Positions 1-64,000 of a stretch of 64,000 nt of DNA are shown here, piece by piece. Position 1 is the first letter of the stretch. Each line of letters begins with the position of its first letter. The notes under the pieces were generated by a model, which ran no database searches, was not told where the DNA came from, and saw only the letters and a program-made list of their open reading frames with translations. Source of the stretch: Halorhabdus tiamatea SARL4B (GTDB taxonomy: Archaea > Halobacteriota > Halobacteria > Halobacteriales > Haloarculaceae); assembly GCF_000470655.1 (NCBI RefSeq), contig NC_021921.1, positions 1,860,001 to 1,924,000 on the forward strand, written 5' to 3'. Both the position numbers and the translations under genes were made by a program.

Positions 1-2
1 TG

Positions 3-221
3 GCCGCCGGAACCCTCGTCGGGGCCTTTCTCTTCGAGATGCTGGTGACCAACACCGACCTGGGGTGGCTCGGGGCGGTAACGCCGATGCGGTACTACGA
101 TCCGCTTGCGATCCTCACCGAGGGAACCTACGATCCTGCCGGCGGAGTGATTCTGTTTGCCGCCGCAGTCGTGTTGCTCGTCGGGAGTGCCTGGCTGTTC
201 GGGGAGGTTGACGTCCAATGA
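3..221 (+). CDS. ABC-2 type transporter permease, C-terminal fragment (cut by window edge)
   Basis: The reading frame is open from the first bases of the window and ends in TGA at 219-221, so only about the last 72 residues are present. They hold a final transmembrane segment (roughly residues 48-67) after a WLGAVTPMRYYDP stretch. The next gene has the matching WLGGLSPMRYFDP stretch near its own C-terminus, so the two are paralogous multi-span permeases. Its stop overlaps the next start in an ATGA arrangement, which indicates one operon with translational coupling. The ATPase partner is presumably upstream, outside the window. The substrate cannot be read from the sequence. Confidence 0.8.
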   Translation, partial: AAGTLVGAFLFEMLVTNTDLGWLGAVTPMRYYDPLAILTEGTYDPAGGVILFAAAVVLLVGSAWLFGEVDVQ

Positions 222-1051
222 GCACCGAGACCCCTGAGACCACGAACAGCAATCAAGCAACCAGTCCGCTCCTCGTCGTCGCCCGCTTCGAGGGACGCAA
301 CCGACTCCGAGTGACGGGGATCCTGGCCGTGCTGTTCTCGCTGTTCGGCCTCATGTACGTCTGGATCGGCCCCCAGATGATCGAGGCCGGGTTCTCGGAG
401 TTGCTGGACGCGATGCCACCGGTCGTCACCGAACTGTTCGGCTTCGAGAGCCTCGAATCGATCGAGGGCTTGCTCGCCAGCGAGTTCTACACGCTCGGGT
501 GGATCGTCGGCCTCGGCGGGTACCTCGCCTACAGTGCTGCCGGGACCGTCGCGGGCGACCTCCGAGACGAGCGCATGGACACGCTGACGGCCGGCCCCGT
601 CGCTAGGCGGAGTGTCTTCCTCGGGAAGTACCTCGCGCTCCTCGTGCCCATCGTCGTCCTCAACGTCGTCGTCCCGGTCGTCCTGTACGTGGCGTCGTTC
701 GCCATCGAGGAGTCGCTCCCGCTCGTCGACCTCGCGATCGTCCACGCGTTTTCGGTCCCGTATCTCCTCTTCTGGAGTGCGATCGGTCTCGCCCTCGGCG
801 TCGTCGTTCGCCGTGGTCGGACCGCCGGTCGGGTCGCGCTCGGGGCGGTCTTTTTCGGGTGGCTCGCCGAGTCGATCATCTCGACGACCGACTACGACTG
901 GCTCGGCGGCCTCTCGCCGATGCGGTACTTCGACCCACCGGGCGTGCTCGTCCACGGGACCTACGACGTCGCCGGGGCCGGCCTGTTGCTCGGTGGCGCG
1001 ATCGTGGCACTCGCCGTCAGCCTATACTACTTCGAGGGGCACGATCTCTGA
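218..1051 (+). CDS. ABC-2 type transporter permease, second tandem paralog
   Basis: This 277-residue integral membrane protein has about six hydrophobic segments. The first is near residues 35-55 (LRVTGILAVLFSLFGLMYVW) and the last near 250-270. A cytoplasmic-looking loop around residue 115 (GDLRDERMDTLTAGPVARR) is typical of ABC-2 permeases. The start codon overlaps the stop of the preceding permease (ATGA). Two permeases in tandem suggest a heterodimeric exporter of the NatB or drug/lipid type, but the substrate is unknown. The membrane topology is read from hydrophobicity, and the family assignment rests on overall pattern and context. Confidence 0.82.
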   Translation: MSTETPETTNSNQATSPLLVVARFEGRNRLRVTGILAVLFSLFGLMYVWIGPQMIEAGFSELLDAMPPVVTELFGFESLESIEGLLASEFYTLGWIVGLGGYLAYSAAGTVAGDLRDERMDTLTAGPVARRSVFLGKYLALLVPIVVLNVVVPVVLYVASFAIEESLPLVDLAIVHAFSVPYLLFWSAIGLALGVVVRRGRTAGRVALGAVFFGWLAESIISTTDYDWLGGLSPMRYFDPPGVLVHGTYDVAGAGLLLGGAIVALAVSLYYFEGHDL

Positions 1052-1121
1052 ACAGGCCAAGGACGCGACCTCCGAAGGGCTGCCCGATACCGAGACCGTT
1101 TTCGGCCGTCCAGATCAACGT

Positions 1122-1640
1122 GTGGCCGTGCTCGCAGTCGTCGCCGACACTCACGGGACCGAGGACGCTCGACTCGCCAGCCGGGTCGCCGACGTGATCG
1201 CGGACGCCGAGAAAGTGCTACATACGGGTGATTTCACGACTGCAGCAGTCTACGACGCCTTCGATCGTCGCGCCCGCGAGTTGATCGCCGTCCACGGCAA
1301 CAGTGACGAGGACGCCCTGCGAGAGCGACTGCCCGCTGTGCGGACGATCGAATGGGAAGGCTGGTCACTCCTGCTCGTCCACGGGCACGAACACACCGCC
1401 ACGTCTCTCCCGTTGCTCGCCCGGGAACGTGGGGCCGATCTCGTCATCGCAGGGCACACCCATCGGCCGGCGATCGAGCGACTCGGGGGGCTGCGCGTCG
1501 TGAATCCGGGGAGTCACGCCGACCCGCGTGCCGGTCCGCCGAGCCACGCCGAACTCCGGACGGAGAACGGAGTGCTACGCGTCGAAATCCGGGATCGGGC
1601 AGGCGACGTGATCGAACGGGAGCGCGTGTCGGGGGAGTGA
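1122..1640 (+). CDS. YfcE/MJ0936-type metallophosphoesterase
   Basis: The protein has about 172 residues and carries the calcineurin-like metal-binding motifs in order: ADTHG near residue 9, HTGDF near 34, VHGNSD near 57, LVHGHEH near 87 and AGHTH near 112, followed by VNPGS. These ligands bind two divalent metals, and the family hydrolyses phosphodiesters or phosphomonoesters. The natural substrate is not known. I chose GTG at 1122 because it falls just before the first conserved strand; GTG at 1128 is equally possible. The longer upstream extension of this frame overlaps the permease gene and is Arg/Ser-rich shadow sequence, so it was left out. The gene starts about 70 bp after the permease gene. 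Confidence 0.85.
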   Translation: MAVLAVVADTHGTEDARLASRVADVIADAEKVLHTGDFTTAAVYDAFDRRARELIAVHGNSDEDALRERLPAVRTIEWEGWSLLLVHGHEHTATSLPLLARERGADLVIAGHTHRPAIERLGGLRVVNPGSHADPRAGPPSHAELRTENGVLRVEIRDRAGDVIERERVSGE

Positions 1641-1850
1641 TCTGAGTAGGGGTGGAGAGCCGAAGCGGGTGCCGGCCACGTCGAACGTCGGGTGGACGGA
1701 TAAAGGCTTCACCGGAAGGTCAAACAGCTGTTTGAATCGCCTGCCGGGATCGAAACCATCACTCCGCTGTCGGAATCCAGGGAGGGGCGAATCGGCCCCG
1801 AGACGTCAGGGCGACGAAACATCTAAGATTTCAGGCCGCATTCGGACAAT

Positions 1851-1979
1851 ATGGTCGATCCTGTGCTGATCGGTATCGTCGTCGTCGTCCTCGGGTTCGT
1901 CTTCGCGACGTACCTGTTCGTGCGCCGGATCGCGACCGGCTTCAGTCAGGGCATGCGCGAAGGCAAACGCGGCGGGTGA
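1851..1979 (+). CDS. Small single-span membrane protein (42 aa)
   Basis: ATG at 1851 opens a 42-residue frame ending in TGA at 1977-1979. Residues 5-24 are a continuous hydrophobic helix (LIGIVVVVLGFVFATYLFVR). It is followed by a short basic, Gly-rich tail (about residues 25-42) that should lie in the cytoplasm. It stands alone between the phosphoesterase and the aminopeptidase genes. Such tiny membrane proteins are often missed in annotation. Codon choice (strong GC3 bias) matches the neighbours, which supports it being real. No function can be assigned. Confidence 0.6.
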   Translation: MVDPVLIGIVVVVLGFVFATYLFVRRIATGFSQGMREGKRGG

Positions 1980-2035
1980 TCGACTCGCCACGGGACGAAA
2001 CTGGTTTGGCCGGCGGTCGAGAAGTCTCTGCCGTC

Positions 2036-3136
2036 ATGGACCCGCGCATTCGTGAACACGCACAGCTCATCGCCGATGCGGTCGATCTGAGCGACGGAGA
2101 CGACTTTCTCATCAAGAGTGAACCGGCAGCCGAGGAACTCGTCGTCGCACTCTACGAGATCGCCGGCGACCGCGGCGCACACCCCGTCTCGATCCGGACC
2201 AACCGAAGCGGTCGCGCCATCCGAAACTACCTCCAGGCCGCCGACGCCGCCGACGTCGACTTCGAGACGCCGGCTCACGAACAGGCCCTGGTCGAGGCAG
2301 CCGATTGCCACGCGGTGATCCGCGCCCACGAGAACGTCACGGAACTCGAAGACGTCCCGCCCGAGGTCAATTCTGACTACGAGAAGGCCCACCAGCCGAT
2401 CCTCAACGAGCGGTTGACCGACCGCTGGACGCTCACCCAGCATCCCACGCCCGCCGACGCCCAGCTCGCCGAGATGAGTTTCGAGGCCTACCAGAACTTC
2501 GTCTACGACGCGATCCTCAAAGACTGGGACGAACAGCGAGAGTTCCAGGCCCAGATGGTCGACATTCTGGAGGAGGCAAGCGAGGTCCGGATCAAAAGCG
2601 GCGACACCACCGACGTCACCATGTCCGTCGCCGGCAACCACGTCCTCAACGACACGGACAGCCACAACCTCCCCGGCGGCGAGGTCTTCACCGCGCCGCT
2701 CCCCGACTCCGTCGAGGGCGAGGTCCTCTTCGACAAGCCAGTCTATCGCCGCGGGCGCGAGATCACCGACGCCCGACTCGTCTTCGAGGACGGCGAGGTC
2801 GTCGAGCACAGCGCCTCGAAGAACGAGGACCTCCTCACCAGCATCCTCGACACCGACGAGGGAGCCCGCCGCCTGGGCGAACTCGGGATCGGGATGAACC
2901 GCGACATCGACCGCTTCACCTACAACATGCTCTTCGACGAGAAGATGGGCGATACCGTCCACATGGCGGTCGGCCGCGCCTACGAGGACAACGTCGGCGA
3001 GGGCAACGAGCAAAACGAGTCGGCCCAGCACGTCGACATGATCGTCGACATGAGCGAGGACTCGTTTATCGAGGTTGACGGCGAAGTGGTACAGGAAGAC
3101 GGCACGTTTGTCTTCGAAGAGGGATTCGAAGCGTAA
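2036..3136 (+). CDS. M29 family aminopeptidase (AmpS/PepS-like), first copy
   Basis: The 366-residue protein is of the thermophilic (M29) aminopeptidase type, a cytoplasmic two-metal exopeptidase. Family features seen are GEVFTAPLPDSVEG near residue 221, with the first metal-binding Glu, RRLGELGIGMN near 284, FDEKMGDTVHMAVG near 303 and QHVDMIVD near 336 (HxD pair). A longer frame starts at 1976, but ATG at 2036 gives MDPRIREHAQLI, which aligns with the start of the next gene's product, so it is preferred. The following gene is a close paralog about 80 bp downstream with its own TATA box. Length is slightly short of the roughly 400 residues usual for bacterial M29 enzymes. Confidence 0.87.
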   Translation: MDPRIREHAQLIADAVDLSDGDDFLIKSEPAAEELVVALYEIAGDRGAHPVSIRTNRSGRAIRNYLQAADAADVDFETPAHEQALVEAADCHAVIRAHENVTELEDVPPEVNSDYEKAHQPILNERLTDRWTLTQHPTPADAQLAEMSFEAYQNFVYDAILKDWDEQREFQAQMVDILEEASEVRIKSGDTTDVTMSVAGNHVLNDTDSHNLPGGEVFTAPLPDSVEGEVLFDKPVYRRGREITDARLVFEDGEVVEHSASKNEDLLTSILDTDEGARRLGELGIGMNRDIDRFTYNMLFDEKMGDTVHMAVGRAYEDNVGEGNEQNESAQHVDMIVDMSEDSFIEVDGEVVQEDGTFVFEEGFEA

Positions 3137-3187
3137 GCAGCCACGACGAGCTGGCAAACGCGCAATCTCGAACGGGCGCTCTCGAAA

Positions 3188-3196
3188 CTATTAATC
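3188..3196 (+). promoter_or_regulatory. TATA box for second aminopeptidase gene
   Basis: An AT-rich CTATTAATC core lies in GC-rich surroundings 24-32 bp upstream of the ATG at 3220. This is the expected spacing for a leaderless haloarchaeal transcript. It suggests that the second paralog is transcribed separately from the first. Confidence 0.5.
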
Positions 3197-3219
3197 GCGT
3201 TCCCTCGGTCGGGGATGAC

Positions 3220-4317
3220 ATGGACCCGCGCGTCGACCGACACGCCGAACTCATCGTCGATCGCTGTACAGACGTCTCCGAAGGCGACAACGTCGTCCTC
3301 CTCTCCGGACCGGAAGCCGAAGACCTCAACGTCGCGCTTTTCGAGAAGATCGGGGAACGCGGGGGGATGCCGATACGGGCTACCCAGGGCGGGCGCGAGC
3401 ACCGCTCGTTTATCCGGGCTATCGACACCGAGGCACTGACCGAGCCGAACCATCTGGATTCGCTGCTCGAAGCCACGGACGTCTTGATCATGGTTCGGGC
3501 CTCGCGCAACGTCGCGGAGACCAGCGACGTCGCCCCGGAGTCGATGCAAGCCTTCGCACAGATCATGGAACCGATCCAGGATCACCTCGAGGGCGAGAAC
3601 ACCGACACCGTCATCACCCAACACCCGGCCCCCGGCGACGCCCAGAAGGCCGAGATGAGCACCGACGGCTACACCGACTTCGTCTACGACGCGATCGATC
3701 AGGACTGGGACGCTCAAGAGGAACACCAGCGCCAGCTCGTCGAGATCCTCGATCCGGCCGCTGAAGTCCGCGTCGTCGCCGGCGAGGAGACGGACGTCAC
3801 GATGTCTATCGAGGGTAATCCGGCGGTCAACAGCGTCGCCGACGAGAACCTCCCGAGTGGCGAGGTGTTCACCGCGCCGATCCCCGACTCCGTCGAGGGG
3901 ACCGTCCGCTTCGACATGCCCGTCGTCCGCCACGGGCGCGAGGTCGAGGGTGCCTATCTCGAGTTCGAGGACGGGGAGGTCATCGCCCACGAGGCGGAGC
4001 AAAACGAGGCGGTCCTGACGGGCATCCTGAACACGGACGGCGGCGCGCGTCGCCTGGGCGAACTCGGCATCGGGATGAACCGCGACATCGATCGCTTCAC
4101 CCACAATATGCTCTTCGACGAGAAGATGGGCGATACCGTCCACATGGCGATCGGCAAGTCCATCGAAGAGTCTGTCGGCGAGGACAACCCGAAAAACGAG
4201 TCGGTGGTCCACCTCGACATGATCGTCGACATGAGCGAGGACAGCTTCATCGAAGTGGACGGGGAGCGGATACAGGAAGACGGGACGTTCGTCTTCGAAG
4301 ACGGGTTCGAAGGCTAA
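3220..4317 (+). CDS. M29 family aminopeptidase, second tandem copy
   Basis: This 365-residue paralog of the preceding gene shares the same motif series: GEVFTAPIPDSVEG, RRLGELGIGMNRDIDR, FDEKMGDTVHMAIG and HLDMIVD. The C-terminal half is nearly identical to its neighbour, while the N-terminal third is more diverged. That pattern is typical of an older tandem duplication with a conserved metal centre and changed substrate recognition. It has its own TATA-like box at about 3190. Predicted role: cytoplasmic aminopeptidase in peptide turnover, possibly serving peptides taken up by transporters such as the one at 58-62.5 kb (inference). Confidence 0.87.
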   Translation: MDPRVDRHAELIVDRCTDVSEGDNVVLLSGPEAEDLNVALFEKIGERGGMPIRATQGGREHRSFIRAIDTEALTEPNHLDSLLEATDVLIMVRASRNVAETSDVAPESMQAFAQIMEPIQDHLEGENTDTVITQHPAPGDAQKAEMSTDGYTDFVYDAIDQDWDAQEEHQRQLVEILDPAAEVRVVAGEETDVTMSIEGNPAVNSVADENLPSGEVFTAPIPDSVEGTVRFDMPVVRHGREVEGAYLEFEDGEVIAHEAEQNEAVLTGILNTDGGARRLGELGIGMNRDIDRFTHNMLFDEKMGDTVHMAIGKSIEESVGEDNPKNESVVHLDMIVDMSEDSFIEVDGERIQEDGTFVFEDGFEG

Positions 4318-4330
4318 GGTCGGGAGCATC

Positions 4331-4495
4331 CGGCGAGCGAAGCGAGGTTCGAACGAAGTGACGAACCTCGAATGTGAGCGGTGTAACCGTGAGCGAAGCG
4401 AGCCGGTTCACCGAGCGGGAGCGTAGCGACCGCTCGGGTGATTTTTCGCCCACGTTTTTACGACGAGTGGTAGCCGAGCGAAGCGAGGCTACCCG
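4331..4495. repeat. Cluster of hairpins with GA-RC-GNA-GY-GA apex (3' side of tRNA-Arg)
   Basis: The 388-bp gap between the aminopeptidase and tRNA-Arg has no gene. It holds consecutive 11-nt cores GAGCGAAGCGA (4335), GAACGAAGTGA (4351), GAGCGAAGCGA (4391), GAGCGTAGCGA (4419) and GAGCGAAGCGA (4476). The 4419 core is closed by an exact 8-bp stem (4411-4418 with 4430-4437) and the 4476 core by a 7-bp stem (4469-4475 with 4487-4493). The other three have imperfect stems. Stem sequences differ between copies while the cores are conserved. Confidence 0.8.
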
Positions 4496-4515
4496 AGGAA
4501 GTAAAAAGGTGGACA

Positions 4516-4530
4516 GGCACGGTGGGATTC
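4516..4530 (-). repeat. 15-nt copy of the tRNA-Arg 3' end
   Basis: The 15 bases here are identical to 4707-4721, the acceptor/T-arm 3' end of tRNA-Arg(TCT), in the same orientation and about 190 bp away on the 3' side of the tRNA. The remaining 4531-4705 is non-coding, with a T-loop-like TTCGAATCCC at 4651 in the opposite orientation. The tRNA-Val and tRNA-Phe genes have comparable 3'-side copies. Confidence 0.7.
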
Positions 4531-4705
4531 TCACCGAAGGAAGACGTTCCGGGCATGCGGCCTCGCTGCCTCACGGCTGCGCCGTTCGGCTTTCGAGGTC
4601 GCTTCGCGACCTCGTACCGCTCGGCCGGTCCGGGACTGCGACTTCCAGGCTTCGAATCCCCTGCGTGGTTGTTCAGCACGCCTCGTGTTCACTCGGCGGC
4701 TTCAC

Positions 4706-4780
4706 GGGCACGGTGGGATTCGAACCCACGAACCGTCGGATTAGAAGTCCGACGCTCTGTCCGGACTGAGCTACGTGCCC
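4706..4780 (-). tRNA. tRNA-Arg (anticodon TCT)
   Basis: The minus strand folds into a complete 75-nt cloverleaf. The acceptor stem GGGCACG pairs with CGTGCCC, the T arm contains GTTCGAATC, and the anticodon stem TCGGA/TCCGA encloses loop CTTCTAA. The anticodon TCT reads AGA. No intron and no encoded CCA are seen. Degenerate copies of its 3' end lie on its 3' side. Confidence 0.96.
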
Positions 4781-4831
4781 CCGTCGGATATGACGGGAGC
4801 GATTACAAAAAGCGCCCGGATCGAGATGCCA

Positions 4832-5932
4832 CTACGCGCCGGCCTGGGCGTCCCCGCTTTCGAGTCTGGACTCGGCGATCGCGAACGCGAGCGTACTGAA
4901 CAACCCCAGCAGCGTCCCGGCGGTGAGCAACAACGCCAGATACGACAGCGTGACCCGGCCGAGAACGTAGAAGCTGACGGCATGGGCGACACCGGCGATC
5001 GCGAGGATGTAGAAGGGCGCGTTGAGATGCCGCCACCGGAATCGGCCGGCGAGGTACTCGTCGGTGACCTGGCCGAGACTGCTGGTGATCCCTGCTGCTG
5101 CCAGCCAGTGGATCGCGCCGGCCACGACGGCGGCGACGGCCTGGGTCACCCCCAGTGTCGCCGAGTCCATGCCGCCACGGACGGCATCGAGCATCTCCAA
5201 CCCACTTGCGGCACCGATCGCAAGCAACACCCCGGCGACGACGTACGTCACGATCGTCACCCGGCCGGCGTACAACCCGGTTCGGGCGCGTTCGACAGTC
5301 TCGTCGATAATGTCTCCAAGCCCGAGCCCTCGCGAAAGGATGTAGATGCCGAGCAGCCCCGAGGCGAGCCCGAAAACGTCGCCGGGCATCCCGAGGAAAT
5401 TCGCGATGACAGCCAGCGGATAGATGAGCAACAAGATTCCGAGTGGGACCAGAATCGCGCCCCGCGTCTCGGGGTCGTTTAGCACCTGCTTGATAGTGTA
5501 GTACATCGATTCGAGGTCCTGGGCCTGGCGGACGACGACCCGCCGCACGCCGTCGATGTTGACCCGCGAGCGGATGACGGGCACCACGCTCTCGTCCTGT
5601 GCGCCGTCGGTGACCACGATCGCCCGGACGTCCTCACCGGTCGTCAGTCCCGCGAGGACGGTGTCGATCTCCGCGCCGACGGCCCGGTTGGCGGCGACGT
5701 CGCTGCCCTCGATTCCGGTCACGGCGGCGACCTCGACGGACTCGCCAGTCCCGCGGAGTTCGTCGTAGAGGTGGATCCCCTCGAACAACACGTTGAGGTC
5801 GCTGTCCTCGGGATCGGCAGTGGCGAACTCGACCGCGGCTTTCTCGACGGCATCACGGCCGACCACCGGCGTCTCGATGCCGGTCTTCCGGCCGATGTCG
5901 TCGTCGAGATCAACACACAGGACTAGCAGCAT
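4832..5932 (-). CDS. DUF373 family membrane protein
   Basis: The 366-residue protein begins with a soluble domain of about 140 residues. It opens with LLVLCVDLDDDIGRKTG, and an acidic pocket of this kind with strand-helix alternation is typical of DUF373. About six transmembrane segments follow (starting near residue 160 with ILVPLGILLLIYPLAVIANF and ending near 350). DUF373 proteins are conserved in archaea but lack an assigned function; the N-terminal DDD cluster suggests metal or nucleotide binding (inference). The gene stands alone between two tRNA genes, both on the same strand. The start is the ATG at 5930-5932, directly before the conserved first strand. Confidence 0.85.
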   Translation of the reverse strand: MLLVLCVDLDDDIGRKTGIETPVVGRDAVEKAAVEFATADPEDSDLNVLFEGIHLYDELRGTGESVEVAAVTGIEGSDVAANRAVGAEIDTVLAGLTTGEDVRAIVVTDGAQDESVVPVIRSRVNIDGVRRVVVRQAQDLESMYYTIKQVLNDPETRGAILVPLGILLLIYPLAVIANFLGMPGDVFGLASGLLGIYILSRGLGLGDIIDETVERARTGLYAGRVTIVTYVVAGVLLAIGAASGLEMLDAVRGGMDSATLGVTQAVAAVVAGAIHWLAAAGITSSLGQVTDEYLAGRFRWRHLNAPFYILAIAGVAHAVSFYVLGRVTLSYLALLLTAGTLLGLFSTLAFAIAESRLESGDAQAGA

Positions 5933-6020
5933 CTACCGACCGTACGCGACGGCCGTATAACACTTTTCTGGGTGCGGGACAGAGCACTCGAGAATACCAT
6001 GGTGACTCTGGAGTGCTGTC

Positions 6021-6422
6021 GCCGTCAGAAGTGGGTCCGGGCGTCCTCGTGAACGGAGTGAACGAGGGCTCGAGAGAGCAGAGCTCTCTCGGCGGATTTG
6101 AACCACGCCCACGTCGCTCGTTTCACTCGCTCGTGGTCTACCTCAAATCCGCCGACGCTTCGTAGACGCGGCGCTCGTAAATGAGCGCCGCGAGAACTCA
6201 GTGGGTCCGGGCGGATTTGAACCAAAGAAAGACTCACTTCGTTCGTCTTTCAGGGTTTAAACCGCCATGCCATTCGCTCCTCACGTCCGTTCGTCGCAGA
6301 ATGGGTCCGGGCGGATTTGAACCACGAGAACTTCGCTCTGCTCGTTCTCTGGGCTCAAATCCGCTTGTCCACACAGACGGCACTGGCTCCTCACTCCGCT
6401 CGGAGCAGTTGCCGTCAGAAGT
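6021..6422 (-). repeat. Tandem degenerate copies of the tRNA-Val 3' end interleaved with hairpins
   Basis: On the 3' side of tRNA-Val, the acceptor/T-arm sequence recurs in the same orientation at 6031-6042 (first 12 nt only), 6201-6224 and 6301-6325. A further piece of the T arm is at 6091-6104. Bases 6021-6042 match 6411-6432 over 22 nt without a mismatch. Between the copies are hairpins: core 6051-6061 with an 8-bp stem, core 6234-6244 (minus orientation) with a 7-bp stem, 6333-6343 and 6391-6401, plus a 10-bp palindromic stem at 6167-6192. No gene is seen in this stretch. Confidence 0.82.
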
Positions 6423-6496
6423 GGGTCCGGGCGGATTTGAACCACCGACCTCGGCCTTGTAAAGGCCACGTCATAACCAACCTAGACCACGGACCC
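6423..6496 (-). tRNA. tRNA-Val (anticodon TAC)
   Basis: The minus strand gives a 74-nt cloverleaf with acceptor GGGTCCG/CGGACCC, T loop GGTTCAAATCC and anticodon loop TTTACAA, anticodon TAC (reads GTA). No intron and no encoded CCA. Three partial copies of its 3' end follow at 6.03-6.33 kb. Confidence 0.96.
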
Positions 6497-6579
6497 GTGT
6501 TCGAACCAACTGCATCCGGCGGAATAACCCTTACTTTCTGATCCGAACGCTTTCACTTCCCCCACCCATCTCCCCGGAC

Positions 6580-7089
6580 GTGCACCGCAGTCAAGTCCTC
6601 AACCTGCTCGCCGTCGCCCTGCTCGTCCTCGCAGCAGTGCTGGCGCTGACCGGCCCGACCAGTCCACTCGCCCCGCTGCTCTCCCCGCTGTCCTACGAGA
6701 ACGCGACACTCTCGATCCACGACGAGAACGGCACGGAACTCGGGACCGTCGACGTCCGCGTGGCCGACACCGAACGGGAACGCTACGTCGGCCTGAGTAA
6801 CACCGAGTCACTCGCGGAGGGCGAGGGCATGCTTTTCGTCCACCCTGAATCCGGAAGCTACGCCTACGTGATGCGAAACATGGCGTTCCCGATCGACATC
6901 GTCTTCGCCGGCGAAAACGGGACGATCACGACAATCCATCACGCCCAACTCCCCGAGAACCCGGACAATCCACAGCAACGCTACCGCGGCCAGGGCCAGT
7001 ACGTGCTCGAAGTCCCCTATGGCTGGACGAACTCGACCGGTATCCACCCCGGGGACCGAGTTTCGATTCCCGATTCCGTCGCGAACTGA
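6580..7089 (+). CDS. DUF192 family membrane-anchored protein
   Basis: The product has 169 residues with an N-terminal hydrophobic signal-anchor (about residues 7-26), so the rest should face outside. From about residue 42 it is a DUF192 domain: an RVADTERERYVGLSN segment, a GEGMLFVHPE segment, MRNMAFPIDIVFAGENG and a final YVLEVPYGWTNSTGIHPGD. DUF192 proteins are small beta folds found in bacteria and archaea with no firm function. The start is GTG at 6580, the only start before the hydrophobic segment. It is a single gene between tRNA-Val and the creatininase-family gene. Confidence 0.87.
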   Translation: MHRSQVLNLLAVALLVLAAVLALTGPTSPLAPLLSPLSYENATLSIHDENGTELGTVDVRVADTERERYVGLSNTESLAEGEGMLFVHPESGSYAYVMRNMAFPIDIVFAGENGTITTIHHAQLPENPDNPQQRYRGQGQYVLEVPYGWTNSTGIHPGDRVSIPDSVAN

Positions 7090-7127
7090 GAGGAATCGTT
7101 TTCACGACGCGGCCGCGCCGTGGAGAC

Positions 7128-7856
7128 ATGCACCTCACCGAGTCGACCTGGCCCGACGCCGACGCGGTCGAGACCGATCTGGCCGTCCTCCCCGTCGGAA
7201 GCACCGAACAGCACGGCCCGCACGCGCCGCTCGGAACCGACGCCATCATCGCCGAGGCCGTCGCCGACGCGGCGGTTGCGTCCTTTCCGGGCGAGGTCGT
7301 CGTCGCGCCGCCGCTCACTGTCGGCGTGAGCGAGGAACATCGCGCCTTTCCGGGGTCGTTGTGGGTCAGCGAGGACACCTTCCGGGCGACAGTTCGCGAG
7401 ACCGTCGACAGCCTCGCCCACCACGGCTGGAATCGCGTGGTGATCGTCAACGGCCACGGCGGCAACGTCGGTCCGCTCGAGGAAGTCTGTGCCCGGATCT
7501 CCCGCCACGACGACGCCTATTCGGTCCCGTTCACCTGGTTCGACGCGGTCGACCCCGACGACGTCTCGATGGGCCACGCCGGGCCACTCGAAACGAGCGT
7601 GCTCGAACATGTCGCGCTGGATCTCATTGACGAGAACGGGATCGAGGCTGCCCGCGAGGGGGCTGCCAGGCGCTGGGGCGAGTGGACGAGCGGTGTCAAT
7701 CTCGCCTACGACGTCGAGGAATTCGCCCCGAACGGCGTCGTCGGGGATCCGACTGCAGGTAGTGCCGACCTCGGCGAAGAACTGCTCGGCTCGGCCCGGG
7801 ACGCGCTGGTGTCGCTGCTGGAAGCAGTGGCCGAACGCGATCTGTCCGGTGACTAA
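7128..7856 (+). CDS. Creatininase-family amidohydrolase (ArfB-like candidate)
   Basis: The 242-residue enzyme shows the creatininase-family metal site: LPVGSTEQHGPH near residue 21 (E, H), a LGTDA segment near 36 (D), NGHGGN near 107 (H) and a distal Glu in GPLETSV near 152. In archaea this family includes ArfB, the formamide hydrolase of riboflavin and F420 biosynthesis, and several haloarchaeal members are assigned to that step. The sequence supports the family firmly; the exact substrate remains an inference. The ATG at 7128 follows the DUF192 gene by 38 bp. Confidence 0.85.
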   Translation: MHLTESTWPDADAVETDLAVLPVGSTEQHGPHAPLGTDAIIAEAVADAAVASFPGEVVVAPPLTVGVSEEHRAFPGSLWVSEDTFRATVRETVDSLAHHGWNRVVIVNGHGGNVGPLEEVCARISRHDDAYSVPFTWFDAVDPDDVSMGHAGPLETSVLEHVALDLIDENGIEAAREGAARRWGEWTSGVNLAYDVEEFAPNGVVGDPTAGSADLGEELLGSARDALVSLLEAVAERDLSGD

Positions 7857-7860
7857 CCGG

Positions 7861-8289
7861 CTATTCGTCGCTTTCGTCGTCTCCCGCGTCGTCTCTCTCC
7901 TCGTCTGCGGATTCGAGTTCACTCCGGATCTCTGGAACAGTTCCCGCAAGGTCGCTCACTTGCTCGCGAGCGGCCGAGAGGTCGGCGATGAGATCCTCGA
8001 CGGCCTCGATATCGTCCTCCAGATCGCCGGCATCGTCGAAGGCATCGGCACGTTCGCCCATCGTGTACCACTTCTTGGCGTCCCGGAGGTGGGTCTCTGC
8101 CTCACCCGGGTCCAGCCCCGACCGAAGGGCATTCAGGACACCGAGCGTGTTGTCGGCCTCGACGTCCCAGACGTCGTCGGGGTCGGGCAGCGCCTCGCGG
8201 GCCGCGTCGAGGTGTTCCTCGACGTCGCTGCGCATTTCGGTCGCCGCTTCGCCGAAGAGATCGTCGTCGTCGAGTGTTGATTGACTCAT
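7861..8289 (-). CDS. Haloarchaeal acidic coiled protein, DUF5790-like
   Basis: The 142-residue, extremely acidic, helix-rich protein begins MSQSTLDDDDLFGEAATEM. A conserved-looking core follows around residues 38-75 (WDVEADNTLGVLNALRSGL, AETHLRDAKKWYTMGERAD). The C-terminal tail is low-complexity Glu/Asp/Ser. The pattern matches a haloarchaea-restricted family of unknown function (DUF5790, from memory). ATG at 8287-8289 is preferred to the GTG two codons upstream. It converges with the creatininase-family gene, the stops being 4 bp apart. No catalytic motif is visible. Confidence 0.75.
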   Translation of the reverse strand: MSQSTLDDDDLFGEAATEMRSDVEEHLDAAREALPDPDDVWDVEADNTLGVLNALRSGLDPGEAETHLRDAKKWYTMGERADAFDDAGDLEDDIEAVEDLIADLSAAREQVSDLAGTVPEIRSELESADEERDDAGDDESDE

Positions 8290-8347
8290 AGACACCTCTT
8301 CACACGCTCTCGGTTAAAAGATTGCCCGAAATTCAGGGGCCATTCCC

Positions 8348-9388
8348 TCAATCAGCGCCCGAGGGACGCCGGTCGGCGAGGACGTCGAAGTCGGCGTTGG
8401 TGTCCCCGAGCACTAACAGCGCGAACTGGCGGTGAAACACCCGGATCGGAACGTAGATCGCGGCTGCTGCGACGAAAAGAACGAGAAGATACGCCCCGAA
8501 CAGAACCGCGAGCACTGCGATCGCTGCGGCCGTAATCACGCCGCCCTGGAGCGCGCCGACGCCGACGACCACGGCGACGACGGCGAACGGAATCAAGAGT
8601 GCGACGGCGGCGATCCCGAGGACGATACTCCCGACGATCCCCGTGACGATGTGCAGGCCGAAGGCCACCAGCACGTACGCGCCGTACTCTTTCCACTGGC
8701 CGGTGAGCGTCGGCCAGAACCGCCGCCAGCCGGCGATGACGCCGCGATCTTCACGGAGCATGATCGGGACGACGAACTCGGTGGTGAAGCCGTTGGCCAG
8801 TGCAACTGGAATCCCGACGACGAACCCGAGCGGAAGGAGGACGAGGACACCCACGACGATCCGGGCGATCGACGGCGAGACGGCTTCGCCCGCGAACAGC
8901 GCCGCGATCACGTCACCGAACAATAGCAAGAACGCCCCGCCGAAGATCGCAAACGCCACAGCCCCGAGAACGAGCCGAAAGGCGAACAGCCGGAGTCCGC
9001 GACCGATGTAATGGCCGAAGTACGCCCGGACGTTGATCTCGGCGCTCGACAGCGACTCGACGAAGACGAACTCCATGATCGCGCCGATCGCGCCGACGAC
9101 GAGCCCGAGGAGGACGAGCACGGCGATGACGCCGAGAACGACGGCCACCGCAGTCGCCGTGAGTTCCGGCAACTCGATGCTGAATTCCGGGATCGAGTCA
9201 CCGGGGACCGACCCAGCACTGGCGGGGGCGTTTCCGGTCGTCGAGAAGACACTCCCGCCGCCGCTCCCCCCGAGCAGGAAGAAGACGATCACGGCGAGGC
9301 GGGCCCACCGGCCGCCGTCGAAGGGCAGGAGGAACGAGCGAGTCATGTCGACGGCGTCGTCGATGCGGTCGATCGCTGCGAGAGCCAT
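8348..9388 (-). CDS. Haloarchaeal multi-span membrane protein (DUF7544-like)
   Basis: The product has about 346 residues starting MALAAIDRIDDAVDMTRSFL. A Gly/Ser-rich extracellular loop (around 45-75) is followed by about six transmembrane segments, the last near residue 310. A charged loop AGWRRFWPTLTGQWKEYGAY lies near residue 222. This organisation resembles large Gly-rich membrane proteins common in haloarchaea with no known function. The frame continues upstream to 9409, but ATG at 9386-9388 fits the conserved start better. It is a single gene with no informative neighbours. Confidence 0.72.
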   Translation of the reverse strand: MALAAIDRIDDAVDMTRSFLLPFDGGRWARLAVIVFFLLGGSGGGSVFSTTGNAPASAGSVPGDSIPEFSIELPELTATAVAVVLGVIAVLVLLGLVVGAIGAIMEFVFVESLSSAEINVRAYFGHYIGRGLRLFAFRLVLGAVAFAIFGGAFLLLFGDVIAALFAGEAVSPSIARIVVGVLVLLPLGFVVGIPVALANGFTTEFVVPIMLREDRGVIAGWRRFWPTLTGQWKEYGAYVLVAFGLHIVTGIVGSIVLGIAAVALLIPFAVVAVVVGVGALQGGVITAAAIAVLAVLFGAYLLVLFVAAAAIYVPIRVFHRQFALLVLGDTNADFDVLADRRPSGAD

Positions 9389-9439
9389 ACCTGTGGGGTC
9401 CGTCCCCATGGGACTTAGCTCTAGGCCGTCAGGAGGCCA

Positions 9440-9790
9440 TTACGCCGGTTCCTCGACGTCGACCAGCCGCATCCGGGGATAGCCCTCGTCCATCTCCATG
9501 ACAGCGGTCGCCTCCAGTCCCTCGTAGCCCACCACGATCTCGACATCGGCGAACTCGCCGGTGAACTCCGTGTAGCCGACGTCCGGGTCGACTGCCGCCT
9601 CGATGGCTTCGGTCTTCATCGCGACGGTCACCGCCTCGCAGTGTGGCTGGTTCTCGATCGCACTCTCGATGGCGTTCGCGAGATCAGTCGCGCTCGCGGA
9701 GCTGATCGGCGTGCCCGCGAACTGATGATAGAGCGCGCCGAACTTGATCCCGAGTTCGAACGTCGCCCGGTGGGCGTCGGTCGGTTCCAT
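9440..9790 (-). CDS. mptD: Archaeal dihydroneopterin aldolase (MptD family)
   Basis: The 116-residue protein has the features of the archaeal MptD/DUF381 family: FELGIKFGALYHQFAGTPIS near residue 11, IESAIENQPHCEAVTVAM near 41 and YTEFTGEFADVEIVVGYEGL near 74. The methanocaldococcal member converts dihydroneopterin to 6-hydroxymethyl-dihydropterin in tetrahydromethanopterin synthesis. In haloarchaea the same activity would feed folate-type cofactor synthesis. Length matches the family. It is transcribed alone, 50 bp downstream of the membrane-protein start on the same strand. Confidence 0.82.
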   Translation of the reverse strand: MEPTDAHRATFELGIKFGALYHQFAGTPISSASATDLANAIESAIENQPHCEAVTVAMKTEAIEAAVDPDVGYTEFTGEFADVEIVVGYEGLEATAVMEMDEGYPRMRLVDVEEPA

Positions 9791-9864
9791 ACCCTCTCTG
9801 GGGCCGGCGACGGCTAAAACGTTGGCCGACGACGGGCAACCCGCTCACCGCGCGAACGACGGCC

Positions 9865-10854
9865 TCACCACCGATGGTGAACGTGGTCGTAGAGGTGCGC
9901 CTCGTAGATGTCCCGGACTGCGCCGTGGGTCTCGTGGGAGAGCTCGGGGAAGTCCGCCGCGGCGGCGTTGGCCTCGACGTGGTCGGGTGAGGTCGAACCA
10001 GGGATCACCGTCGAAACGGCGTCGTGGTCGAGAATCCACCGGAGCGTGAACTGCGCCATCGACATCTCCTCGGGGACGTACGGCCGCAGGTCGTCGACGG
10101 CCTCGAGACCGGCCTCGAAGGGCACGCCGGCGAACGTCTCGCCGCCCGCGCGGCCGATCCCGGCGTCGACGCCACCCTCGGCGGCGCTCCGGCGGTGATC
10201 GTCCTCGTCGAAGTCCTCGATCCCGTCGAAGGCGTCGGCGAGCAGCCCGGAAGCCAGCGGGACGCGCGCGATGATGCCGACGTCGTTGGCTTTGGCCCGC
10301 TCGAAGAACCGCTCGGCCGGTCGGTGACGGAACGGGTTGAAGATGAGCTGGACCGTCTCGACGACGTCGTACTCGATGGCTTTGTCCGCTTCCTCGACCT
10401 TCTCGACGCTGACGCCCGCGTGGGCGATCTCGCCTTCCTCGCGGAGTGCTTCCAGCGTCTCGAACGTGCTGGGATCGTAGAAGGCCTGTGTCTCCGGGCA
10501 GTGCAACTGCACGAGGTCGAGCGTCTCGACGCCGAGGCGCTCCTGCGAACCCGCGATGGATTCCCGGAGGCCCGCTTCGGAGTGGCCGCCGTCCTCGTCG
10601 GGGGCGGCCTTCGTCGGGACGAAGATTCCATCGCGACCGCGTTCATCGAGCACCTCCCCGATGAGGCGCTCGGCGCGGCCGCCACCGTAAACTTCGGCGG
10701 TGTCGATCAGATTGACGTCCGCGTCCAGCGCGGTTCGAATCGCTTCTTTTGCCTGTTCGTCGCTGACGTCGCTCCAGACGGGACCGACGTTCCACGTGCC
10801 GAGACCGACCGCCGAGACGTCGATTTGGGTCGATCCGAAAGTTCGGTACTCCAT
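9865..10854 (-). CDS. Aldo/keto reductase
   Basis: The 329-residue TIM-barrel oxidoreductase has the catalytic tetrad of the family: Asp and Tyr in LIDTAEVYGGGRAERLIGE (near 45-65), Lys in VPTKAAPD (near 80) and His in LVQLHCPETQ (near 112). A C-terminal NADPH-binding segment with VIPGSTSPDHVEAN follows. The first ATG of the frame is 10917, but ATG at 10854 gives MEYRTFGSTQIDVSAVGLGTW, the canonical AKR start, so the shorter form is used. The substrate is unknown; such enzymes reduce sugars and aldehydes, including methylglyoxal, which is made by the mgsA product of this genome (a speculative link). Confidence 0.9.
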   Translation of the reverse strand: MEYRTFGSTQIDVSAVGLGTWNVGPVWSDVSDEQAKEAIRTALDADVNLIDTAEVYGGGRAERLIGEVLDERGRDGIFVPTKAAPDEDGGHSEAGLRESIAGSQERLGVETLDLVQLHCPETQAFYDPSTFETLEALREEGEIAHAGVSVEKVEEADKAIEYDVVETVQLIFNPFRHRPAERFFERAKANDVGIIARVPLASGLLADAFDGIEDFDEDDHRRSAAEGGVDAGIGRAGGETFAGVPFEAGLEAVDDLRPYVPEEMSMAQFTLRWILDHDAVSTVIPGSTSPDHVEANAAAADFPELSHETHGAVRDIYEAHLYDHVHHRW

Positions 10855-10989
10855 AGCGTCACAGACGACGGCCGGGGCGAAAAACCCCGGGATTGAGCGG
10901 TGACCAGATTCGCCCATGACGGCTGAATAGTGCTATTCCGTCGTCTACAGCTCGAAAGGGGCCGCTCACTCGACCTGGCCCGGACGAAG

Positions 10990-11080
10990 CAAGGACCCGA
11001 ACGAAGTGAGGGCCGCAGCGAGCGCGTGGCCGAGCAGAGCGAGGCCACGTCTACTCGAACGGGGAGCGAAGCGACCCGTG
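10990..11080. repeat. Three GNA-type hairpins in the leader of ileS
   Basis: The 375-bp gap between the reductase and ileS holds no gene. It contains three hairpin cores: GAACGAAGTGA at 10999-11009 (3-bp stem, then a mismatch), GAGCAGAGCGA at 11032-11042 (8-bp stem, the last pair a wobble) and GAGCGAAGCGA at 11064-11074 (5-bp stem). They are the same type as those beside the tRNA genes. The stretch 11100-11229 just before the start is more AT-rich and presumably holds the ileS promoter. Confidence 0.78.
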
Positions 11081-11229
11081 AGAGTCCCGGACAGTCGAGC
11101 GAGCGGGGCTTTCTTGCTGTTCGCAACTGTGCTTCCAACGCAGCCTACATCCCAACAAACAATCTCAACGCGAACGGTTCCCATGACGGGATCGATTTGC
11201 CTTTAATCCCGGCGGCGGTGTGATCAGGT

Positions 11230-14200
11230 ATGACAGACGCCGAGGACCGCGACCCGCCGACGTACGAGCGATTCGGCGAGGTGGCCGATCAGTACGACCC
11301 CGACAGCGTCCGTGATCGGGTGTTCGCCCACTGGGACGCCGTCAACGCCTACGAGCAGACCAAAGAACACCGCGCCGATGGTGAGGACTTCTTCTTCGTC
11401 GACGGGCCGCCCTACACCTCCGGGGCGGCCCACATGGGCACCACCTGGAACAAGACACTGAAGGACGCCTATATCCGGTACCTCCGCATGCAGGGCTACG
11501 ACGTGACTGACCGGCCGGGCTACGACATGCACGGCCTGCCCATCGAGACGAAAGTCGAGGAGAAACTCGACTTCGAGAACAAAAAGGACATTCGGGAGTT
11601 CGGCGAGGAGAACTTCATCGACGAGTGCAAGGCCTTCGCCGAGGAGCAACTCGAGGGCCTGCAGGAAGACTTCAAGTCCTTCGGCGTCTGGATGGACTGG
11701 GACGACCCGTACAAGACGGTCAGCCCCGAGTACATGGAGGCCGCCTGGTGGGGTTTCGAGCAAGCCCACGAGAAGGGACTGGTCGAGCAGGGCAAGCGCT
11801 CGATCTCACAGTGTCCCCGGTGTGAGACCGCCATCGCCAATAACGAGGTCGAGTACGAGGACGTCTCCGACCCGTCGATCTACGTCAAATTCGACCTCAC
11901 CGATCGCGAAGGAAGCCTCGTCATCTGGACGACGACACCCTGGACGATCCCCGCCAACACCTTCGTCGCCGTCGACGAGGGCCTGACCTACCAGGGCGTC
12001 CGGGCCGAGAAGGACGGTGAAACGGAAGTCCTGTGGATCGCCGAGTCCTGCGTCGAGGACGTCCTCTCGAAGGGGCGGTACGACGACTACGAGGTCGTCG
12101 ACGAGGCGACCGGCGAGGAGATGGTCGGCTGGGAATACGAGCACCCACTTCGCGAGGAAGTCCCGGACGCGCCCGAGGGCGAGGACGCGCTACAGGTCTA
12201 CACCGCCGACTACGTCGAGGCCGACCGGACCGGCCTGGTCCACTCCGCGCCGGGACACGGTGAGGAGGACTTCGAGCGCGGCCAGGAGTTGGGGCTGGAC
12301 GTCTTCTGTCCGGTCGGCGGCGACGGTGTCTACGACGAGGCGGCCGGGAAGTACGCCGGCGAGTTCGTCAAGGACGCCGACACAGCGATCATGGACGACC
12401 TCGACGCGAACGGCAACCTCCTCTCGCGCGGAACGACCCACCACAGCTACGGCCACTGCTGGCGCTGCGATACGGGCATCATCCAGATCGTCACCGACCA
12501 GTGGTTCATCACAGTCACCGACATCAAAGACGAGATGCTCGAGAACATCGCGGACAGCGAGTGGCACCCCGACTGGGCGCGGGACAACCGCTTCCGTGAT
12601 TTCGTCGAGGAGGCCCCTGACTGGAACGTCTCCCGGCAGCGCTACTGGGGGATTCCGATCCCGATCTGGACGGCTGAGGACTGGGACGGATCCATGGACG
12701 ACGCCATCGTGATCGGCGACCGGGAGGAACTCGCCGAGCGCGTGGATCAGGACGTCGATCCGGAAAACGTCGACCTCCACAAGGGGACCGTCGACGACCT
12801 GACGATCACCGAAGACGGCCGGACCTACGAGCGCGTGCCGGACGTCTTCGACGTCTGGCTCGACTCCTCGGTCGCCTCGTGGGGCACCCTCGACTACCCC
12901 GAAAACGAGGCGGACTTCGAGGAGTTGTGGCCGGCGGACCTCATCATGGAAGCCCACGACCAGACGCGCGGGTGGTTCTGGTCCCAGTTAGGGATGGGAA
13001 CCGCGGCGGTCGGCGAGATCCCCTACGACGAGGTGCTGATGCACGGCTACGCCCTGATGCCCGACGGCCGCGGGATGTCCAAGTCCAAGGGCATCACCGT
13101 CGAGCCACAGGAAGCGATCTCCGAGGGCGGCGCGGACCCGATGCGGGCGTTCCTCCTCTCTCAGAACCCCCAGGGCGAGGACATGCGCTTCTCCTGGGAC
13201 GGGATGGACTCGATGGGGCGCAACCTCAACATCCTCTGGAACGTCTTCCGGTTCCCGCTGCCGTACATGCGGATGGACGGGTTCAGCCCCGATGAAACGA
13301 CCGTCGCTGACGTCGACCTCGAAGAAATCGACGAGTGGGTGCTCTCCCGGCTCCAGACCGTCGAGGCCGAGATGGGCGCACACTTCGAGGACCGCCGCCA
13401 GGACCGCGCCATCCAGGCGCTGATGGACTTCGTCGTCGAGGACGTCTCCCGCTTTTACGTCCAGGCCGTCCGCGATCGCGTCTGGGCGGAGGGCGAGGAC
13501 GGCTCGAAGTCGGCCGCCTACGCCACGCTCTATCGCGTTCTCGAGGAGACCGTCGCGCTGCTGGCACCCTTTACGCCCTTCATCGCCGAGGAGATCTACC
13601 AGTACCTCACCGGCGACGCCGGCTTCGACACCGTCCACATGTGCGACTGGCCCGAGCCCGACGGGAACCTGCGTGACGTCAGCCTCGAGAACGAGATTTC
13701 GGTCGTCCGGGCCGCCGAAGAGGCCGGCTCGAACGCTCGCCAGCAGGCCGAGCGCAAGCTCCGGTGGCCGGTCAAGCGCGTCGTCGTCGACGTCGACGAC
13801 CAGGAGGTCGGCGGGTCGATAGAGTTGCAGGCCGACCTGCTGGCCGACCGCCTGAACGCCCGCGAGATCGAGGTCGTCGATCCCGAGGAGGCGTGGGGTG
13901 AACTCACCTACAGCGCCGAGGCCGACATGAGCAAACTCGGCCCGGCCTTCGGCGACGAGGCGGGAGCCATCATGAACGCTCTCAACGACGCCAGCGTCGC
14001 CGAGCCGTCGATCGAAGCCCTCGAATCGGCCGTCGCGAACGAGCTGGGTCGGGGCGTCGACCTCACGGCGGAGATGGTCGAGTTCGTCCGCAACACGCCC
14101 ACGGGCGTCGCGAGCACGGAGTTCGAAGCCTTAGAGGGTGGCGGCGTGGTCTACGTCGATACGACCCTCACCGAGGACATCGAGAGCGAGGGCTATGCCC

Positions 14201-14436
14201 GCGAGGTCGTCCGGCGCGTTCAGGAGATGCGCAAGGACCTCGATCTGGCGATGGACGCCCGGATCCGCGTCGAGTACGAGATCGAAGACGATCGCGTCGA
14301 AGGGCTGGTCGAAGAACGCGAGGGTCTGATCGCCGAGGAAGTCCGGGCCGATTCGTTCGGCAAGGTCGAGGACGGCTACCGCAAGGAATGGGAAGTAGAA
14401 GGCGTCAAAGCGGAGATTGCGGTCGAAGAAGTCTAA
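11230..14436 (+). CDS. ileS: Isoleucyl-tRNA synthetase
   Basis: The 1068-residue class Ia synthetase charges tRNA-Ile. The HIGH-type signature is HMGT within PPYTSGAAHMGTTWNKTLKD (near 58-77), and the KMSKS-type signature is GMSKSKGI near residue 615. Two Cys pairs, CPRCETAI near 195 and CWRCDTGII near 415, lie in the connective-peptide editing region. The anticodon-binding domain follows from about 690. Length fits archaeal IleRS (about 1050). The start at 11230 gives MTDAEDRDPPTYERFGEVAD. The gene is single; its upstream region carries tRNA-associated hairpins, described separately. Confidence 0.97.
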   Translation: MTDAEDRDPPTYERFGEVADQYDPDSVRDRVFAHWDAVNAYEQTKEHRADGEDFFFVDGPPYTSGAAHMGTTWNKTLKDAYIRYLRMQGYDVTDRPGYDMHGLPIETKVEEKLDFENKKDIREFGEENFIDECKAFAEEQLEGLQEDFKSFGVWMDWDDPYKTVSPEYMEAAWWGFEQAHEKGLVEQGKRSISQCPRCETAIANNEVEYEDVSDPSIYVKFDLTDREGSLVIWTTTPWTIPANTFVAVDEGLTYQGVRAEKDGETEVLWIAESCVEDVLSKGRYDDYEVVDEATGEEMVGWEYEHPLREEVPDAPEGEDALQVYTADYVEADRTGLVHSAPGHGEEDFERGQELGLDVFCPVGGDGVYDEAAGKYAGEFVKDADTAIMDDLDANGNLLSRGTTHHSYGHCWRCDTGIIQIVTDQWFITVTDIKDEMLENIADSEWHPDWARDNRFRDFVEEAPDWNVSRQRYWGIPIPIWTAEDWDGSMDDAIVIGDREELAERVDQDVDPENVDLHKGTVDDLTITEDGRTYERVPDVFDVWLDSSVASWGTLDYPENEADFEELWPADLIMEAHDQTRGWFWSQLGMGTAAVGEIPYDEVLMHGYALMPDGRGMSKSKGITVEPQEAISEGGADPMRAFLLSQNPQGEDMRFSWDGMDSMGRNLNILWNVFRFPLPYMRMDGFSPDETTVADVDLEEIDEWVLSRLQTVEAEMGAHFEDRRQDRAIQALMDFVVEDVSRFYVQAVRDRVWAEGEDGSKSAAYATLYRVLEETVALLAPFTPFIAEEIYQYLTGDAGFDTVHMCDWPEPDGNLRDVSLENEISVVRAAEEAGSNARQQAERKLRWPVKRVVVDVDDQEVGGSIELQADLLADRLNAREIEVVDPEEAWGELTYSAEADMSKLGPAFGDEAGAIMNALNDASVAEPSIEALESAVANELGRGVDLTAEMVEFVRNTPTGVASTEFEALEGGGVVYVDTTLTEDIESEGYAREVVRRVQEMRKDLDLAMDARIRVEYEIEDDRVEGLVEEREGLIAEEVRADSFGKVEDGYRKEWEVEGVKAEIAVEEV

Positions 14437-14498
14437 TCACCCAGTTCTGTAAACAATTCCTCAGTTCGTGTCTCCGAAATTCAGTACCTTGCAACCGA

Positions 14499-14675
14499 GA
14501 CGCCGTCGACGGGCCGGTCGTGACGACGACCGATGTCGGGGACGTCCTCGGGATCACGACCGAGGCCGCCCGCGGAAAGCTCAACGAGCTCGTCGGCAAC
14601 GGTATCCTCCGGCGACGCAAGACCGGACGGACGGTCGTCTACTGGGAGACTAAAGAGCGGGACAGCGACGACTGA
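14499..14675 (+). pseudogene. Remnant of a winged-helix regulator
   Basis: The frame encodes a typical wHTH end: DVGDVLGITTEAARGKLNELV then GILRRRKTGRTVVYWET, that is helix-turn-helix plus beta-wing. There is no convincing start. The segment just upstream is short, lacks homology to a domain and runs into the end of ileS. GTG at 14520 would allow a 51-residue protein. I read this as the truncated 3' part of a lost regulator, although a genuine mini-regulator cannot be excluded. Confidence 0.5.
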
Positions 14676-14714
14676 ACGGACGGCGACTCCGCGTAGGACC
14701 AATAGCACCAGGCG

Positions 14715-15113
14715 TCAGCTGTCAGTCGGATCCAGCGGCGGACACGCGCTGTCCTCGACGCCGAAGGAGTCGATCTTCGAGGAGAAGTGCCGGTAGGCGC
14801 GCTCGACGCAGTCCTCCATGTGATCGGCCACCTCGTCGGGGTCGGTCGCCTCGTAGACGGCCGGCTGCTGGGCCGCACTCGGGCGGGCCACCTCCTCGAC
14901 GAGACCGTGTTCGGCGAGCGTATCGAGATACCGGTAGGCCGTCGCGAGCGCACAGTCGACCTTCCCGGTGAGTTCTTCGGCGCTCAACGGCCCCTCGGCC
15001 TCGAGCAGCTCCCGATAGACGGCCTGCTCGGACGTATTGAGCCCGAAGACGCGCTCGAGCGCCCTGTCTGCGGTCGTCTCGGTGACCACCATCTCCTGGA
15101 TCGGCTGTGCCAT
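14715..15113 (-). CDS. TrmB-like winged-helix transcriptional regulator
   Basis: The 132-residue DNA-binding protein has a helix-turn-helix in the middle (EQAVYRELLEAEGPLSAEELTG then ALATAYRYLDTLAEHGLVEEV, about residues 32-80) and a helical C-terminus. This is the pattern of small TrmB or HTH-type regulators of haloarchaea. I chose ATG at 15111-15113 (MAQPIQEMVVTE) over the longer frame to 15224, because the upstream part runs through the AT-rich promoter. TATA-like CTTAATATTTGG lies about 25-35 bp upstream, with a perfect 12-bp palindrome just beyond it. The divergent neighbour is an ArsR-type regulator. Confidence 0.78.
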   Translation of the reverse strand: MAQPIQEMVVTETTADRALERVFGLNTSEQAVYRELLEAEGPLSAEELTGKVDCALATAYRYLDTLAEHGLVEEVARPSAAQQPAVYEATDPDEVADHMEDCVERAYRHFSSKIDSFGVEDSACPPLDPTDS

Positions 15114-15153
15114 CGTCGATACTACCGGCCTCTCGTACTTAATATTTGGTTTT

Positions 15154-15165
15154 CCGAATATTCGG
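15154..15165. promoter_or_regulatory. 12-bp palindrome CCGAATATTCGG, candidate operator
   Basis: A perfect palindrome sits immediately upstream of the TATA-like element (15136-15147, minus strand) of the TrmB-like gene and about 100 bp from the divergent ArsR-like start. Either regulator could bind it. The position upstream of TATA would suit an activator or an autoregulatory site. Confidence 0.4.
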
Positions 15166-15266
15166 ATAGTGGGACAGTCGCGACGCCGCTTCGGGAGGTG
15201 GCGAGCGCTCGAGACGGCTTGCACGGAGAAACACGTATCAGTCCCACGGTCCTACGCGTTCCAACG

Positions 15267-15599
15267 ATGATCGAGCTCAGGGAGGATTCGCTGTACGATC
15301 GACAGGCGGATCTCTGTACGGTGTTCTCTAACGCGAAGCGACTCAAGCTGCTCGATCTCCTCAAGGAGGGCGACGAACAGACGGTCTCACAGCTTCAGGA
15401 GGCCACAGGCATCCCCCAGTCGACGGTCTCCCGGCATCTCAAGCTGATGCGTGACCAGGGGGTCGTCGAGAAGCGAAACGACGGCGTCCACAGCTACTAC
15501 ACCCTGCGAGACGAACGCGTCGCGACGAGTATGGAACTGATGCGCGACGTCCTGATCGACCGACTCGAACACGACGATCAGCTCGCTGTCACCGAGTAA
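15267..15599 (+). CDS. ArsR-family winged-helix regulator
   Basis: The 110-residue protein has a compact ArsR fold: LCTVFSNAKRLKLLDLLKEG near residues 16-35, recognition helix PQSTVSRHLKLMRDQGVVEK near 51-70 and wing DGVHSYYTLRDERV. No obvious metal-binding Cys cluster is present, so the inducer is unknown. ATG at 15267 is preferred to the frame's much earlier start because the upstream part is antisense to the TrmB-like gene. A disrupted ZIP metal transporter gene lies about 260 bp downstream on the same strand; a regulatory link is possible but unproven. Confidence 0.85.
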   Translation: MIELREDSLYDRQADLCTVFSNAKRLKLLDLLKEGDEQTVSQLQEATGIPQSTVSRHLKLMRDQGVVEKRNDGVHSYYTLRDERVATSMELMRDVLIDRLEHDDQLAVTE

Positions 15600-15854
15600 G
15601 CGTCGCTACGGCGGGACGCTCGATCGCGACAGTCGCCGTTGCTGGAGGCCACGCGGTCTCTGTTCTCGGAGTCGTCCCAAGATTCAGTCAACGCGTGAGA
15701 GGACACTTCGGAGACGCAAGTCCTCGACGGAAACTAAGGGCTGATTATCAAGAGATCTAATATAGATAGTAATTCTTATTAAGATCTGGTTCAATATTAT
15801 TATTGACTTGCCGGACCAACCACCAAGAGACGTTGCGACCGATAGGGACACACC

Positions 15855-16378
15855 ATGACAGGAACGAAAACAGGGCAAACACGACGGGATCGCATCGCAC
15901 TGGGCGTCAGCGCTGTCACCGCGATCCTCTTCGTCGGCGTGCTGGCGGCCGGAATAGTAACGGGACGCACGACGCTCGTCGTCGTCGTGAGCTTTGGTTT
16001 CCTCGCGATGGCCGCGGGCGTGACGATCAGCCTCTTCGCTGACTTCAGCACACCCAACCGCCAGGTCTGGGGCTACGGTCTCGCCAGCGGTGCGATGCTC
16101 GCGAGCGCCGCGGCCCTGCTCGCACCGAAAGCCATCGGCCGCCACCCGGAGTACGGCGGGTTCGCCATCGCACTGGGGTATCTCCTGGGATACGCCGGCC
16201 ACGAACTCGGCTACTTCGTCACCCACTACGACCTCCCGCTGAACGCCGCCGTGAGTGAACTCACGCTGCACGCCCTCGCTGCAGGGTCGATCATGGGCGT
16301 CGTCTACGGCTCGATACCCGATCTCTCGGCGCTGTTCGGCTTTGGCATTCTCGCCCACAAGTTCCCGGCTGGCTTTAC
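15855..16378 (+). pseudogene. ZIP-type metal transporter, 5' part (disrupted by IS)
   Basis: The frame encodes about 175 residues of a polytopic protein with hydrophobic segments near 15-40, 42-65, 72-95, 105-125, 135-155 and 160-175. HALAAG near 142 and FGILAHKFPAG near 160 are the His-containing motifs of ZIP TM4 and TM5 that line the metal path. Reading then runs into the left end of the TnpB element and stops at 16493. The final ZIP helix is found on the other side of the element. About 60-70 residues (the TM6-7 region) are missing, so insertion was accompanied or followed by deletion. Confidence 0.72.
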
Positions 16379-17765
16379 CAGAATGAGGCGAGAATGCCCC
16401 TTCCTCAAGGAGCGAGTATTGCGAGTGAGTAGGGAGGGGATGAATCGCCGCACAAGATACAAACCATTAAGTAAATATATCAACAATCAATAGACTGCGA
16501 TGGAGTACAGTCACCGTTACCCTGCATACCCGACACAAGAGGTAGCGGCTGAACTGGAACATCATATCGACATTCATCGCCAAGCGTACAACTACACTCT
16601 GTACGAATACGAGAACGTGGATGCCGACGACATCGGCTCCGCGTACAAACACCACTACCGACTTCCCGATTGGAAAGACGAGTTCTCCGTCTTCTCGGAG
16701 GTCAACTCGAAGGCTTTGCAACGAACCGTCACACGGTTCTACGACAACCTCGACGGACTCTCCGAACAGAAAGAGAACGGTCGAACGGTCGGGAAACTCA
16801 ATTGGAAGTCACCGAGAGAGTTCCAAAGTATGACGTTTTCGCAGTCCGGCTTCGAACTCAAAAACACGAGTGGCCGACACGCGACACTCTGGCTCTCCAA
16901 AATCGGTGACATTCCGATTCGCTATCACCGGGAGATCCCTGACGAAGCGGATATCAAAGAAGTCACGGTCAAGAAGGAGACAACCGGTGACTGGTTCGTC
17001 TCGTTCGGACTGGAAACCGACGAAACTGACCTACCCGAGAAGCCCGACGTGGATTCACTGAACGTGAACAATAGCGTCGGGATTGACCTCGGCATCCTGA
17101 ACTACATCCACACCTCGAACGGTAAAACCGTGGACTGGCTCGACCTCGAAGACGAATACGAGCGTCTGCGCCGTGAACAACGCAAGTTGTCGCACAAGGA
17201 GCAAGGGTCGAATAACTACGAGAAACAACGCCGGGAAGTGGCGAAGGTCAAGCGTCACATCCGGCGGAAGGTGCTGGACTACCAGCACAAGATTACGACA
17301 TGGCTTGTCCGCGAATACGACGCCGTATTCGTCGAGGACTTGAACGTGAAGGGGATGCTGAAACAGTCGCATAATGCTCAGAACAAGCAGGATGCGGCGT
17401 GGCGACAGTTCATCACCCTTCTCGAATACAAGGCTGGCCTGTATGGCTGTCACGTCAAGCAGGTTGAAGCACGAGGGACGACGACGGAATGTGCGTCGTG
17501 CGGTGTGGAGACTGCGAAGCCGATTTGGGTTCGGGAGCACTCTTGCCCGAGTTGTGGGTTCGAGTGTGACCGGGATGCGAATGCGGCGATGAACGTACTG
17601 CAACGCGGTTTTTCTGAACTAGGGCTGGAATGGCCCGAATCCACGTCTGTGGAGACTGCGCTCCCTACGGACACCACTTCGGTGTCTGCAAAGCGCGTCA
17701 TCGAAACAGGAAGCCCCACCCTCAACGAAGCCACAACAGTGGCTGAGTAGGGTGGGGTAGTTCAC
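16379..17765 (+). mobile_element. IS200/IS605-family element, IS1341 group (tnpB only)
   Basis: The element is about 1.39 kb. Its left end follows the pentamer TTTAC (16374-16378), the kind of target used by this family, and its right end finishes at TTCAC (17761-17765). Subterminal hairpins mirror each other: CCCCTTCCT (16398-16406) pairs with AGGGAGGGG (16432-16440) on the left, and CCCCACCCT (17714-17722) with AGGGTGGGG (17749-17757) on the right. There is no terminal inverted repeat and no target duplication, as expected. No tnpA transposase is present, so it depends on a transposase elsewhere. Exact ends are inferred from these hairpins and target-like motifs. Confidence 0.75.
16500..17750 (+). 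CDS. tnpB: TnpB RNA-guided nuclease of IS1341-type element
   Basis: The 416-residue protein has an intact RuvC-like nuclease: Asp in VGIDLGILNYIH (near 194), Glu in VFVEDLNVKG (near 279) and Asp in CDRDANAAMNV (near 359). The Cys4 zinc ribbon CASCGVETAKPIW...CPSCGF (near 328-350) sits before the last motif. TnpB proteins use a transposon-derived RNA to cut DNA at the empty donor site. The C-terminus lies inside the right-end hairpin region, which would also encode the guide RNA. The frame is full length with no stops. A TATA-like stretch (16466-16480) precedes the ATG at 16500. Confidence 0.92.
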   Translation: MEYSHRYPAYPTQEVAAELEHHIDIHRQAYNYTLYEYENVDADDIGSAYKHHYRLPDWKDEFSVFSEVNSKALQRTVTRFYDNLDGLSEQKENGRTVGKLNWKSPREFQSMTFSQSGFELKNTSGRHATLWLSKIGDIPIRYHREIPDEADIKEVTVKKETTGDWFVSFGLETDETDLPEKPDVDSLNVNNSVGIDLGILNYIHTSNGKTVDWLDLEDEYERLRREQRKLSHKEQGSNNYEKQRREVAKVKRHIRRKVLDYQHKITTWLVREYDAVFVEDLNVKGMLKQSHNAQNKQDAAWRQFITLLEYKAGLYGCHVKQVEARGTTTECASCGVETAKPIWVREHSCPSCGFECDRDANAAMNVLQRGFSELGLEWPESTSVETALPTDTTSVSAKRVIETGSPTLNEATTVAE

Positions 17766-17785
17766 GCGGTCGTGAGTACCTTCCT
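17640..17785 (+). ncRNA. Predicted omega RNA (TnpB guide RNA) at the element's right end
   Basis: In this family the guide RNA overlaps the tnpB 3' end and runs past the right end into flanking DNA. Here a nested hairpin is visible: outer stem 17714-17722/17749-17757 and inner stem GCCAC/GTGGC (17730-17734/17739-17743) with loop AACA. The element then ends at 17765, and the guide would be the flank beginning GCGGTCGTGAGTACC. The limits given are approximate; the stem is seen directly and the role is inferred from the family. Confidence 0.55.
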
Positions 17786-17834
17786 CGGCGCGGCGGCGAT
17801 TTTCGCCCTGTGGCAGAGCCTCATGCTGGTGTAG
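17763..17834 (+). pseudogene. ZIP-type metal transporter, 3' remnant
   Basis: Immediately after the IS right end, a frame reads HAVVSTFLGAAAIFALWQSL and ends at TAG (17832-17834). It looks like the last transmembrane helix of the ZIP protein whose 5' part ends at 16378. Joining the two sides does not restore a full-length ZIP, so internal sequence has been lost. Confidence 0.5.
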
Positions 17835-17885
17835 GGCCGACCACCCGAGTCGGTGCGACCGTTTCGTATGCGAACGCATCCTGTC

Positions 17886-17970
17886 GCCTGTTCGACGGCA
17901 GGGGACCCCCGCCTGTCCGATGGCAGGGGACCCCCGCCTGTCCGATGGCAGGGGACCCTCGCCTGTTCGA
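17886..17970. repeat. 25-bp tandem repeat, about 3.4 copies
   Basis: Units starting GCCTGT at 17886, 17911, 17936 and 17961 share the pattern GCCTGTYCGAYGGCAGGGGA followed by CCCYC. Copies 2 and 3 differ at one base. There are no unique spacers, so this is a minisatellite rather than a CRISPR. The rest of the 400-bp gap up to the MFS gene (17971-18234) shows no gene. Confidence 0.85.
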
Positions 17971-18234
17971 CCCGGCGAGACGTCGCTTCGGCGATAAACA
18001 ATCGTGGGAGTTGCGGCAATCGTTGCCGTTTTCCGGGCCCGACGACGACTCGGCAGTAATGAGCGCCCACGGCGAGTGTCGTCGGACGACGAGCCCTCGG
18101 AGGGAAGCCGACCGGCCGTTCGGACACCGCATGTCGAGCCGACCCAAGAGGACGTGGGGCGCAGCCGATCGAACGGGGGTGTGACCGGGAATGAGAGCCA
18201 CTCGACCGGTCGAATCCGTCGGGAGTGGACGGCG

Positions 18235-19485
18235 ATGACCGAGCGCGCTCAGTCGGGGCGGGGATTGATCCTGCTGAGCGTGGCCGCCGGGTGGCTGTTC
18301 GCCCAGGGGTTGCGATTCGTCCTGCCGGGGATTCTGCCGACGATCACGGCGTCGTTCCCGTCCACGAGTGATACCCAGGCCGGGATCGCCGTCACGGTGC
18401 TGTGGGCGACGTACGGCGTCGTGCAGTTTCCCGCCGGCATCGCGGCCGACCGGATCGGCGAAGCGCGGGTGCTGACGGCGAGTTTGCTCCTGGGAGCGGC
18501 GAGTCTGCTCGCGTTCACGTTCACCCCGGTGTTCGGGCTGTTCGTCGTCGCGACCGGACTGTTCGGTGCGGCGACCGGCCTCTACGGTCCGCCGCGGGGG
18601 ACCTTGCTCGCCCGCGTCTTCGCCGATCGAGCCGACCGGGCGATCGGACTCACACTCGCGGCCGGCAGCCTCGGGGCGGCCGTCCTGCCGGCGATCGCGT
18701 CGCTCGTGGTCGACGGATTCGGCTGGCGGGCGACGCTCGGGCTCGCGGCCCCCGGTTTCGCCCTGGCCGGCGTCGCGGTCTATCTCACGGCCGGGCGTGC
18801 CGAGAGCGGCGAGAGAAACGAGACGCCCGATCTCGACGACAACAGTGACGCTACGGACAGTTCAACCGTCACACAGTCGATCGGATCGTCGCTGTGGGTC
18901 GCCGCGAAATCGATCTGGAATCCCCAGGCGGGGCTGGCGACGCTCGCGGCGATCGTGATGTACTTCGGCTATCAGGGGATCACCGCCCTCGTCACCACGT
19001 ATCTCGTCGATCACAAGGGCTTCGTCCAGGCCGAGGCCGGCGTGCTGTTCGGTGGCCTGTTTCTCGTGGGCGCACTCTCCCAGTGGCTGGCCGGCCGGAT
19101 CGCCACGAACCGCCGGTCTGCGCGGGTGTTGGCCGCGATCGCCGCCGTGAGCGTCCTGCCGCTCGTTGGGCTCGTGGTCTTCGATCACCGCCTGCTCGTC
19201 GCGGCGAGCGTGCTCCTGATCGGCGTCCGGATGGGCTTTGCACCCGTCTCGAACGCGTTCATCATCCGGTGTCTCCCGCCCGACGTCGAGGGGACCGCCT
19301 GGGGTGTCGTCCGGACAGCCCTGTTCGTCGTGAGTTCGCTCGCCTCGACCATGGTCGGCGTGCTCGCCGACGCCGGCCAGTTCGACGGCGCGATCCTGGG
19401 GCTCGCGGGACTCACCGGCGTGGCCGCGATGCTCTATCTCGGGCTGCCGTCGTGTCAGGCTCGCCGCCTGCTCGATCGCGTCTAG
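18235..19485 (+). CDS. Major facilitator superfamily transporter
   Basis: The 416-residue protein has 12 hydrophobic segments in two groups of six. The two halves are separated by an acidic loop around residues 185-215 (ESGERNETPDLDDNSDATDS). The MFS motif-A-like loop is GIAADRIGEARVLT near 75-88. ATG at 18235 (MTERAQSGRGLILLSVAAGW) is chosen because upstream sequence in this frame is hydrophilic and non-conserved. The substrate is unknown; the halves resemble nitrate/sugar/drug-type MFS proteins only in general form. The gene is single, downstream of a minisatellite. Confidence 0.88.
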   Translation: MTERAQSGRGLILLSVAAGWLFAQGLRFVLPGILPTITASFPSTSDTQAGIAVTVLWATYGVVQFPAGIAADRIGEARVLTASLLLGAASLLAFTFTPVFGLFVVATGLFGAATGLYGPPRGTLLARVFADRADRAIGLTLAAGSLGAAVLPAIASLVVDGFGWRATLGLAAPGFALAGVAVYLTAGRAESGERNETPDLDDNSDATDSSTVTQSIGSSLWVAAKSIWNPQAGLATLAAIVMYFGYQGITALVTTYLVDHKGFVQAEAGVLFGGLFLVGALSQWLAGRIATNRRSARVLAAIAAVSVLPLVGLVVFDHRLLVAASVLLIGVRMGFAPVSNAFIIRCLPPDVEGTAWGVVRTALFVVSSLASTMVGVLADAGQFDGAILGLAGLTGVAAMLYLGLPSCQARRLLDRV

Positions 19486-19705
19486 TGGAACTCCACCGCG
19501 ACGCTCTCGTCGTAGCAAACGGCGGGAGCTCACCCGTGGGTCGCTGACGTGGGTCCACTCTGTCGAGGGGGACGACCGACTCGCCGTCTTCGAATGCGTG
19601 TCGCGAGCCCCGAAAAGCGACTTGGCGTCGACCGTGACACCGGTGCGGTGAATCGAGGTGGCCGAGCGATGAATCGTGGCGGCTGAAAAAAGGGCGGCGA
19701 CGCGT

Positions 19706-21676
19706 TCAGTCGTCGGCCGGCGTCGCGCCGCTGGCGTCGTCGTACTGCATCTTCGTGTGGGCCAACTTGCCACCGTCGGCGAGGATCTCGCGCTCGCGTT
19801 CGGAGGCGTCGAGCGTCGCCGTGGCTTCCCACTCGTCGTTGACCCGGACCGTGAACTCCTCGGCACCGGACCGGACCGCAGCGGCGACGTCCTCGACGAT
19901 CTCGACGTCGTCGCCCTGGTCGATCTGCTCGTAGGTGTCCTCGTCGATCTCCAAGGGGAGGAGCCCGAAGTTGAACAGGTTCGCCTTGTGGATCCGGGCG
20001 AAGCTCCGGGCGAGGACGCCCTCGACGCCGAGGTACATCGGGCAGAGGGCGGCGTGCTCACGCGAGGAGCCCTGGCCGTAGTTCTCGCCGGCGACGAGGA
20101 ACCCGCCGTCGGCCTCCAGCGCGCGGTCCGCGAAGTCCTCGTCGACGCGCGAGAGGGTGAACTCCGAGAGCTTCGGAATGTTCGACCGGTACATCAGGAT
20201 GTCCTGGGTCGCCGGGATGATGTGGTCGGTCGTGATGTTGTCGCCCATCTTGAGCAGGGCCGAGCCTTCGAGTCGCTCGTCCATCGGGTCCTTCAGCGGC
20301 ACCTCGCCGATGTTAGGCCCCTTGATGAGTTCGTCGTCGACCGCGTTCTCGGGCTCGATGATGTCCGTGTCCGCACCGTAGTACTCATCTGGCAGTTCGA
20401 ATCCGGGGACATCCATGTCGAGTTCGTCGGCCAGGTCGCGCGGGTCGACGATCTCGCCGGCGATGGCCGACGCCGTCGCGACTTCGGGCGAGCAGAGATA
20501 GACCTTGTCGTCCTCCAGGCCCGACCGGCCTTCGAAGTTGCGGTTGAACGTCCGCAGGCTGACCGAATCGCTCGCGGGCACGTGGCCGATACCGATACAG
20601 GCCCCACAGGTCGACTCGGAGAAGTTGACGCCGGCGGCCATCATCTCGGAGGCCCAGCCCTCGCGGGCGAGCATCTCGGAGGCCTGCTTCGAGCCGGGTG
20701 CGACGATCATCTCCGTGGTCGGGTCGATCTCGCGGCCCTCGAGCATCTTCGCCGCGGGCAGGATGTCCTCGTAGGCCCCGTTGGTACACGAGCCGATGAT
20801 GACCTGCTCGACGTCCTCGCCCGCGACCTCACGGACCGGGACGATGTTGTCGGGCATCGACGGCGTCGCGATCAGCGGTTCGAGATCCGAGAGGTCGACG
20901 ACGATCTGGTCGGCGTACTCGGCGTCCTCGTCCGGCCCGATCTCGACGTAGTCCTCGCCGCGGCCGAGACGTTCCAGGTAGTCTTTGGTCTCCCCGTCGG
21001 TCGGGAAGATCGACGTCGTCGCGCCGAGTTCGGTCCCCATGTTGGTGATCGTCGTCCGCTCGGGGACCGTCAGCGACTCGACGCCCGGCCCGGAGAACTC
21101 CAGGACCTTGCCGACGCCGCCCTTGACGGTGAGCCGCCGGAGGAGTTCGAGGATGACGTCCTTGGCGGTCGCCCACTCGGGCAACTCGCCCTCTAAGCGG
21201 ACGTTGACGATCTCGGGCATCTCGATGTAGTAGGCTCCGCCACCCATCGCAACCGCGAGGTCGAGCCCGCCCGCACCGATCGCGAGTTCGCCCAGCCCGC
21301 CGGGCGTCGGCGTGTGACTGTCCGAGCCGAGCATCGTCTTGCCGGGTTTCGCGAAGTGCTCCTTGTGGACCTGGTGGCAGATGCCGTTCCCCGGCCGCGA
21401 GAAGTACGCGCCGTACTTCCCGGCCGCAGACCGCAGGAATCGGTGGTCGTCGGTGTTCTTAAAGTCGAACTGATAGGTCTGGTGGTCACAGTACTGGGCG
21501 GCAAGCTCGGTCTGGGCCTCCTCGAGTTCGAGCGCCTCGAACTGGAGCCAGACGAGCGTCCCCGTCGTGTCCTGTGTGAGTGCCTGATCGATCTCGATTC
21601 CGATCTCCTCGCCGGGGGTGAGTTCCCCGTCGACGAGATGATCGTCGAGAATCTTCTCTGTGAGCGTCTGTCCCAT
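19706..21676 (-). CDS. acn: Aconitate hydratase
   Basis: The 656-residue enzyme of the TCA cycle interconverts citrate and isocitrate. The [4Fe-4S] ligands are visible: Cys in GSCTNGAYED near 312 and the pair in STCGACIGIGH near 375. Substrate-site segments LGSDSHTPTPGGLGELAIGA (near 105) and AGENYGQGSSREHAAL (near 535) are intact, and the C-terminal swivel domain follows. ATG at 21674-21676 gives MGQTLTEKILDDHLVDG; the frame extends further but through unrelated sequence. Length fits the single-chain aconitases found in haloarchaea. It is divergent from dut, with about 220 bp between the starts. Confidence 0.95.
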   Translation of the reverse strand: MGQTLTEKILDDHLVDGELTPGEEIGIEIDQALTQDTTGTLVWLQFEALELEEAQTELAAQYCDHQTYQFDFKNTDDHRFLRSAAGKYGAYFSRPGNGICHQVHKEHFAKPGKTMLGSDSHTPTPGGLGELAIGAGGLDLAVAMGGGAYYIEMPEIVNVRLEGELPEWATAKDVILELLRRLTVKGGVGKVLEFSGPGVESLTVPERTTITNMGTELGATTSIFPTDGETKDYLERLGRGEDYVEIGPDEDAEYADQIVVDLSDLEPLIATPSMPDNIVPVREVAGEDVEQVIIGSCTNGAYEDILPAAKMLEGREIDPTTEMIVAPGSKQASEMLAREGWASEMMAAGVNFSESTCGACIGIGHVPASDSVSLRTFNRNFEGRSGLEDDKVYLCSPEVATASAIAGEIVDPRDLADELDMDVPGFELPDEYYGADTDIIEPENAVDDELIKGPNIGEVPLKDPMDERLEGSALLKMGDNITTDHIIPATQDILMYRSNIPKLSEFTLSRVDEDFADRALEADGGFLVAGENYGQGSSREHAALCPMYLGVEGVLARSFARIHKANLFNFGLLPLEIDEDTYEQIDQGDDVEIVEDVAAAVRSGAEEFTVRVNDEWEATATLDASEREREILADGGKLAHTKMQYDDASGATPADD

Positions 21677-21899
21677 ATCGTTCGGAAACAGGCCACGCAT
21701 GGACATAAATCCCCTGTGTTGACGCGAATACTGCGGGTTCGCCCTCTGGCGGTTTTCGAGACGTGGGTGATCGACCATGTAGATCGAGTGCCGTGGTGCG
21801 ATCGCGTCTCCAGGGCGCTGGGGTCCGACGCGTCCCCGGTGTGTGCTTTGGCGTCCCGGCCCGGAACGTTCTTTGCCGTCGTGGGCGATCCCCGAGACG

Positions 21900-22364
21900 A
21901 TGTTCAAGAGTGGTCGCTTCATCGCCGCACAGCTCGAGGACCTTCGGGACGACCAGGTCCAGCCCAACGGCGTCGACCTGACGCTCGAGGCCGTCTTCGA
22001 ACAGACCTCGGCTGGCCGCATTGGCCGAGACGGCAAGACCGTCGGCGAGCGCGAGCCGATCGACGCCGAAGACGGGTGGTATCGCCTCCCCCCGGGCGGG
22101 TACGTCGTCCGGTACGCCGAGACCGTCCGGATCCCGGAGGATCACGTCGGTTTTCTGCTCCCGCGGTCGTCGCTGTTGCGCAACTCCTGCATGCTCGACA
22201 CCGCCGTCTGGGACGCCGGCTACGAGGGCCGTGGCGAGGGACTGCTGGAAGTCCACCACGAGATCGAACTCGAAGCCGGCGCGCGCATCGCCCAGCTCGT
22301 GCTGGCCGACGCCGCCCACTCGGGTACCTACGAAGGCGACTACCAGGGCGAACACGTCGCCTGA
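21900..22364 (+). CDS. dut: dUTPase / Dcd-like nucleotidohydrolase
   Basis: The 154-residue protein belongs to the trimeric dUTPase/dCTP deaminase fold. Typical motifs are RFIAAQLEDLRDDQVQPNGVDLTLE near the start, the GFLLPRSSLLRN substrate/phosphate motif near 88-99, DAGYEGRGEGLLEVHH near 108 and ARIAQLVL near 131. It hydrolyses dUTP to dUMP, keeping uracil out of DNA and supplying thymidylate synthesis. Whether deamination of dCTP also occurs cannot be told by eye. ATG at 21900 (MFKSGRFIAAQ) is the canonical start. Confidence 0.88.
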   Translation: MFKSGRFIAAQLEDLRDDQVQPNGVDLTLEAVFEQTSAGRIGRDGKTVGEREPIDAEDGWYRLPPGGYVVRYAETVRIPEDHVGFLLPRSSLLRNSCMLDTAVWDAGYEGRGEGLLEVHHEIELEAGARIAQLVLADAAHSGTYEGDYQGEHVA

Positions 22365-22665
22365 GCCGGGCTGTCGTGCCCACTGGCGTATATAGTGCAT
22401 GAATATACAAGTACCACCATTATGCCCCAGGCCGTAGCACTCACTTCTACGGTGTCGGCACGGTTCGCGATCGACCGGAGCTAGTGCCTCTGACATATTC
22501 ACCCGCTCCGGCAATCGACACCGTCTGGGAAAGGGGGGTACCCTGAAGCGGTCCTACCCTTCCGGAATGATGATTACTCAGCGACTGTCAACGAGTACGC
22601 GACATGTCGAACCAGACCTTTTATGTCTCATAGATACGACTGGCCGACACGAGAAGGGGCCCCGA
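22365..22665. other. Gene-free stretch between dut and the disrupted HTH-10 gene
   Basis: No coding frame with credible composition is seen. Two AT-rich features stand out: an interrupted inverted repeat GTATAT (22388-22393)/ATATAC (22403-22408), and a CTTTTATG TATA-like box at about 22617-22624, roughly 45 bp upstream of the HTH-10 gene's ATG. Confidence 0.5.
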
Positions 22666-22784
22666 ATGATCGCCTGTTGTACCTTCGACGTCGACCTGCT
22701 GGGACCGACGTTCGATCGGCACCCCGAGTGTGCGGTCGACGTCGAGGGGATCGACGCCGGGCAGTCGGTCCCGTTACGGCTGGT
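22666..22784 (+). pseudogene. HTH-10 (bat-type) regulator, 5' part, interrupted by IS66
   Basis: ATG at 22666 opens MIACCTFDVDLLGPTFD, and the frame continues in phase up to the 8-bp target CGGCTGGT (22777-22784), where the IS begins. Within the IS the frame stops at 22806. Removing the IS and one copy of the target joins RLV to FWAHGVDDD in frame and restores one continuous regulator of about 220 residues. Family and function are described with the 3' part. Confidence 0.85.
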
Positions 22785-24389
22785 GTATGTGTTTAGCCCG
22801 AACTGATTTCGATGCTGTCTCATAGGAGGCGCATAAGTTGGGCTGTATGAACTGGCAGCAGAGGTTCGTGATGATCCTCAGGGATGGGCTCCGTCGTGGA
22901 GCCCATCCCGTTGCCTCTGCTGTCTGTACTGGAAGGTGGGATCTTTGAACAGAGATAATCTCACCAAAGAGGAGTTGTTCTCCCGGTTTTTACAACTTGA
23001 ACAACGAGTCGAAGAGGTTGAACAAGAGAACGCACAGCTTCGAGAGAAGTTACAAGAGAAAGACGAGCGGATCGAAGAACTCGAAACACGTCTTCGCAAA
23101 TACGAGAATCCGCACACTCCACCCAGCAAGCGACGGTCGGGGACCGACGAGTCCCCGACCTCGCAAGATGACGAAGACGACGATCTCCGAACTGACGGTG
23201 GCACTCCCGGTCGGAAAGACGGTCACGATCCGGAGTGGCGTTCTACAGCTGATCCCGACGAAGAAATCGAAGTCACCTGTGACCGTTGTCCCGAGTGTGG
23301 CGACCACTTCGACGAGTCGGTGGGCGTCAGCCCCCGACTCGTCGAGGAGATCCCTGATCCGCAGCCCCCAGAGATCACCCGGTACAACCGCCACTACTAC
23401 CAGTGCGATTCCTGTGGAACAGAGACAGTTGCGGCTCACCCCGACTGCCCCGATGAGGGGCAGTTCGGGGTGAACGTCATCGCTCAATCAGCTCTGTCAC
23501 GGTACGATCACCGCCTTCCTTACCGGAAGATCGCTGATCGCTTCGAGCAACTACACGGACTCGAACTCTCGGGTGCATCCGCGTGGCACGCGACCGAGCG
23601 CGCTGCACGCGCCGGTCGCTGTGAGTACGAGCAGATCCGTCAAGAGATTCTGGATGCTGACGTGGTTCACATCGACGAGACAGGCATCAAACGCGACGGT
23701 GAACAGGCATGGATTTGGACGTTTCAGACCGTCCAACATACGTTGTACGCGGTCAGGGAGAGTCGTGGAAGTGATGTTCCCGCGGAAGTCCTCGGCGAGG
23801 ACTTCGCGGGAACGGTGGTCTGTGACGGGTGGACGGCGTACCCAGCTTTCAGCAGCAACCTCCAGCGGTGCTGGGCGCACATTCTTCGAGAGGCTGAAGA
23901 CGCCGCGGAAAAGCAGGCGGAAGGTGAACCGATCTACCAGGCTCTCAGACAGGTATACGTCGCTCTCCAGGCCCGGCTGGAGAGCGACCCAAGTCCTCGT
24001 GAGAGAGCAAACCTCCAGCGTGTGGCGCGAAGAGAGCTTGAATCGCTGATTGACCGGTCAGTACCCGACGGACCAGTGGCAACACTGCTCGGGAAGATCG
24101 AAGGAGGTCTCGACCACTGGCTCACCTTCGTCGGTGAGCCAGCGGTCTCTCCGACAAACAATGCCGCAGAGAACGCGCTTCGGGAGCCAGTAGTTCTCCG
24201 GAAAATCATCGGAACGCTCCGTAATGAACGAGGAATGTTCGTTCACGAGACGGTCTTGTCCCTGCTGGCGACGTGGCGCCAGCAGGGACGCAATCCATAC
24301 GAAGAGCTTCGTCGAGTCGTCAGCAACAATGAAATGATCTCACGGGCTCACGCTGTGCCGGCTGTCGAGACCTCGGGGTAAACACGTAC
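22785..24389 (+). mobile_element. IS66-family insertion sequence, 1605 bp, with 8-bp target duplication
   Basis: The ends are defined by imperfect inverted repeats, GTATGTGTTTAGCCCGA at 22785 and its match GTACGTGTTTACCCCGA read inward from 24389 (15 of 17 identical). The target CGGCTGGT is duplicated exactly at 22777-22784 and 24390-24397; 8 bp is the normal duplication size for IS66. It carries one long transposase gene and no tnpA/tnpB accessory ORFs. A strong two-part hairpin (22854-22924) lies just upstream of the transposase start. Confidence 0.92.
22936..24381 (+). CDS. IS66-family transposase
   Basis: The 481-residue transposase starts at GTG 22936, which opens a Leu-zipper-like coiled coil (residues 15-55). 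A Cys-rich segment follows (CDRCPECG near 110 and CDSCG near 150), then the DDE catalytic core: first Asp in VHIDETGIKRDG near 240, second Asp in VVCDGWTAYP near 295 and Glu in NNAAENALREP near 412. The frame is uninterrupted, so the element may be active. It ends 8 bp before the right terminus of the IS. GC content is lower than in neighbouring host genes, consistent with a mobile origin. Confidence 0.93.
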   Translation: MGSLNRDNLTKEELFSRFLQLEQRVEEVEQENAQLREKLQEKDERIEELETRLRKYENPHTPPSKRRSGTDESPTSQDDEDDDLRTDGGTPGRKDGHDPEWRSTADPDEEIEVTCDRCPECGDHFDESVGVSPRLVEEIPDPQPPEITRYNRHYYQCDSCGTETVAAHPDCPDEGQFGVNVIAQSALSRYDHRLPYRKIADRFEQLHGLELSGASAWHATERAARAGRCEYEQIRQEILDADVVHIDETGIKRDGEQAWIWTFQTVQHTLYAVRESRGSDVPAEVLGEDFAGTVVCDGWTAYPAFSSNLQRCWAHILREAEDAAEKQAEGEPIYQALRQVYVALQARLESDPSPRERANLQRVARRELESLIDRSVPDGPVATLLGKIEGGLDHWLTFVGEPAVSPTNNAAENALREPVVLRKIIGTLRNERGMFVHETVLSLLATWRQQGRNPYEELRRVVSNNEMISRAHAVPAVETSG

Positions 24390-24944
24390 CGGCTGGTTTT
24401 CTGGGCGCACGGCGTCGACGACGACACGCTCGAAGCGACGCTGCGGGCTGATCCGACCGTCGCGACGGTGAAGCGCCTGTCCTCGAAGGCGTCCGGGACG
24501 CTGTACCGGTCGACCCACGCGGACCTGCCGACAGTCGCCGTCTACAACGCCGCGATCGAACACGACGTGCTGGTGCTCGCGGGCAGCAGTGACGGGGACG
24601 GCTGGAACGTCCGACTGCGAATCCCCGACCGTGAAGCGCTGTCAGTGTTCTGTGATCGATGTGCACAACTCGGGGTCGACGTCTCGGTGCGGTCGATCAG
24701 AGACCGGAACGAGGCCCCACTCGACGACGAGTTCGGTCTCACGACGTCACAGCGGGAACTCCTTGCGCTCGCGTGGGACCGTGGCTACTTCTCGATTCCA
24801 CGGGACGCGTCGCTGTCGGAACTCGCGGCCGAGCTCGGCATCTCTCAGCAGGCCGCCTCCGAACGCCTACGTCGTGGCCTCCGGACGATGGTCTCGAACA
24901 CCGTCTGTGAGGACGATGTGATCGCGAACTGTCGATCGCCCTGA
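24390..24944 (+). pseudogene. HTH-10 (bat-type) regulator, 3' part
   Basis: This piece resumes in frame after the IS, from the second copy of the target site. It holds the central domain (VDDDTLEATLRADPTVATVK, then NAAIEHDVLVLAGSSDGDGW) and a C-terminal HTH-10 domain, LTTSQRELLALAWDRGYFSI, followed by a SLSELAAELGISQQAASERL helix-turn-helix. These bat-like regulators are abundant in haloarchaea. The gene is split from its start at 22666-22784 by the IS66 copy. It is probably non-functional now, though precise excision would repair it. Confidence 0.88.
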
Positions 24945-25121
24945 CGGGGCAATTGTGCTGGCGCGATACCTCGAAATGTAAACAGCCGGGAGGGCAACTC
25001 AACCCGGGCGAACGCTGACCATCGGCGGGGAGGGAATCGGGAAGGGGGAGACGGCACATGGGGCCGCCGTCGGAGCGTCCGCAGGACGGGTGCTCTTTCA
25101 ACGCGCGAAACTGGTGGGTGG

Positions 25122-25130
25122 CCATTTATA
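25122..25130 (+). promoter_or_regulatory. TATA box of the HalOD1 gene
   Basis: ATTTATATG lies 25-33 bp upstream of the ATG at 25155 in otherwise GC-rich DNA, suggesting a leaderless transcript. The stretch 24945-25121 before it shows no gene. Confidence 0.6.
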
Positions 25131-25154
25131 TGCGAGGCTCCTCCCTTCGAGCAC

Positions 25155-25427
25155 ATGACTTCGGAGGAGCACTACGTCATTCCTGGGAGTGCGGGCGACG
25201 AATGGGTCCGCCCGCAGCCTGTCGACGAGCTCGTCGTCGACGCCGTCCTCGACGCCACTGACTACGAGGCGGACGAACTGGACCCGCTCTCGTCGTACGT
25301 CGATCTCGACGAACTCGTCGCGGTCTTTGCGGACGAGACCGACGCGACCGACCTCTCCTTTACTGTCGAGGATCACGACGTGACCGTCCACCACACCGGC
25401 GACATCGACGTCGAATCCCACTCCTGA
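25155..25427 (+). CDS. HalOD1 output-domain protein
   Basis: The 90-residue acidic protein consists almost wholly of one HalOD1 domain: residues 20-90 include VDELVVDAVLDATDYEADEL, PLSSYVDLDELVAVFAD and LSFTVEDHDVTVHHTGDIDV. HalOD1 is a haloarchaeal domain predicted to act as an output module in signalling; stand-alone copies like this are common and uncharacterised. It is transcribed from its own promoter upstream of mgsA on the same strand, with a 125-bp gap, so an operon is unlikely. Confidence 0.78.
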   Translation: MTSEEHYVIPGSAGDEWVRPQPVDELVVDAVLDATDYEADELDPLSSYVDLDELVAVFADETDATDLSFTVEDHDVTVHHTGDIDVESHS

Positions 25428-25552
25428 CGGGCGCATCGCCCAGCGCGATCGATCGTGACCGTCTGTGAGCGCACATCCAGAGCGGTCGTGACCTGGACCC
25501 GCCTCTCGACGATTTCCTCAACGTCTTTATCCCAGGGGTCGAGACATAAGGC

Positions 25553-25924
25553 ATGACCCGGATTGCACTCATCGCCCACGACGACGAGAAGCCCGAGATG
25601 ATCGACTTCGTGCGCGCCCACAAGGACGTCCTCTCGGGGTTCGACCTCGTCGCCACTGGCACGACGGGCAAACGAATCATGGAGGAGACCGGTCTCGACG
25701 TCGAGCGCAAACAGTCCGGACCGCTGGGCGGGGACACCCAGATCGGTGCGGAAGTGGCCGACGAAGCCCTCGACGGGATCGTCTTCCTCCGCGATCCGTT
25801 GACCGCCCAGCCACACGAGCCCGACATCACGGCACTGCTCCGCATCTGTGACGTCCACGACACACCGATGGCGACGACCCGAACCTCCGCCGAGTTCCTG
25901 ATCGAAGGGCTGGCAAACGAATAA
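25553..25924 (+). CDS. mgsA: Methylglyoxal synthase
   Basis: The 123-residue enzyme converts dihydroxyacetone phosphate to methylglyoxal and phosphate. Signature residues are present: [15 protein letters not shown] near 5 (His and Lys of the substrate site), [18 protein letters not shown] near 33 (phosphate loop), [17 protein letters not shown] near 55 with the catalytic Asp, and [17 protein letters not shown] near 75 with the second Asp and His. Length is at the short end for the family. A CTTTATCCC TATA-like box lies about 25 bp upstream. The enzyme is unusual in archaea and would relieve sugar-phosphate build-up in a sugar-fermenting haloarchaeon (inference). Confidence 0.93.
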
Positions 25925-25981
25925 CGGACCGCCGCCGGCTTTCGAAATCCTTTTTTCGGCCCTCGTCGTCTCTGGATATGC

Positions 25982-26055
25982 GCCGCCTTAGCTCAGACTG
26001 GGAGAGCACTCGACTGAAGATCGAGCTGTCCCCGGTTCAAATCCGGGAGGCGGCA
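25982..26055 (+). tRNA. tRNA-Phe (anticodon GAA)
   Basis: A 74-nt cloverleaf has acceptor GCCGCCT/AGGCGGC plus discriminator A, anticodon stem CTCGA/TCGAG with loop CTGAAGA (anticodon GAA), and T arm CCCCGGTTCAAATCCGGG. No intron and no encoded CCA are seen. Its 3' side carries several degenerate copies of its own 3' half. Confidence 0.96.
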
Positions 26056-26540
26056 TTTTCTTGCGAACGAAGTGAGCAGTGAAAACGCCCCCGACCGCGA
26101 TTCGAACGCCGGGAGTCGCAGCCGAGCGAAGCGAGGACCGTCTCCCGGAAGTTCATCCGGGAGGCGGCATACCACTTTTTACTTCGTCGGGTTCGCCTTC
26201 GGCGAACCACTCCTCGCAAAAACTTGGGGAAAACGGCCGGACGCTCACTGCGTTCGCGCCCGGTGAAACCGCAACTCGCCTCGCTCGTCGCGGTATGACA
26301 AACTAACTGAAGATCGGGCTGTTCCCGTTCCCGCGAGCGGGAAGTCGAAAGACGAGCGCCAGCGAGTCTTTCGGGAGTTCACGATACGAGAGGCGGCATT
26401 TCTCTGAACTCGACTGGTGAGCGAAGCGAACCCAGCGAGTTCTGCAAGTGGTATCCGAGCGGATTTGAACTAGACCAGAAAGGCCCAGCGAAGCGAGCAT
26501 TTCTGGGCGTGATTCACAATACGGGAGGCAGTATTCCTCG
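26056..26540 (+). repeat. Array of degenerate tRNA-Phe copies and GNA-type hairpins
   Basis: No gene is seen from 26056 to about 26715. Acceptor/T-arm copies ending in GGAGGCGGCA-like sequence occur at 26145-26169, 26372-26398 and 26511-26533, progressively more diverged. An anticodon-arm copy (CTAACTGAAGATCGGGCTG) is at 26303-26321. Segment 26451-26472 resembles the tRNA-Val 3' end (18 of 22). Hairpin cores lie at 26065, 26124, 26245 (minus orientation), 26354 (12-nt variant) and 26419, several with 7-12 bp stems. The arrangement parallels the 3' flank of tRNA-Val. Confidence 0.82.
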
Positions 26541-26729
26541 CGATGACGTCACTCTCGGGACAACAGTGCCGGTACCCGATTACAATCGCTTCGAGATACG
26601 GGACCGTTTGCGAGCGGAAGACGTGGAACGTCGGATCGGTCCGGAAGACGTAGAACGGGCCCGTTGAACTGGCATACGCTGAGTCCTGCCTGACGTAACA
26701 AAAAAGGGGGTCCCGTGCCACCTCCACAT

Positions 26730-27233
26730 GTGCATCGAGAGGGCCATGTCGGGGCTGCCTTGCTCGCCTACGCGCCGGTCGGGTTGATCGTCTTCGTCGC
26801 GGGGTTCGAGGGAGCCGCAATGGCCGGTGCAGTCGGGGCCGGTCTTCTCGCGATGGTTCCGGATTACGACCAGCGCGTCCCAGGCATCACGCATCGTGGG
26901 ATCACCCATACGGTCTGGTTCGCCACCCTCGTCGGGATCGGGCTCGGTCTCGTCGGTCTCGCGATCGGCTCGAATGACGGCATTCTCGCGGCGATCGGCC
27001 TCGGCGTGTTCTGGCTGGTGGTCGGGACGGTCACGATCCTCTCACACATCGCCGCAGACGCGCTCACGCCGATGGGTGTCGAACCGTACGCGCCGGTCCG
27101 TGACGACCACTACTCCTACGACCTCGCCCGAGCGGCGAACCCGATCGCGAACTACGCCTTACTCGGTGTTGGCGTGATCACGTCGGGGCTGGCGCTGGTA
27201 GCAGGCAACGCGATTGCGAGTGTCCTTTCCTGA
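26730..27233 (+). CDS. Metal-dependent hydrolase-like membrane protein (YdjM/DUF457 type)
   Basis: The product has about 167 residues with four or five hydrophobic segments. It carries the family's conserved polar motifs: MVPDYDQRVPGITHRGITHT near residues 45-65 (Asp and His residues clustered at the membrane face) and LSHIAADALTPMGVEPYAP near 108-126. YdjM/DUF457 proteins are annotated as inner-membrane metal-dependent hydrolases, but their substrates are unknown. GTG at 26730 begins the conserved MHREGHVGAALLAYAP; GTG at 26715 would add five residues. A second member of this family is encoded at 29210. Confidence 0.8.
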   Translation: MHREGHVGAALLAYAPVGLIVFVAGFEGAAMAGAVGAGLLAMVPDYDQRVPGITHRGITHTVWFATLVGIGLGLVGLAIGSNDGILAAIGLGVFWLVVGTVTILSHIAADALTPMGVEPYAPVRDDHYSYDLARAANPIANYALLGVGVITSGLALVAGNAIASVLS

Positions 27234-27399
27234 TTTGGCCGAGCATCGCAGTCTCATATCGGATACAGCACGAGAATCACGACTTCAGCCGTGGGTGAGC
27301 TGACGTGAAAACACAGCCCCAGCACAGACCGGCGTCGACCGCGAGCGATCGACTCACAGGGGAGACAGATTCCAGCCCGATCAACTGGACTGGACCAAC

Positions 27400-27408
27400 T
27401 GATATATC
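27400..27408 (+). promoter_or_regulatory. TATA box for the 27432 gene
   Basis: GATATATCC stands 24-32 bp upstream of the ATG at 27432 and is the only AT-rich stretch in the 198-bp gap, which otherwise shows nothing. Confidence 0.5.
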
Positions 27409-27431
27409 CGGATCCGGGCAAAGCGAGGGAT

Positions 27432-27878
27432 ATGGACGTCGATCGAGTCACCGCCCTGAGTGGGATCCTCCTTGTCGTGGGCCTCGTCTTGATGACCCTC
27501 CCGATCGCTCTACCGGCTGACGTCCCGGACGACCGCGTCGAATTCTACGTCGAGAGCGATTGGAGCGACTATGCCGACCAGACGACCCTCGCCTACGCGA
27601 ACCTCAGCGAGGACGGGCGTGCCGTCTTCGAGGCGGCGCGGCAGGCGACGCCTGCGACGATCAATCGGTCAGTCGCGACCGCTCCGGAATCGTTGACGCC
27701 GCCGCCAGATCCCATCGAGATCTACAACGTACACGATGACGGGGCATTTTACCTCCTCCAGGTCAGACATCTCACCGACGAGGCGGACTTCCTGACCCAA
27801 CGTCTCCCACGGGTGGGCGCGCTCGGTGTCGGGTTTCTCTGTCTCGTCGGGGCCGCGTACTCGCGGTTCGAAGTCTAA
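27432..27878 (+). CDS. Two-span membrane protein of unknown function
   Basis: The 148-residue protein has an N-terminal transmembrane helix (residues 8-28, TALSGILLVVGLVLMTLPIA). A soluble domain of about 95 residues should lie outside the cell. A second helix (about 127-142, VGALGVGFLCLVGAAYS) is followed by a very short cytoplasmic tail. The external domain has the YVESDWSDYADQTTLAYANL and IEIYNVHDDGAFYLLQVRHL segments and no Cys. I do not recognise a family with confidence. It has its own TATA box and no operon partners. Confidence 0.68.
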   Translation: MDVDRVTALSGILLVVGLVLMTLPIALPADVPDDRVEFYVESDWSDYADQTTLAYANLSEDGRAVFEAARQATPATINRSVATAPESLTPPPDPIEIYNVHDDGAFYLLQVRHLTDEADFLTQRLPRVGALGVGFLCLVGAAYSRFEV

Positions 27879-28000
27879 CGCGATCGGTTCTGGCGGTCCG
27901 CACTCGAGTCAGCAAGGCCACTCGTGCCAGCGTAGAACACCGGCGGCTTTTGTTCGCTGGGACAGACACACCTGCCTGGAACGCGAAGTCACGACGATCA

Positions 28001-28843
28001 ATGCCGACCGATGGGACACTCCCGGCAGAGACACGGCTCGGGCGAACGGCCCTGCGGGTGGCCGACCTCGCCGCAACGACCGACTTCTATCGCGAGGTTG
28101 TCGGTCTCACACTCCTCGAGCGGTCGGCGGAACGGACGACACTCGGGGCCGGTGACACTCCGTTGCTCGTACTGGAACGCGACGAGACCGCTGTCGAGCC
28201 GAGTCGCTCAGCCGCCGGGCTCTTCCACACCGCGTTCAGGGTCCCGTCGCGAGGGGCACTTGGCGACGCGCTGACCCGGGTTCGAGAGCGAGGGCACCTC
28301 GACGGCGCGTCGAATCACGGCGTGAGCGAAGCCCTCTACCTCACCGATCCGGAAGGCAACGGCGTCGAGATATACCGGGATTTCCCGCGTGCGGAATGGC
28401 CGACCAGCGACGACGGCCGCGTCCGGATGTGGACCGAACCGCTCGATATCGAGGGGGTTTCAGAGGCAGCCACCGGGATGGACGGCGTTCCCGACGGGAC
28501 CGACCTCGGCCACGTCCACCTCGAAGTGACGTCCCTCGCGGCGTTCCGGGAGTGCTACGTGGACACGCTCGGGTTCACGGAACAGACCACCCTCCCCGAC
28601 GCGTCGTTCGTCGCCGCCGGGGGCTATCACCATCACGTCGGTGCCAACACCTGGGGACAGCGAAGCGCACCGGCCAGCGGTCGCGGACTGGCCTGGTTCG
28701 AAGTACTCCTGCCGGATACACGGACGCTCGAGGCGGTCGAAAACCGCGTCGCCGCCAGTCAGTATTCGGCGACCCAGACAGCGGCGTCCCTCTCAGTGAC
28801 GGGGCCGGACGACATCGAAGTACGTTTTCGCGTCACGTCGTAG
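28001..28843 (+). CDS. Tandem VOC (glyoxalase/dioxygenase) superfamily protein
   Basis: The 280-residue protein has two vicinal-oxygen-chelate units. The first (about 12-125) includes TALRVADLAATTDFYREVVG and ends with YLTDPEGNGVEIYRD. The second (about 165-280) begins with LGHVHLEVTSLAAFRECYVD and contains YHHHVGANTWG. Metal-ligand candidates are His in GHVHLEV, His in HHHVG and Glu in VEIYRD. The layout matches the CatE/YfiE type of extradiol-dioxygenase-like proteins; the true substrate is unknown. ATG at 28001 is chosen because it starts just before the first beta strand. Confidence 0.82.
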   Translation: MPTDGTLPAETRLGRTALRVADLAATTDFYREVVGLTLLERSAERTTLGAGDTPLLVLERDETAVEPSRSAAGLFHTAFRVPSRGALGDALTRVRERGHLDGASNHGVSEALYLTDPEGNGVEIYRDFPRAEWPTSDDGRVRMWTEPLDIEGVSEAATGMDGVPDGTDLGHVHLEVTSLAAFRECYVDTLGFTEQTTLPDASFVAAGGYHHHVGANTWGQRSAPASGRGLAWFEVLLPDTRTLEAVENRVAASQYSATQTAASLSVTGPDDIEVRFRVTS

Positions 28844-28930
28844 CCGACCGCTCCCGCGAGCAGTGCTCGATCAAACACTGATTTGAGCCACCACCGAACT
28901 TTTCCAATCCCTGGATAGTTGTCAGTCCAA

Positions 28931-29071
28931 ATGCAACGCCGCCGTTTCCTTACAGGCCTCGGCAGCGCCGGGGCGATCACGACAGCGGGGTGTGGGTGGG
29001 GCTGTCGCGGGCGAGCGGTCGTCCGCCGTCTCGAACACGGTCGTCGAAGCGAGTGCTGCGTGGACCGCTGA
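28931..29071 (+). CDS. Short ORF with Tat/lipobox signal, probably truncated gene
   Basis: ATG at 28931 starts MQRRRFLTGLGSAGAITTAG followed by Cys: a twin-arginine motif, hydrophobic stretch and lipobox, as in haloarchaeal Tat lipoproteins. After the lipobox only 25 residues follow, Arg-rich and unlike a mature lipoprotein, before TGA at 29069-29071. I read this as the start of a lipoprotein gene that has lost its body by frameshift or deletion. A functional 46-residue lipopeptide is less likely. Confidence 0.5.
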   Translation: MQRRRFLTGLGSAGAITTAGCGWGCRGRAVVRRLEHGRRSECCVDR

Positions 29072-29209
29072 GCGTGCTGAACAGTGAAATGCTCCGCCGG
29101 CGTTCGCTGGCCCCGGTGAGTGAACAGAGAACGCGTCACTCCCAACCCTGGCACGGATCCGCAGGCGACCGATAGATTGATCCATTTGTGTCCCAACAGT
29201 CACAACACA

Positions 29210-29860
29210 ATGATGCTCCCGACCCACGCGCTCGCGGGGATGGCGCTGGCGCTGCCAGTGGCGACCGTCGCGCCGGAGTTCGCCGGCGTCGCCCTTCTGG
29301 CCGGCCTGCTCGGGGGCAGTGTCCCGGACTTCGACATGTACGTCGGCCACCGGAAGACACTGCACTACCCCGTCTACTATGCAGCCCTGGTGGTCCCCGC
29401 AGTCGCACTCGCCGTCGCCGTCCCGGCGGTCTGGACGGTCGGCGCGGCCGTCTTTCTGATCGCCGCGGCTGCCCACAGCCTCGCCGACGTCTTCGGGGGT
29501 GGACTCGAACTCAGGCCGTGGGAGGGGACATCCGACCGGGCCGTCTACGATCACTACCGAGGGCGATGGATCGCCCCCCGTCAGTGGGTCAGCTACGACG
29601 GCTCGCCCAGCGATTTCGTCCTGTCGGGCGCGCTCGCGGTCCCACTCTTGTTTTCGATCGACGGGCCCCTCAGCTGGGCGGTGCTCGCGGCGCTGGCGGT
29701 CGCGGGCGTCTACGCCGCCGTCCGTCGATACCTGCCGAGCGTCGCCGTCCGCGCCCTCGACGTCATCGGCCCGCGGCTCCCCGAGGACGTGCGGTCGGCC
29801 GTCCCGTCACGCTATCGCGACGCCCACCCGGAAGCGTTCGGTTCGAATATGTCCGATTGA
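29210..29860 (+). CDS. Metal-dependent hydrolase-like membrane protein (YdjM/DUF457 type), second copy
   Basis: The 216-residue polytopic protein begins MMLPTHALAGMALALPVATV, a conserved start with His at the membrane edge. LGGSVPDFDMYVGHRKTLHY near 36-58 and IAAAAHSLADVFGGGLELRP near 82-103 carry the conserved Asp and His residues of the family. About five membrane spans are followed by a cytoplasmic basic tail. ATG at 29210 (with ATG 29213 next to it) is chosen over the earlier in-frame start because the upstream residues are hydrophilic and uncharacteristic. It is related to the gene at 26730. Confidence 0.8.
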   Translation: MMLPTHALAGMALALPVATVAPEFAGVALLAGLLGGSVPDFDMYVGHRKTLHYPVYYAALVVPAVALAVAVPAVWTVGAAVFLIAAAAHSLADVFGGGLELRPWEGTSDRAVYDHYRGRWIAPRQWVSYDGSPSDFVLSGALAVPLLFSIDGPLSWAVLAALAVAGVYAAVRRYLPSVAVRALDVIGPRLPEDVRSAVPSRYRDAHPEAFGSNMSD

Positions 29861-30028
29861 CCGGGGAGATCGACTGTCCGGTTGGGCGGATGGCCGAGTT
29901 ACGACCGTTCCGGCGGGCCATCCCGAACGACCGGCTTCCGTCCAGTCCCCGAAGTGGACAGTCACGGTGTCGCCGGTAGACTCATGGGGTTACCGGGAGT
30001 TATCATCGACGTACTGGGCTGAGCTACG

Positions 30029-30724
30029 GTGTTCGATTTCCTCACCTTCCTCGCACTCTCGCTCCAGGGGGCGATCCTCGGACTGCTGGTCGTCGCCGTC
30101 CGCCGTCGAAACGTCCCGGCCGCCGTCAACGCCCTGGCGTCGCTCGCACTCGCCGTGGTCCCGACGGCCCTGGAACTCGGCTTTCGTGCAGTGGGCGAGC
30201 CACTCGCCCTCGACCCGCTGCTCGCAGTCTGGCTCGGCGTCGCCGGATTCCTCCACTCGATCGGCATGCTCGGACTGTACGACTCGACGTGGTGGTGGGA
30301 TCACCTCACGCATACCATCTCGGCAGCGCTCGTCGCGGCGTTTTTCTACGCCGCGTTGCTCGTCGCCGTCCCGTCCGTACCAGCGCGCACACCAGTAGTG
30401 GGCGTCGGTGCGATAACCGTCGCCACGACGTTTGCTATCGGCGTCTTCTGGGAGCTGATCGAGCTCGTGGCCCGCGACGTCGCCGATCGGCTCGACGTCG
30501 ATCCGGTCCTCGTCCACTACGGCTGGCGCGATACGGCGATCGACCTCGTTTTCGACGTGGTGGGTGCGGTCGTGATCGTCGTCCTCGACGTCCAGGTCTT
30601 CGTTTCGATCGTCGAACAGTTCCCCGCCCTGACTGAAGGGATGGTCATCGCGAGCGGGTGGGGCGTCGCGATCGTGTCGGTCGCGATGGCGCTGTTCGTC
30701 ACCGTCGGATCGATTCGCACCTAA
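30029..30724 (+). CDS. DUF2238/YjdF-like integral membrane protein
   Basis: The 231-residue protein has about six transmembrane segments. Charged motifs inside the membrane region are notable: STWWWDHLTHTISAALVAAF near 90-110, FAIGVFWELIELVARD near 136-151 and WRDTAIDLVFDVVGAVVIVV near 166-186. The WDHLTH / FWELIE / DTxxDLxFDxxG series resembles the DUF2238 (YjdF) family, whose function is unknown. It starts at GTG 30029. A 45-bp tandem repeat follows immediately after the stop. Confidence 0.7.
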   Translation: MFDFLTFLALSLQGAILGLLVVAVRRRNVPAAVNALASLALAVVPTALELGFRAVGEPLALDPLLAVWLGVAGFLHSIGMLGLYDSTWWWDHLTHTISAALVAAFFYAALLVAVPSVPARTPVVGVGAITVATTFAIGVFWELIELVARDVADRLDVDPVLVHYGWRDTAIDLVFDVVGAVVIVVLDVQVFVSIVEQFPALTEGMVIASGWGVAIVSVAMALFVTVGSIRT

Positions 30725-30740
30725 TCGCGTGCGGACCGAG

Positions 30741-30838
30741 CCGCCGGACGCGAGCCACCGGTCGACCCGACAGGACTCCGGGGAACCGCCGGACGCGAGC
30801 CACCGGCCGGCCGGACAGGTCTTCTGGGAGCCGCCGGC
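30741..30838. repeat. 45-bp tandem repeat, about 2.2 copies
   Basis: Units begin CCGCCGGACGCGAGCCACCG at 30741 and 30786, with a partial third unit from 30831. The first half of the unit is perfectly conserved and the second half varies. It fills most of the space between the YjdF-like gene and the PD-(D/E)XK-like gene. Confidence 0.8.
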
Positions 30839-30874
30839 CGAAGGTTCTTGACGCCGTTTCACGTTGGAGAGTGT

Positions 30875-32128
30875 ATGGCCACGAAGGCGTTGCTGTCCGA
30901 GCCCCGGGTGCTCGCCCACGCGAAACAGCGGCTGTTTCCCGAGCCGACGGCAGCGGACACATACGCGGTCGTGGACACGCAGTTCGCCAGCGAGGAGTGG
31001 CTCGCCGGCGAACCCATCGAGCCGGCCGTCCGTGAGCAACTGGCCCCTTTCAATCACGTCCAGGTCGGCTCGGGGTATCCCGACCTGCTCGGCGTGCGAC
31101 GGCTCGAATCAGCGTTACTCGCCGTCGAGCGCTTCGGCGACGACCCGCCGCTGGTCGCACTCGAGGCGAAGGGCTACACGGGCGACCGGACGGTCGACGT
31201 CGAGCGGGGGGTCGTCCAGGCGTACGATCGACTCAACGAGGCGAACGCGGCGTACGTCGCCGCCCCGAAGCCGGCGATCTCCAACTCTGCCCAGACGCTC
31301 GCGCGCGAACTCAACGTCGGCGTCCTGGGTGTCGACGCCGGTGGGACGGTCGATGCACTCGAAGTCCCCCGCGTCGTCGGCAATCGAACGGTCGAGGCGG
31401 CGTCGGCGATCCGATTCCAGGCGACGGCCCAGGGCGTCGCCGAGAAGTCCTTCAGTCTCAACCACCCGAAGAACTACCTCGCCTACCCGCTCGCGCTGTA
31501 TCATCCAGATCCGACCGACGAAGTGCTCGCGAAACACGTCGTCAGCGCCACGGACGGGGCCAGACAGGGCGCGGCGTTCCTGGGGCTCGTCGACGCGGAT
31601 CCCGACGGCACCACGCTCACTCCGCTGGGCAGCGAGGTGGTGCGGTTCGCCCGCCACCGATACGGGACCGTCGCGGACGCGCTCGCGGCGTTCGAGGCCT
31701 GGCAGGGGTCACGGACGCGATTCTCCGAACTGGCTCCAGAGTGGGGCCAACTCACCAGACGAGTGCTGTGGTCGTATCCGGCCACGAAACTCATCGTCTC
31801 CGAGCTCCAGACGATGCACGACGACGGCATCCCCGAACCGTCGCTCGTCGAGCTGGTCACCTGGCTCCACGTCCACCATCCGACGTTCACCGTCGAACTG
31901 TTCGTCCGCGGGAGCGATGCGGCCCGCTCGCGCGTCCTCAACGAGGATGGGGAGCTCAGAGAGTCAGCACTGAGAGACGGGAACGTCTATCACGCACCGA
32001 CGGTCTTCCAACTGAAAGCGATGCTCTATCACGCGGGTATCCTGACGGACCGAGGTGCAGAACCCCATCGGCTCGATCCCGAGGCAGACGTCTGGCAGTT
32101 GGTCGAGCCACTCGACCACCGTGGGTGA
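30875..32128 (+). CDS. PD-(D/E)XK nuclease-like protein with helical C-terminal region
   Basis: The 417-residue protein has an N-terminal nuclease-like core. VGSGYPDLLGVRR near residue 66 supplies the Asp, DDPPLVALEAKGYT near 88 the ExK, and GVVQAYDRLNEANAAYVAAP near 110 the following helix and strand, all in PD-(D/E)XK order. The rest is helical with wHTH-like parts (LTPLGSEVVRFARHRYGTVA near 247; VFQLKAMLYHAGIL near 388). I know no named family for it. It is not next to a methyltransferase or helicase, so a restriction role is unproven; DNA repair or tRNA processing are alternatives. ATG at 30875 begins MATKALLSEPRVLAHAKQ. Confidence 0.65.
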   Translation: MATKALLSEPRVLAHAKQRLFPEPTAADTYAVVDTQFASEEWLAGEPIEPAVREQLAPFNHVQVGSGYPDLLGVRRLESALLAVERFGDDPPLVALEAKGYTGDRTVDVERGVVQAYDRLNEANAAYVAAPKPAISNSAQTLARELNVGVLGVDAGGTVDALEVPRVVGNRTVEAASAIRFQATAQGVAEKSFSLNHPKNYLAYPLALYHPDPTDEVLAKHVVSATDGARQGAAFLGLVDADPDGTTLTPLGSEVVRFARHRYGTVADALAAFEAWQGSRTRFSELAPEWGQLTRRVLWSYPATKLIVSELQTMHDDGIPEPSLVELVTWLHVHHPTFTVELFVRGSDAARSRVLNEDGELRESALRDGNVYHAPTVFQLKAMLYHAGILTDRGAEPHRLDPEADVWQLVEPLDHRG

Positions 32129-32158
32129 GAACGCCGATCCGGAGCCTTCCAGTGGGAA

Positions 32159-32164
32159 TTAATA
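32159..32164 (+). promoter_or_regulatory. TATA box upstream of leader ORF and hemG-like gene
   Basis: TTAATA lies 24-29 bp upstream of the ATG at 32188, the start of a 19-codon leader ORF. The distance to the hemG-like start (32244) would be about 80 bp. Transcription is thus expected to begin at or near 32188. Confidence 0.5.
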
Positions 32165-32187
32165 CGAGCAACGTGTAGTCCGGAGGT

Positions 32188-32247
32188 ATGATCGACGAAT
32201 CCATGCGGACGCTGTCGTCGCCGGAGACCCCCGAGGTGAACCGATGA
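32188..32247 (+). CDS. 19-codon leader ORF overlapping the hemG-like start
   Basis: ATG at 32188, preceded by GGAGGT, opens MIDESMRTLSSPETPEVNR and ends in a TGA that overlaps the next ATG (ATGA at 32244-32247). The position relative to the TATA box fits a leaderless start. It may couple translation of the downstream oxidase to its own reading, or be a chance frame in the 5' leader. Confidence 0.4.
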   Translation: MIDESMRTLSSPETPEVNR

Positions 32248-33503
32248 CGGTCGCCGTCATCGGGGCCGGAATGTCCGGACTCTCGACGACGCACTTCCTC
32301 GCACAGAAGGGAGCCGACGTCAAAACGTTCGAGGCGTCGGCCCAGCCGGGCGGCATCGTCCGGTCGACGACCGTCGACGGTCACGTCCTCGAACGGGGAC
32401 CGCAGCGACTCCGCCTCTCGAAACCCGTCGAATCGCTGGTCGAGACGCTGGATCTCGGCGACGAGTTGCTCGTCGGCGACGACGACCAGCCCCTCTTTGC
32501 CTACTACGACGGGAAGCTCCGTCGGATGCCGCTGTCGGTGCGGGACGCGATCACGACGGATCTCCTCTCGTGGCCCGGGAAAGCCCGCGTCCTGCTCGAA
32601 CCGCTGACCGGCGGGGCGAAGCCGGACGAAACTGTCGGGGCCTACCTCACGCGGAAGTTCGGAAGCGAGGTCGCCACGCGCTTCGCGGGGCCGCTCTACA
32701 GCGGTCTCTACGGCACCGACGCCGACGACATGTACGTCGAGTACTCGCTTGGCAAGGCGCTCGATCGCTTCGGCGTCGAGGGCAGCCTGCTGGTTTTCAT
32801 GGTGAAGAAGTTGCTTGAAGGCGTCGAGACGCCGCCGATCGTCTCCTTCGAGGACGGTCTCCAGCGCCTCCCGGAAGCGATGTACGAGGCCCACGCGGAA
32901 TCGGTCGACCTCGAGACGCCCGTGACCGGGGTCGAACCGGACGGTGACGAGTACCTCGTCAACACAGCGGACGGGACCGAGCGGGCCGAGACCGTGGTGT
33001 TCACCACGCCAGGCCCGACGACGGCCGCGCTGCTCGAAGATAGCGATCCCGAGGCCGCCGAAACAGTCAGCCAGTTCGCCTACAACCCGATCGGCGTCGT
33101 TCATCTCCACTCGGCGTTCGACGGGACGGGCCACGGCTTTCACATCATCGACGACGGCTTCAAGACGGACGGCAGCACCTGGAACCACAGTATGCTCGGC
33201 CGCGACGGCGTGTTCACGTCCTACGTCGGCAGCGGCGATTCGGAGTTCCTGGATGCCGATCCCGCGGTCATCGGACGGCGAGCGGCCGAGGAGTTCGAGA
33301 CGGTCACCGGCGCGGCGGCGACGGTGCTCGACGCGGCCGTCCTCCGGCCCGGCATGCCGGCCTACGACCGCTCGTGGGCCGCACTCGACGACCTCGCGCT
33401 CCCGGACGGGATCGAGATCTGTGCGAGTTTCATGAGTCGGGCCGGGATCGTCGGGCGGATCGCCGGCGGCAAGCGGACGGCAGCGGCCGTCGCCGACGAA
33501 TAA
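32244..33503 (+). CDS. hemG: Protoporphyrinogen/coproporphyrinogen oxidase-like flavoprotein
   Basis: The 419-residue FAD-dependent amine-oxidase-fold protein starts with the dinucleotide-binding motif VAVIGAGMSGLSTTHFL. The second FAD motif follows (QPGGIVRSTTVDGHVLERGP near 35-52), and a C-terminal FAD contact lies near 405 (RAGIVGRIAGGKRTAAA). The pattern is that of HemG/HemY-type porphyrinogen oxidases acting late in haem synthesis. Related carotenoid desaturases share the fold, but the LERGPQRLRLSK segment and length favour the porphyrinogen branch. Its start overlaps the stop of a 19-codon leader ORF. Confidence 0.82.
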   Translation: MTVAVIGAGMSGLSTTHFLAQKGADVKTFEASAQPGGIVRSTTVDGHVLERGPQRLRLSKPVESLVETLDLGDELLVGDDDQPLFAYYDGKLRRMPLSVRDAITTDLLSWPGKARVLLEPLTGGAKPDETVGAYLTRKFGSEVATRFAGPLYSGLYGTDADDMYVEYSLGKALDRFGVEGSLLVFMVKKLLEGVETPPIVSFEDGLQRLPEAMYEAHAESVDLETPVTGVEPDGDEYLVNTADGTERAETVVFTTPGPTTAALLEDSDPEAAETVSQFAYNPIGVVHLHSAFDGTGHGFHIIDDGFKTDGSTWNHSMLGRDGVFTSYVGSGDSEFLDADPAVIGRRAAEEFETVTGAAATVLDAAVLRPGMPAYDRSWAALDDLALPDGIEICASFMSRAGIVGRIAGGKRTAAAVADE

Positions 33504-33526
33504 CGTCACCGCTCCCGTCGAAGCCG

Positions 33527-34186
33527 TCACTGCCCGCGCGACAGTCGGGTGCCGATCCGCCGCGGGAGGCCCGCCTCGTCGACGGCGTCCATCACCGCGC
33601 CGACGTCGTAGCGCACGCGGCGCTGCTCGACGGTCATCGCGTCGAGATCGAGTAGGGCGTAGGCCGCGCCCGGATCCCGGTCGCGCGGCTGACCGACGCT
33701 GCCCGGGTTCAGGACGATCCCGTCGCCGTACTTCTCGTGACTCTGGACGTGGGTGTGGCCCAGCACCAGGACGTCCTCTTCGCCGAGGAGCCCGGGGCTG
33801 AACTCCGAGGGACGGGTGTAGTGATCGGGATCGTCGGGATGGCCGTGGACGACCTTGAGGCGACCGTCGAAGAGCGTGCGCTCGGTCGGCAGGTCCCCGA
33901 GCCACTCGCGGTCCGTCTCGGAGAGCTGTTCGCGGGTGTACTCGACGCCGGCCTCGGCCAGTTTGTTGAAGCCGGAATACGCCCCCGTGGCGACTGCCCG
34001 GTCGTGGTTGCCCTGGACGGTCGGCACGTCGCGCTCCCGGACCCAGTCGACGCAGAACTCGGGCCAGGGGTTGTACCCGACGACGTCCCCCGCACAGACG
34101 ATCCCGTCGACCTCGGGCATGTCCCCCGCGACCGCCTCCAGTGCCACTTTGTTCGCGTGAACGTCCGCGATGACGGCGATACGCAT
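33527..34186 (-). CDS. Metallophosphoesterase (YfcE/DevT-like)
   Basis: The 219-residue protein has the calcineurin-like motif set: IADVHAN near 6, VCAGDVVGYN near 30, QGNHDRAV near 58, VVHGHPDDPD near 112 and VLGHTHVQSHEK near 139, then LNPGSVGQPRD near 158. These residues bind two metals; the substrate is not known. It is longer than the phosphoesterase at 1122 and of a different subgroup, with an inserted GVEYTREQLSETDREWLGDL helix. It converges with the hemG-like gene. Confidence 0.88.
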   Translation of the reverse strand: MRIAVIADVHANKVALEAVAGDMPEVDGIVCAGDVVGYNPWPEFCVDWVRERDVPTVQGNHDRAVATGAYSGFNKLAEAGVEYTREQLSETDREWLGDLPTERTLFDGRLKVVHGHPDDPDHYTRPSEFSPGLLGEEDVLVLGHTHVQSHEKYGDGIVLNPGSVGQPRDRDPGAAYALLDLDAMTVEQRRVRYDVGAVMDAVDEAGLPRRIGTRLSRGQ

Positions 34187-34287
34187 ACCTCCACACAGGA
34201 ACCGGGGGCCTTAGAATCGGTCGGTTTGATCGGACGTTCACTCACTGTCAACGAGACGGTGGTATATGGGCGTGAATTGACGTAGTT

Positions 34288-34713
34288 TTAGGTACTTCCC
34301 TCGGGATCGACCGGCCGGCCGTCCCGGGTCGGCGGTGCGATATGGTCGATGAACGACTCTACGTCGGGCTCTTGGACACGGACGCTGACGTGGATCTCGC
34401 CGAGTTCGTCGGGTTCGCCCACCGAGAACGTCACCACGCCCTCGAAGGCCGCCTGCTTTTTCAGTGTGAAGCTGAACCGATCCCCCTGAAGATTGTCGAA
34501 GAACACGCCCCGGGCCGTATCGAGGATCTCCCGCCGGTGGAGGAGTTCCGAGAAGTGTTCGAGGTCGTGGGCCTCGGCGTGGAGTTCGCCCGGTCGCTGC
34601 TCGACGTCGGCGTTCGGGAAGACGTTCGTGATCGCGTCGGCGACCCGGTCGGTCACTTCCGTATCGTAGACGGGGGCCGTGATCTCGACGTCGACGCTGT
34701 AGACCTCGCTCAT
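34288..34713 (-). CDS. UPF0201 / DUF54 RNA-binding-like protein
   Basis: The 141-residue protein is of the archaeal UPF0201 family: SVDVEITAPVYDTEVTDRVA at the start, then HDLEHFSELLHRREILDTAR near 49 and GDRFSFTLKKQAAFEGVVTF near 77. The fold is proposed to bind RNA. In some archaea (Archaeoglobus AF_1395, from memory) it is fused to the UPF0200 kinase encoded immediately upstream here. The two are linked by a 10-codon ORF with ATGA overlaps on both sides, which suggests coupled synthesis and a joint role. Confidence 0.82.
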   Translation of the reverse strand: MSEVYSVDVEITAPVYDTEVTDRVADAITNVFPNADVEQRPGELHAEAHDLEHFSELLHRREILDTARGVFFDNLQGDRFSFTLKKQAAFEGVVTFSVGEPDELGEIHVSVRVQEPDVESFIDHIAPPTRDGRPVDPEGST

Positions 34714-34742
34714 GCGTCCACCTCGATGAAACCCTCGCTCAT
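34710..34742 (-). CDS. 10-codon bridging ORF between UPF0200 and UPF0201 genes
   Basis: On the minus strand the kinase stop overlaps ATG at 34740-34742. The frame reads MSEGFIEVDA and its TGA (34710-34712) overlaps the UPF0201 ATG (34711-34713). The first ten bases (ATGAGCGAGG) are the same as those that open the UPF0201 gene, so it probably arose by duplication of that start. It could let terminating ribosomes pass from one gene to the next. Confidence 0.4.
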   Translation of the reverse strand: MSEGFIEVDA

Positions 34743-35335
34743 CGGTCTCCCTCCACGAGTTCGACGCGGTCGTCCGCCGCGAGCGCCGACGGGCCGTCTG
34801 TCAGCAGCGTCTCGATGCGTTCCTGGAAGTCATCGAGGCTGTCGACGTTCTCGATCGTGACGTCGGCCATCTCCATCGCCGTACCCATGCCGAAGCCGCG
34901 TTCGCGCTCGTCGCGGTCCGCGAGGCTCTCGCCGCCGTCCTCGACCGCGGCGTCCCGCCCCCGCAGGTCGAGTCGCTTCGCCCGCGTCTCGAAGGGTGCC
35001 TCGACACTGACGAGCAGGAAGTCCTCGCCGAAAGCTGCCTGGAAGCGTTCGACCTCGACGTCCGAGCGGATACCGTCGACGACCACGTGCTCGCGTTCTT
35101 CGAGTGCGTCTTCGATGTGGGGAAGCGAGGCCACGGCGATGGCGGCCGGCCCGTTCTCCTCGCGCAGCGCTTTGGCGACCTCGCCGTGATGCGTCGCCGG
35201 GTCCAGCCCGCGGTCACGACACGCTCCCCGGATCACGTCGCCCATCGTGACGACCGGCACGTCCAGTGCGCGGGCCACCGCGGCGGCCTCGCTCTTGCCG
35301 CTGCCGGGCAGCCCCACGATTCCGAAGACTGTCAT
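34739..35335 (-). CDS. UPF0200 nucleotide kinase-like ATPase
   Basis: The 198-residue P-loop protein begins MTVFGIVGLPGSGKSEAAAV, with Walker A GLPGSGKS. It resembles dephospho-CoA or adenylate kinases, with a lid-like Arg-rich segment RAKRLDLRGRD near 118 and DGIRSDVEVERFQAAFGE near 92. The UPF0200 family is archaeal, and its phosphate acceptor is unknown. ATG at 35333-35335 is chosen because the Walker A follows at the usual distance; the longer frame to 35419 lacks homology. It is followed by the UPF0201 gene, with which it is fused in some archaea. Confidence 0.85.
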   Translation of the reverse strand: MTVFGIVGLPGSGKSEAAAVARALDVPVVTMGDVIRGACRDRGLDPATHHGEVAKALREENGPAAIAVASLPHIEDALEEREHVVVDGIRSDVEVERFQAAFGEDFLLVSVEAPFETRAKRLDLRGRDAAVEDGGESLADRDERERGFGMGTAMEMADVTIENVDSLDDFQERIETLLTDGPSALAADDRVELVEGDR

Positions 35336-35585
35336 TGCGGGAGATTGGCCGAGGTCGGCTATAAGAACTGTCATCTTCCGTCTCGACACGGCGATCGTAT
35401 TCCCCGTCGTCGGTGGCAATTCGAATCACACGATCGTCTTATTTTCTGGGTGAATATCGTGGTCTTTTTCTAAATATCACAGACCGGCTCTGCCCACAGA
35501 ATATTGTGTTTGCATACCGCGACGTATGTGCATCGGTAACAAACATTAATAAACAATTATTACGATCCGGCTCTCACTGTTGAGT

Positions 35586-35705
35586 ATGGCGACAAGCCAG
35601 CAAACCCAGTCGGGGTATCACACGTGCAGTTGTGGTGAGTCCTTCGAGACGACGGAGGACCTGCTCGAGCACGGACGAGAAGCCCACGGCCTGCACGTAT
35701 TCTGA
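35586..35705 (+). CDS. 39-residue C2H2-like zinc-finger microprotein
   Basis: ATG at 35586 opens a 39-residue frame with CSCGESFETTEDLLEHGREA followed by HGLHVF. Cys-X-Cys plus two His separated by five residues fits a single zinc finger. An AT-rich promoter with ATTAATAAAC and AATTATT lies 25-40 bp upstream, in a 240-bp intergenic region that otherwise shows nothing. Small one-finger proteins are widespread in haloarchaea and mostly uncharacterised; a regulatory or RNA-binding role is possible. Codon use matches the host. Confidence 0.72.
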   Translation: MATSQQTQSGYHTCSCGESFETTEDLLEHGREAHGLHVF

Positions 35706-35805
35706 GGGTTGCTGGCAGCGTGGCTGGCCACCGTTTTTGCGCAGAAAGATCGCTCGAGATCGACACCGTATACCCGCGTCGGCGTGAGCCACTGGACTCG
35801 GGTAG

Positions 35806-36036
35806 TCACCTCGAGAATCCGTACTCGTCGACCTCCTCTTCGCTCTCGTCGTCGTTCTCGACTGCCTGTTTCAGAATGTAGGGGGTCACGATTGCGTCGA
35901 GGGCGGCGACGCCGAGGACGATCCATCGGAGTGATCCCTCCAGAAACAGGATCGCGACGGCCGCGAGGACGGCAGCGCCGGAGAGGCCGATCAGCCTGCG
36001 AACGCGTGCGTCCGCCAGCGGGTTGTCGTCAGTCAT
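35806..36036 (-). CDS. Small two-span membrane protein (76 aa)
   Basis: ATG at 36034-36036 begins MTDDNPLADARVRRLIGLSG. Two hydrophobic helices (about 18-36 and 37-54) form a hairpin, followed by an acidic tail (NDDESEEEVDEYG) near the C-terminus. The longer reading of this frame, back to 36315, is Arg-rich shadow and was discarded. I do not recognise a family; acidic-tailed two-helix proteins are common in haloarchaea. Confidence 0.6.
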   Translation of the reverse strand: MTDDNPLADARVRRLIGLSGAAVLAAVAILFLEGSLRWIVLGVAALDAIVTPYILKQAVENDDESEEEVDEYGFSR

Positions 36037-36119
36037 GCGGTTGGCCGTTTTTCTTCCTGAACGATAAAATCCGATGGTCGCGGCTCTTCGTGCCGACAGT
36101 CGTGGTGTCGCCGACGGGA

Positions 36120-36830
36120 TCACTCCTCGCTCGGATCGACCTCGGTGACCAGCCCCGGCTCGTCGCTGGCGATGACGATGATCTGATCGGTGACGTCTTC
36201 CATCGTGTTGGCGAGGTCGTCGAAGAGGATCGCGAGTTCGCGGTACATCAGCGCCTCCGCAGTCTCCTCGTCGGCGAAGGCGGTCCGGATGACGTCGTTT
36301 TTGATCGAATCGCACCGGCTCTCCATGTCCCGGATCGCCTTGATCTCACCGTAGAGGGTGTCCGAGCCGCTGGTCGTTCCGAGCCCGTGGACGAACCGTT
36401 CGACGACCTCCTCCAGAGTCTCGGTCATGTCCGCGACGTGTTCGGCCATCTCGCGCAGTCCCTGGTAGCACTCGGTGTCAGTCGGCGGCTGCATCATGGC
36501 GATCTCGTCGGCGATGCGTTCGGTGACGTTCGCCAGCGAGTCGACCTGCTTGTAGAACTCGATGAGTCCCGACTGGTTGTAGTTGATCCGGGTGTTGAGC
36601 AGCCCCATGTCCTCGGGGTCCGAGTTCGTGATCGAGCTGATGATCGAGCGGATCATCGTATCGCCCTCGCTCTCCAAGTCGCCGATGCGCTCGACCGTCG
36701 CCGCGTAGTCCTCGCCGTTCTCGTACTCTTCGAGCAACTGTGGGAGCAACCCGAGACAGTCGTCGAGTCGCTCGAGATACGCGTCCGTCTGGGATTCGAG
36801 CTCTCGTCCGAAATCGGATTTTTCGGCCAT
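36120..36830 (-). CDS. DUF47 / PhoU-like protein
   Basis: The 236-residue all-helical protein is of the TIGR00153/DUF47 type: CLGLLPQLLEEYENGEDYAA near 27, RIGDLESEGDTMIRSIISSI near 48 (the E/D-rich metal-binding motif) and IKAIRDMESRCDSIKNDVIR near 166, a second PhoU-like motif. Such proteins often accompany Pit-type phosphate transporters and are thought to regulate them. No transporter gene is adjacent here, so the partner is elsewhere. ATG at 36828-36830 (MAEKSDFGRELESQTDAYLE) is the conserved start. Confidence 0.88.
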   Translation of the reverse strand: MAEKSDFGRELESQTDAYLERLDDCLGLLPQLLEEYENGEDYAATVERIGDLESEGDTMIRSIISSITNSDPEDMGLLNTRINYNQSGLIEFYKQVDSLANVTERIADEIAMMQPPTDTECYQGLREMAEHVADMTETLEEVVERFVHGLGTTSGSDTLYGEIKAIRDMESRCDSIKNDVIRTAFADEETAEALMYRELAILFDDLANTMEDVTDQIIVIASDEPGLVTEVDPSEE

Positions 36831-36928
36831 ACGCGATGTCACGTCCCCCGAATGGAAAGAGTATTCGTTCCGTTCCCGACTGGAACCACACGATTCGTGG
36901 TTTGCAACCAGTGACGCGGGCACTCGCG

Positions 36929-37789
36929 TCAGTCGCCGCTACCGGTCTCGACAGGTGCCCCGACGAGGTTGCCCCACTCGGTCCAGGAGCCGTCGTAGTT
37001 GATGGCGTCCTCGTAGCCCAGCAACTCGTGCAGAGCGAACCAGGCGACCGAGGAGCGCTCGCCGATCCGGCAGTACGCGACGGTCGTACTGTCCCCGTCG
37101 ATGCCGTACTCGCCGTAGAGCTCTGCCAGCTCGTCGAAGTCCTTGAACGTGCCGTCGTCGTTCGTGACGGCCGCCCAGGAGATGTTCTGGGCACCCGGGA
37201 CGTGGCCGCCGCGCTGGGCGGTCTCCTGGAGACCCGGCGGCGCGAGAATCTCACCGCTGTATTCCTCGGGGCTCCGGACGTCGACGAGCGGGACGCCGCG
37301 CTCGATCGCGTTCTCGACGTCTTCGCGATACGCGCGGATGGACTCACGCGGCCCGCTTGCCTCGTACTCGACAGCCGGGAAGTCAGGCACCTCGTCCGTC
37401 GTGGGATAGTCGTTCTCGACCCAGTACTCGCGACCGCCGTCGAGGAGTCGGACGTCGTCGTGGCCGTAGTACTTGAACTGCCAGTAGGCGTAGGCGGCGA
37501 ACCAGTTGGAGTTGTCACCGTAGAGGACGACCGTCGACTCGTCGCTGATGCCATGGGAACCCAGCAGGTCCGCGAAGTCGTCCTTGCGCAGGATGTCCCG
37601 CGTCGTCTGGTCCTGCAACTGGCTCTCCCAGTTGAACCCGACTGCGCCGGGTGCGTGGGCTTCCTCGTAGGCCTCCGTGTCCACGTCCACTTCCACGAGC
37701 CGGTGGCCGGGATCGTCACTCTCGAATGCGTCACGGTTGTTCTCGACCCACTCCGCCGAGACGAGAACGTCGTTTGCGTACTCAGTCAT
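36929..37789 (-). CDS. Thiosulfate sulfurtransferase (tandem rhodanese)
   Basis: The 286-residue enzyme has two rhodanese domains. The N-terminal one is inactive (no Cys at the loop), and the C-terminal one has the catalytic loop AYCRIGERSSVAW with Cys near 238. It transfers sulfane sulfur from thiosulfate or persulfide donors to cyanide or thiols. The inter-domain segment carries LVDVRSPEEYSGEI and RGGHVPGAQNISWAAV. ATG at 37787-37789 starts MTEYANDVLVSAEWVEN. A second sulfurtransferase is encoded divergently 265 bp away, suggesting a sulfur-handling pair under shared control. Confidence 0.9.
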   Translation of the reverse strand: MTEYANDVLVSAEWVENNRDAFESDDPGHRLVEVDVDTEAYEEAHAPGAVGFNWESQLQDQTTRDILRKDDFADLLGSHGISDESTVVLYGDNSNWFAAYAYWQFKYYGHDDVRLLDGGREYWVENDYPTTDEVPDFPAVEYEASGPRESIRAYREDVENAIERGVPLVDVRSPEEYSGEILAPPGLQETAQRGGHVPGAQNISWAAVTNDDGTFKDFDELAELYGEYGIDGDSTTVAYCRIGERSSVAWFALHELLGYEDAINYDGSWTEWGNLVGAPVETGSGD

Positions 37790-38054
37790 GATGCAATCCT
37801 CTCTACAGGCGATACCCATAAAGACGCTGACGTAACGGCAGGTACGGCCACTCCTCGGCCGTAGGGGCAGGTGTTGCCGTCTGGCGGTCGATGCCATCTC
37901 ACCCGGACTGACGGAATCGGGTACCGGGTCGCCGTCGTCGTGTGCGAGGCGGCCCCGGCCACCCAGATGGTGCAGGTGTTGCCGCCATCTCGGAGCACTG
38001 GCAGTCGAGGGTGAGGGCCACACGTTCAAACCCGACGCACGCGAACACTCGGCC

Positions 38055-38831
38055 ATGACAGATTTCGTCTCGGTGGGGTGGCTCGCCGACCGCCTCGAAG
38101 CCGTTCACGTCGTCGACGTCCGCGATGCCTGGGAGTACGAGGGGATCGGGCACCTCCCCGATGCGGTGTCGATCCCCTTCGATTCGTTCCGGGCCAGCGA
38201 GGGCGACGCGGGCATGCTCCCCGGCGCGGACGTCTTCGCCGACTTGCTCTCGGCGGCTGGAATCACCGCTGCGGACGACATTGTCGCCTACGACGACACC
38301 CACGGCGTCTTCGCCGCGCGCTTTCTCGTGACCGCCGAGTTGTACGGTCACGATCCGGGCCGGCTTCACCTCCTGGATGGTGACTTCAGCGCCTGGCAAC
38401 GCGAACGGGAGACGACCGACGAGTCGCCAGACGTGACACGGACCGACTACGAGATCGAGCGACCGGCCGAGTCGCCGCTGGTCGGTCGCGAAACCGTCGC
38501 GGCGGCGATCGATACCGACGCGGTGATCGTCGATACGCGCGAGCGAGAAGAGTACGAGGAGGGCCACATCCCGGGAGCCGTCCAACTCGACTGGCGGACG
38601 CTCGTCGACGACGAGACACGGGGACTCAAACCTCGCGAGGAGATCGAGACGCTCCTCGAATCCGCGGGCATCACGCTCGACTCCCGGATCGTGCTCTACT
38701 GCAACACGGCCCGGCGGATCAGCCACACCTACGTCGTCCTCCGGCACCTGGGCTACGACGACGTGGCGTTCTACGAGGGGAGTCTCACGGAGTGGGCGGC
38801 GGCGGGCGAACCGATCGAGACGGGGGTGTAG
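38055..38831 (+). CDS. Thiosulfate sulfurtransferase (tandem rhodanese), second gene
   Basis: The 258-residue protein has an inactive N-terminal rhodanese domain (VHVVDVRDAWEYEGIGHLPD near 16-36). Its active C-terminal domain has the loop LYCNTARRISHTYVV, with Cys near 215. The CNTARRIS loop is typical of sulfurtransferases acting on thiosulfate or 3-mercaptopyruvate. It shares only the general plan with the divergent neighbour, so the two are not a recent duplication. ATG at 38055 gives MTDFVSVGWLADRLEAV. Confidence 0.9.
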   Translation: MTDFVSVGWLADRLEAVHVVDVRDAWEYEGIGHLPDAVSIPFDSFRASEGDAGMLPGADVFADLLSAAGITAADDIVAYDDTHGVFAARFLVTAELYGHDPGRLHLLDGDFSAWQRERETTDESPDVTRTDYEIERPAESPLVGRETVAAAIDTDAVIVDTREREEYEEGHIPGAVQLDWRTLVDDETRGLKPREEIETLLESAGITLDSRIVLYCNTARRISHTYVVLRHLGYDDVAFYEGSLTEWAAAGEPIETGV

Positions 38832-38861
38832 CGATCGCCGTCGGTCCTGGCAGGGTGTCGA

Positions 38862-39872
38862 TCAGGACTCTGTGGTCTCCACGGCGTCGGGGTGCTGTTC
38901 AGAGGCCAACAACTCGACGGACTCCGCGAGTAGCGCCACCACGACAGGCCCGGCGATGATGCCGATCGCCCCCAACGAGAGGACCCCGCCAGTGAACCCG
39001 ATGAAGTAGAGGCTCCCCGGCAGGTCGGCAGTGAGTTCTGAGAGCCGCGGCCGAATGAGCACGTCCGGCAATCCGGCGATGAAGACGAGCCCCACTGTGC
39101 CGACGAGGATCGCACCCGTCACGTTCTCGGCGAACACTTCGGCGAGCACCAGAACGCCGATTAGGACGCTCGGGCCGATGATCGGCACGAACTGCAAGAT
39201 CCCACTCAACACTGCGAGCGTGACTGTCGCGTCGTAGCCCAGCGCGAAAAAGACCGGAAGCGCGATGAGGAACGTCCCGGCCCCCGTCGCCCCCTGGAGA
39301 ATATAGATGCCATAGAGCGTGTCCCGGAGCCGTTCGTGTAACGCCGCGAGGATGTCGTGATACTCGGCGGGGACAGTCCGGTGGAGGGCCCGTGCGGGCA
39401 TCGTCGGCTTGAGTAAGAGTGCGTACACCAGCAGGACGAACAGGAAGAACTTCAACGCGAGCGCGGGCGCGGCACTCGCCGCGTCGATCGCCAGTCCCTC
39501 GGCCGTCTGCTGTGCCGTCTCGAAGACTGTCGAGACGTCGACCGCGTAGGTCCGCTCGAGGACTGTCAGCGAGAACTCCTGTGGGATGTCCGAGAGAATC
39601 GCGAAGAACGTCGATCGCCTGGCGTAGACGGCGTACCCGATCGGTGCCAGCACGGCCAGCGCTACGACGAACGCCACAGCAGTGCTCACGCCGGCAGCGA
39701 TACGTGCTCCGACGCCGCTGGCCGCGAGCCGGCGACGGATCGGATACAGGACGTACGCGACTGTGATGGCGAAAAAGACCGTCCCGAAGACACTCCACAA
39801 TGTGAGGACGGCGAGTGCGGCTATCCCACCGAACAGACCGACTAACGCGAGAACTCGACGAGACGGCGGCAT
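38862..39872 (-). CDS. AI-2E family (PerM/YdiK-type) membrane protein
   Basis: The 336-residue polytopic protein has eight hydrophobic segments, a large extracellular segment near 100-135 and a re-entrant Gly-rich C-terminal region (GVLSLGAIGIIAGPVVVALL near 298-318). Internal motif SGILQFVPIIGPSVLIGVLV near 220-240 is characteristic of the AI-2E/PerM family. Members export small molecules or exchange sodium for protons; the substrate here is unknown. It is divergent from the hydrogenase operon, with a 263-bp shared upstream region. Confidence 0.88.
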   Translation of the reverse strand: MPPSRRVLALVGLFGGIAALAVLTLWSVFGTVFFAITVAYVLYPIRRRLAASGVGARIAAGVSTAVAFVVALAVLAPIGYAVYARRSTFFAILSDIPQEFSLTVLERTYAVDVSTVFETAQQTAEGLAIDAASAAPALALKFFLFVLLVYALLLKPTMPARALHRTVPAEYHDILAALHERLRDTLYGIYILQGATGAGTFLIALPVFFALGYDATVTLAVLSGILQFVPIIGPSVLIGVLVLAEVFAENVTGAILVGTVGLVFIAGLPDVLIRPRLSELTADLPGSLYFIGFTGGVLSLGAIGIIAGPVVVALLAESVELLASEQHPDAVETTES

Positions 39873-40066
39873 AGCGCCCTTTCTCGTGGACGCCGCTTAA
39901 CGCTTTTTGCGCTTGCATTGCGGTCGCTGGGACGACACCTCGTTTGTGATTTTTCTTCAACTCTGAGATCCGATCGACGAATATGTTTGTTCTCGGGCTG
40001 TGAATAGTCGAACTGGCCAAAATCGCTCGTTAGATGTTGATTCGTGATCAGTCTATCACATTCTAC

Positions 40067-40129
40067 CATATATATTTTCAAGCAGTGGGAATACGGTACA
40101 TTCCTTTACATGAAGTACCGGTAAGTACT
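40067..40129 (+). promoter_or_regulatory. Promoter region of the hydrogenase operon
   Basis: The 263 bp upstream of the operon is markedly AT-rich. A strong TATA-like run CATATATATTT starts at 40067, about 60 bp before the ATG at 40136. A small inverted repeat AGTAC/GTACT (40114-40118/40125-40129) sits between it and the start, and may be a regulator site or a leader hairpin. No other feature is evident in 39873-40066. Confidence 0.5.
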
Positions 40130-40135
40130 ACCCAT

Positions 40136-40696
40136 ATGGCAACGCTAGACCGCGTCAAACAGTCATTGCGGTCGGAGGAGTCCGACGTTGGGGCTGATTC
40201 GGGCGTCATTCCGGCCGACGCCGGGGTCGGGGACGTCTGTGACGAGGAGGTAGCGACGGTCCGGGAGATCCTCGTCGACGTTCCGACTGCCAAGGAAGGG
40301 GTCATTCCGGCGTTGCAGGACGTCCAGGAGGCGTATGGATACCTGCCGAAGTTCACGATGGAACTCATCGCCGAACACACCGGGACGTCGATGGCCCACG
40401 TCTACGGGACGGCCTCGTTTTACTCGCAGTTCCACATGGAGCCCCGTGGCGACCACACGATCAAGGTCTGTACGGGGACGGCCTGTCACGTAAAGGGGGC
40501 CGACGAGGTTTCCGAGGCCTTCTGTGACGAACTCGACGTCGACCTCGAAGAGGTCACCGACGACGGCCAGTTCACCGTCGACCACGTCCGGTGTATCGGT
40601 GCGTGTAGCCTCGCTGTCGCCGTTATGGTCGGCGACGAGGTCTACGGTGACGTCCAGCCAGACGAGGTCGACGAGGTCATCGAGGAATACCGATAG
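40136..40696 (+). CDS. hydC: Hydrogenase diaphorase subunit, NuoE/HydC-like [2Fe-2S] protein
   Basis: The 186-residue thioredoxin-like ferredoxin carries four cluster ligands, CTGTAC near 111-116 and CIGAC near 152-156, in the NuoE/HoxE/HydC pattern. The domain core begins near residue 45 (VREILVDVPTAKEGVIPALQ). It would relay electrons to or from the FMN of the next subunit at the NAD(P)-reactive end of the complex. ATG at 40136 is chosen over the frame's earlier start because the upstream part lies in the AT-rich promoter. It is the first gene of a six-gene operon, with 12 bp to the next ATG. Confidence 0.88.
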   Translation: MATLDRVKQSLRSEESDVGADSGVIPADAGVGDVCDEEVATVREILVDVPTAKEGVIPALQDVQEAYGYLPKFTMELIAEHTGTSMAHVYGTASFYSQFHMEPRGDHTIKVCTGTACHVKGADEVSEAFCDELDVDLEEVTDDGQFTVDHVRCIGACSLAVAVMVGDEVYGDVQPDEVDEVIEEYR

Positions 40697-40708
40697 GAGG
40701 AATTAGGA

Positions 40709-42613
40709 ATGTCAACTGTACTCACCGAACCACGTCGCGTTCGTACCGAAGACGACCTGGCCGACTTACAGACCGAGGGCGAACAGTCGTTGTACCCGGA
40801 GAAGACGAAGGTCCTCGTCGGGATGTCCTCCTGTGGGAAAGCCGCCGGGGCCGACGACGTTTACGGCCTGTTGTCGGCCGAACTCGGGCCGAGCGAGGAC
40901 GCCACGGTCGAGAAGACCGGCTGCATGGGCTTCTGTGACCGCGAACCACTCGTCGAAGTCATTCGTCCCGACGGCGTCTCGATCATCTACGAGAACGTCA
41001 CCGAGGCCGACGCGAGTCGGCTGGCGAGTGCGGTCGAAGACGGTAAGTTGCCCCAAGAAGGGGCCCTCGCCGCCAGGAGCCACGCCGAGGACTGCGACCA
41101 CGACCACGGCGTCCCACATATCGACGAGGTCCCCTTTTACGAGTCCCAGCAACGGGTCGTGCTGGGCAACAGCGGTCTCGTCGACCCCGAGAGCCTCGAA
41201 GAGTACGTCGCCCGGGACGGCTACTTTGCGCTCTGGGAGTCACTCTCGGAGGGGTCGCCGACGGAAGTCATCGAAGAGATCAAGGAATCGAACCTCCGGG
41301 GTCGCGGTGGCGGTGGCTTCCCGACGGGGATGAAGTGGGAGTTCCTCGCCGGCAACGACGCCGGGCTGAAGTACCTCATCTGTAACGCCGACGAGGGTGA
41401 CCCCGGCGCGTACATGGACCGGACGCTGCTGGAGAGCGATCCCTATGCGGTGCTCGAGGGCATGACCATCGCGGGGTACGCCCTGGGCGCGGAGAAGGGG
41501 TACATCTACGTGCGCGCGGAGTACCCCCTCGCGATCGAGCGCCTCCAGCACGCCATCGAGCAGGCCCGAAAGGCCGGCCTGCTGGGCCAGGACATCTTCG
41601 GCGAGGGCTTCGACTTCGACCTGGAGATCAAGAAGGGCGCGGGGGCGTTCGTCTGCGGCGAGGAGACCGCGATGATCAACTCCCTGGAAGGGGGTCGCGG
41701 GATGCCCCGGCCACGGCCACCGTACCCCGCCGACGAGGGGCTGTGGGCCGAGCCGACCAACGTCAACAACGTCGAGACGTGGGCGAACGTGCCCGCAATC
41801 GTCCGCAACGGCGCGGAGTGGTTCGCCGACATCGGCACCGAGGAGTCCGGCGGGACGAAGGTGTTCTCGGTCACCGGCGACGTCGAGAACACCGGCCTCG
41901 TCGAGGTACCCCTGGGCACCCGCTTGGAGGAGGTCGTCTTCGAGATCGGGGGCGGGACCACCGGCGGCGAGTTCAAGGCCGTCCAGACGGGGGGCCCCTC
42001 CGGCGGTGTCATCCCCCGCGAGCACGCCCAGACGCCCATCGACTACGAGACGCTGATGGAACTGGGGTCGATGATGGGCTCCGGTGGGATGATCGTCATG
42101 GACGAGTCGACCTGTATGGTCGACCAGTCGCGGTTCTTCCTCGATTTCAGCGTCGACGAGTCCTGCGGGAAGTGCCCGCCGTGTCGGTACGGCACCACTC
42201 AGATGCTCGAGATGCTCGAGGCGATCACCGACGGCGAGGCCGACCCCGACGTCATCGCCGAACTCCGGTCGCTGGGCGAGTCAATGGAGGAGATGTCGCT
42301 GTGTGGCCTGGGTCAGACCGCGGCCAACCCGGTGATGAGTACACTGGATTACTTCGAGGACGAGTACCGCGCCCACGTCGAAGACGAGGAGTGTCCCGCC
42401 GGGGACTGCGAACTCGGCAGTGGCGAACACGCGGGGACGTACAAGATCATCCCCGACGAGTGCATCGGCTGCCAGCAGTGTACCGACGCCTGTCCGGTCG
42501 ACGCCATCGCGGGCGAACCGGGCGAGGTCCACGAGATCGACCCCGCAGCCTGTATCGGCTGTGGGCAGTGCGTCGAGGCGTGTCCGGTCGACACCATCGA
42601 GGTGAGGGGTTGA
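40709..42613 (+). CDS. hydB: NAD(P)- and FMN-binding hydrogenase subunit, HydB/HndC-like
   Basis: The 634-residue protein has three parts. First comes a thioredoxin-like domain (residues 1-100) with Cys 42 and CMGFC near 72-76. Next is a NuoF core with the FMN/NAD(P) loop [13 protein letters not shown] near 197 and the [4Fe-4S] motif [14 protein letters not shown] near 485. Last is a C-terminal 2x[4Fe-4S] ferredoxin domain, [12 protein letters not shown] near 584 and [12 protein letters not shown] near 614. The extra C-terminal ferredoxin domain marks HydB/HndC of bifurcating hydrogenases and is absent from ordinary HoxF. The N-terminal domain shows three Cys rather than four. A strong GGAGG ribosome site precedes the ATG. 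Confidence 0.9.
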
Positions 42614-42616
42614 ACA

Positions 42617-44452
42617 ATGAGCGAGTCAGCAAGTCCAGACGAGATCGACGACGGCGTCACCCTGACCATCGACGGTCAGGAGGTACAGGCACGCGAGGGC
42701 GAGACGATCCTTGAGGCTGCAGAGCGGGTGGGCATCGACATCCCGACGCTGTGTGCCTACGCCGACCTGACGAACGTCGGTGCCTGCCGGATGTGTCTGG
42801 TCGACGTCGACGGCGAGCGCCGCGAGACCGCCTGTACGACCGCCGTCGCCGACGGCATGGAGATCGAGTACGACACCGAGGACCTCTGGGAGCAGCGCCG
42901 GACGATTCTCGAGCTGATGTTCACCGAGGAGAACCACTACTGCATGTACTGCGAGATGGAGGGCGACTGCGAACTCGAGGCCATGTTCAACCGCGCCGGC
43001 CTCGACAGCGATCGCTTCCCACTCGAGTACAAGGACATCGAGCCGGACACCTCCAGCGAGTACATCACGATGGATCTCGACCGGTGTATCGGCTGCGGTC
43101 GGTGCATCCGGACCTGCGAGGAAGTCGTCGCCAACGACACGCTGAACTTCGGCAATCGCGGCCGCGAGACGACGATCATCGCCGATTCGGGCGTCCCGCT
43201 CGGCGAATCCTCCTGTACCTCCTGTGGCGCCTGCGTGCAGGCCTGCCCGACGGGGACGCTGTACAGCCCGCTCAGCGCCTACAAGGGCCGCGAGCGGGAC
43301 TGCGAGGTCGAGACGACGACCTGCAGCGAGTGTTCGGTCGGCTGTGAACTGGCGGTCTACACCAACTCCGGCCGGATCGTCAAGATCGAAGGCGTCGAAG
43401 GCGGCGCGGACGGCGGCCAGCTGTGTGAGATGGGTCGCTTCGAACTCCTCGACGACCGTCGGGAGCGGATCACCGAGCCGCGAGTCGACGGCGAGACGGT
43501 CGATCTCGACACGGCCATCGAGACGGCCAGCGCGGAACTCGCCGACGCCAACTCGGTCAACGCGGTCGCTTCCGATCGACTGCCGACCGAGACCCTGGAC
43601 GCGTTCGCGGAGGCGATGGACACCCTCGAGGCCGCTCTCGAGATCCCCGGGGCAAAGCGCCGGGCCACCGAGGCGGCGATCCGCGAGGAACTGGCCGCCG
43701 ACGGCCATGCGGACCTGCAAGCCGAGTCGATCGAAGATATCCTCGACGCGGAAGGGATCGTCGTCTACGATACCTCGATCGTCGACAGTCACCCCGTGGC
43801 GGCGTCGTACGTCCGCCGCGCGGCGAAAGACGGGGCCGACCTGGTCACCGTCGACGGCGAGGAGGATCGCCTGAAACGCTTCAGCGACGACAGCCTGACC
43901 GTCGGCTCGCCGCTGGCCCAGGCTACCGCGGAGGCTGCGGGCGCGATGGCCGACGGCGGCAGCGCGTCGCCGATCGCGGGCGTGGCCGAGGCCGCGACCC
44001 GCACCCTGGACGCCGAAGAGAGCGTCGTCGTGCTCGGCCCCGAGATCGAGGACGCAGACGCACTCGTCGATGCCTACGGGCTGGCGGCGATGACCGAGAG
44101 TCAGATCGTGAGTCTCGACCGGGGTGTCAACCGCGCCGACGTCGTGGCCGACGGCGTCGACGAACCGGCCGAGGTCGCGTACCTGCTGGCCGGCGACGAT
44201 CGCGACGAGGACCTGGATCGAGCGATCGAGGTGGCCCGGCAGGCTGACACCGTGATCGCCCAGGCGACCCGCGAGTCGGCGCTGACCGACATCGCCGACG
44301 TGGTCCTCCCGGCGCTCGACTGGTTCGAGCGCGAGGGGACGATCGTCGACGCCGACGGCGAGCAACGGCCGGTCGATCGCGTGCTCGAACCGCGCGGGGC
44401 GGTCGACGCCGATCTCGACGTCATTGCGGCGCTTCAGGAGGTGGCCGCATGA
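42617..44452 (+). CDS. hydA: Multi-cluster hydrogenase subunit, NuoG/HydA-like (no H-cluster)
   Basis: The 611-residue iron-sulfur protein has these elements in order. A [2Fe-2S] ferredoxin domain holds CAYADLTNVGACRMC near 45-60. A His-Cys cluster motif HYCMYCEMEGDC is near 107-118. Two [4Fe-4S] motifs follow, CIGCGRCIRTC near 157 and CTSCGACVQAC near 200, then a fourth [4Fe-4S] motif CSECSVGC near 236 with a distant Cys near 273. The remaining 330 residues are a reduced NuoG-type pterin-domain remnant without Mo ligands. No H-cluster motifs of [FeFe] hydrogenases are present. It wires the [NiFe] module to HydB. The stop overlaps the next start (ATGA). Confidence 0.88.
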   Translation: MSESASPDEIDDGVTLTIDGQEVQAREGETILEAAERVGIDIPTLCAYADLTNVGACRMCLVDVDGERRETACTTAVADGMEIEYDTEDLWEQRRTILELMFTEENHYCMYCEMEGDCELEAMFNRAGLDSDRFPLEYKDIEPDTSSEYITMDLDRCIGCGRCIRTCEEVVANDTLNFGNRGRETTIIADSGVPLGESSCTSCGACVQACPTGTLYSPLSAYKGRERDCEVETTTCSECSVGCELAVYTNSGRIVKIEGVEGGADGGQLCEMGRFELLDDRRERITEPRVDGETVDLDTAIETASAELADANSVNAVASDRLPTETLDAFAEAMDTLEAALEIPGAKRRATEAAIREELAADGHADLQAESIEDILDAEGIVVYDTSIVDSHPVAASYVRRAAKDGADLVTVDGEEDRLKRFSDDSLTVGSPLAQATAEAAGAMADGGSASPIAGVAEAATRTLDAEESVVVLGPEIEDADALVDAYGLAAMTESQIVSLDRGVNRADVVADGVDEPAEVAYLLAGDDRDEDLDRAIEVARQADTVIAQATRESALTDIADVVLPALDWFEREGTIVDADGEQRPVDRVLEPRGAVDADLDVIAALQEVAA

Positions 44453-45024
44453 GCGCACAGACTGAAGCTGACGCCCGCAACGACGACCGGACGACCGTCG
44501 CGACGGTGTGTCTGGGCGGCTGTTCGGGGTGTCACATGGAGTTTCTGAACGTCGATCACGGCCTCGTGGAGCTGGTCGAGGACGTCGACATCGTCGCGAG
44601 TCACATGATCGTCGACGAGAAGGGCGTCCCGGAGGCCGACGTCGGCATCGCCGAGGGCGTCGTCACCAACGAGGAAAACGTCGAAGTCGCCGAAGAGCTC
44701 CGGGAGAACTGCGACACCGTCGTGGCCTGGGGCGACTGCGCCGCGCTGCGCGGGATCATGTCCCTGCGAAACTACCAGGACCGCGACGAGATGTTAGAAG
44801 AGACCTTCATGGGCGAGGCCGACGACGAGAGCGAGGTGCCCTTCGGCGACGACGAAGGCGTTCCGGAACTCCTCGAGGAGGCCAGACCGCTCGACGAGTT
44901 CATCGACGTCGACGTCTACGTGCCCGGGTGTCCACCGGACGCAGACGTGATGAAGGAGAGCCTCGAAGCGCTGGCTCGTGGGGAGACCCCCGAGATCGAA
45001 GGCGAGAAACTACAGTACGACTGA
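44449..45024 (+). CDS. hydS: [NiFe] hydrogenase small subunit (HydS/HoxY-like)
   Basis: The 191-residue protein carries the proximal [4Fe-4S] ligands of group 3 small subunits: CLGGCSGC near 21-28 (the two outer Cys), GDCAALRG near 96 and PGCPPDADV near 164. It lacks the medial and distal cluster domain, and there is no Tat signal, so it is a short cytoplasmic small subunit like HoxY. Its start overlaps the end of hydA by four bases. It pairs with the large subunit encoded 10 bp downstream. Confidence 0.93.
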
Positions 45025-45034
45025 GGAGATACAA

Positions 45035-46453
45035 ATGAGCAAGAAGGAAGTCATCGATCCGGTCACGCGCGTCGAGGGGCACGGCAAGATCACCATCCAC
45101 CTCGACGACGAGGGGAGCGTCGAGGACGCACAGTTCCACGTCACGGAGTTCCGTGGCTTCGAGGAGTTCGTCGAGGGCCGTCCCATCTGGGAGATGCCCG
45201 AAATCACCGCCCGCATCTGTGGCATCTGCCCGGTCAGCCACCAGCTGGCCGCGGCGAAGGCCGCCGACGACGTCATGGACGCCGACGTCCCCGAGAGCGC
45301 CCACAAGCTCCGGGAACTACTCCACATGGGCCAGGTCCTCCAGAGTCACGCACTGAGCTTCTTCTACCTCTCGAGTCCCGACCTGGTGCTTGGCTACGAC
45401 GCCGATCCCGCCGAACGCAACATCGAGGGGGTCCTCGAAGAGAACCCACAGCTGGCCGAACGCGGGATCGACCTTCGGAGCTTCGGCCAGAATGTCATCG
45501 CCGCGCTGGGCGAGAAGAAGGTCCACCCCGACTTCGCGGTCGCCGGTGGCGTCTCGAACACGCTCGGTCGGAAAGACGGTGAGGAACTGCTCGAGGAGAG
45601 CCAGCCACTCGCCGGGTACGTCCGGGAGACGATCGACCTCCTCGAGGACATCTTCGCGGAGATGGACGACGACACGCTGGATTATGCCACCTACCCGACG
45701 GGCTACATGGGCCTGGTGACCGAGGAGGGTGGCCTCGAACACTACGACGGGGACATTCGCCTGGTCGACGAGGCGGGCGACCGACTCGAAGAGATCGACG
45801 ACGGCGACTATCGGGACGTCATCGCCGAGCGTTCCAAGGAGTGGAGCTATCTCAAGTTCCCCTACTACAAGGAACGGGGCTTCGAGGACGGCCAGTACCG
45901 CGTCGGGCCGCTCGCGCGGCTGAACGCCGTCGACGACATCTCGACCCCACAGGCCCGCGAGGAGTGGGTCGAATTCATGGACGCCGCCGACGGGGCGGTC
46001 CACGAGCGCTCGACGTACTACCACTGGGCGCGCCTCATCGAGATGCTGTACTGCGTCGAGCGCATCCAGGAACTCCTCGAGGACGACGACGTCTACGACG
46101 GGATCACGAACGTCCCGACCAAACCCAAGGCGGGAACGGGCGTCGGCGTCATCGAAGCCCCGCGCGGGACGCTCATCCACGAGTACACCATCGACGACGG
46201 CGGCACGGTCGAGAACGCGAACTTCATCGTCGCCACCACGCACAACAACGGCGCGATGAACAAGGGTGTCACCTCCGCCGCCGAGACGTTCATCGACGGC
46301 CCCGAGATCCCGGAGGGGATCCTCAACAAGATGGAGAGCGTCATCCGGTGTTACGACCCGTGTCTGTCGTGTTCGACACACGCGATCGGCGACATGCCCC
46401 TGGAACTCGAACTCGAACAGAACGGCGAGACCGTCGAGACGATCACCCGCTGA
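45035..46453 (+). CDS. hydL: [NiFe] hydrogenase large (catalytic) subunit
   Basis: The 472-residue protein binds the NiFe(CN)2CO centre. The four Cys ligands are in the L1 motif [11 protein letters not shown] (near 60-70) and the L2 motif [14 protein letters not shown] (near 440). Residues after the L2 His (about 25) form the C-terminal peptide removed by the maturation protease after nickel insertion. Length and lack of export signals fit cytoplasmic group 3 enzymes (HoxH, FrhA, HydL). A GGAGAT ribosome site precedes the ATG. The dedicated protease gene follows after 33 bp. No hyp maturation genes lie in the window. Confidence 0.95.
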
Positions 46454-46486
46454 CGCCAGCCCGCGACAGCACACACTCACCACATC

Positions 46487-46966
46487 ATGAACGCACTGCT
46501 ACTCGGCCTCGGAAACGACATCAAGCGCGACGACGTGGTCGGCCTGGAAGTCACTGAAGCGCTCGAAGAGCGCTTCGGCGACCGGCTGGACGTCGAGACT
46601 TACACGTCCGGCCGCCTCATGCTCATCCAGGAACTCAGCGGGTACGATCAGGTGTTCCTCGTCGACGCGATCAAGACCGACGGGGGGACGCCCGGCGACT
46701 ACTACGAGTTCTCCCCCAGCGAGGTCGAACCGAGCGACGAATCCGGCGGGCTGGCGACCCACAACGTCGGACTCGGGACGCTCCAGACGCTCGGCGAGGC
46801 GATGGGCCAGTCCATGCCCGAGATCACCATCTTCGCCATCGAGGTCGAGAACCCTTTCGAGTACGGCGAGGGGATGACCGACGTCGTCGAGACAGCCGTA
46901 CCAGATCTGATCGAGGAGATCGGCGACGACATCGAGGCGGCGCTTTCGGCGACTGCGGCGGCGTGA
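46487..46966 (+). CDS. Hydrogenase maturation endopeptidase (HyaD/HycI/HoxW type)
   Basis: The 159-residue protein begins LLLGLGNDIKRDDVVGLEVT, with the family Gly-Asn-Asp motif, and contains FLVDAIKTDGGTPGDYYEF near 64-82 (metal Asp) and LATHNVGLGTLQTL near 89-102 (metal His). It clips the large subunit C-terminus after Ni insertion. As last gene of the operon, it presumably serves the hydL product. A diverged second copy of its last 36 codons occurs at 48632-48739. Confidence 0.92.
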   Translation: MNALLLGLGNDIKRDDVVGLEVTEALEERFGDRLDVETYTSGRLMLIQELSGYDQVFLVDAIKTDGGTPGDYYEFSPSEVEPSDESGGLATHNVGLGTLQTLGEAMGQSMPEITIFAIEVENPFEYGEGMTDVVETAVPDLIEEIGDDIEAALSATAAA

Positions 46967-47131
46967 ATTTTCGGAAGTACTGCAGCCAGTAGAGCAGCAG
47001 TGGATTATTCTTCGAGCAGGGTTGTCTCGCGGCTTTTCGACCCAATTCGACGACCAGTTTAGATTCGTGCGAGAACCATCCATCGAAACAGCCGACGAAA
47101 AAACCTACGTTACAGTGAATTTATTCCGGGA

Positions 47132-47320
47132 GTGAATTATCGGAACGATCGGTGGGATGATGCTAAGCCCCAGATCATCGGCAGCGTACCGGATGGGTTC
47201 TTCCGAGGTCGAGGATCAGTGACCGTCTTCGAGCCAGGTTCTGGAAACAATGGGAACGGGCAGGGTCGTGGGAATGGTTCGGGTCGAAAAAACGGAAACT
47301 CAGGGAACGGTAAGAGATAA
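47132..47320 (+). CDS. Small Gly/Asn-rich orphan ORF
   Basis: GTG at 47132 gives 62 residues. The first 30 (NYRNDRWDDAKPQIIGSVPD and onward) look like an ordinary fold fragment. From about residue 36 the sequence is low complexity, Gly/Asn/Arg/Lys-rich. The local DNA is clearly lower in GC than the hydrogenase genes. It may be a small exported or RNA-binding peptide, or the tail of a decayed gene. Nothing else is seen in 46967-47383. Confidence 0.3.
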   Translation: MNYRNDRWDDAKPQIIGSVPDGFFRGRGSVTVFEPGSGNNGNGQGRGNGSGRKNGNSGNGKR

Positions 47321-47383
47321 TACACATCCGAGAAGTATTACAACCGTTAGACAAACGATGAATACCGGAAACCGCGATCCCAC

Positions 47384-48235
47384 ATGAAAGATACAACTGC
47401 AATACTGGGGATAGTACTCCTAAGTCTGTTGATCGCAGCTAGTGGGACGGCTGTAGCAGTATCGAGTGTGACACAACCCGGTGAGTCTCCAGAAATGGTC
47501 ACTGCCATAAAATCAGGAGGGGACCATACCACACAGTTGGATCAGTCGGATAATTCGTCCATCCGGACGGAACCACCGTCCGAAGCCGTTGGGGGGCGGT
47601 TATGGGTCCATTCGTTCGACGACGGTTCGTCCTCTGCAACGTTCAACGTGAGGGTTGACTATCCAGCACGGTCACAGGCAGAAGCTGAGGCAGCCCGAAA
47701 TGGATCATTCAATCCTGACTGGTACGACGGGCAACAACGAGTCCAGCGAATATTTCAGCAGACCGCCGACGAAGAGGATTCATTGGAACATGTGACCAAC
47801 AAGTCAAGATTGGTTTCGACAAACTACTATACAGATGAAGTAACAGAGGCTGAATACGGCTGGGTAGAGTTGCGAACCGAAGTGACGTGGGACAATTATG
47901 TAGAACCAGGTGAAGACCTCGTCATCGGTCCTGCGTATCATCGCTCGCTCGCGAATAGTTCGACAGGAGCAGCGTGGACGCTCGAGGTGAACGTACACGA
48001 GTCATGGGAGCCGTCCGTGGTGAATGGTGAGCCACACACTCAACCGGTTGGCCATGTTCTATGGGGGTATACCTGGGAGAACGTCACCAGCCAGACCGGC
48101 ACGCTGCTTGCATTCGACTCGCCAATCACTGAAACAACAACCGACGCGAGTGGACCGTTCGGACTTGCTGGTGGTACTGTCTTGACAGGAATCGCGATTT
48201 TGATTGCCGGTTTCCTCAAAGGGTCTTTCACTTAA
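47384..48235 (+). CDS. Secreted or surface-anchored orphan protein, lower GC
   Basis: The 283-residue protein has an N-terminal signal peptide (MKDTTAILGIVLLSLLIAAS with a likely cleavage after about residue 25). A long outside domain rich in Asn, Ser and Thr carries several N-glycosylation sequons (NSS, NGS, NKS, NSST, NVT). A C-terminal transmembrane helix (about 258-277) is followed by a very short basic end. I recognise no family. Base composition and codon use (more A/T in third positions) differ sharply from neighbours, which suggests recent acquisition. It lies between the hydrogenase operon and a second copy of the protease 3' end. Confidence 0.72.
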   Translation: MKDTTAILGIVLLSLLIAASGTAVAVSSVTQPGESPEMVTAIKSGGDHTTQLDQSDNSSIRTEPPSEAVGGRLWVHSFDDGSSSATFNVRVDYPARSQAEAEAARNGSFNPDWYDGQQRVQRIFQQTADEEDSLEHVTNKSRLVSTNYYTDEVTEAEYGWVELRTEVTWDNYVEPGEDLVIGPAYHRSLANSSTGAAWTLEVNVHESWEPSVVNGEPHTQPVGHVLWGYTWENVTSQTGTLLAFDSPITETTTDASGPFGLAGGTVLTGIAILIAGFLKGSFT

Positions 48236-48265
48236 AGGGACGAGTTCTTTGTGCAGAGTATTGCC

Positions 48266-48587
48266 ATGACACATTCGAACCCACCCACGCGCCGCGCATT
48301 CCTGGCGAGCGGCCTCGCCGGCGCAGGCACCGGTGTGGCTGGCTGTCTCGACCGGATTCCGTTGCTGGGTGGTGAGCAGCCGCCGCCGTTCGGTCCGGTC
48401 GAACACAGCTGGGGTATGGCCGGGCGGGACGCCGTCAACACCGCCTCAAATCCCGGAAGTTGACGGCCCGACCGACGATCCCGACATCATCTGGGAGTAC
48501 GACACCGGCGAGAAGCACCCCCGGTGCCGATTCGATGCTTTCCGTGCTAGCCGAACCGTGATTGTGGCTTCGACAAAGGTAGTTTGA
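48266..48587 (+). pseudogene. Frameshifted, truncated Tat lipoprotein (PQQ/BamB-like)
   Basis: ATG at 48266 gives MTHSNPPTRRAFLASGLAGA followed by a lipobox ending in GC, a Tat lipoprotein signal, then EHSWGMAGRDAVNTASNP. The frame stops at 48463, but the adjoining frame continues naturally with EVDGPTDDPDIIWEYDTGEK, so a one-base change near 48455-48462 broke it. The second frame also ends early at 48587. Full-length relatives are PQQ-like beta-propeller lipoproteins of several hundred residues. Confidence 0.72.
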
Positions 48588-48631
48588 AAGCCGCTGTCAA
48601 TGGACGACGGCCGGAGTGCCATATATTATTC

Positions 48632-48739
48632 GCGTACGGCGAGGGGATGACCGACGCTGTCGAGGCGGCCGTCCCGGCGCTGATCGAGGAGATCGGCGAC
48701 GACATCGAGAGAGCGCTCGTGGCGACCCCGGCGGCGTGA
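48632..48739 (+). pseudogene. Second copy of the hydrogenase protease C-terminus (36 codons)
   Basis: The frame AYGEGMTDAVEAAVPALIEE followed by IGDDIERALVATPAA and TGA is clearly homologous to the last 35 residues of the protease gene at 46859-46966, with 26 identical residues. There is no start or N-terminal part. It is preceded by an ATATATTATT AT-rich junction. It is therefore a 3'-end duplicate about 1.7 kb downstream in the same orientation. Confidence 0.8.
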
Positions 48740-48892
48740 TTCGTTCGGGAGTTCCTCTTTCTGGTCCTGCTGTGCCTGTAGCAGCGTGCGCTTGTCCCGC
48801 AACTCGTCAATGGGGCGTTGCATCCGCGTAGCGAGCGCGTCTCTACGCCGGTTCCGAGTATCGACCCCGATAGTGGCTCCCTCACCGGACAC
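48740..48892 (-). other. Possible minus-strand gene fragment
   Basis: A frame from ATG at 48892 reads MSGEGATIGVDTRNRRRDAL and continues with ATRMQRPIDELRDKRTLLQA, a plausible helical protein with an AT-rich promoter upstream (TAATTAGATG repeats at 48901-48920). It then runs antisense into the protease fragment, where its sequence loses meaning. It may be the start of another broken gene; support is weak. Confidence 0.2.
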
Positions 48893-49029
48893 GGCAACTC
48901 TAATTAGATGTAATTAGATTTTTGTGGGCGGCGTCCACAGGGTCCCCTACATATGCAACACCCGTTTGGCTGGTTGCCCCGTCGCCCGGATACTGCTCCC
49001 CGGACCGGCACACGAATCGGAGGTGAGAG

Positions 49030-49236
49030 ATGGACAAACATCGGCGTTCGATCGTGAAGGCGGCGTCCTACCGGTTGTTCGCCACGTCGCTGGTGTTTCT
49101 CGTTGCCTTCGTCTACACCGGCCAGCTCGGCTCCTCGGCGAAGATCGGGCTCACGGCCGCGGTCGGAAAGACCGCCCTCTATTACGTCTGGGAGCGACTC
49201 TGGGCGAACATCCAGTGGGGCGTCGCCGAGGGCTGA
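49030..49236 (+). CDS. DUF2061 small membrane protein
   Basis: The 68-residue protein matches DUF2061: MDKHRRSIVKAASYRLFATS at the start, a first helix (about 15-33), then GLTAAVGKTALYYVWERLW near 40-58 and IQWG at the end. Members are short two-helix membrane proteins in bacteria and archaea with unknown function, sometimes fused to adenylylsulfate kinase. It has its own start with GGAGGT a few bases upstream. It shares nothing obvious with its neighbours. Confidence 0.88.
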   Translation: MDKHRRSIVKAASYRLFATSLVFLVAFVYTGQLGSSAKIGLTAAVGKTALYYVWERLWANIQWGVAEG

Positions 49237-49327
49237 GAATCGCGTTTGTTCGAAAGCCCTCTGAGAAGCTCTGGGCCGATGCTGGTGGCGCATCACCGAC
49301 AGCTCTTGGCGGATGATCGCCGCCGAA

Positions 49328-49864
49328 TCACAGGGCGTCGTCGGTGAAGGGCGCTTCCATCTTGCCGATTTCAAGGATCACTTCGTCACCGGTGCCGAGG
49401 ATCTCGGCGACTTCGCCGACGACGACGAGGTCGAACTCCGGCGTCGGCCCGACGGCGAGAGCGTCGCCGATCTCGATCTCCTCGAGGATGTCCTGAAAGT
49501 GGACCCGAGCGCGGCAGTCGGTCGGGTGGTGGACGTTCGTGAGCGTGATCTCGTCGACGGTGACGTCGACGCGGTCGTAGTTCTGGGCGACGACAACCTT
49601 CTCGCCGTCGGCGTCCTGGTCGCGTTCGAGCGCGTGAAAGGCTGTCTCCGTCGGTTCGTACCCGCCGCGTGGTCCGGGCACGCTGTCGACCAGACCCAAC
49701 GCTGACAGCTTTCGCATCTGATTTTTGACTGACCCTTCTGTCCGGTTGACCTGCTCGGCGATTCGGGCACTTTTGACCGGCGAGTCCGACTTCGAATACT
49801 CGTTGACGAGTGCGGTCAGTGTGTTCTGGTGCGGTGGAGAGAGATCCAGCGTGTTCGAATCCAT
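49328..49864 (-). CDS. Winged-helix regulator with C-terminal beta domain (Rrf2/TrmB-like)
   Basis: The 178-residue protein starts with a wHTH (HQNTLTALVNEYSKSDSPVK then SARIAEQVNRTEGSVKNQMR, about 12-50; wing GLVDSVPGPRGGYEPTETAF near 57-76). The C-terminal half (about 95-178) is a beta-rich domain with ITLTNVHHPTDCRARVHFQD and LAVGPTPEFDLVVVGEV. Haloarchaeal relatives are usually labelled Rrf2-family, but the iron-sulfur Cys ligands of true Rrf2 proteins are absent. The effector is unknown. A low-GC promoter lies upstream (49865-49900). Confidence 0.75.
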   Translation of the reverse strand: MDSNTLDLSPPHQNTLTALVNEYSKSDSPVKSARIAEQVNRTEGSVKNQMRKLSALGLVDSVPGPRGGYEPTETAFHALERDQDADGEKVVVAQNYDRVDVTVDEITLTNVHHPTDCRARVHFQDILEEIEIGDALAVGPTPEFDLVVVGEVAEILGTGDEVILEIGKMEAPFTDDAL

Positions 49865-49957
49865 CAGTGATGAGTAATAATGATAGACAGCTATTTATAG
49901 GGTTCGGGACTCGGAGACGCGTTGGGAGACGGTACCGTACGACCTCACCCGCGCGAC

Positions 49958-50968
49958 TCACTCGAAGTCGGCGACGAACTCGTCAGTCGACTCCCGCCAG
50001 GCGGCGACGAGTTCATCCTCGAAGGCGTCGCCTTCCCCGACTTCAATCTCGTCGTGGTCGTCGAGCCATTCGACGGTCCGTTCGACGCCGTCTTCGAAGG
50101 AAACGGTGTATTCGAAGTCCAGATCCCGCCTTGCTTTGCCGTTGTCGAAGACCGTGCTGTACTGGAAGTGGTCCCGGAGCATCTCCGTGCGATCCGGTGC
50201 AACCTCGCGGAGGACGTCCGTCGGGATGTGGACGAGATCGGGTTCCGGCGCGTCGAGCGCGGCTGCGACCCGGCGGTGATACTGGTTCCAGGTGATGACC
50301 TCCTCGCTGGTGACGTGGTAGGTCTCGCCGTAGGCGACCTCGTTGCCGACGGCGTTGACGTACGCCCGAGCGACGTCGTCACGGTGACACGAGCCCCACA
50401 GTGAGGTGCCGTCACCGTGGACGACGATCGGCTTGCCCTGGCGGATGCGCTCGAGATAGTAGGTGTCACCGCCGAAGGTGTGGAAGATGGCCCCGCCCTC
50501 GCCGTAGGTACTCCACGGGCGGATGATCGTCACGTCGAAGGCACCCTCACGTTCGGCCTCACGGAAGCGATCCTCCGCGGCGGCCTTGCCCTCGGCGTAG
50601 TCGCTGACCGGCGGTTCGCGGGTAGCGTCTTCAGTCACCGGGTTTCGTTCGGGCGGTCGGTGATAGACGTCGACCGTGCTGGTGAAGATGAACTGCTCGA
50701 TGTCCCCGCCGAAGGCGCGAATGTCGCTCTCGGCGTCCTCGAGGCCGAAGCACATCATGTCGACGACGACGTCGACGTCGACGTCTGCGACCGCCGATTC
50801 GAACGCGTCGTGATCGAAGCGATCACCGTGGATCTCCGAGACGGTCTCGGGGATTTCGATGTCAGTCTCCCCACGGTTGAAGATCGTCACGCCGTGGCCC
50901 GCGTCGACGAGTTGTCGCGTGATGCCGGTCGAGATGACGCCCGTGCCGCCGATAACAAGTACGTCCAT
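49958..50968 (-). CDS. NAD-dependent epimerase/dehydratase (extended SDR)
   Basis: The 336-residue protein has a Rossmann start, MDVLVIGGTGVISTGITRQL (GxxGxxG), and an FTSTVDVYH segment near 104. The catalytic Tyr-Lys is in SDYAEGKAAAEDRF near 127-140. IRPWSTYGEGG near 156 follows, with substrate-domain motifs after it. It likely works on a nucleotide-activated sugar or a related polyol, but no sugar-nucleotide gene is nearby to define the substrate. The ATG at 50966-50968 is directly before the Rossmann strand. Confidence 0.86.
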   Translation of the reverse strand: MDVLVIGGTGVISTGITRQLVDAGHGVTIFNRGETDIEIPETVSEIHGDRFDHDAFESAVADVDVDVVVDMMCFGLEDAESDIRAFGGDIEQFIFTSTVDVYHRPPERNPVTEDATREPPVSDYAEGKAAAEDRFREAEREGAFDVTIIRPWSTYGEGGAIFHTFGGDTYYLERIRQGKPIVVHGDGTSLWGSCHRDDVARAYVNAVGNEVAYGETYHVTSEEVITWNQYHRRVAAALDAPEPDLVHIPTDVLREVAPDRTEMLRDHFQYSTVFDNGKARRDLDFEYTVSFEDGVERTVEWLDDHDEIEVGEGDAFEDELVAAWRESTDEFVADFE

Positions 50969-51088
50969 AGCCCGAGTCCGGGCGGGAGCTACATGACGGT
51001 TTGGCCTCGTGTCTGTGCATAGTGTCCTCGAAAACTGCAGCCAACACAGTGCTTACCCGTCGTTCGTTCCAAGGGGCCACAGACAGCC

Positions 51089-51373
51089 ATGAGCGACCCC
51101 ACACCCGACGCGTCCGAGACGGACGACGCGCCCATCACGCTGTATCGACTCCAGGCCTGCCCGTTCTGTGAGCGCGTTGCGCGGAAACTCTCCGAGTACG
51201 ACCTCGACTATCACTCACGCTTCGTCGAGCCGTTGCACTCCAAACGTAACGCCGTCAAGCGCGTCAGCGGTCAGCGCGGGGTTCCGGTCATCGTCGACGA
51301 CCGAACCGGCGTGACGATGAGTGAGAGCGAGCGTATCGTCCAGTACCTCGATCGAACCTACGGGGAGGCCTGA
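51089..51373 (+). CDS. Glutaredoxin/GST-N-terminal-like thiol protein
   Basis: The 94-residue protein has an acidic 14-residue leader, then a thioredoxin fold with the redox motif ACPFCERVARKLSEYDLDY near 23-41 and the cis-Pro segment RGVPVIVDDRTGVTMSESERI near 63-84. It resembles glutaredoxin or the N-terminal domain of glutathione transferases; haloarchaea use gamma-glutamylcysteine instead of glutathione. It is 2 bp ahead of a peroxiredoxin-like gene, a conserved-looking redox pair and clear operon. Confidence 0.87.
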   Translation: MSDPTPDASETDDAPITLYRLQACPFCERVARKLSEYDLDYHSRFVEPLHSKRNAVKRVSGQRGVPVIVDDRTGVTMSESERIVQYLDRTYGEA

Positions 51374-51375
51374 AG

Positions 51376-51891
51376 ATGGAGCTGCCATTCGACGTCGTCG
51401 ACCTCGAACCGGCCGATCACCCCCAGCCCGGCGAGACAGCGCCGGACTTCGAGCGCCCGCTGGTCAACGACGAGTACTGGGAGGACGTCGCGCTGTCGGA
51501 TCTCACGGCAGAGGGTCCCGTCCTCCTCGTGTGCTTCCCGATGGACGGGAGTTTCCCGGCGACGTACGTCTGGAACGAGATCGACGACCGCGGGTGGGGG
51601 CGCGAGGGCGACCTGACCGTCGTCGGGCTCTCGATCTCTTCGCCCTACGAGCACAAGGACTTCATCGCGGAGGCGGCCCTGCCCTATCGGCTGTTCAGCG
51701 ACCCACAGAACGGCGTCGCCGAGTCCTACGGCGTCGTCCACGATCTCGACGGGATGGCAGGTGTCAGCGAGGCACGCCCGGCCGTGTTCCTCATCGAGGC
51801 GGATCGGACCATCGAGTACGCCTGGGCAGCGAGCGAGTGGCCCGAATTCCCGGACTACGACGCGATCGCGGCGGCGATCAAGGAGCTATAG
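51376..51891 (+). CDS. Peroxiredoxin-like protein lacking the peroxidatic Cys
   Basis: The 171-residue protein has a thioredoxin/peroxiredoxin fold: GETAPDFERPLVNDEYWEDV near 19-38, GPVLLVCFPMDGSFPATYVW near 47-66, VVGLSISSPYEHKDFIAEAA near 81-100 and ARPAVFLIEADRTIEYAW near 133-150. In active peroxiredoxins the PxxxTxxC loop has Cys; here the loop reads PMDGSFPATYVW with none, and the only Cys precedes it. It may be a redox adaptor rather than a peroxidase. Start ATG at 51376 follows the stop of the glutaredoxin-like gene by 2 bp. Confidence 0.82.
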   Translation: MELPFDVVDLEPADHPQPGETAPDFERPLVNDEYWEDVALSDLTAEGPVLLVCFPMDGSFPATYVWNEIDDRGWGREGDLTVVGLSISSPYEHKDFIAEAALPYRLFSDPQNGVAESYGVVHDLDGMAGVSEARPAVFLIEADRTIEYAWAASEWPEFPDYDAIAAAIKEL

Positions 51892-51918
51892 GTTTCCGAC
51901 GACGGCTCGATTTCGCCG

Positions 51919-52077
51919 TCAGACGTCGATCTCGCGGAGCGACTCCGTCTCGCCGCAGTAGGGGCACTGGAAATCGGAGACAGTGACGTCGTCGGGCATC
52001 TCGTAGGTGTAGTGGAGTTCGAACATGTCGAGTTCGCAGTCGTCGTTCTCACAGGCGACTTCGAGGGTTGCGGGCAT
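51919..52077 (-). CDS. Small zinc-ribbon protein (52 aa)
   Basis: ATG at 52075-52077 starts MPATLEVACENDDCELDMFE. Two Cys pairs, CENDDC near 9-14 and CPYCGE near 38-42, form a four-Cys zinc site on a small beta fold (HYTYEMPDDVTVSDFQCPYC). Such small zinc ribbons are frequent in haloarchaea and lack assigned functions. The start is chosen just before the first strand. It converges with the peroxiredoxin-like gene and lies downstream of the RNase P RNA on the same strand. Confidence 0.8.
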   Translation of the reverse strand: MPATLEVACENDDCELDMFELHYTYEMPDDVTVSDFQCPYCGETESLREIDV

Positions 52078-52139
52078 ACGAGCCGATTGCGGCGGCTCCC
52101 GGATAAGCGAGTGGGTCACGGCAGCGATTTTCCCGAGTC

Positions 52140-52219
52140 ATACTGCCGGCTGTAACAGACTGACGGAATTCGCCACCCCGGTGTGGCGAATATCGGTACG
52201 AACGTACAGCCGGCAGTAT
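52140..52219. repeat. 80-bp inverted-repeat element beside rnpB (MITE-like or terminator)
   Basis: Perfect 15-bp terminal inverted repeats ATACTGCCGGCTGTA (52140-52154) and its complement (52205-52219) flank an inner hairpin with stem ATTCGCCAC/GTGGCGAAT. It lies about 30 bp past the predicted 3' end of RNase P RNA, in the direction of that gene's transcription. No clear target duplication is seen. It could be a small mobile element (MITE) or a processing/termination structure. Confidence 0.75.
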
Positions 52220-52249
52220 CAGTGTCGTCACTCACGGCGTGGAAACGAT

Positions 52250-52711
52250 GGCTGCGGGGAGTAAGCCCCCTTCTGTTGTCGGCATTCGGCTACGCGTCCG
52301 CGTCGTGTCCGGACTACCAGTCACGCGGACTTGCACCGGCGAGGATTCGCCGTTCCATCCGTTCTCGCCCGTCGACGCGCCGGATGGCGCGCCCAGTTCG
52401 TCGTGGGCGTGGGTCCCGTCGGGCCCCACGTAGCGACGCGCCCTCGGTGGGTTAGCTTTCCGTCGTTTGTTCGCCCGCTCGATCGGCCGCCTTGCGGCGG
52501 GGATCGACCGCACTTTCTCACTTCGGGGTCGCACACCTCATCGGTCGGGGCGAGTGGTCTCGTTTCTGTTCCAGTGCCGGCGGTCTCCCGCCCCGGGCTT
52601 GTGCCCGGTCGCCTGCCCGGACGGTGGGGGGACTTTCCTCATGCCCGTTGATCCGCTCCGGCGAAGCCGAAACGCACGTCCCGGGCACGGGAGCCGGGCT
52701 CCCGCTGCCAC
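52250..52711 (-). ncRNA. rnpB: RNase P RNA
   Basis: The minus strand carries the near-universal 5' signature GAGGAAAGTCC (complement at 52630-52640) and the 3' conserved segment ACAGAAGGGGGCTTA (complement near 52262-52276). The two ends pair as helix P1: TGGCAGCGGG (52701-52710) with CCCGCAGCC (52250-52258), with one A-A mismatch. Between them are the expected GC-rich helices. A TATA box CCTTAATTCT (52731-52740, minus strand) lies about 25 bp upstream. The 462-nt length fits haloarchaeal RNase P RNAs. The RNA is the catalytic part of the tRNA 5'-processing enzyme. Confidence 0.92.
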
Positions 52712-52775
52712 TCGTCGGTAGGCCGTCCGGAGAATTAAGGGGTTCGATCGGCTGGGCGACGCTCCTGGAGTCGCC

Positions 52776-53417
52776 TTACAGTGCCTGCTTGACCTGCTGG
52801 AGGAACTGCTGGGGCGGCAGCGCACCCGTGAACTCGCCGTCGGTCCCGTTGACGTTGATCTGGGGGACGCCGCGGACGCCGAATTCCTGTGAGAGTTCCA
52901 TGAACTCCTGGGACTCGACCGCGTTGGCCGTGACGTTCTCGTTGGCCACGGCGAAGTTGTGGGCGGTCTGGACCGCACCCGGACAGTGCGGGCACGTCGG
53001 CGTGACGAAGACGGTAATGTCGACCGGCTCGTCGATTTCGGCGACCTCTTCGAGCACGCTCTCGTCGATGTCGGGCTCGCCGGTCGAGACCGTGATCATG
53101 TCCTGAAGGAACGAACTGAACTCCTGGCCCGACGGAATCCCGAAGTACCGGACACCGTCGATGTCGTCACGCGTGATGACCGTGACCGGACCGCCGTCGT
53201 AGTGGTCCGCGCCGAGTTCGGCCGCCAGCGGATCGTCCATGTCGTGGACCGCCATCTCGATCGCGTCACTGAGGTCAGCGACGTCCTCGATCAGTGCGAC
53301 CGTCTCTTCGCAGTACTCACACTCGTCCTGGGTGAAGACGTGGACGTCGATCGGCTCGTCCAAGTCTTCGAGAAGTTCTGAAACTTCCGCTCTGTCGTCG
53401 TCGTCGAGTATTGACAT
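52776..53417 (-). CDS. Glutaredoxin-like protein disulfide oxidoreductase (PDO)
   Basis: The 213-residue protein has two thioredoxin-fold units, each with an active-site pair: CEYC near 33-36 and CPHC near 142-145. The cis-Pro of the second unit is in VRGVPQINVNGTDG near 178. This double-domain plan is typical of archaeal PDO, which forms or isomerises disulfides in the cytoplasm and can act as a general thiol-disulfide partner. The ATG at 53415-53417 gives MSILDDDDRAEVSELLEDL. A TATA-like AATTATATTTTG lies 27-38 bp upstream. Confidence 0.92.
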   Translation of the reverse strand: MSILDDDDRAEVSELLEDLDEPIDVHVFTQDECEYCEETVALIEDVADLSDAIEMAVHDMDDPLAAELGADHYDGGPVTVITRDDIDGVRYFGIPSGQEFSSFLQDMITVSTGEPDIDESVLEEVAEIDEPVDITVFVTPTCPHCPGAVQTAHNFAVANENVTANAVESQEFMELSQEFGVRGVPQINVNGTDGEFTGALPPQQFLQQVKQAL

Positions 53418-53590
53418 CGTACCTTCCCCTAGCAGCTACAGCGCAATTATATTTTGCGATCTTCACAATACCATGCAATCGATGTACATGGACCGGACGA
53501 ATCCCGATCGAACCGGGGAACGGAATCACTCGTCAGGGGGAGCGGATCGTGGTGGTCTCCTTCACGAGGGGGCGGACCGAGATGGTCGCC

Positions 53591-55954
53591 TCACTCCGGA
53601 GGACGGACCGGGACGGTCACCTCGTCGTTTTCGAGTTCGTCGACGTCGGCCGTGATCGTCACCTCGCCGGATTCACGGTCGGCCTGGACGATCGCCAGCG
53701 CAGTCCCGTGGGAGGCAGATCGCCGGGAGCCGGTGTAGGACTCGTCGCTCGCCAGATCGCCGTTGTCGATGCCGGCGAGATCGCCAGCGCCGCTGACGGA
53801 GAATTCAATCTCGTGGTCGGCTCGTGGGACGACGACGCCGTCGTCGTCGACGATCCGCGCGTCGACGTACACCAGATCCTGGCCGTCGGCCGTGATGGCT
53901 TCGCGGTCGGGATCGAGGTCGACCCGGGCGGGCTCACCCGCCGTTTCGAGCTCGTGGGTCGCGACGACCTCGCCGTCGGTCTCTGCGACGGCCCGAAGCG
54001 TCCCCGGCTCGTAGGGGACGTACCACTCGATCATGTGGTCGGGGTTGTCCGCGAGATGCTGGACGCCGATTGTCTCGTCGTTCTGATAGAGCGTGACGCG
54101 TTCGGCGTTGGTGAACGTCACGACGTGGACGAACCCGCGGGAGTCTTCCCGATCGGGGAACGTCCAGTGCGCCGAGAGGGCCGGCCACGACCAGGCCGGG
54201 CGGGCCGGCGCGCGCTCGCGGTCGGGATCGAACGCCGCGATCTCGACCATCGGCTCGTCGCTCCAGACGCTCCGATGGAAGGCAGCCGGCGGCTTGGGGA
54301 CGCCGCAGGTGTCGATCAACCCGGTCGGCCAGCCCTTGCTCGGCCACTCGCGGGCTTCCCCCAGGTAGTCGAAGCCGGCCCAGATGAACTGGCCGGCGAC
54401 GTCCGCCCGCTCGGCGACGTCGAACCACGGATTCCGCGGGACGAACGCGAGCGGATCGTCGCCCGACCCCCGGAAGAAGGGGCGACACTCCGAGCCGACG
54501 ATCGGGATGTCGACGCCCCGCTCGCGGAGTTCGTCGTAGTGGTGTTCCATGTAGTTGCCCGAGAAGAGATCGACCCGCTCGGCGACGGCCTCGGCGTTCT
54601 CGAGGATTCCCTCGTGGCCATCCCCCCACGCCGGGCTACCGTAGGTCGCCGGCCGCGTGGGGTCGAGGTCGTTGGCTGCCTCGACCAGCATCTCGAGGTC
54701 GTCGAGCATCCCCTCGTCGCCGTGGTCGTAGCTCTCGTTGCCGACGCTCCAGGCGATCACTGAGGGGTGGTTGCGGTCGCGGCGGATCATCGCCGCGAGA
54801 TCCTCACGCCACCACTCGTCGAAGAATTGCTCCGTCTTCTCGTGACGCCACTTGTCGAAGGCCTCGTCGATGACCAGAAAGCCCATCCGGTCACAGAGAG
54901 CCAGGAGTTCGGGCTGGGGCGGGTTGTGGGCGGTCCGGATGGCGTTGACGCCCATCTCGGCGAGCGTCTCCAGACGACGCTCGAGCGCGCGCTCGGGCAC
55001 GGCGGCCCCGAGTGCGCCCGCACTGTGATGGAGGTTGACGCCTTTCAGGGTCAACGAGTCGCCGTTGAGCAACACCCCCTCGTCGGCCGAGAACGTGACC
55101 GTCCGGATGCCAAACGGCGTCACGTAGTCGTCGACCGGTTCGCCCGTCGCCGCCCCCGTCTCGTCCGGGTCGCGCCGGTGGACGACGCTCCGGACGTGAT
55201 AGCGCTCGGGCGTCGCCGGCGACCACAGTTCGGGATCCGTGACGACGAGTTCCTGGTCGAAAGTCCCTTTCTCGCCGGCGTCGAGTCGCCGCTCGGTCGC
55301 GGTCTCGGCGACGACTTCGCCCGATGGATCGTAGACCGCCGTCGAGAGCGTGCACACGGCCGCCTCCTCGGCGTCGTTGGCTACCTCGGTGTGGACGTCA
55401 ACCCTGGCACGACGGCCCGTCACGGCCGGCGTGCGGACGTCTGTGCCCCACGGAACCACGTGGAGCGGCGACGTCTCGATCAGGTGGACGTGTCGGTAGA
55501 TGCCCGAGCCGGAATACCACCGGCAGTTCGGCAGGTCGGTATTGTCGACCCGGACGGCGAGCGTTTCGCCGCCCTCGGCCTGGCTGACGTCGTCGTTGAA
55601 ACTCGTATAGCCGTTGGGCCGGTTGCCGACGTGGTCGCCGCCGAGGTAGACGTCGCTGTCGCGATAGACGCCGTCGAAACGGAGGTACACCTTCCCCCCG
55701 TCGACGTCGGTCGGGAGCGAGCGACGGTACCACCCGACGCCACCAGGCAAGAACGCCCCTGCACTCCCGGCCGGGTGCTCCGGGTCGAACGGCCCCTCGA
55801 TGCTCCAGTCGTGTGGAATCTCGACCGATTGCCACCCGTCGTCGTCGAACTCGGGGTCGGCCGCTCCGTCGGCCTCGCCCTGGTGAAATCGCCAGCCCTC
55901 CTCGAGGCGGCGGGTCCGTCGGTACTGCTCGGTCGGTCCCGGAAAACCGCTCAT
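53591..55954 (-). CDS. GH2 family beta-galactosidase-type glycosidase
   Basis: The 787-residue enzyme has the GH2 plan. It runs from a sugar-binding N-terminal domain (to about 175, with SIEGPFDPEHPAGSAGAFLP) and an immunoglobulin-like domain (to about 290) to a TIM barrel with acid/base Glu in AWSVGNESYDHGD near 406 and nucleophile Glu in IPIVGSECRPFF near 490. A C-terminal Ig-like region follows. There is no signal peptide, so it acts inside the cell. GH2 includes galactosidases, glucuronidases and mannosidases; the length and DUF4982-like tail favour beta-galactosidase. It fits a sugar-degrading lifestyle. Confidence 0.9.
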   Translation of the reverse strand: MSGFPGPTEQYRRTRRLEEGWRFHQGEADGAADPEFDDDGWQSVEIPHDWSIEGPFDPEHPAGSAGAFLPGGVGWYRRSLPTDVDGGKVYLRFDGVYRDSDVYLGGDHVGNRPNGYTSFNDDVSQAEGGETLAVRVDNTDLPNCRWYSGSGIYRHVHLIETSPLHVVPWGTDVRTPAVTGRRARVDVHTEVANDAEEAAVCTLSTAVYDPSGEVVAETATERRLDAGEKGTFDQELVVTDPELWSPATPERYHVRSVVHRRDPDETGAATGEPVDDYVTPFGIRTVTFSADEGVLLNGDSLTLKGVNLHHSAGALGAAVPERALERRLETLAEMGVNAIRTAHNPPQPELLALCDRMGFLVIDEAFDKWRHEKTEQFFDEWWREDLAAMIRRDRNHPSVIAWSVGNESYDHGDEGMLDDLEMLVEAANDLDPTRPATYGSPAWGDGHEGILENAEAVAERVDLFSGNYMEHHYDELRERGVDIPIVGSECRPFFRGSGDDPLAFVPRNPWFDVAERADVAGQFIWAGFDYLGEAREWPSKGWPTGLIDTCGVPKPPAAFHRSVWSDEPMVEIAAFDPDRERAPARPAWSWPALSAHWTFPDREDSRGFVHVVTFTNAERVTLYQNDETIGVQHLADNPDHMIEWYVPYEPGTLRAVAETDGEVVATHELETAGEPARVDLDPDREAITADGQDLVYVDARIVDDDGVVVPRADHEIEFSVSGAGDLAGIDNGDLASDESYTGSRRSASHGTALAIVQADRESGEVTITADVDELENDEVTVPVRPPE

Positions 55955-56063
55955 ACCATTCGGCGTACGAAAACGACCGAGTTAAGCGTGGTGGCTGTCC
56001 GGCAGACGAAACGCTGTCAAATCGTTGGTCCGCGACGAGAAAACGAAACTGTCGGCAGAACTG

Positions 56064-56351
56064 TCAGATCGAACTCGACGCCTGTCGTTTCTGCCAGGCG
56101 GCGATGAGTCGGAGGACGATGTCGAAAAACAGCCCGAGGAGGATAAACGAAAACCCCCAGACGCCGAACATCCCGGCGAAAACGTTGTTCACTCCCTGCA
56201 GGACCGTCGCTCCGATTACCATCATCAGCGCGCCGAAGATGGCGACTGTGAGCGCGATGTGGCTGGCCATCCAGTACCAGACGGCCAGCAATACCATCTG
56301 AACGCCGCTTGCGTCCTCTCTGGCCGAATTGACTGCGCGAATCTCCACCAT
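56064..56351 (-). CDS. Small membrane protein with two or three helices
   Basis: ATG at 56349-56351 begins MVEIRAVNSAREDASGVQMV, giving 95 residues. Hydrophobic helices span about 18-36 (LLAVWYWMASHIALTVAIFG), 37-52 and 57-78 (AGMFGVWGFSFILLGLFFDI), and a short basic end follows. No charged or catalytic motif is visible. An AT-rich ATTAATAG stretch lies directly at the start, which suggests a short-leader transcript. The family is unknown. Confidence 0.6.
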   Translation of the reverse strand: MVEIRAVNSAREDASGVQMVLLAVWYWMASHIALTVAIFGALMMVIGATVLQGVNNVFAGMFGVWGFSFILLGLFFDIVLRLIAAWQKRQASSSI

Positions 56352-56459
56352 AATTAATAGAATGCGGAATCGGCTATTTGAATCTTGTGGAGTCTCGCTC
56401 ACCCCAGAGATCACCCGTGGGCGAGCGGATCGCGCGGCCCCGAATTCTGCTTGTGAGTC

Positions 56460-58091
56460 CTACATTCCGGCCCCGTCGTCTCCGGCCGTCGAGAGGTCGC
56501 CGGCGGAGACGACGTCGTCGATCCGGAGGATCGTCCGTGCCGCCTCGATCGCGGCGTCGATCGCCGTTTCCTTCACGCGCCGGGGTTCGACGATGCCGTC
56601 GCCGGCAGCGTCGATGAGGTCGCCAGTCTCGGCGTCGATGCCGACCGTCCGCTCGCCGTCGTGATGGCGCGCACGGAGGTCGACGAGTGCGTCGATCGGC
56701 GAGTGGCCGGCGTTCTCCGCGAGCGTCCGCGGCGAGACGTCCATGGCCTCGGCGAAGGCCTCGACGGCGAGTTGCTCGCGCCCGCCGATCCCGTCGGCGG
56801 CGTCCTCGAGTGCCAGAGCGAGTTCGGTCTCGACGGCCCCTGCGCCAGGCAGGATCTCGTTGTCCTCGATGGCCGCCGCGAGCACGTCGAGACTGTCCTC
56901 GAGTGCCCGTTCGACCTCGTCGACGACGTGTTCGGTCCCGCCACGTAGGACGATCGTCCCAGCGACGCGTTCGACGCCGGTGAAGGCAGTGATTCGTTCG
57001 GCACGGGCCGACCCACGCCACAGCGGCATCCGGATCCGCTCGCAGTCGACGCTCCCGACCTGTCCCAGATCGTCGGTCGTGGCGGCTTCGAGGTCCGACA
57101 CACGATTCGCGCCGGTCGCCTCGGCGAGTCGCCGCCGGTCCTCGTCGTCGACCCGTCGCAGTGCCATGACGTCAGCTTCGGCGAGCAATTCCTGGGCCGG
57201 ATCGTCGATCCCGCCTTCGGTGACTAGGACGTCCGCCCCGGCCTCGAGAACGGCCTCGACGTCCTCCTGGATGGCCGCCTGCTCCTGGTCGAGGTACTCG
57301 GTGACCTCCTCGAAGTCCGAGACCCTGGTCTCGGTCGACGTTTCGAGTTCCGGCACCTCGATTTCTCCCTCGTAGACGAGGACGTCGGCGTCCTCGAAGT
57401 CCGTCGGCATCGCGTCGTGGGCCGGATTCTTGTCTATCGTGACGCCCTCGACCAGCCGGGAGTCGGCGAGGTTCCCGCCCGGGAACGACGTGATCGACAC
57501 CGCGTCCCGCTCGACTGTCCCGTCGTCCCGGACTGCCGTTTGGATCGCGTCGACGACCAGTGTCGTCAGGTGTTCTTTCTCCGATTCGGACCCCTTGCCG
57601 GTCATCGCTGTCGACGCGATTGCCTCGAGGGTTTCGACGTCGTCGACGTCGAGATCGATCGCGCTCGCGTCGAGGATGTCCGGGACATGCTCGCCCGCCT
57701 GCTCGAACCCGGCGGCGATCGTCGTCGGGTGTACGTCACGCTCGAGTAAGTCCTCGGCTGCCTCGAGCAACGCACCCGTGAAGATCACGGCCGAAGTTGT
57801 GCCGTCGCCGACCTCCTGTTCCTGGCTCTGGGCGACCTCGACGACCATGTTGGCTGCCGGATGCTCGACCTCCATCTCGTCTAAGATGGTGACGCCGTCG
57901 TTCGTGACGACGGTGTCGCCCGTCGAGTCGACGAGCATCTTGTCCATCCCTCTCGGGCCAAGCGTCGTCCGGACGGCCTCACCCATCGCCTGGGCGGCCG
58001 TCAGGTTCATCGAACGTGCGTCCCGGCCGTCGATCCGCTGGGACTCCTCGGAAAGCACCGATAGCGTCCGGTCGCCAGCCTGTTGTGCCAT
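56460..58091 (-). CDS. Thermosome (group II chaperonin) subunit
   Basis: The 543-residue chaperonin has ATP-site motifs MNLTAAQAMGEAVRTTLGPRG near 28-48 (the LGPxG loop), DGVTILDEMEVEHPAANMVV near 65-84 and VGDGTTSAVI near 92-101; a GAVE-type motif (GAGAVETELALALE) is near 396. The C-terminus ends GDDGAGM, shorter and less Gly-Met-rich than the GGM tails usual in haloarchaeal main thermosomes, and the middle domain is more diverged. So this may be a secondary subunit rather than the major one. The promoter TATA (TTTATAG, 58116-58122) lies 25 bp upstream of the ATG. Confidence 0.92.
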   Translation of the reverse strand: MAQQAGDRTLSVLSEESQRIDGRDARSMNLTAAQAMGEAVRTTLGPRGMDKMLVDSTGDTVVTNDGVTILDEMEVEHPAANMVVEVAQSQEQEVGDGTTSAVIFTGALLEAAEDLLERDVHPTTIAAGFEQAGEHVPDILDASAIDLDVDDVETLEAIASTAMTGKGSESEKEHLTTLVVDAIQTAVRDDGTVERDAVSITSFPGGNLADSRLVEGVTIDKNPAHDAMPTDFEDADVLVYEGEIEVPELETSTETRVSDFEEVTEYLDQEQAAIQEDVEAVLEAGADVLVTEGGIDDPAQELLAEADVMALRRVDDEDRRRLAEATGANRVSDLEAATTDDLGQVGSVDCERIRMPLWRGSARAERITAFTGVERVAGTIVLRGGTEHVVDEVERALEDSLDVLAAAIEDNEILPGAGAVETELALALEDAADGIGGREQLAVEAFAEAMDVSPRTLAENAGHSPIDALVDLRARHHDGERTVGIDAETGDLIDAAGDGIVEPRRVKETAIDAAIEAARTILRIDDVVSAGDLSTAGDDGAGM

Positions 58092-58115
58092 ATCGTCTAG
58101 GAGGCCACTCGACGG

Positions 58116-58122
58116 CTATAAA
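58116..58122 (-). promoter_or_regulatory. TATA box of the thermosome gene
   Basis: TTTATAG on the minus strand lies 25-31 bp upstream of the ATG at 58089-58091. This is the standard spacing for a leaderless haloarchaeal transcript. Confidence 0.6.
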
Positions 58123-58172
58123 TCTGTTTTTTCGTCCACAAAACACGGGACAAAAAACGACCGGGGCGGCCT

Positions 58173-59303
58173 TCAGTCGTCCGCCGTTCGTTTCTCTTCG
58201 AGGCTCGAGGAGAAGCCGAGTTCCTCGCGGTCGGTGAGTTCCTCGCTCTGCCAGTACTCGTGGTTGTCTAGTGCCCGGAAACACTTCGCTTTGGTTCCGT
58301 CGGCGTCGTAGACGTCCGGTTCCTCGTGTTTGCACACTTCACGAGCGTGCTCACACCGGGTGTGGAACTTACAGCCCTCCGGCGGGTCGGCCGGGTCGGG
58401 AATGTCGATCCGCCGGACCGGTGGCTGCATGTGCATGGTCTCGCTGGCGACGTCCGGGTCGGCCGGCGGCGTCGACCACCGCAACACTTTGGTGTAGGGG
58501 TGGGTCGGATCAGAGATGAGTTCGTCGGGATCGCCGATCTCGACGATGTCGCCGAGGTACATCACGGCGATGCGGCCGTCGGACTTCTTGGTGAGATAGC
58601 GCGCGTTCGCCAGGTCGTGGGAGACGAACACGAAGGAGGTCCCGAACATGTCCTGGAGTTCGAGCAGCAGGTCCATCATCTCGACGCGCAAGGAGACGTC
58701 CAGGGCCGAGACCGCCTCGTCGGCCAGCACCAGGTCGGGGTTGGTCAACAGCGCCCGCCCGAGGACGACCCGCTGTTGTTCGCCACCGGAGAGCTGATGC
58801 GGGAACCGTTCTGCGTAGTCCTCGACGGGTGTCATCCCGACGTACTCGAGGTAGTGATAGATCGTCTCGAGTCGCTCGTCGGGACCGAGTTCCTTGCGCC
58901 ACTTCTTGAGTGGGTCGGCCAGCGACGCGCGGACCCGCCGCGAGGAGTTGAGCGCACTTCCCGGGTCCTGGTGGATGATCTGGAGCGCCTGCTGGATCCG
59001 GTCTTTGGAAATTTTCACGTCGCTCGACCGATCCTTCGCGTCCCAGATGTCCTGCCCGTAGTACTTGATCGACCCGCCGGTCGGTCGCTGGAGCCCGACG
59101 GCAGCTTTCCCGAGCGTGGTCTTCCCACAGCCGCTCTCGCCGACGAGCGCGACGATGTCGTCTTCCTCGATCTCGAGGGAGATGCCGTCGACGGCCCGAA
59201 CGACTTCATCCGAGAGCGCTTTCTCGATGATGCCACCGGGTTTGAAGTGTACCTCGACGTCTTCCAGTGCGAGTAGTGGTTCGTCGGATTCTGTTTCACT
59301 CAT
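58173..59303 (-). CDS. Oligopeptide/dipeptide-type ABC transporter ATPase (OppF-like)
   Basis: The 376-residue ATPase has Walker A GESGCGKTTLGKAAVG near 54-69, signature LSGGEQQRVVLGRALL near 167-182, Walker B DLVLADEAVSALD near 186-198 and switch His in FVFVSHDLANARY near 220. The C-terminal OppD/F-type extension has a Cys cluster (FHTRCEHAREVC and following Cys) that in relatives binds an iron-sulfur cluster. It is the last gene of the operon and pairs with the OppD-like ATPase encoded before it. Its substrate could be peptides, nickel or oligosaccharides. Confidence 0.9.
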   Translation of the reverse strand: MSETESDEPLLALEDVEVHFKPGGIIEKALSDEVVRAVDGISLEIEEDDIVALVGESGCGKTTLGKAAVGLQRPTGGSIKYYGQDIWDAKDRSSDVKISKDRIQQALQIIHQDPGSALNSSRRVRASLADPLKKWRKELGPDERLETIYHYLEYVGMTPVEDYAERFPHQLSGGEQQRVVLGRALLTNPDLVLADEAVSALDVSLRVEMMDLLLELQDMFGTSFVFVSHDLANARYLTKKSDGRIAVMYLGDIVEIGDPDELISDPTHPYTKVLRWSTPPADPDVASETMHMQPPVRRIDIPDPADPPEGCKFHTRCEHAREVCKHEEPDVYDADGTKAKCFRALDNHEYWQSEELTDREELGFSSSLEEKRTADD

Positions 59304-59304
59304 A

Positions 59305-60489
59305 TTACATGTCCTCCTCGAGGACGCCTGAATGAAGCGTATACGTGATCGTCTCGCGTGCCTCTTCCGGATAGAAGCACGCAGCCATCTGCTCGTCTTC
59401 GACGTCCATCAGCTCGGGATCCTCGACTGTACACTGCTCGTCGGCGATCGGACACCGCGGGTGATACCGACACCCCGACGGGATACTCACCGGGTCGGGT
59501 GCCGACCCCTCGATCGGCTGCATCTCCTCGACGACCGAGTCGATGCTCGGCAGCGATCTGAGCAGTGCCCTGGTGTAGGGGTGAGACGCGTTCTTGAGGA
59601 TCTTATACGCCGTCCCGACCTCGACGAACTCGAAGGCGTACAGCACGGCGAGTCGGTCGGCCAGCCCGGCCACCAGCGGCAAGTCGTGGGTAATAAACAG
59701 GATCGTCAGGTCGAACTCCTCTTGCAGTTCTCGGAGCATCGCGATGATCGAGCGCTGCATCAACATGTCGAGGGCTGCCGTTGGCTCGTCCATCACCAGC
59801 ATCTCCGGTTCGAGGACGAGACTGAGTGCGATCAGCGCCCGCTGTTTCATCCCGCCCGAGAGTTCGTGTGGGTACGAGCCAAGCACCCGATCCGCATCGA
59901 GGTGCAACGCGTCGAAGAGATCCCGGGCGTGGGTCATCCGCTCGTCTAGGTCGGCGTTGTGCGCGCGGATGGTCTCCTTGAAGTGGGCCCCGATCTTCAT
60001 CGTGGGGTTGAACGAACTCATCGCACCCTGGAAGACCATCGCGGCTTCCTCCCATCGGTACCGGCGCTTCTGTTCTTTGTTCAGGTCGAGGATCCGGACC
60101 GCGCCGTCGGCGTCAGTCGTGATCCCCTGGGGGAGGTTCGCGGGGTTCTCCGGGTAGTAGGTGATCTCGCCGGTCAACAGCCCCGGCTCCTCGACGACGT
60201 CGAGCAGCGACGCGGCGAACATCGACTTCCCGGAACCGGACTCGCCGACGATGCCGATGATCTCGTTGCGGCGGATGTCGAGGCTGGCGTGATCCAGCAC
60301 CGTCGACTGTCCGCGGTCGAGGTCGAAGCGTACCGTCGCGTCCTCGACTTCGAGGATGATATCCTCGGCCGATGCTTGCCGTCCGTACTGCGTCGATCCT
60401 TCGGTTGCCATACTTAGCACCTCCAACTCGCGTTTCTCGTCTCCGGTACGTCCTGGGCCGACTCGAACGGTGTCGTGGTAGTCACTCAC
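59305..60489 (-). CDS. Oligopeptide/dipeptide-type ABC transporter ATPase (OppD-like)
   Basis: The 394-residue ATPase has Walker A GESGSGKSMFAASLLD near 79-94, signature LSGGMKQRALIALSLVL near 213-229, Walker B EMLVMDEPTAALDML near 231-245 and switch FITHDLPLVAGLAD near 263-276. The C-terminal extension has Cys residues (CRYHPRCPIADEQC near 335-350). Its start overlaps the permease stop (ATGA at 60486-60489); MATEGSTQYG at 60411 is an alternative start. It is upstream of and paired with the OppF-like subunit. Confidence 0.9.
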   Translation of the reverse strand: MSDYHDTVRVGPGRTGDEKRELEVLSMATEGSTQYGRQASAEDIILEVEDATVRFDLDRGQSTVLDHASLDIRRNEIIGIVGESGSGKSMFAASLLDVVEEPGLLTGEITYYPENPANLPQGITTDADGAVRILDLNKEQKRRYRWEEAAMVFQGAMSSFNPTMKIGAHFKETIRAHNADLDERMTHARDLFDALHLDADRVLGSYPHELSGGMKQRALIALSLVLEPEMLVMDEPTAALDMLMQRSIIAMLRELQEEFDLTILFITHDLPLVAGLADRLAVLYAFEFVEVGTAYKILKNASHPYTRALLRSLPSIDSVVEEMQPIEGSAPDPVSIPSGCRYHPRCPIADEQCTVEDPELMDVEDEQMAACFYPEEARETITYTLHSGVLEEDM

Positions 60490-61532
60490 ATCACCTCACC
60501 GCTCGCCTGCGGCTCGCTCTCCTCGTCGGGGGTGGTCTGTGCGTGGCGAGCACGCAGCCGCGGGTTGAACACCCGGTCGAGTCCCTGGGCGAACAACACG
60601 AGTACGAACGTCAGTCCCGAGAGGAACAGTGCCGGGAAGAACAGCCAGTGGCCGGCGTGGCCGAGCTGGGAAATCGCGTTGCCGGTGGTGTAGGCGTTGT
60701 TCATCATCACGCCCCAGTTGAGCGTCGAGAACGGCAACACGCCCAGGAAATACAGCGCGACCGACGCCTTGATGACCTGCGTGGCCGCACCGGCCATGTT
60801 GACCAGGATGTACGGCGCGAGTTTCGGCACCAGATCCTGTCTGATCAGCGTCGCCGAGGACAGCCCCAGTGACCGCCCCGCTTCGATGTAGTCTTCTTCC
60901 CGGAGGGTCAACACCTGCGACCGCAGTGCACGCGCAAGCCCCGGCCACGTGTCGATCGCGAGGACGATCCCGACGGCCCAGGGACTTTTCATGTAATCCG
61001 CGAAGATCCCCGACAGCACGATGATCAGCGGCAGTCCCGGTAGGACGGCCTGAATGTCGGTCAGCGTCATCATGACCCGATCGACCAGGCCGCCCTTGTA
61101 CCCGCCGACGAAACCGACGAGGACGCCGAGGCCGACTGTCGTGAGCGCGCCGGCCGAGGCCATCTTGAGCATCGCTGGCGTGGCGTGGACGATCTGTTCG
61201 AAGATCGAGCGGCCGAGGTTGTCAGTCCCGAAGGGGACACCCCACTCGATGAACGCGCCGAGGTACCGCGGTCCCTCGTTGAGTTCTGGTTCCTCGACTA
61301 TCACGACGCCGCCAGTCCCCATGAAGATGTAAAACAGCAACCCGAGCCCACCGACGCGGGTCCGCCAGTCGCTCCATCCGATCCGGAGCGGGGCGAGGAT
61401 ATACCGGTCGACGAACCGCGTGAGTCGTTCACGCGTCGATACCTGGGCCGCTTCGACGTCTTCGCCGGTTCCGAAGATCATCTCCTCGGCCGTGCCACCG
61501 TCCGTTCGCAGTTCAGAGTCTGTATCAGTCAT
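60486..61532 (-). CDS. ABC transporter permease (OppC/DppC-like)
   Basis: The 348-residue protein has six transmembrane segments. One helix near 62-84 (VGGLGLLFYIFMGTGGVVIV) is followed by an outside loop. The core begins near 128 (MLKMASAGALTTVGLGVLVG) and contains the EAA-type cytoplasmic loop EEDYIEAGRSLGLSSATLI near 217-235. The C-terminus is a charged tail. Its gene follows the OppB-like permease by 1 bp and overlaps the OppD-like ATPase. It forms the membrane pore with the other permease. Confidence 0.88.
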   Translation of the reverse strand: MTDTDSELRTDGGTAEEMIFGTGEDVEAAQVSTRERLTRFVDRYILAPLRIGWSDWRTRVGGLGLLFYIFMGTGGVVIVEEPELNEGPRYLGAFIEWGVPFGTDNLGRSIFEQIVHATPAMLKMASAGALTTVGLGVLVGFVGGYKGGLVDRVMMTLTDIQAVLPGLPLIIVLSGIFADYMKSPWAVGIVLAIDTWPGLARALRSQVLTLREEDYIEAGRSLGLSSATLIRQDLVPKLAPYILVNMAGAATQVIKASVALYFLGVLPFSTLNWGVMMNNAYTTGNAISQLGHAGHWLFFPALFLSGLTFVLVLFAQGLDRVFNPRLRARHAQTTPDEESEPQASGEVM

Positions 61533-61533
61533 G

Positions 61534-62556
61534 TTAGAAGCTCTCCCGTGTTGCCCCGGTTCCAGCGCGCGGGTCGATCAGTCCGTAGGTCAGGTCGGCG
61601 AACAGGATCCCGAGGATCGTGATGAAGGTGAAAAACAGGAACGCCCCCATCATCAGTGGGTAGTCCTGGTTGGTCAGGGCCTCGAACGTGTAGTACCCGA
61701 GCCCGATGTACTGGAAGATCTGTTCGGTGATGACGTTCGAACTGAACAGTCGCGCGATCCCCAGCATCATGCCGGTGTAGATCGGCAGGATCGCGTTCCG
61801 CGTGAGATACCGCGAGAGGATCCGGTTGACGCTGATCCCCCGGATCTTCGCCGACCGGATGAAGTCCGACCCCATGATCCGGACCGCGTTCCCCCGCATG
61901 TTGAGCGATCCGGACGCGAACCCGACCACGAAACTAGAGAGGATTGGCATCGCCCCGTGTTGTAACAACCCTACCATGAACTTGATGTTGAACCCCGGCG
62001 TCGCGTCCGACGGGTAGCGCCCACCAGTCGGGAGCAGTTCCCACTGGTAGCCGAGGAACACGAGCATGACGACGGCGATGACGTAGTACGGAATGGAGTT
62101 CATCGTCAGCACGTAGGCGACCAGCCCCGAGTCGATCCTGGTCCCCTCGTACCACGCCATAACAGCCCCGATGACAATGGTCGCCGTGTACCCGAGCAGG
62201 AGGCCGTAGACGCTGATGAACACAGACCACGGCATCGCCCGAAAGAGGATGTCGAAGACGTCCGTGTTGTAATAGATGGATTGCCCGAAGTCCTGATGGA
62301 GGACGATATCGGAGATGTACCCAATGAAGCCCTCGATAACCCCCGAGTCGGGATTGATCCCCGTCATCTGTTCCGCCTGCCGGGCAATCTTCTGTGGGTC
62401 CGGCGGCTGCCCCTGTCCCGTTCGCTGTTGAACCAGTGACGCGATAATCGAGTCCAGTGGACTCCCGGGCATTATCCGGTACAGCGCGTACGTCACAAAT
62501 GTTCCGGCGATCAACGTGATAACCGCCTGTGCGATACGATTGATGTAGTAACCCAT
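61534..62556 (-). CDS. ABC transporter permease (OppB/DppB-like)
   Basis: The 340-residue protein starts with a signal-anchor (YYINRIAQAVITLIAGTFVT at 3-22) and a long outside loop near 35-95. Five more spans follow. The cytoplasmic EAA-type loop is SDFIRSAKIRGISVNRILSR near 232-251. It is the first gene of the four-gene transporter operon. No substrate-binding protein gene is found in the window next to it; upstream (62557-62741) is a short AT-rich promoter region shared with the divergent HEAT-repeat gene. Confidence 0.88.
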   Translation of the reverse strand: MGYYINRIAQAVITLIAGTFVTYALYRIMPGSPLDSIIASLVQQRTGQGQPPDPQKIARQAEQMTGINPDSGVIEGFIGYISDIVLHQDFGQSIYYNTDVFDILFRAMPWSVFISVYGLLLGYTATIVIGAVMAWYEGTRIDSGLVAYVLTMNSIPYYVIAVVMLVFLGYQWELLPTGGRYPSDATPGFNIKFMVGLLQHGAMPILSSFVVGFASGSLNMRGNAVRIMGSDFIRSAKIRGISVNRILSRYLTRNAILPIYTGMMLGIARLFSSNVITEQIFQYIGLGYYTFEALTNQDYPLMMGAFLFFTFITILGILFADLTYGLIDPRAGTGATRESF

Positions 62557-62741
62557 ACTATGGACGTATATGGTGAATTCGTCCTATTATATTTTCCGTC
62601 ATCGAATCCCTTTTACTGTGTCCAATTCGTACCAAATATTAAACCACTCTGAGTTATATGACGTACGTTTCCTGGCGGAGATCCTCGATGCGACGATACG
62701 AGCGACACCGTTTTTCGGGTGGCCGTCCCAACTCGGTAGTG

Positions 62742-63884
62742 ATGACCGATGATCCACGCGAGCGGGCGACAGCGTTGCTACGGGAGGCCCGTGCGGATCC
62801 GGACCCTGACGACGCCCCGGCGTTCGACGAACTGCTCTCGGCCGACGACCCGACGCTCCGTCGCAACGGCCTCGACGGGCTAGCGATCCTCGGGGGTCGG
62901 GATCCGTCGTTGCTCACCGATCGCGTGGACCGGTTCGCGGAACTCTTATCGGACCCTGACCGCGAAGTGCGGGCCGGCGCGAGTGCGCTCTACGCGAACT
63001 CGCTGTCGGGGGACGCGGTGCTCGAAGCAGCCGACGCCCTCGCCGAGTGTCTCACTGATTCGTACTCGATCGTGCGGTGGAACGCGCTGGAGGGACTCCT
63101 CGCGGCCGCCCGGACCGATCCCGCCGCGTGTACGGACTTCGTCGACGATGTCCTGGCGTTTCTCGATGCCGACGCCGACCACGTCCGTGCTCACGCCGTC
63201 CAGTTTCTCGCGGTCGTCTCGACTGCCCATCCCGAGGCCGTCCTGCCGGCGACCGACCGTCTCCTCGATGTCTTGCTTTCGAGCGAGGACATCGACGTTC
63301 CGATCGACGCGACGGTCCGTCGGCGGGCACCCGACTCGGGTTCTCGCGTCGACGACATGGCCGACGAAGGCCGCAAACGCATCCGTGACACTCGACAGGC
63401 TGCCGGCCACGCGATCTACGAGGTCGCGAGGGGTGACCCGGACGCCGTCCGACCAACCGTCGACGACCTCCTTGAGTTGCTCGATGACCCGGACCCGCAG
63501 ATTCGCGTCGTGGCCCTCGATGTCCTCGTCGCGCTTGCGGAGGACGATCCCGAACCGCTCACCGAGTACACCGAGCAGATCGCCACTTGCCTCGACGACG
63601 ACGCCGCGATGGTCCGGGCCAGCGCGTCTCAGGCCCTTACAGCAGTCAGTCCCGCAGCCCCGGACGACGTCGCTGGGGCCGCCTTCGAATCCGTCGACCG
63701 GATCGCGCCACTACTCGAAGACGACGACCCGGCTGTCCGGGCGAGCGCCGCGTCGCTGCTCGCACTCGCGGCAGAGCGCGATCCCGATGCCGTCGCCGGT
63801 CTCTGGGACCGACTCGAGGGCCTCCGATCGGACGACGCCGCGTTCGTCCGGGAGGCCGCCGCCGACGCACTCGACCAGCGCTGA
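62742..63884 (+). CDS. HEAT-repeat protein
   Basis: The 380-residue all-helical protein is built of about nine HEAT-like repeats; clear units start RFAELLSDPDREVRAGASAL near 66, ALAECLTDSYSIVRWNALEG near 100, DLLELLDDPDPQIRVVALDV near 243 and RIAPLLEDDDPAVRASAASL near 322. Such scaffolds mediate protein interactions. In haloarchaea HEAT proteins are often linked to signalling or to cyclase assembly, but nothing here shows that. ATG at 62742 (MTDDPRERATALLREARADP) is preferred to the longer frame starting 62658. It is divergent from the oppBCDF-like operon. The last 116 bp of the window show no gene. Confidence 0.82.
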   Translation: MTDDPRERATALLREARADPDPDDAPAFDELLSADDPTLRRNGLDGLAILGGRDPSLLTDRVDRFAELLSDPDREVRAGASALYANSLSGDAVLEAADALAECLTDSYSIVRWNALEGLLAAARTDPAACTDFVDDVLAFLDADADHVRAHAVQFLAVVSTAHPEAVLPATDRLLDVLLSSEDIDVPIDATVRRRAPDSGSRVDDMADEGRKRIRDTRQAAGHAIYEVARGDPDAVRPTVDDLLELLDDPDPQIRVVALDVLVALAEDDPEPLTEYTEQIATCLDDDAAMVRASASQALTAVSPAAPDDVAGAAFESVDRIAPLLEDDDPAVRASAASLLALAAERDPDAVAGLWDRLEGLRSDDAAFVREAAADALDQR

Positions 63885-64000
63885 TCGATCTTCTCGCGGT
63901 GGTCCGGTGTTCGTGGCTGGTGGGCGCTGTCTGTCTGCTGTACGCGATTCGAGTATCGCCGTGGCTCGGGGGTCGAACTTAGAGGAACTGAGACGAAAAA

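Follow-up and report, generated by a model that had tools for sequence, protein, structure and literature searches.

Short, structured cassettes ending in tRNA 3'-end copies lie downstream of tRNA genes in Halobacteria

Introduction

The closest literature to the sequences reported here consists of an account of prophage-linked partial tRNAs in Haloquadratum (PMC3119063) and a review of archaeal tyrosine recombinases (PMC8371274). In the accessible part of the former, the partial tRNAs are few, lie kilobases away, and are attributed to prophages, and that part describes neither a cassette family nor a hairpin body. Integrons have been reported from archaea (PMC9668308), and the main text of that paper makes no mention of Halobacteria or haloarchaea. 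No description of the cassettes presented below was found in the literature; subscription journals lay mostly beyond the scope of the search, and an earlier description is possible.

The DNA analyzed here (the window) is a stretch of 64,000 nt from Halorhabdus tiamatea SARL4B (genome code G000; contig NC_021921.1, positions 1,860,001 to 1,924,000). Comparison tRNA by tRNA was carried out across three genomes, all of one genus: H. tiamatea and two relatives coded G005 and G006.

Results

Cassettes behind the tRNA genes of the window

The tRNA-Phe (gaa) gene was located at 25982–26055 on the plus strand by both ARAGORN and Rfam, and the core that is copied downstream of it corresponds to the portion from the T-loop to the 3' end (26034–26055). 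An earlier note, made from the sequence alone, had described this gene as followed by three or more decaying copies of its own 3' half. Three copies are indeed present, at 26151–26169, 26377–26398, and 26511–26533, but the copied part is usually just the last ~22 nt, from T-loop to discriminator, rather than a half. Each copy ends a unit, and a typical unit is laid out, 5' to 3', as a T-rich start, a hairpin termed H1, an inverted T-arm of its own tRNA, a second hairpin termed H2, and the T-loop-to-discriminator copy. The inverted T-arm that precedes the core copy in a typical unit was absent from the earlier note. The GNA-type hairpins that it had placed among the copies were located as GNA-loop hairpins within the units. 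Hairpins of this type also occur in other intergenic DNA of the window.

The first unit, cassette P1 (114 nt, 26056–26169, plus strand), is supported by a covariance model and by comparison with G006 and contains H1 (26056–26085), a degenerate inverted T-arm (26097–26107), H2 (26111–26149), and the core copy (26151–26169). The second, P2 (26170–26398, plus strand), is atypical and was recognized by reading the sequence; it comprises an anticodon-arm piece (26306–26327), which confirms an earlier remark that part of this arm is kept in the second copy, a hairpin insert, and a core copy (26377–26398) whose T-loop carries a one-base insertion (GTTCACGAT). P2 is possibly an old att remnant of a different element with a cassette hairpin inside. 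The third unit, cassette P3 (135 nt, 26399–26533, plus strand), is supported by the covariance model and by orthology with G005 and contains an inverted T-arm (26459–26470), H2 (26473–26508), and the core copy (26511–26533). Two of the three units are matched by the covariance model, P1 at 26055–26169 (E = 2.2e-7) and P3 at 26413–26533 (E = 1.9e-6), with the E-values of this model being rough. P3 is not a chance match because it is orthologous to the first cassette, directly behind the tRNA, in G005 (123 of 138 columns identical). The distal cassette stands alone in G005, compared with three units in H. tiamatea. In G006, the first cassette shares H1 and overall form with P1 (94 of 122 columns identical), and this proximal unit reads as if followed by a remnant of P3.

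Tails of the same kind are found behind all three real tRNA genes of the window, the other two being identified by ARAGORN and Rfam on the minus strand. Behind tRNA-Arg (tct) (4705–4780) lies a cassette of 189 nt (4516–4704, minus strand) with its core copy at 4516–4535. The tail of tRNA-Val (tac) (6422–6496) consists of three units on the minus strand, all matched by the covariance model: V1 (6302–6421), with a perfect core copy; V2 (6202–6301), the body of which is 97% identical to that in G005 and 87% identical to that in G006; and V3 (6091–6201), with a truncated core. A fourth ARAGORN call, tRNA-Thr(cgt) at 54405–54479, is likely a false positive, as it sits within a long ORF and is without Rfam support, leaving Arg, Val, and Phe as the only real tRNA genes of the window. 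An archaeal RNase P RNA gene was found by Rfam at 52250–52709 on the minus strand, and the Rfam search of the window returned tRNA and RNase P only.

Anatomy and fold of the cassettes

Units are mostly 96–160 nt long, with a range of 67–328 nt, and they carry no recombinase gene; their length precludes an integrase or cargo genes of their own. One example of H1 reads GCGGC-GA-AC-loop-GT-GA-GCCGC, whereas H2 frequently contains AGTCGCAG...ACGTCT with a GNA loop. Core sequences take the form GTTCAAAT, GTTCGAAT, or GTTCAATT. The inverted T-arm is an inverted copy of the T-loop and a T-stem strand of the local tRNA, it pairs with the direct copy, and it is specific for that tRNA (Wilcoxon P = 1.2e-5). 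To ask which core travels with the cassette, units with unlike left and right cores were examined for complementarity to the inverted T-arm: the left core was the better fit in 25 cases and the right in 11, with 12 favoring neither, but the count is confounded because right cores decay. Of 108 displaced cores in three genomes, 11, belonging to several tRNA types, have one extra base in the T-loop (TTCA[C]AAT and the like); the window cores at 26377–26398 and 26511–26533 are listed with this feature. The extra base may make the copy unusable as a target or for signaling processing.

The fold is conserved. Over an alignment of 33 units, 86% of cells are paired and 22 of 30 pairs show two-sided changes, with a covariation score of 0.362 against 0.157 for shuffled and 0.06–0.09 for slid alignments. 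Compensatory changes are located in H1, in H2, and in the T-loop letters, and covarying helices 2–4 have an unpaired spacer between them. In the stems, wobble-type G.T pairs outnumber A.C pairs (163 against 96 over two alignments); this excess of G.T would also fit selection on a transcript and is suggestive only.

The order of T-arm, inverted T-arm, and T-arm resembles the product of a double template switch, and replication template switching at the T-arm could in principle build such a direct/inverted/direct structure in place; the GNA-type hairpins found in other intergenic DNA of the window were also counted in its favor. This origin was rejected as very improbable: H1 and H2 are homologous among different tRNA loci and not locally derived, and the inverted part ends around the T-arm, stopping short of the acceptor strand instead of continuing through it.

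Survey of tRNA 3'-end copies across the genome

The occurrence of similar tails at three tRNA genes in one window had been taken in the earlier note as pointing to a general mechanism, and a whole-genome survey of tRNA genes bore this out. The last 22 nt of each of 42 tRNA genes (Rfam model) was scored against the surrounding 1.5 kb on either side. Copies specific to the tRNA's own 3' end were found within 700 nt downstream of 25 of the 42 genes of H. tiamatea, so that most tRNA genes of this genome have them, contrary to the lack of copies at other tRNAs that the note had named as telling against its reading, and behind 22 of 41 and 16 of 42 tRNAs in the two relatives. No upstream own copies were found at the surveyed tRNA genes with the same scoring. 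When tRNAs were swapped as a control, the mean was 0.6 and the maximum 3 in H. tiamatea, and the means were 0.5–0.6 across the three genomes; chance similarity is ruled out by these own-versus-other tRNA controls together with the upstream controls. The decay away from the gene that had been noticed at tRNA-Phe also recurs: among 35 neighboring pairs of copies in three genomes, the copy nearer the tRNA is the better match in 18, equal in 13, and worse in 4.

Two further loci were observed alongside this survey. A tRNA-Pro(cgg) that is not in the Rfam tRNA set is followed by three tandem cassettes (G000:C2:934405-934824). At tRNA-His (G000:C2:1390500-1393800), an own 3'-end copy and a cassette lie upstream on the opposite strand, with the gene facing away, an arrangement that would result if the gene had flipped with respect to its own tail.

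Distribution of the cassette family

Searches of the H. tiamatea genome with the covariance model gave 39 matches at a (rough) E-value of 0.001 or below, of which 35 directly follow a tRNA gene on its own strand; the remaining 4 are one antisense echo of a tRNA-tail unit and three displaced units. Across 147 sampled genomes of the phylum, the model was positive in 26 of 28 Halobacteriales and in none of the 119 others. An independent scan with a simple pattern, using no tRNA information, was run over ~85,000 bacterial and archaeal genomes. Among the matches listed were 64 haloarchaeal and 16 other stretches; 59 of these 64 haloarchaeal stretches follow a tRNA on the same strand at a distance of no more than 400 nt, whereas none of the 16 listed from elsewhere is near a tRNA or matched by the model. 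Positives of the pattern scan include Halobacterium salinarum, Haloarcula, Natrialba, and Halocatena. The cassette family is restricted to Halobacteria.

Against Rfam 15, the cassettes match no family, with just tRNA and chance-level matches at 10 loci. A viral source was also sought. Viral contigs yielded no convincing cassette, generic-pattern matches in IMG/VR scored weakly with the model, and a second pattern gave 8 matches, by pattern alone.

Gain, loss, and turnover between sister species

Arrays behind the same tRNA differ among the sister species by whole units, with copy numbers of 0–4 that vary for the same tRNA. An extra cassette between the tRNA and a shared one was seen at Asn, Arg-ccg, Thr-ggt, Gly-gcc, Ala-ggc, Arg-gcg, and Ser-tga, gains being counted by eye on clustered arrays in which decayed distal units may escape detection. 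In four pairs of empty and filled sites (Asn, Arg-ccg, Thr-ggt, and Ser-tga), the body is inserted precisely at the tRNA end, and the resulting 22-nt duplication of that end is exact in three of the four, with one mismatch in Thr-ggt. At Asn, for example, G005 carries the tRNA, a new 160-nt cassette, and then the cassette it has in common with G006 (259/264), with an exact 22-nt duplication; identity between the two genomes is 98% within this shared cassette, compared with 90% upstream and 95% farther downstream. To judge by these sequence comparisons, insertion has been precise, tRNA-specific, and repeated. The Gln-ttg cassette is identical over 111 of 111 positions in H. tiamatea and G005 with strongly diverged flanks. 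The Gly-gcc cassette is identical in three species and is weak evidence of transfer because the upstream DNA there is likewise 97–98% identical; Gln-ttg is the better case.

The earlier note had read the graded decay as repeated duplication of the proximal end of the tRNA. Repeated events with addition next to the gene are borne out, but the added units are inserted cassettes rather than duplications of the tRNA's own end. The body outside the tRNA-derived part (H1, inverted T-arm, and H2) lies between successive copies and is homologous across tRNA genes and genera, so it is whole cassettes that are inserted, and each brings its tRNA-end copy along.

Some of the turnover suggests exchange at short repeats, namely the tandem duplicates at Gly-tcc (186-nt period) and units at Met and Ser-tga that have H1 in common but differ in H2. 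Homologous recombination alone, with cassettes moved by exchange among related cells and by unequal crossing-over between 22-nt repeats and with no dedicated recombinase today, would explain these cases; it leaves unaccounted for both how new cassettes specific for a tRNA would arise at single-copy genes and the precise insertion beside the tRNA at many loci, and as a full account it is unlikely.

The same comparisons bear on a function in the host. If the tail were co-transcribed, its hairpins could aid 3' processing of the pre-tRNA, termination, or stability, with similarity maintained by gene conversion. Structure that covaries on the tRNA-sense strand, stems with more G.T than A.C, a fixed orientation with the T-rich start directly behind the tRNA, and occurrence across the Halobacteria would all suit such an RNA element. 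However, many tRNA genes have no tail, copy number behind the same tRNA varies from one sister species to another, units exchange or replace their bodies, and the distal copies degenerate; this erratic presence and rapid replacement speak against the role because a required function would be expected to be more stable. A host RNA function is the main rival to mobile cassettes, kept alive by the G.T excess, and is considered unlikely.

Large elements and gene-bearing units at tRNA ends

Two tRNA genes of H. tiamatea have no adjoining unit and a cassette far downstream: tRNA-Arg(tcg), with the cassette at ~46 kb (45.7 kb; stretch G000:C2:48852-94662), and a tRNA with the anticodon cat, with the cassette at 62 kb (stretch G000:C2:1745651-1807666). 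Genes of the integrase family lie near the far ends of both stretches, which are probably integrated elements, and in each case the arrangement suggests that the intervening element inserted so as to separate the tRNA from its older tail. A family-level search for Phage_integrase gave 8 matches in the genome and none within the window. The 3' end of tRNA-Arg(tcg) has an A in H. tiamatea and a G in the relatives, and the far copy retains the G, a pattern by which the incoming element seems to have given this tRNA its present 3' end.

Such elements raise the question of whether the cassettes are scars of large tRNA-integrated elements (proviruses or plasmids), each copy being an att site left after deletion of the interior. 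Large elements with integrase-family genes do occupy the same tRNA ends, and att repeats are usual at such sites according to PMC8371274 and the accessible part of PMC3119063. Scars of this kind should have irregular, element-specific interiors, in contrast to the bodies of, as a rule, 96–160 nt and the uniform plan of H1, inverted T-arm, and H2 seen at most tRNAs and in many genera, and the right ends of the inspected elements lack inverted T-arm and H2. Because the inspected far-end junctions are without this plan, the cassettes are not simply remnants of large elements, and the scar explanation is judged improbable.

Units of a second type, which bear genes, were observed at tRNA-Arg genes of three related genomes (G002:C21:45500-53500, G001:C6, and G008:C1:2826001-2880000). 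Copies of the tRNA acceptor end delimit them, and their own ends are conserved, left GCTTTCGTTCGATG... and right ...CGTTCGACAGTC... At least nine left ends are spread across ~40 kb behind tRNA-Arg(tcg) in G008, and the cargo there includes TrkH/TrkA, Usp, histidine kinases, MCP, Fic and PIN proteins, and transposases; no integrase was present among the 20 proteins scanned. These units look like a tRNA-anchored gene-cassette array.

Discussion

The tails are probably built by non-autonomous, site-specific mobile cassettes that replace the 3' end of a tRNA gene and displace the old one, with a recombinase presumably supplied in trans. The cassette would bring a substitute 3' end, made up of the T-loop, the 3' strand of the T-stem, the 3' strand of the acceptor, and the discriminator, with a T-rich tail after it, and because it carries this end, the tRNA would be regenerated upon insertion. 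Strand exchange would occur in or just before the T-loop. The former 3' end would be pushed downstream, where it would be free to decay, and repeated insertion at one spot would give an array with its youngest unit beside the tRNA. The recombinase would most likely be a tyrosine integrase, as in the larger elements at the same tRNA ends, and the folded hairpin of inverted T-arm and T-arm may be the recognition structure. Selection for a working tRNA would keep the end of the cassette matched to its target, and the small cassettes may use the same 3'-end replacement as the large element at tRNA-Arg(tcg).

The cassettes look like a family of miniature tRNA-targeting mobile elements that has gone undescribed. 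If they are, hairpin elements of ~120 nt would have their capture sites at most tRNA genes throughout a class of archaea, host tRNA 3' ends would be replaced repeatedly without breakage, and a record of insertion would be kept at each tRNA. The family would also offer a test case for the adaptation of one element family to ~40 targets, and few site-specific mobile units known to us would be smaller than its members. In haloarchaea, a provirus could then not be called reliably from short partial tRNA copies. The gene-bearing arrays at tRNA-Arg suggest a tRNA-anchored system of gene capture. More tentatively, and with some doubt, the hairpin cassettes could represent a previously undescribed archaeal counterpart of the integron, with tRNA genes as its anchors. 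Non-coding cassettes, folded and possibly single-stranded, would be captured successively by the tRNA 3' end via recombinases acting in trans, joined in some genomes by gene-bearing cassettes of the second type at the same tRNA ends.

Among known repeats, REP/BIME palindromic elements and MITEs are, as the cassettes are, short, non-autonomous, hairpin-forming intergenic DNA. They are scattered and carry no copy of a neighboring gene, whereas the cassettes are defined by their specificity for a tRNA end. A MITE driven by a transposase has terminal inverted repeats and a random target-site duplication; the boundaries of a cassette are set instead by the tRNA 3' end, and the duplication is that tRNA's own end. 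The partial tRNA duplications of Haloquadratum, as given in the accessible part of PMC3119063, likewise lie downstream of the gene in a haloarchaeon. With tRNA-targeting islands the cassettes would share regeneration of the tRNA, and, like genomic islands and proviruses, they are flanked on both sides by the tRNA 3' end in direct repeat, as in the four empty/filled pairs. Integrated islands, proviruses, and plasmids span kilobases and encode a tyrosine integrase (PMC8371274), whereas the cassettes measure ~0.1–0.2 kb, are non-coding and structured, and occur at most tRNA genes of an archaeal class.

Integron attC cassettes and CALINs, for which archaeal integrons (PMC9668308) provide the comparison, differ in that their units carry a gene, whereas the cassettes are non-coding and have H1 where the gene would be. 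The anchor here is the tRNA gene itself, with ends specific to the individual tRNA, and the R' core of integrons is GTTRRRY, whereas the cassette core is GTTC(A/G)A(A/T)T, in which C follows GTT. At the level of the Phage_integrase family, no candidate integron integrase was seen within the window. Common to both are modular tandem units beside a fixed anchor, units that are gained and lost whole with new ones mostly proximal to the anchor, and an imperfect hairpin with an outer stem, an internal loop, an inner stem, and a variable tip.
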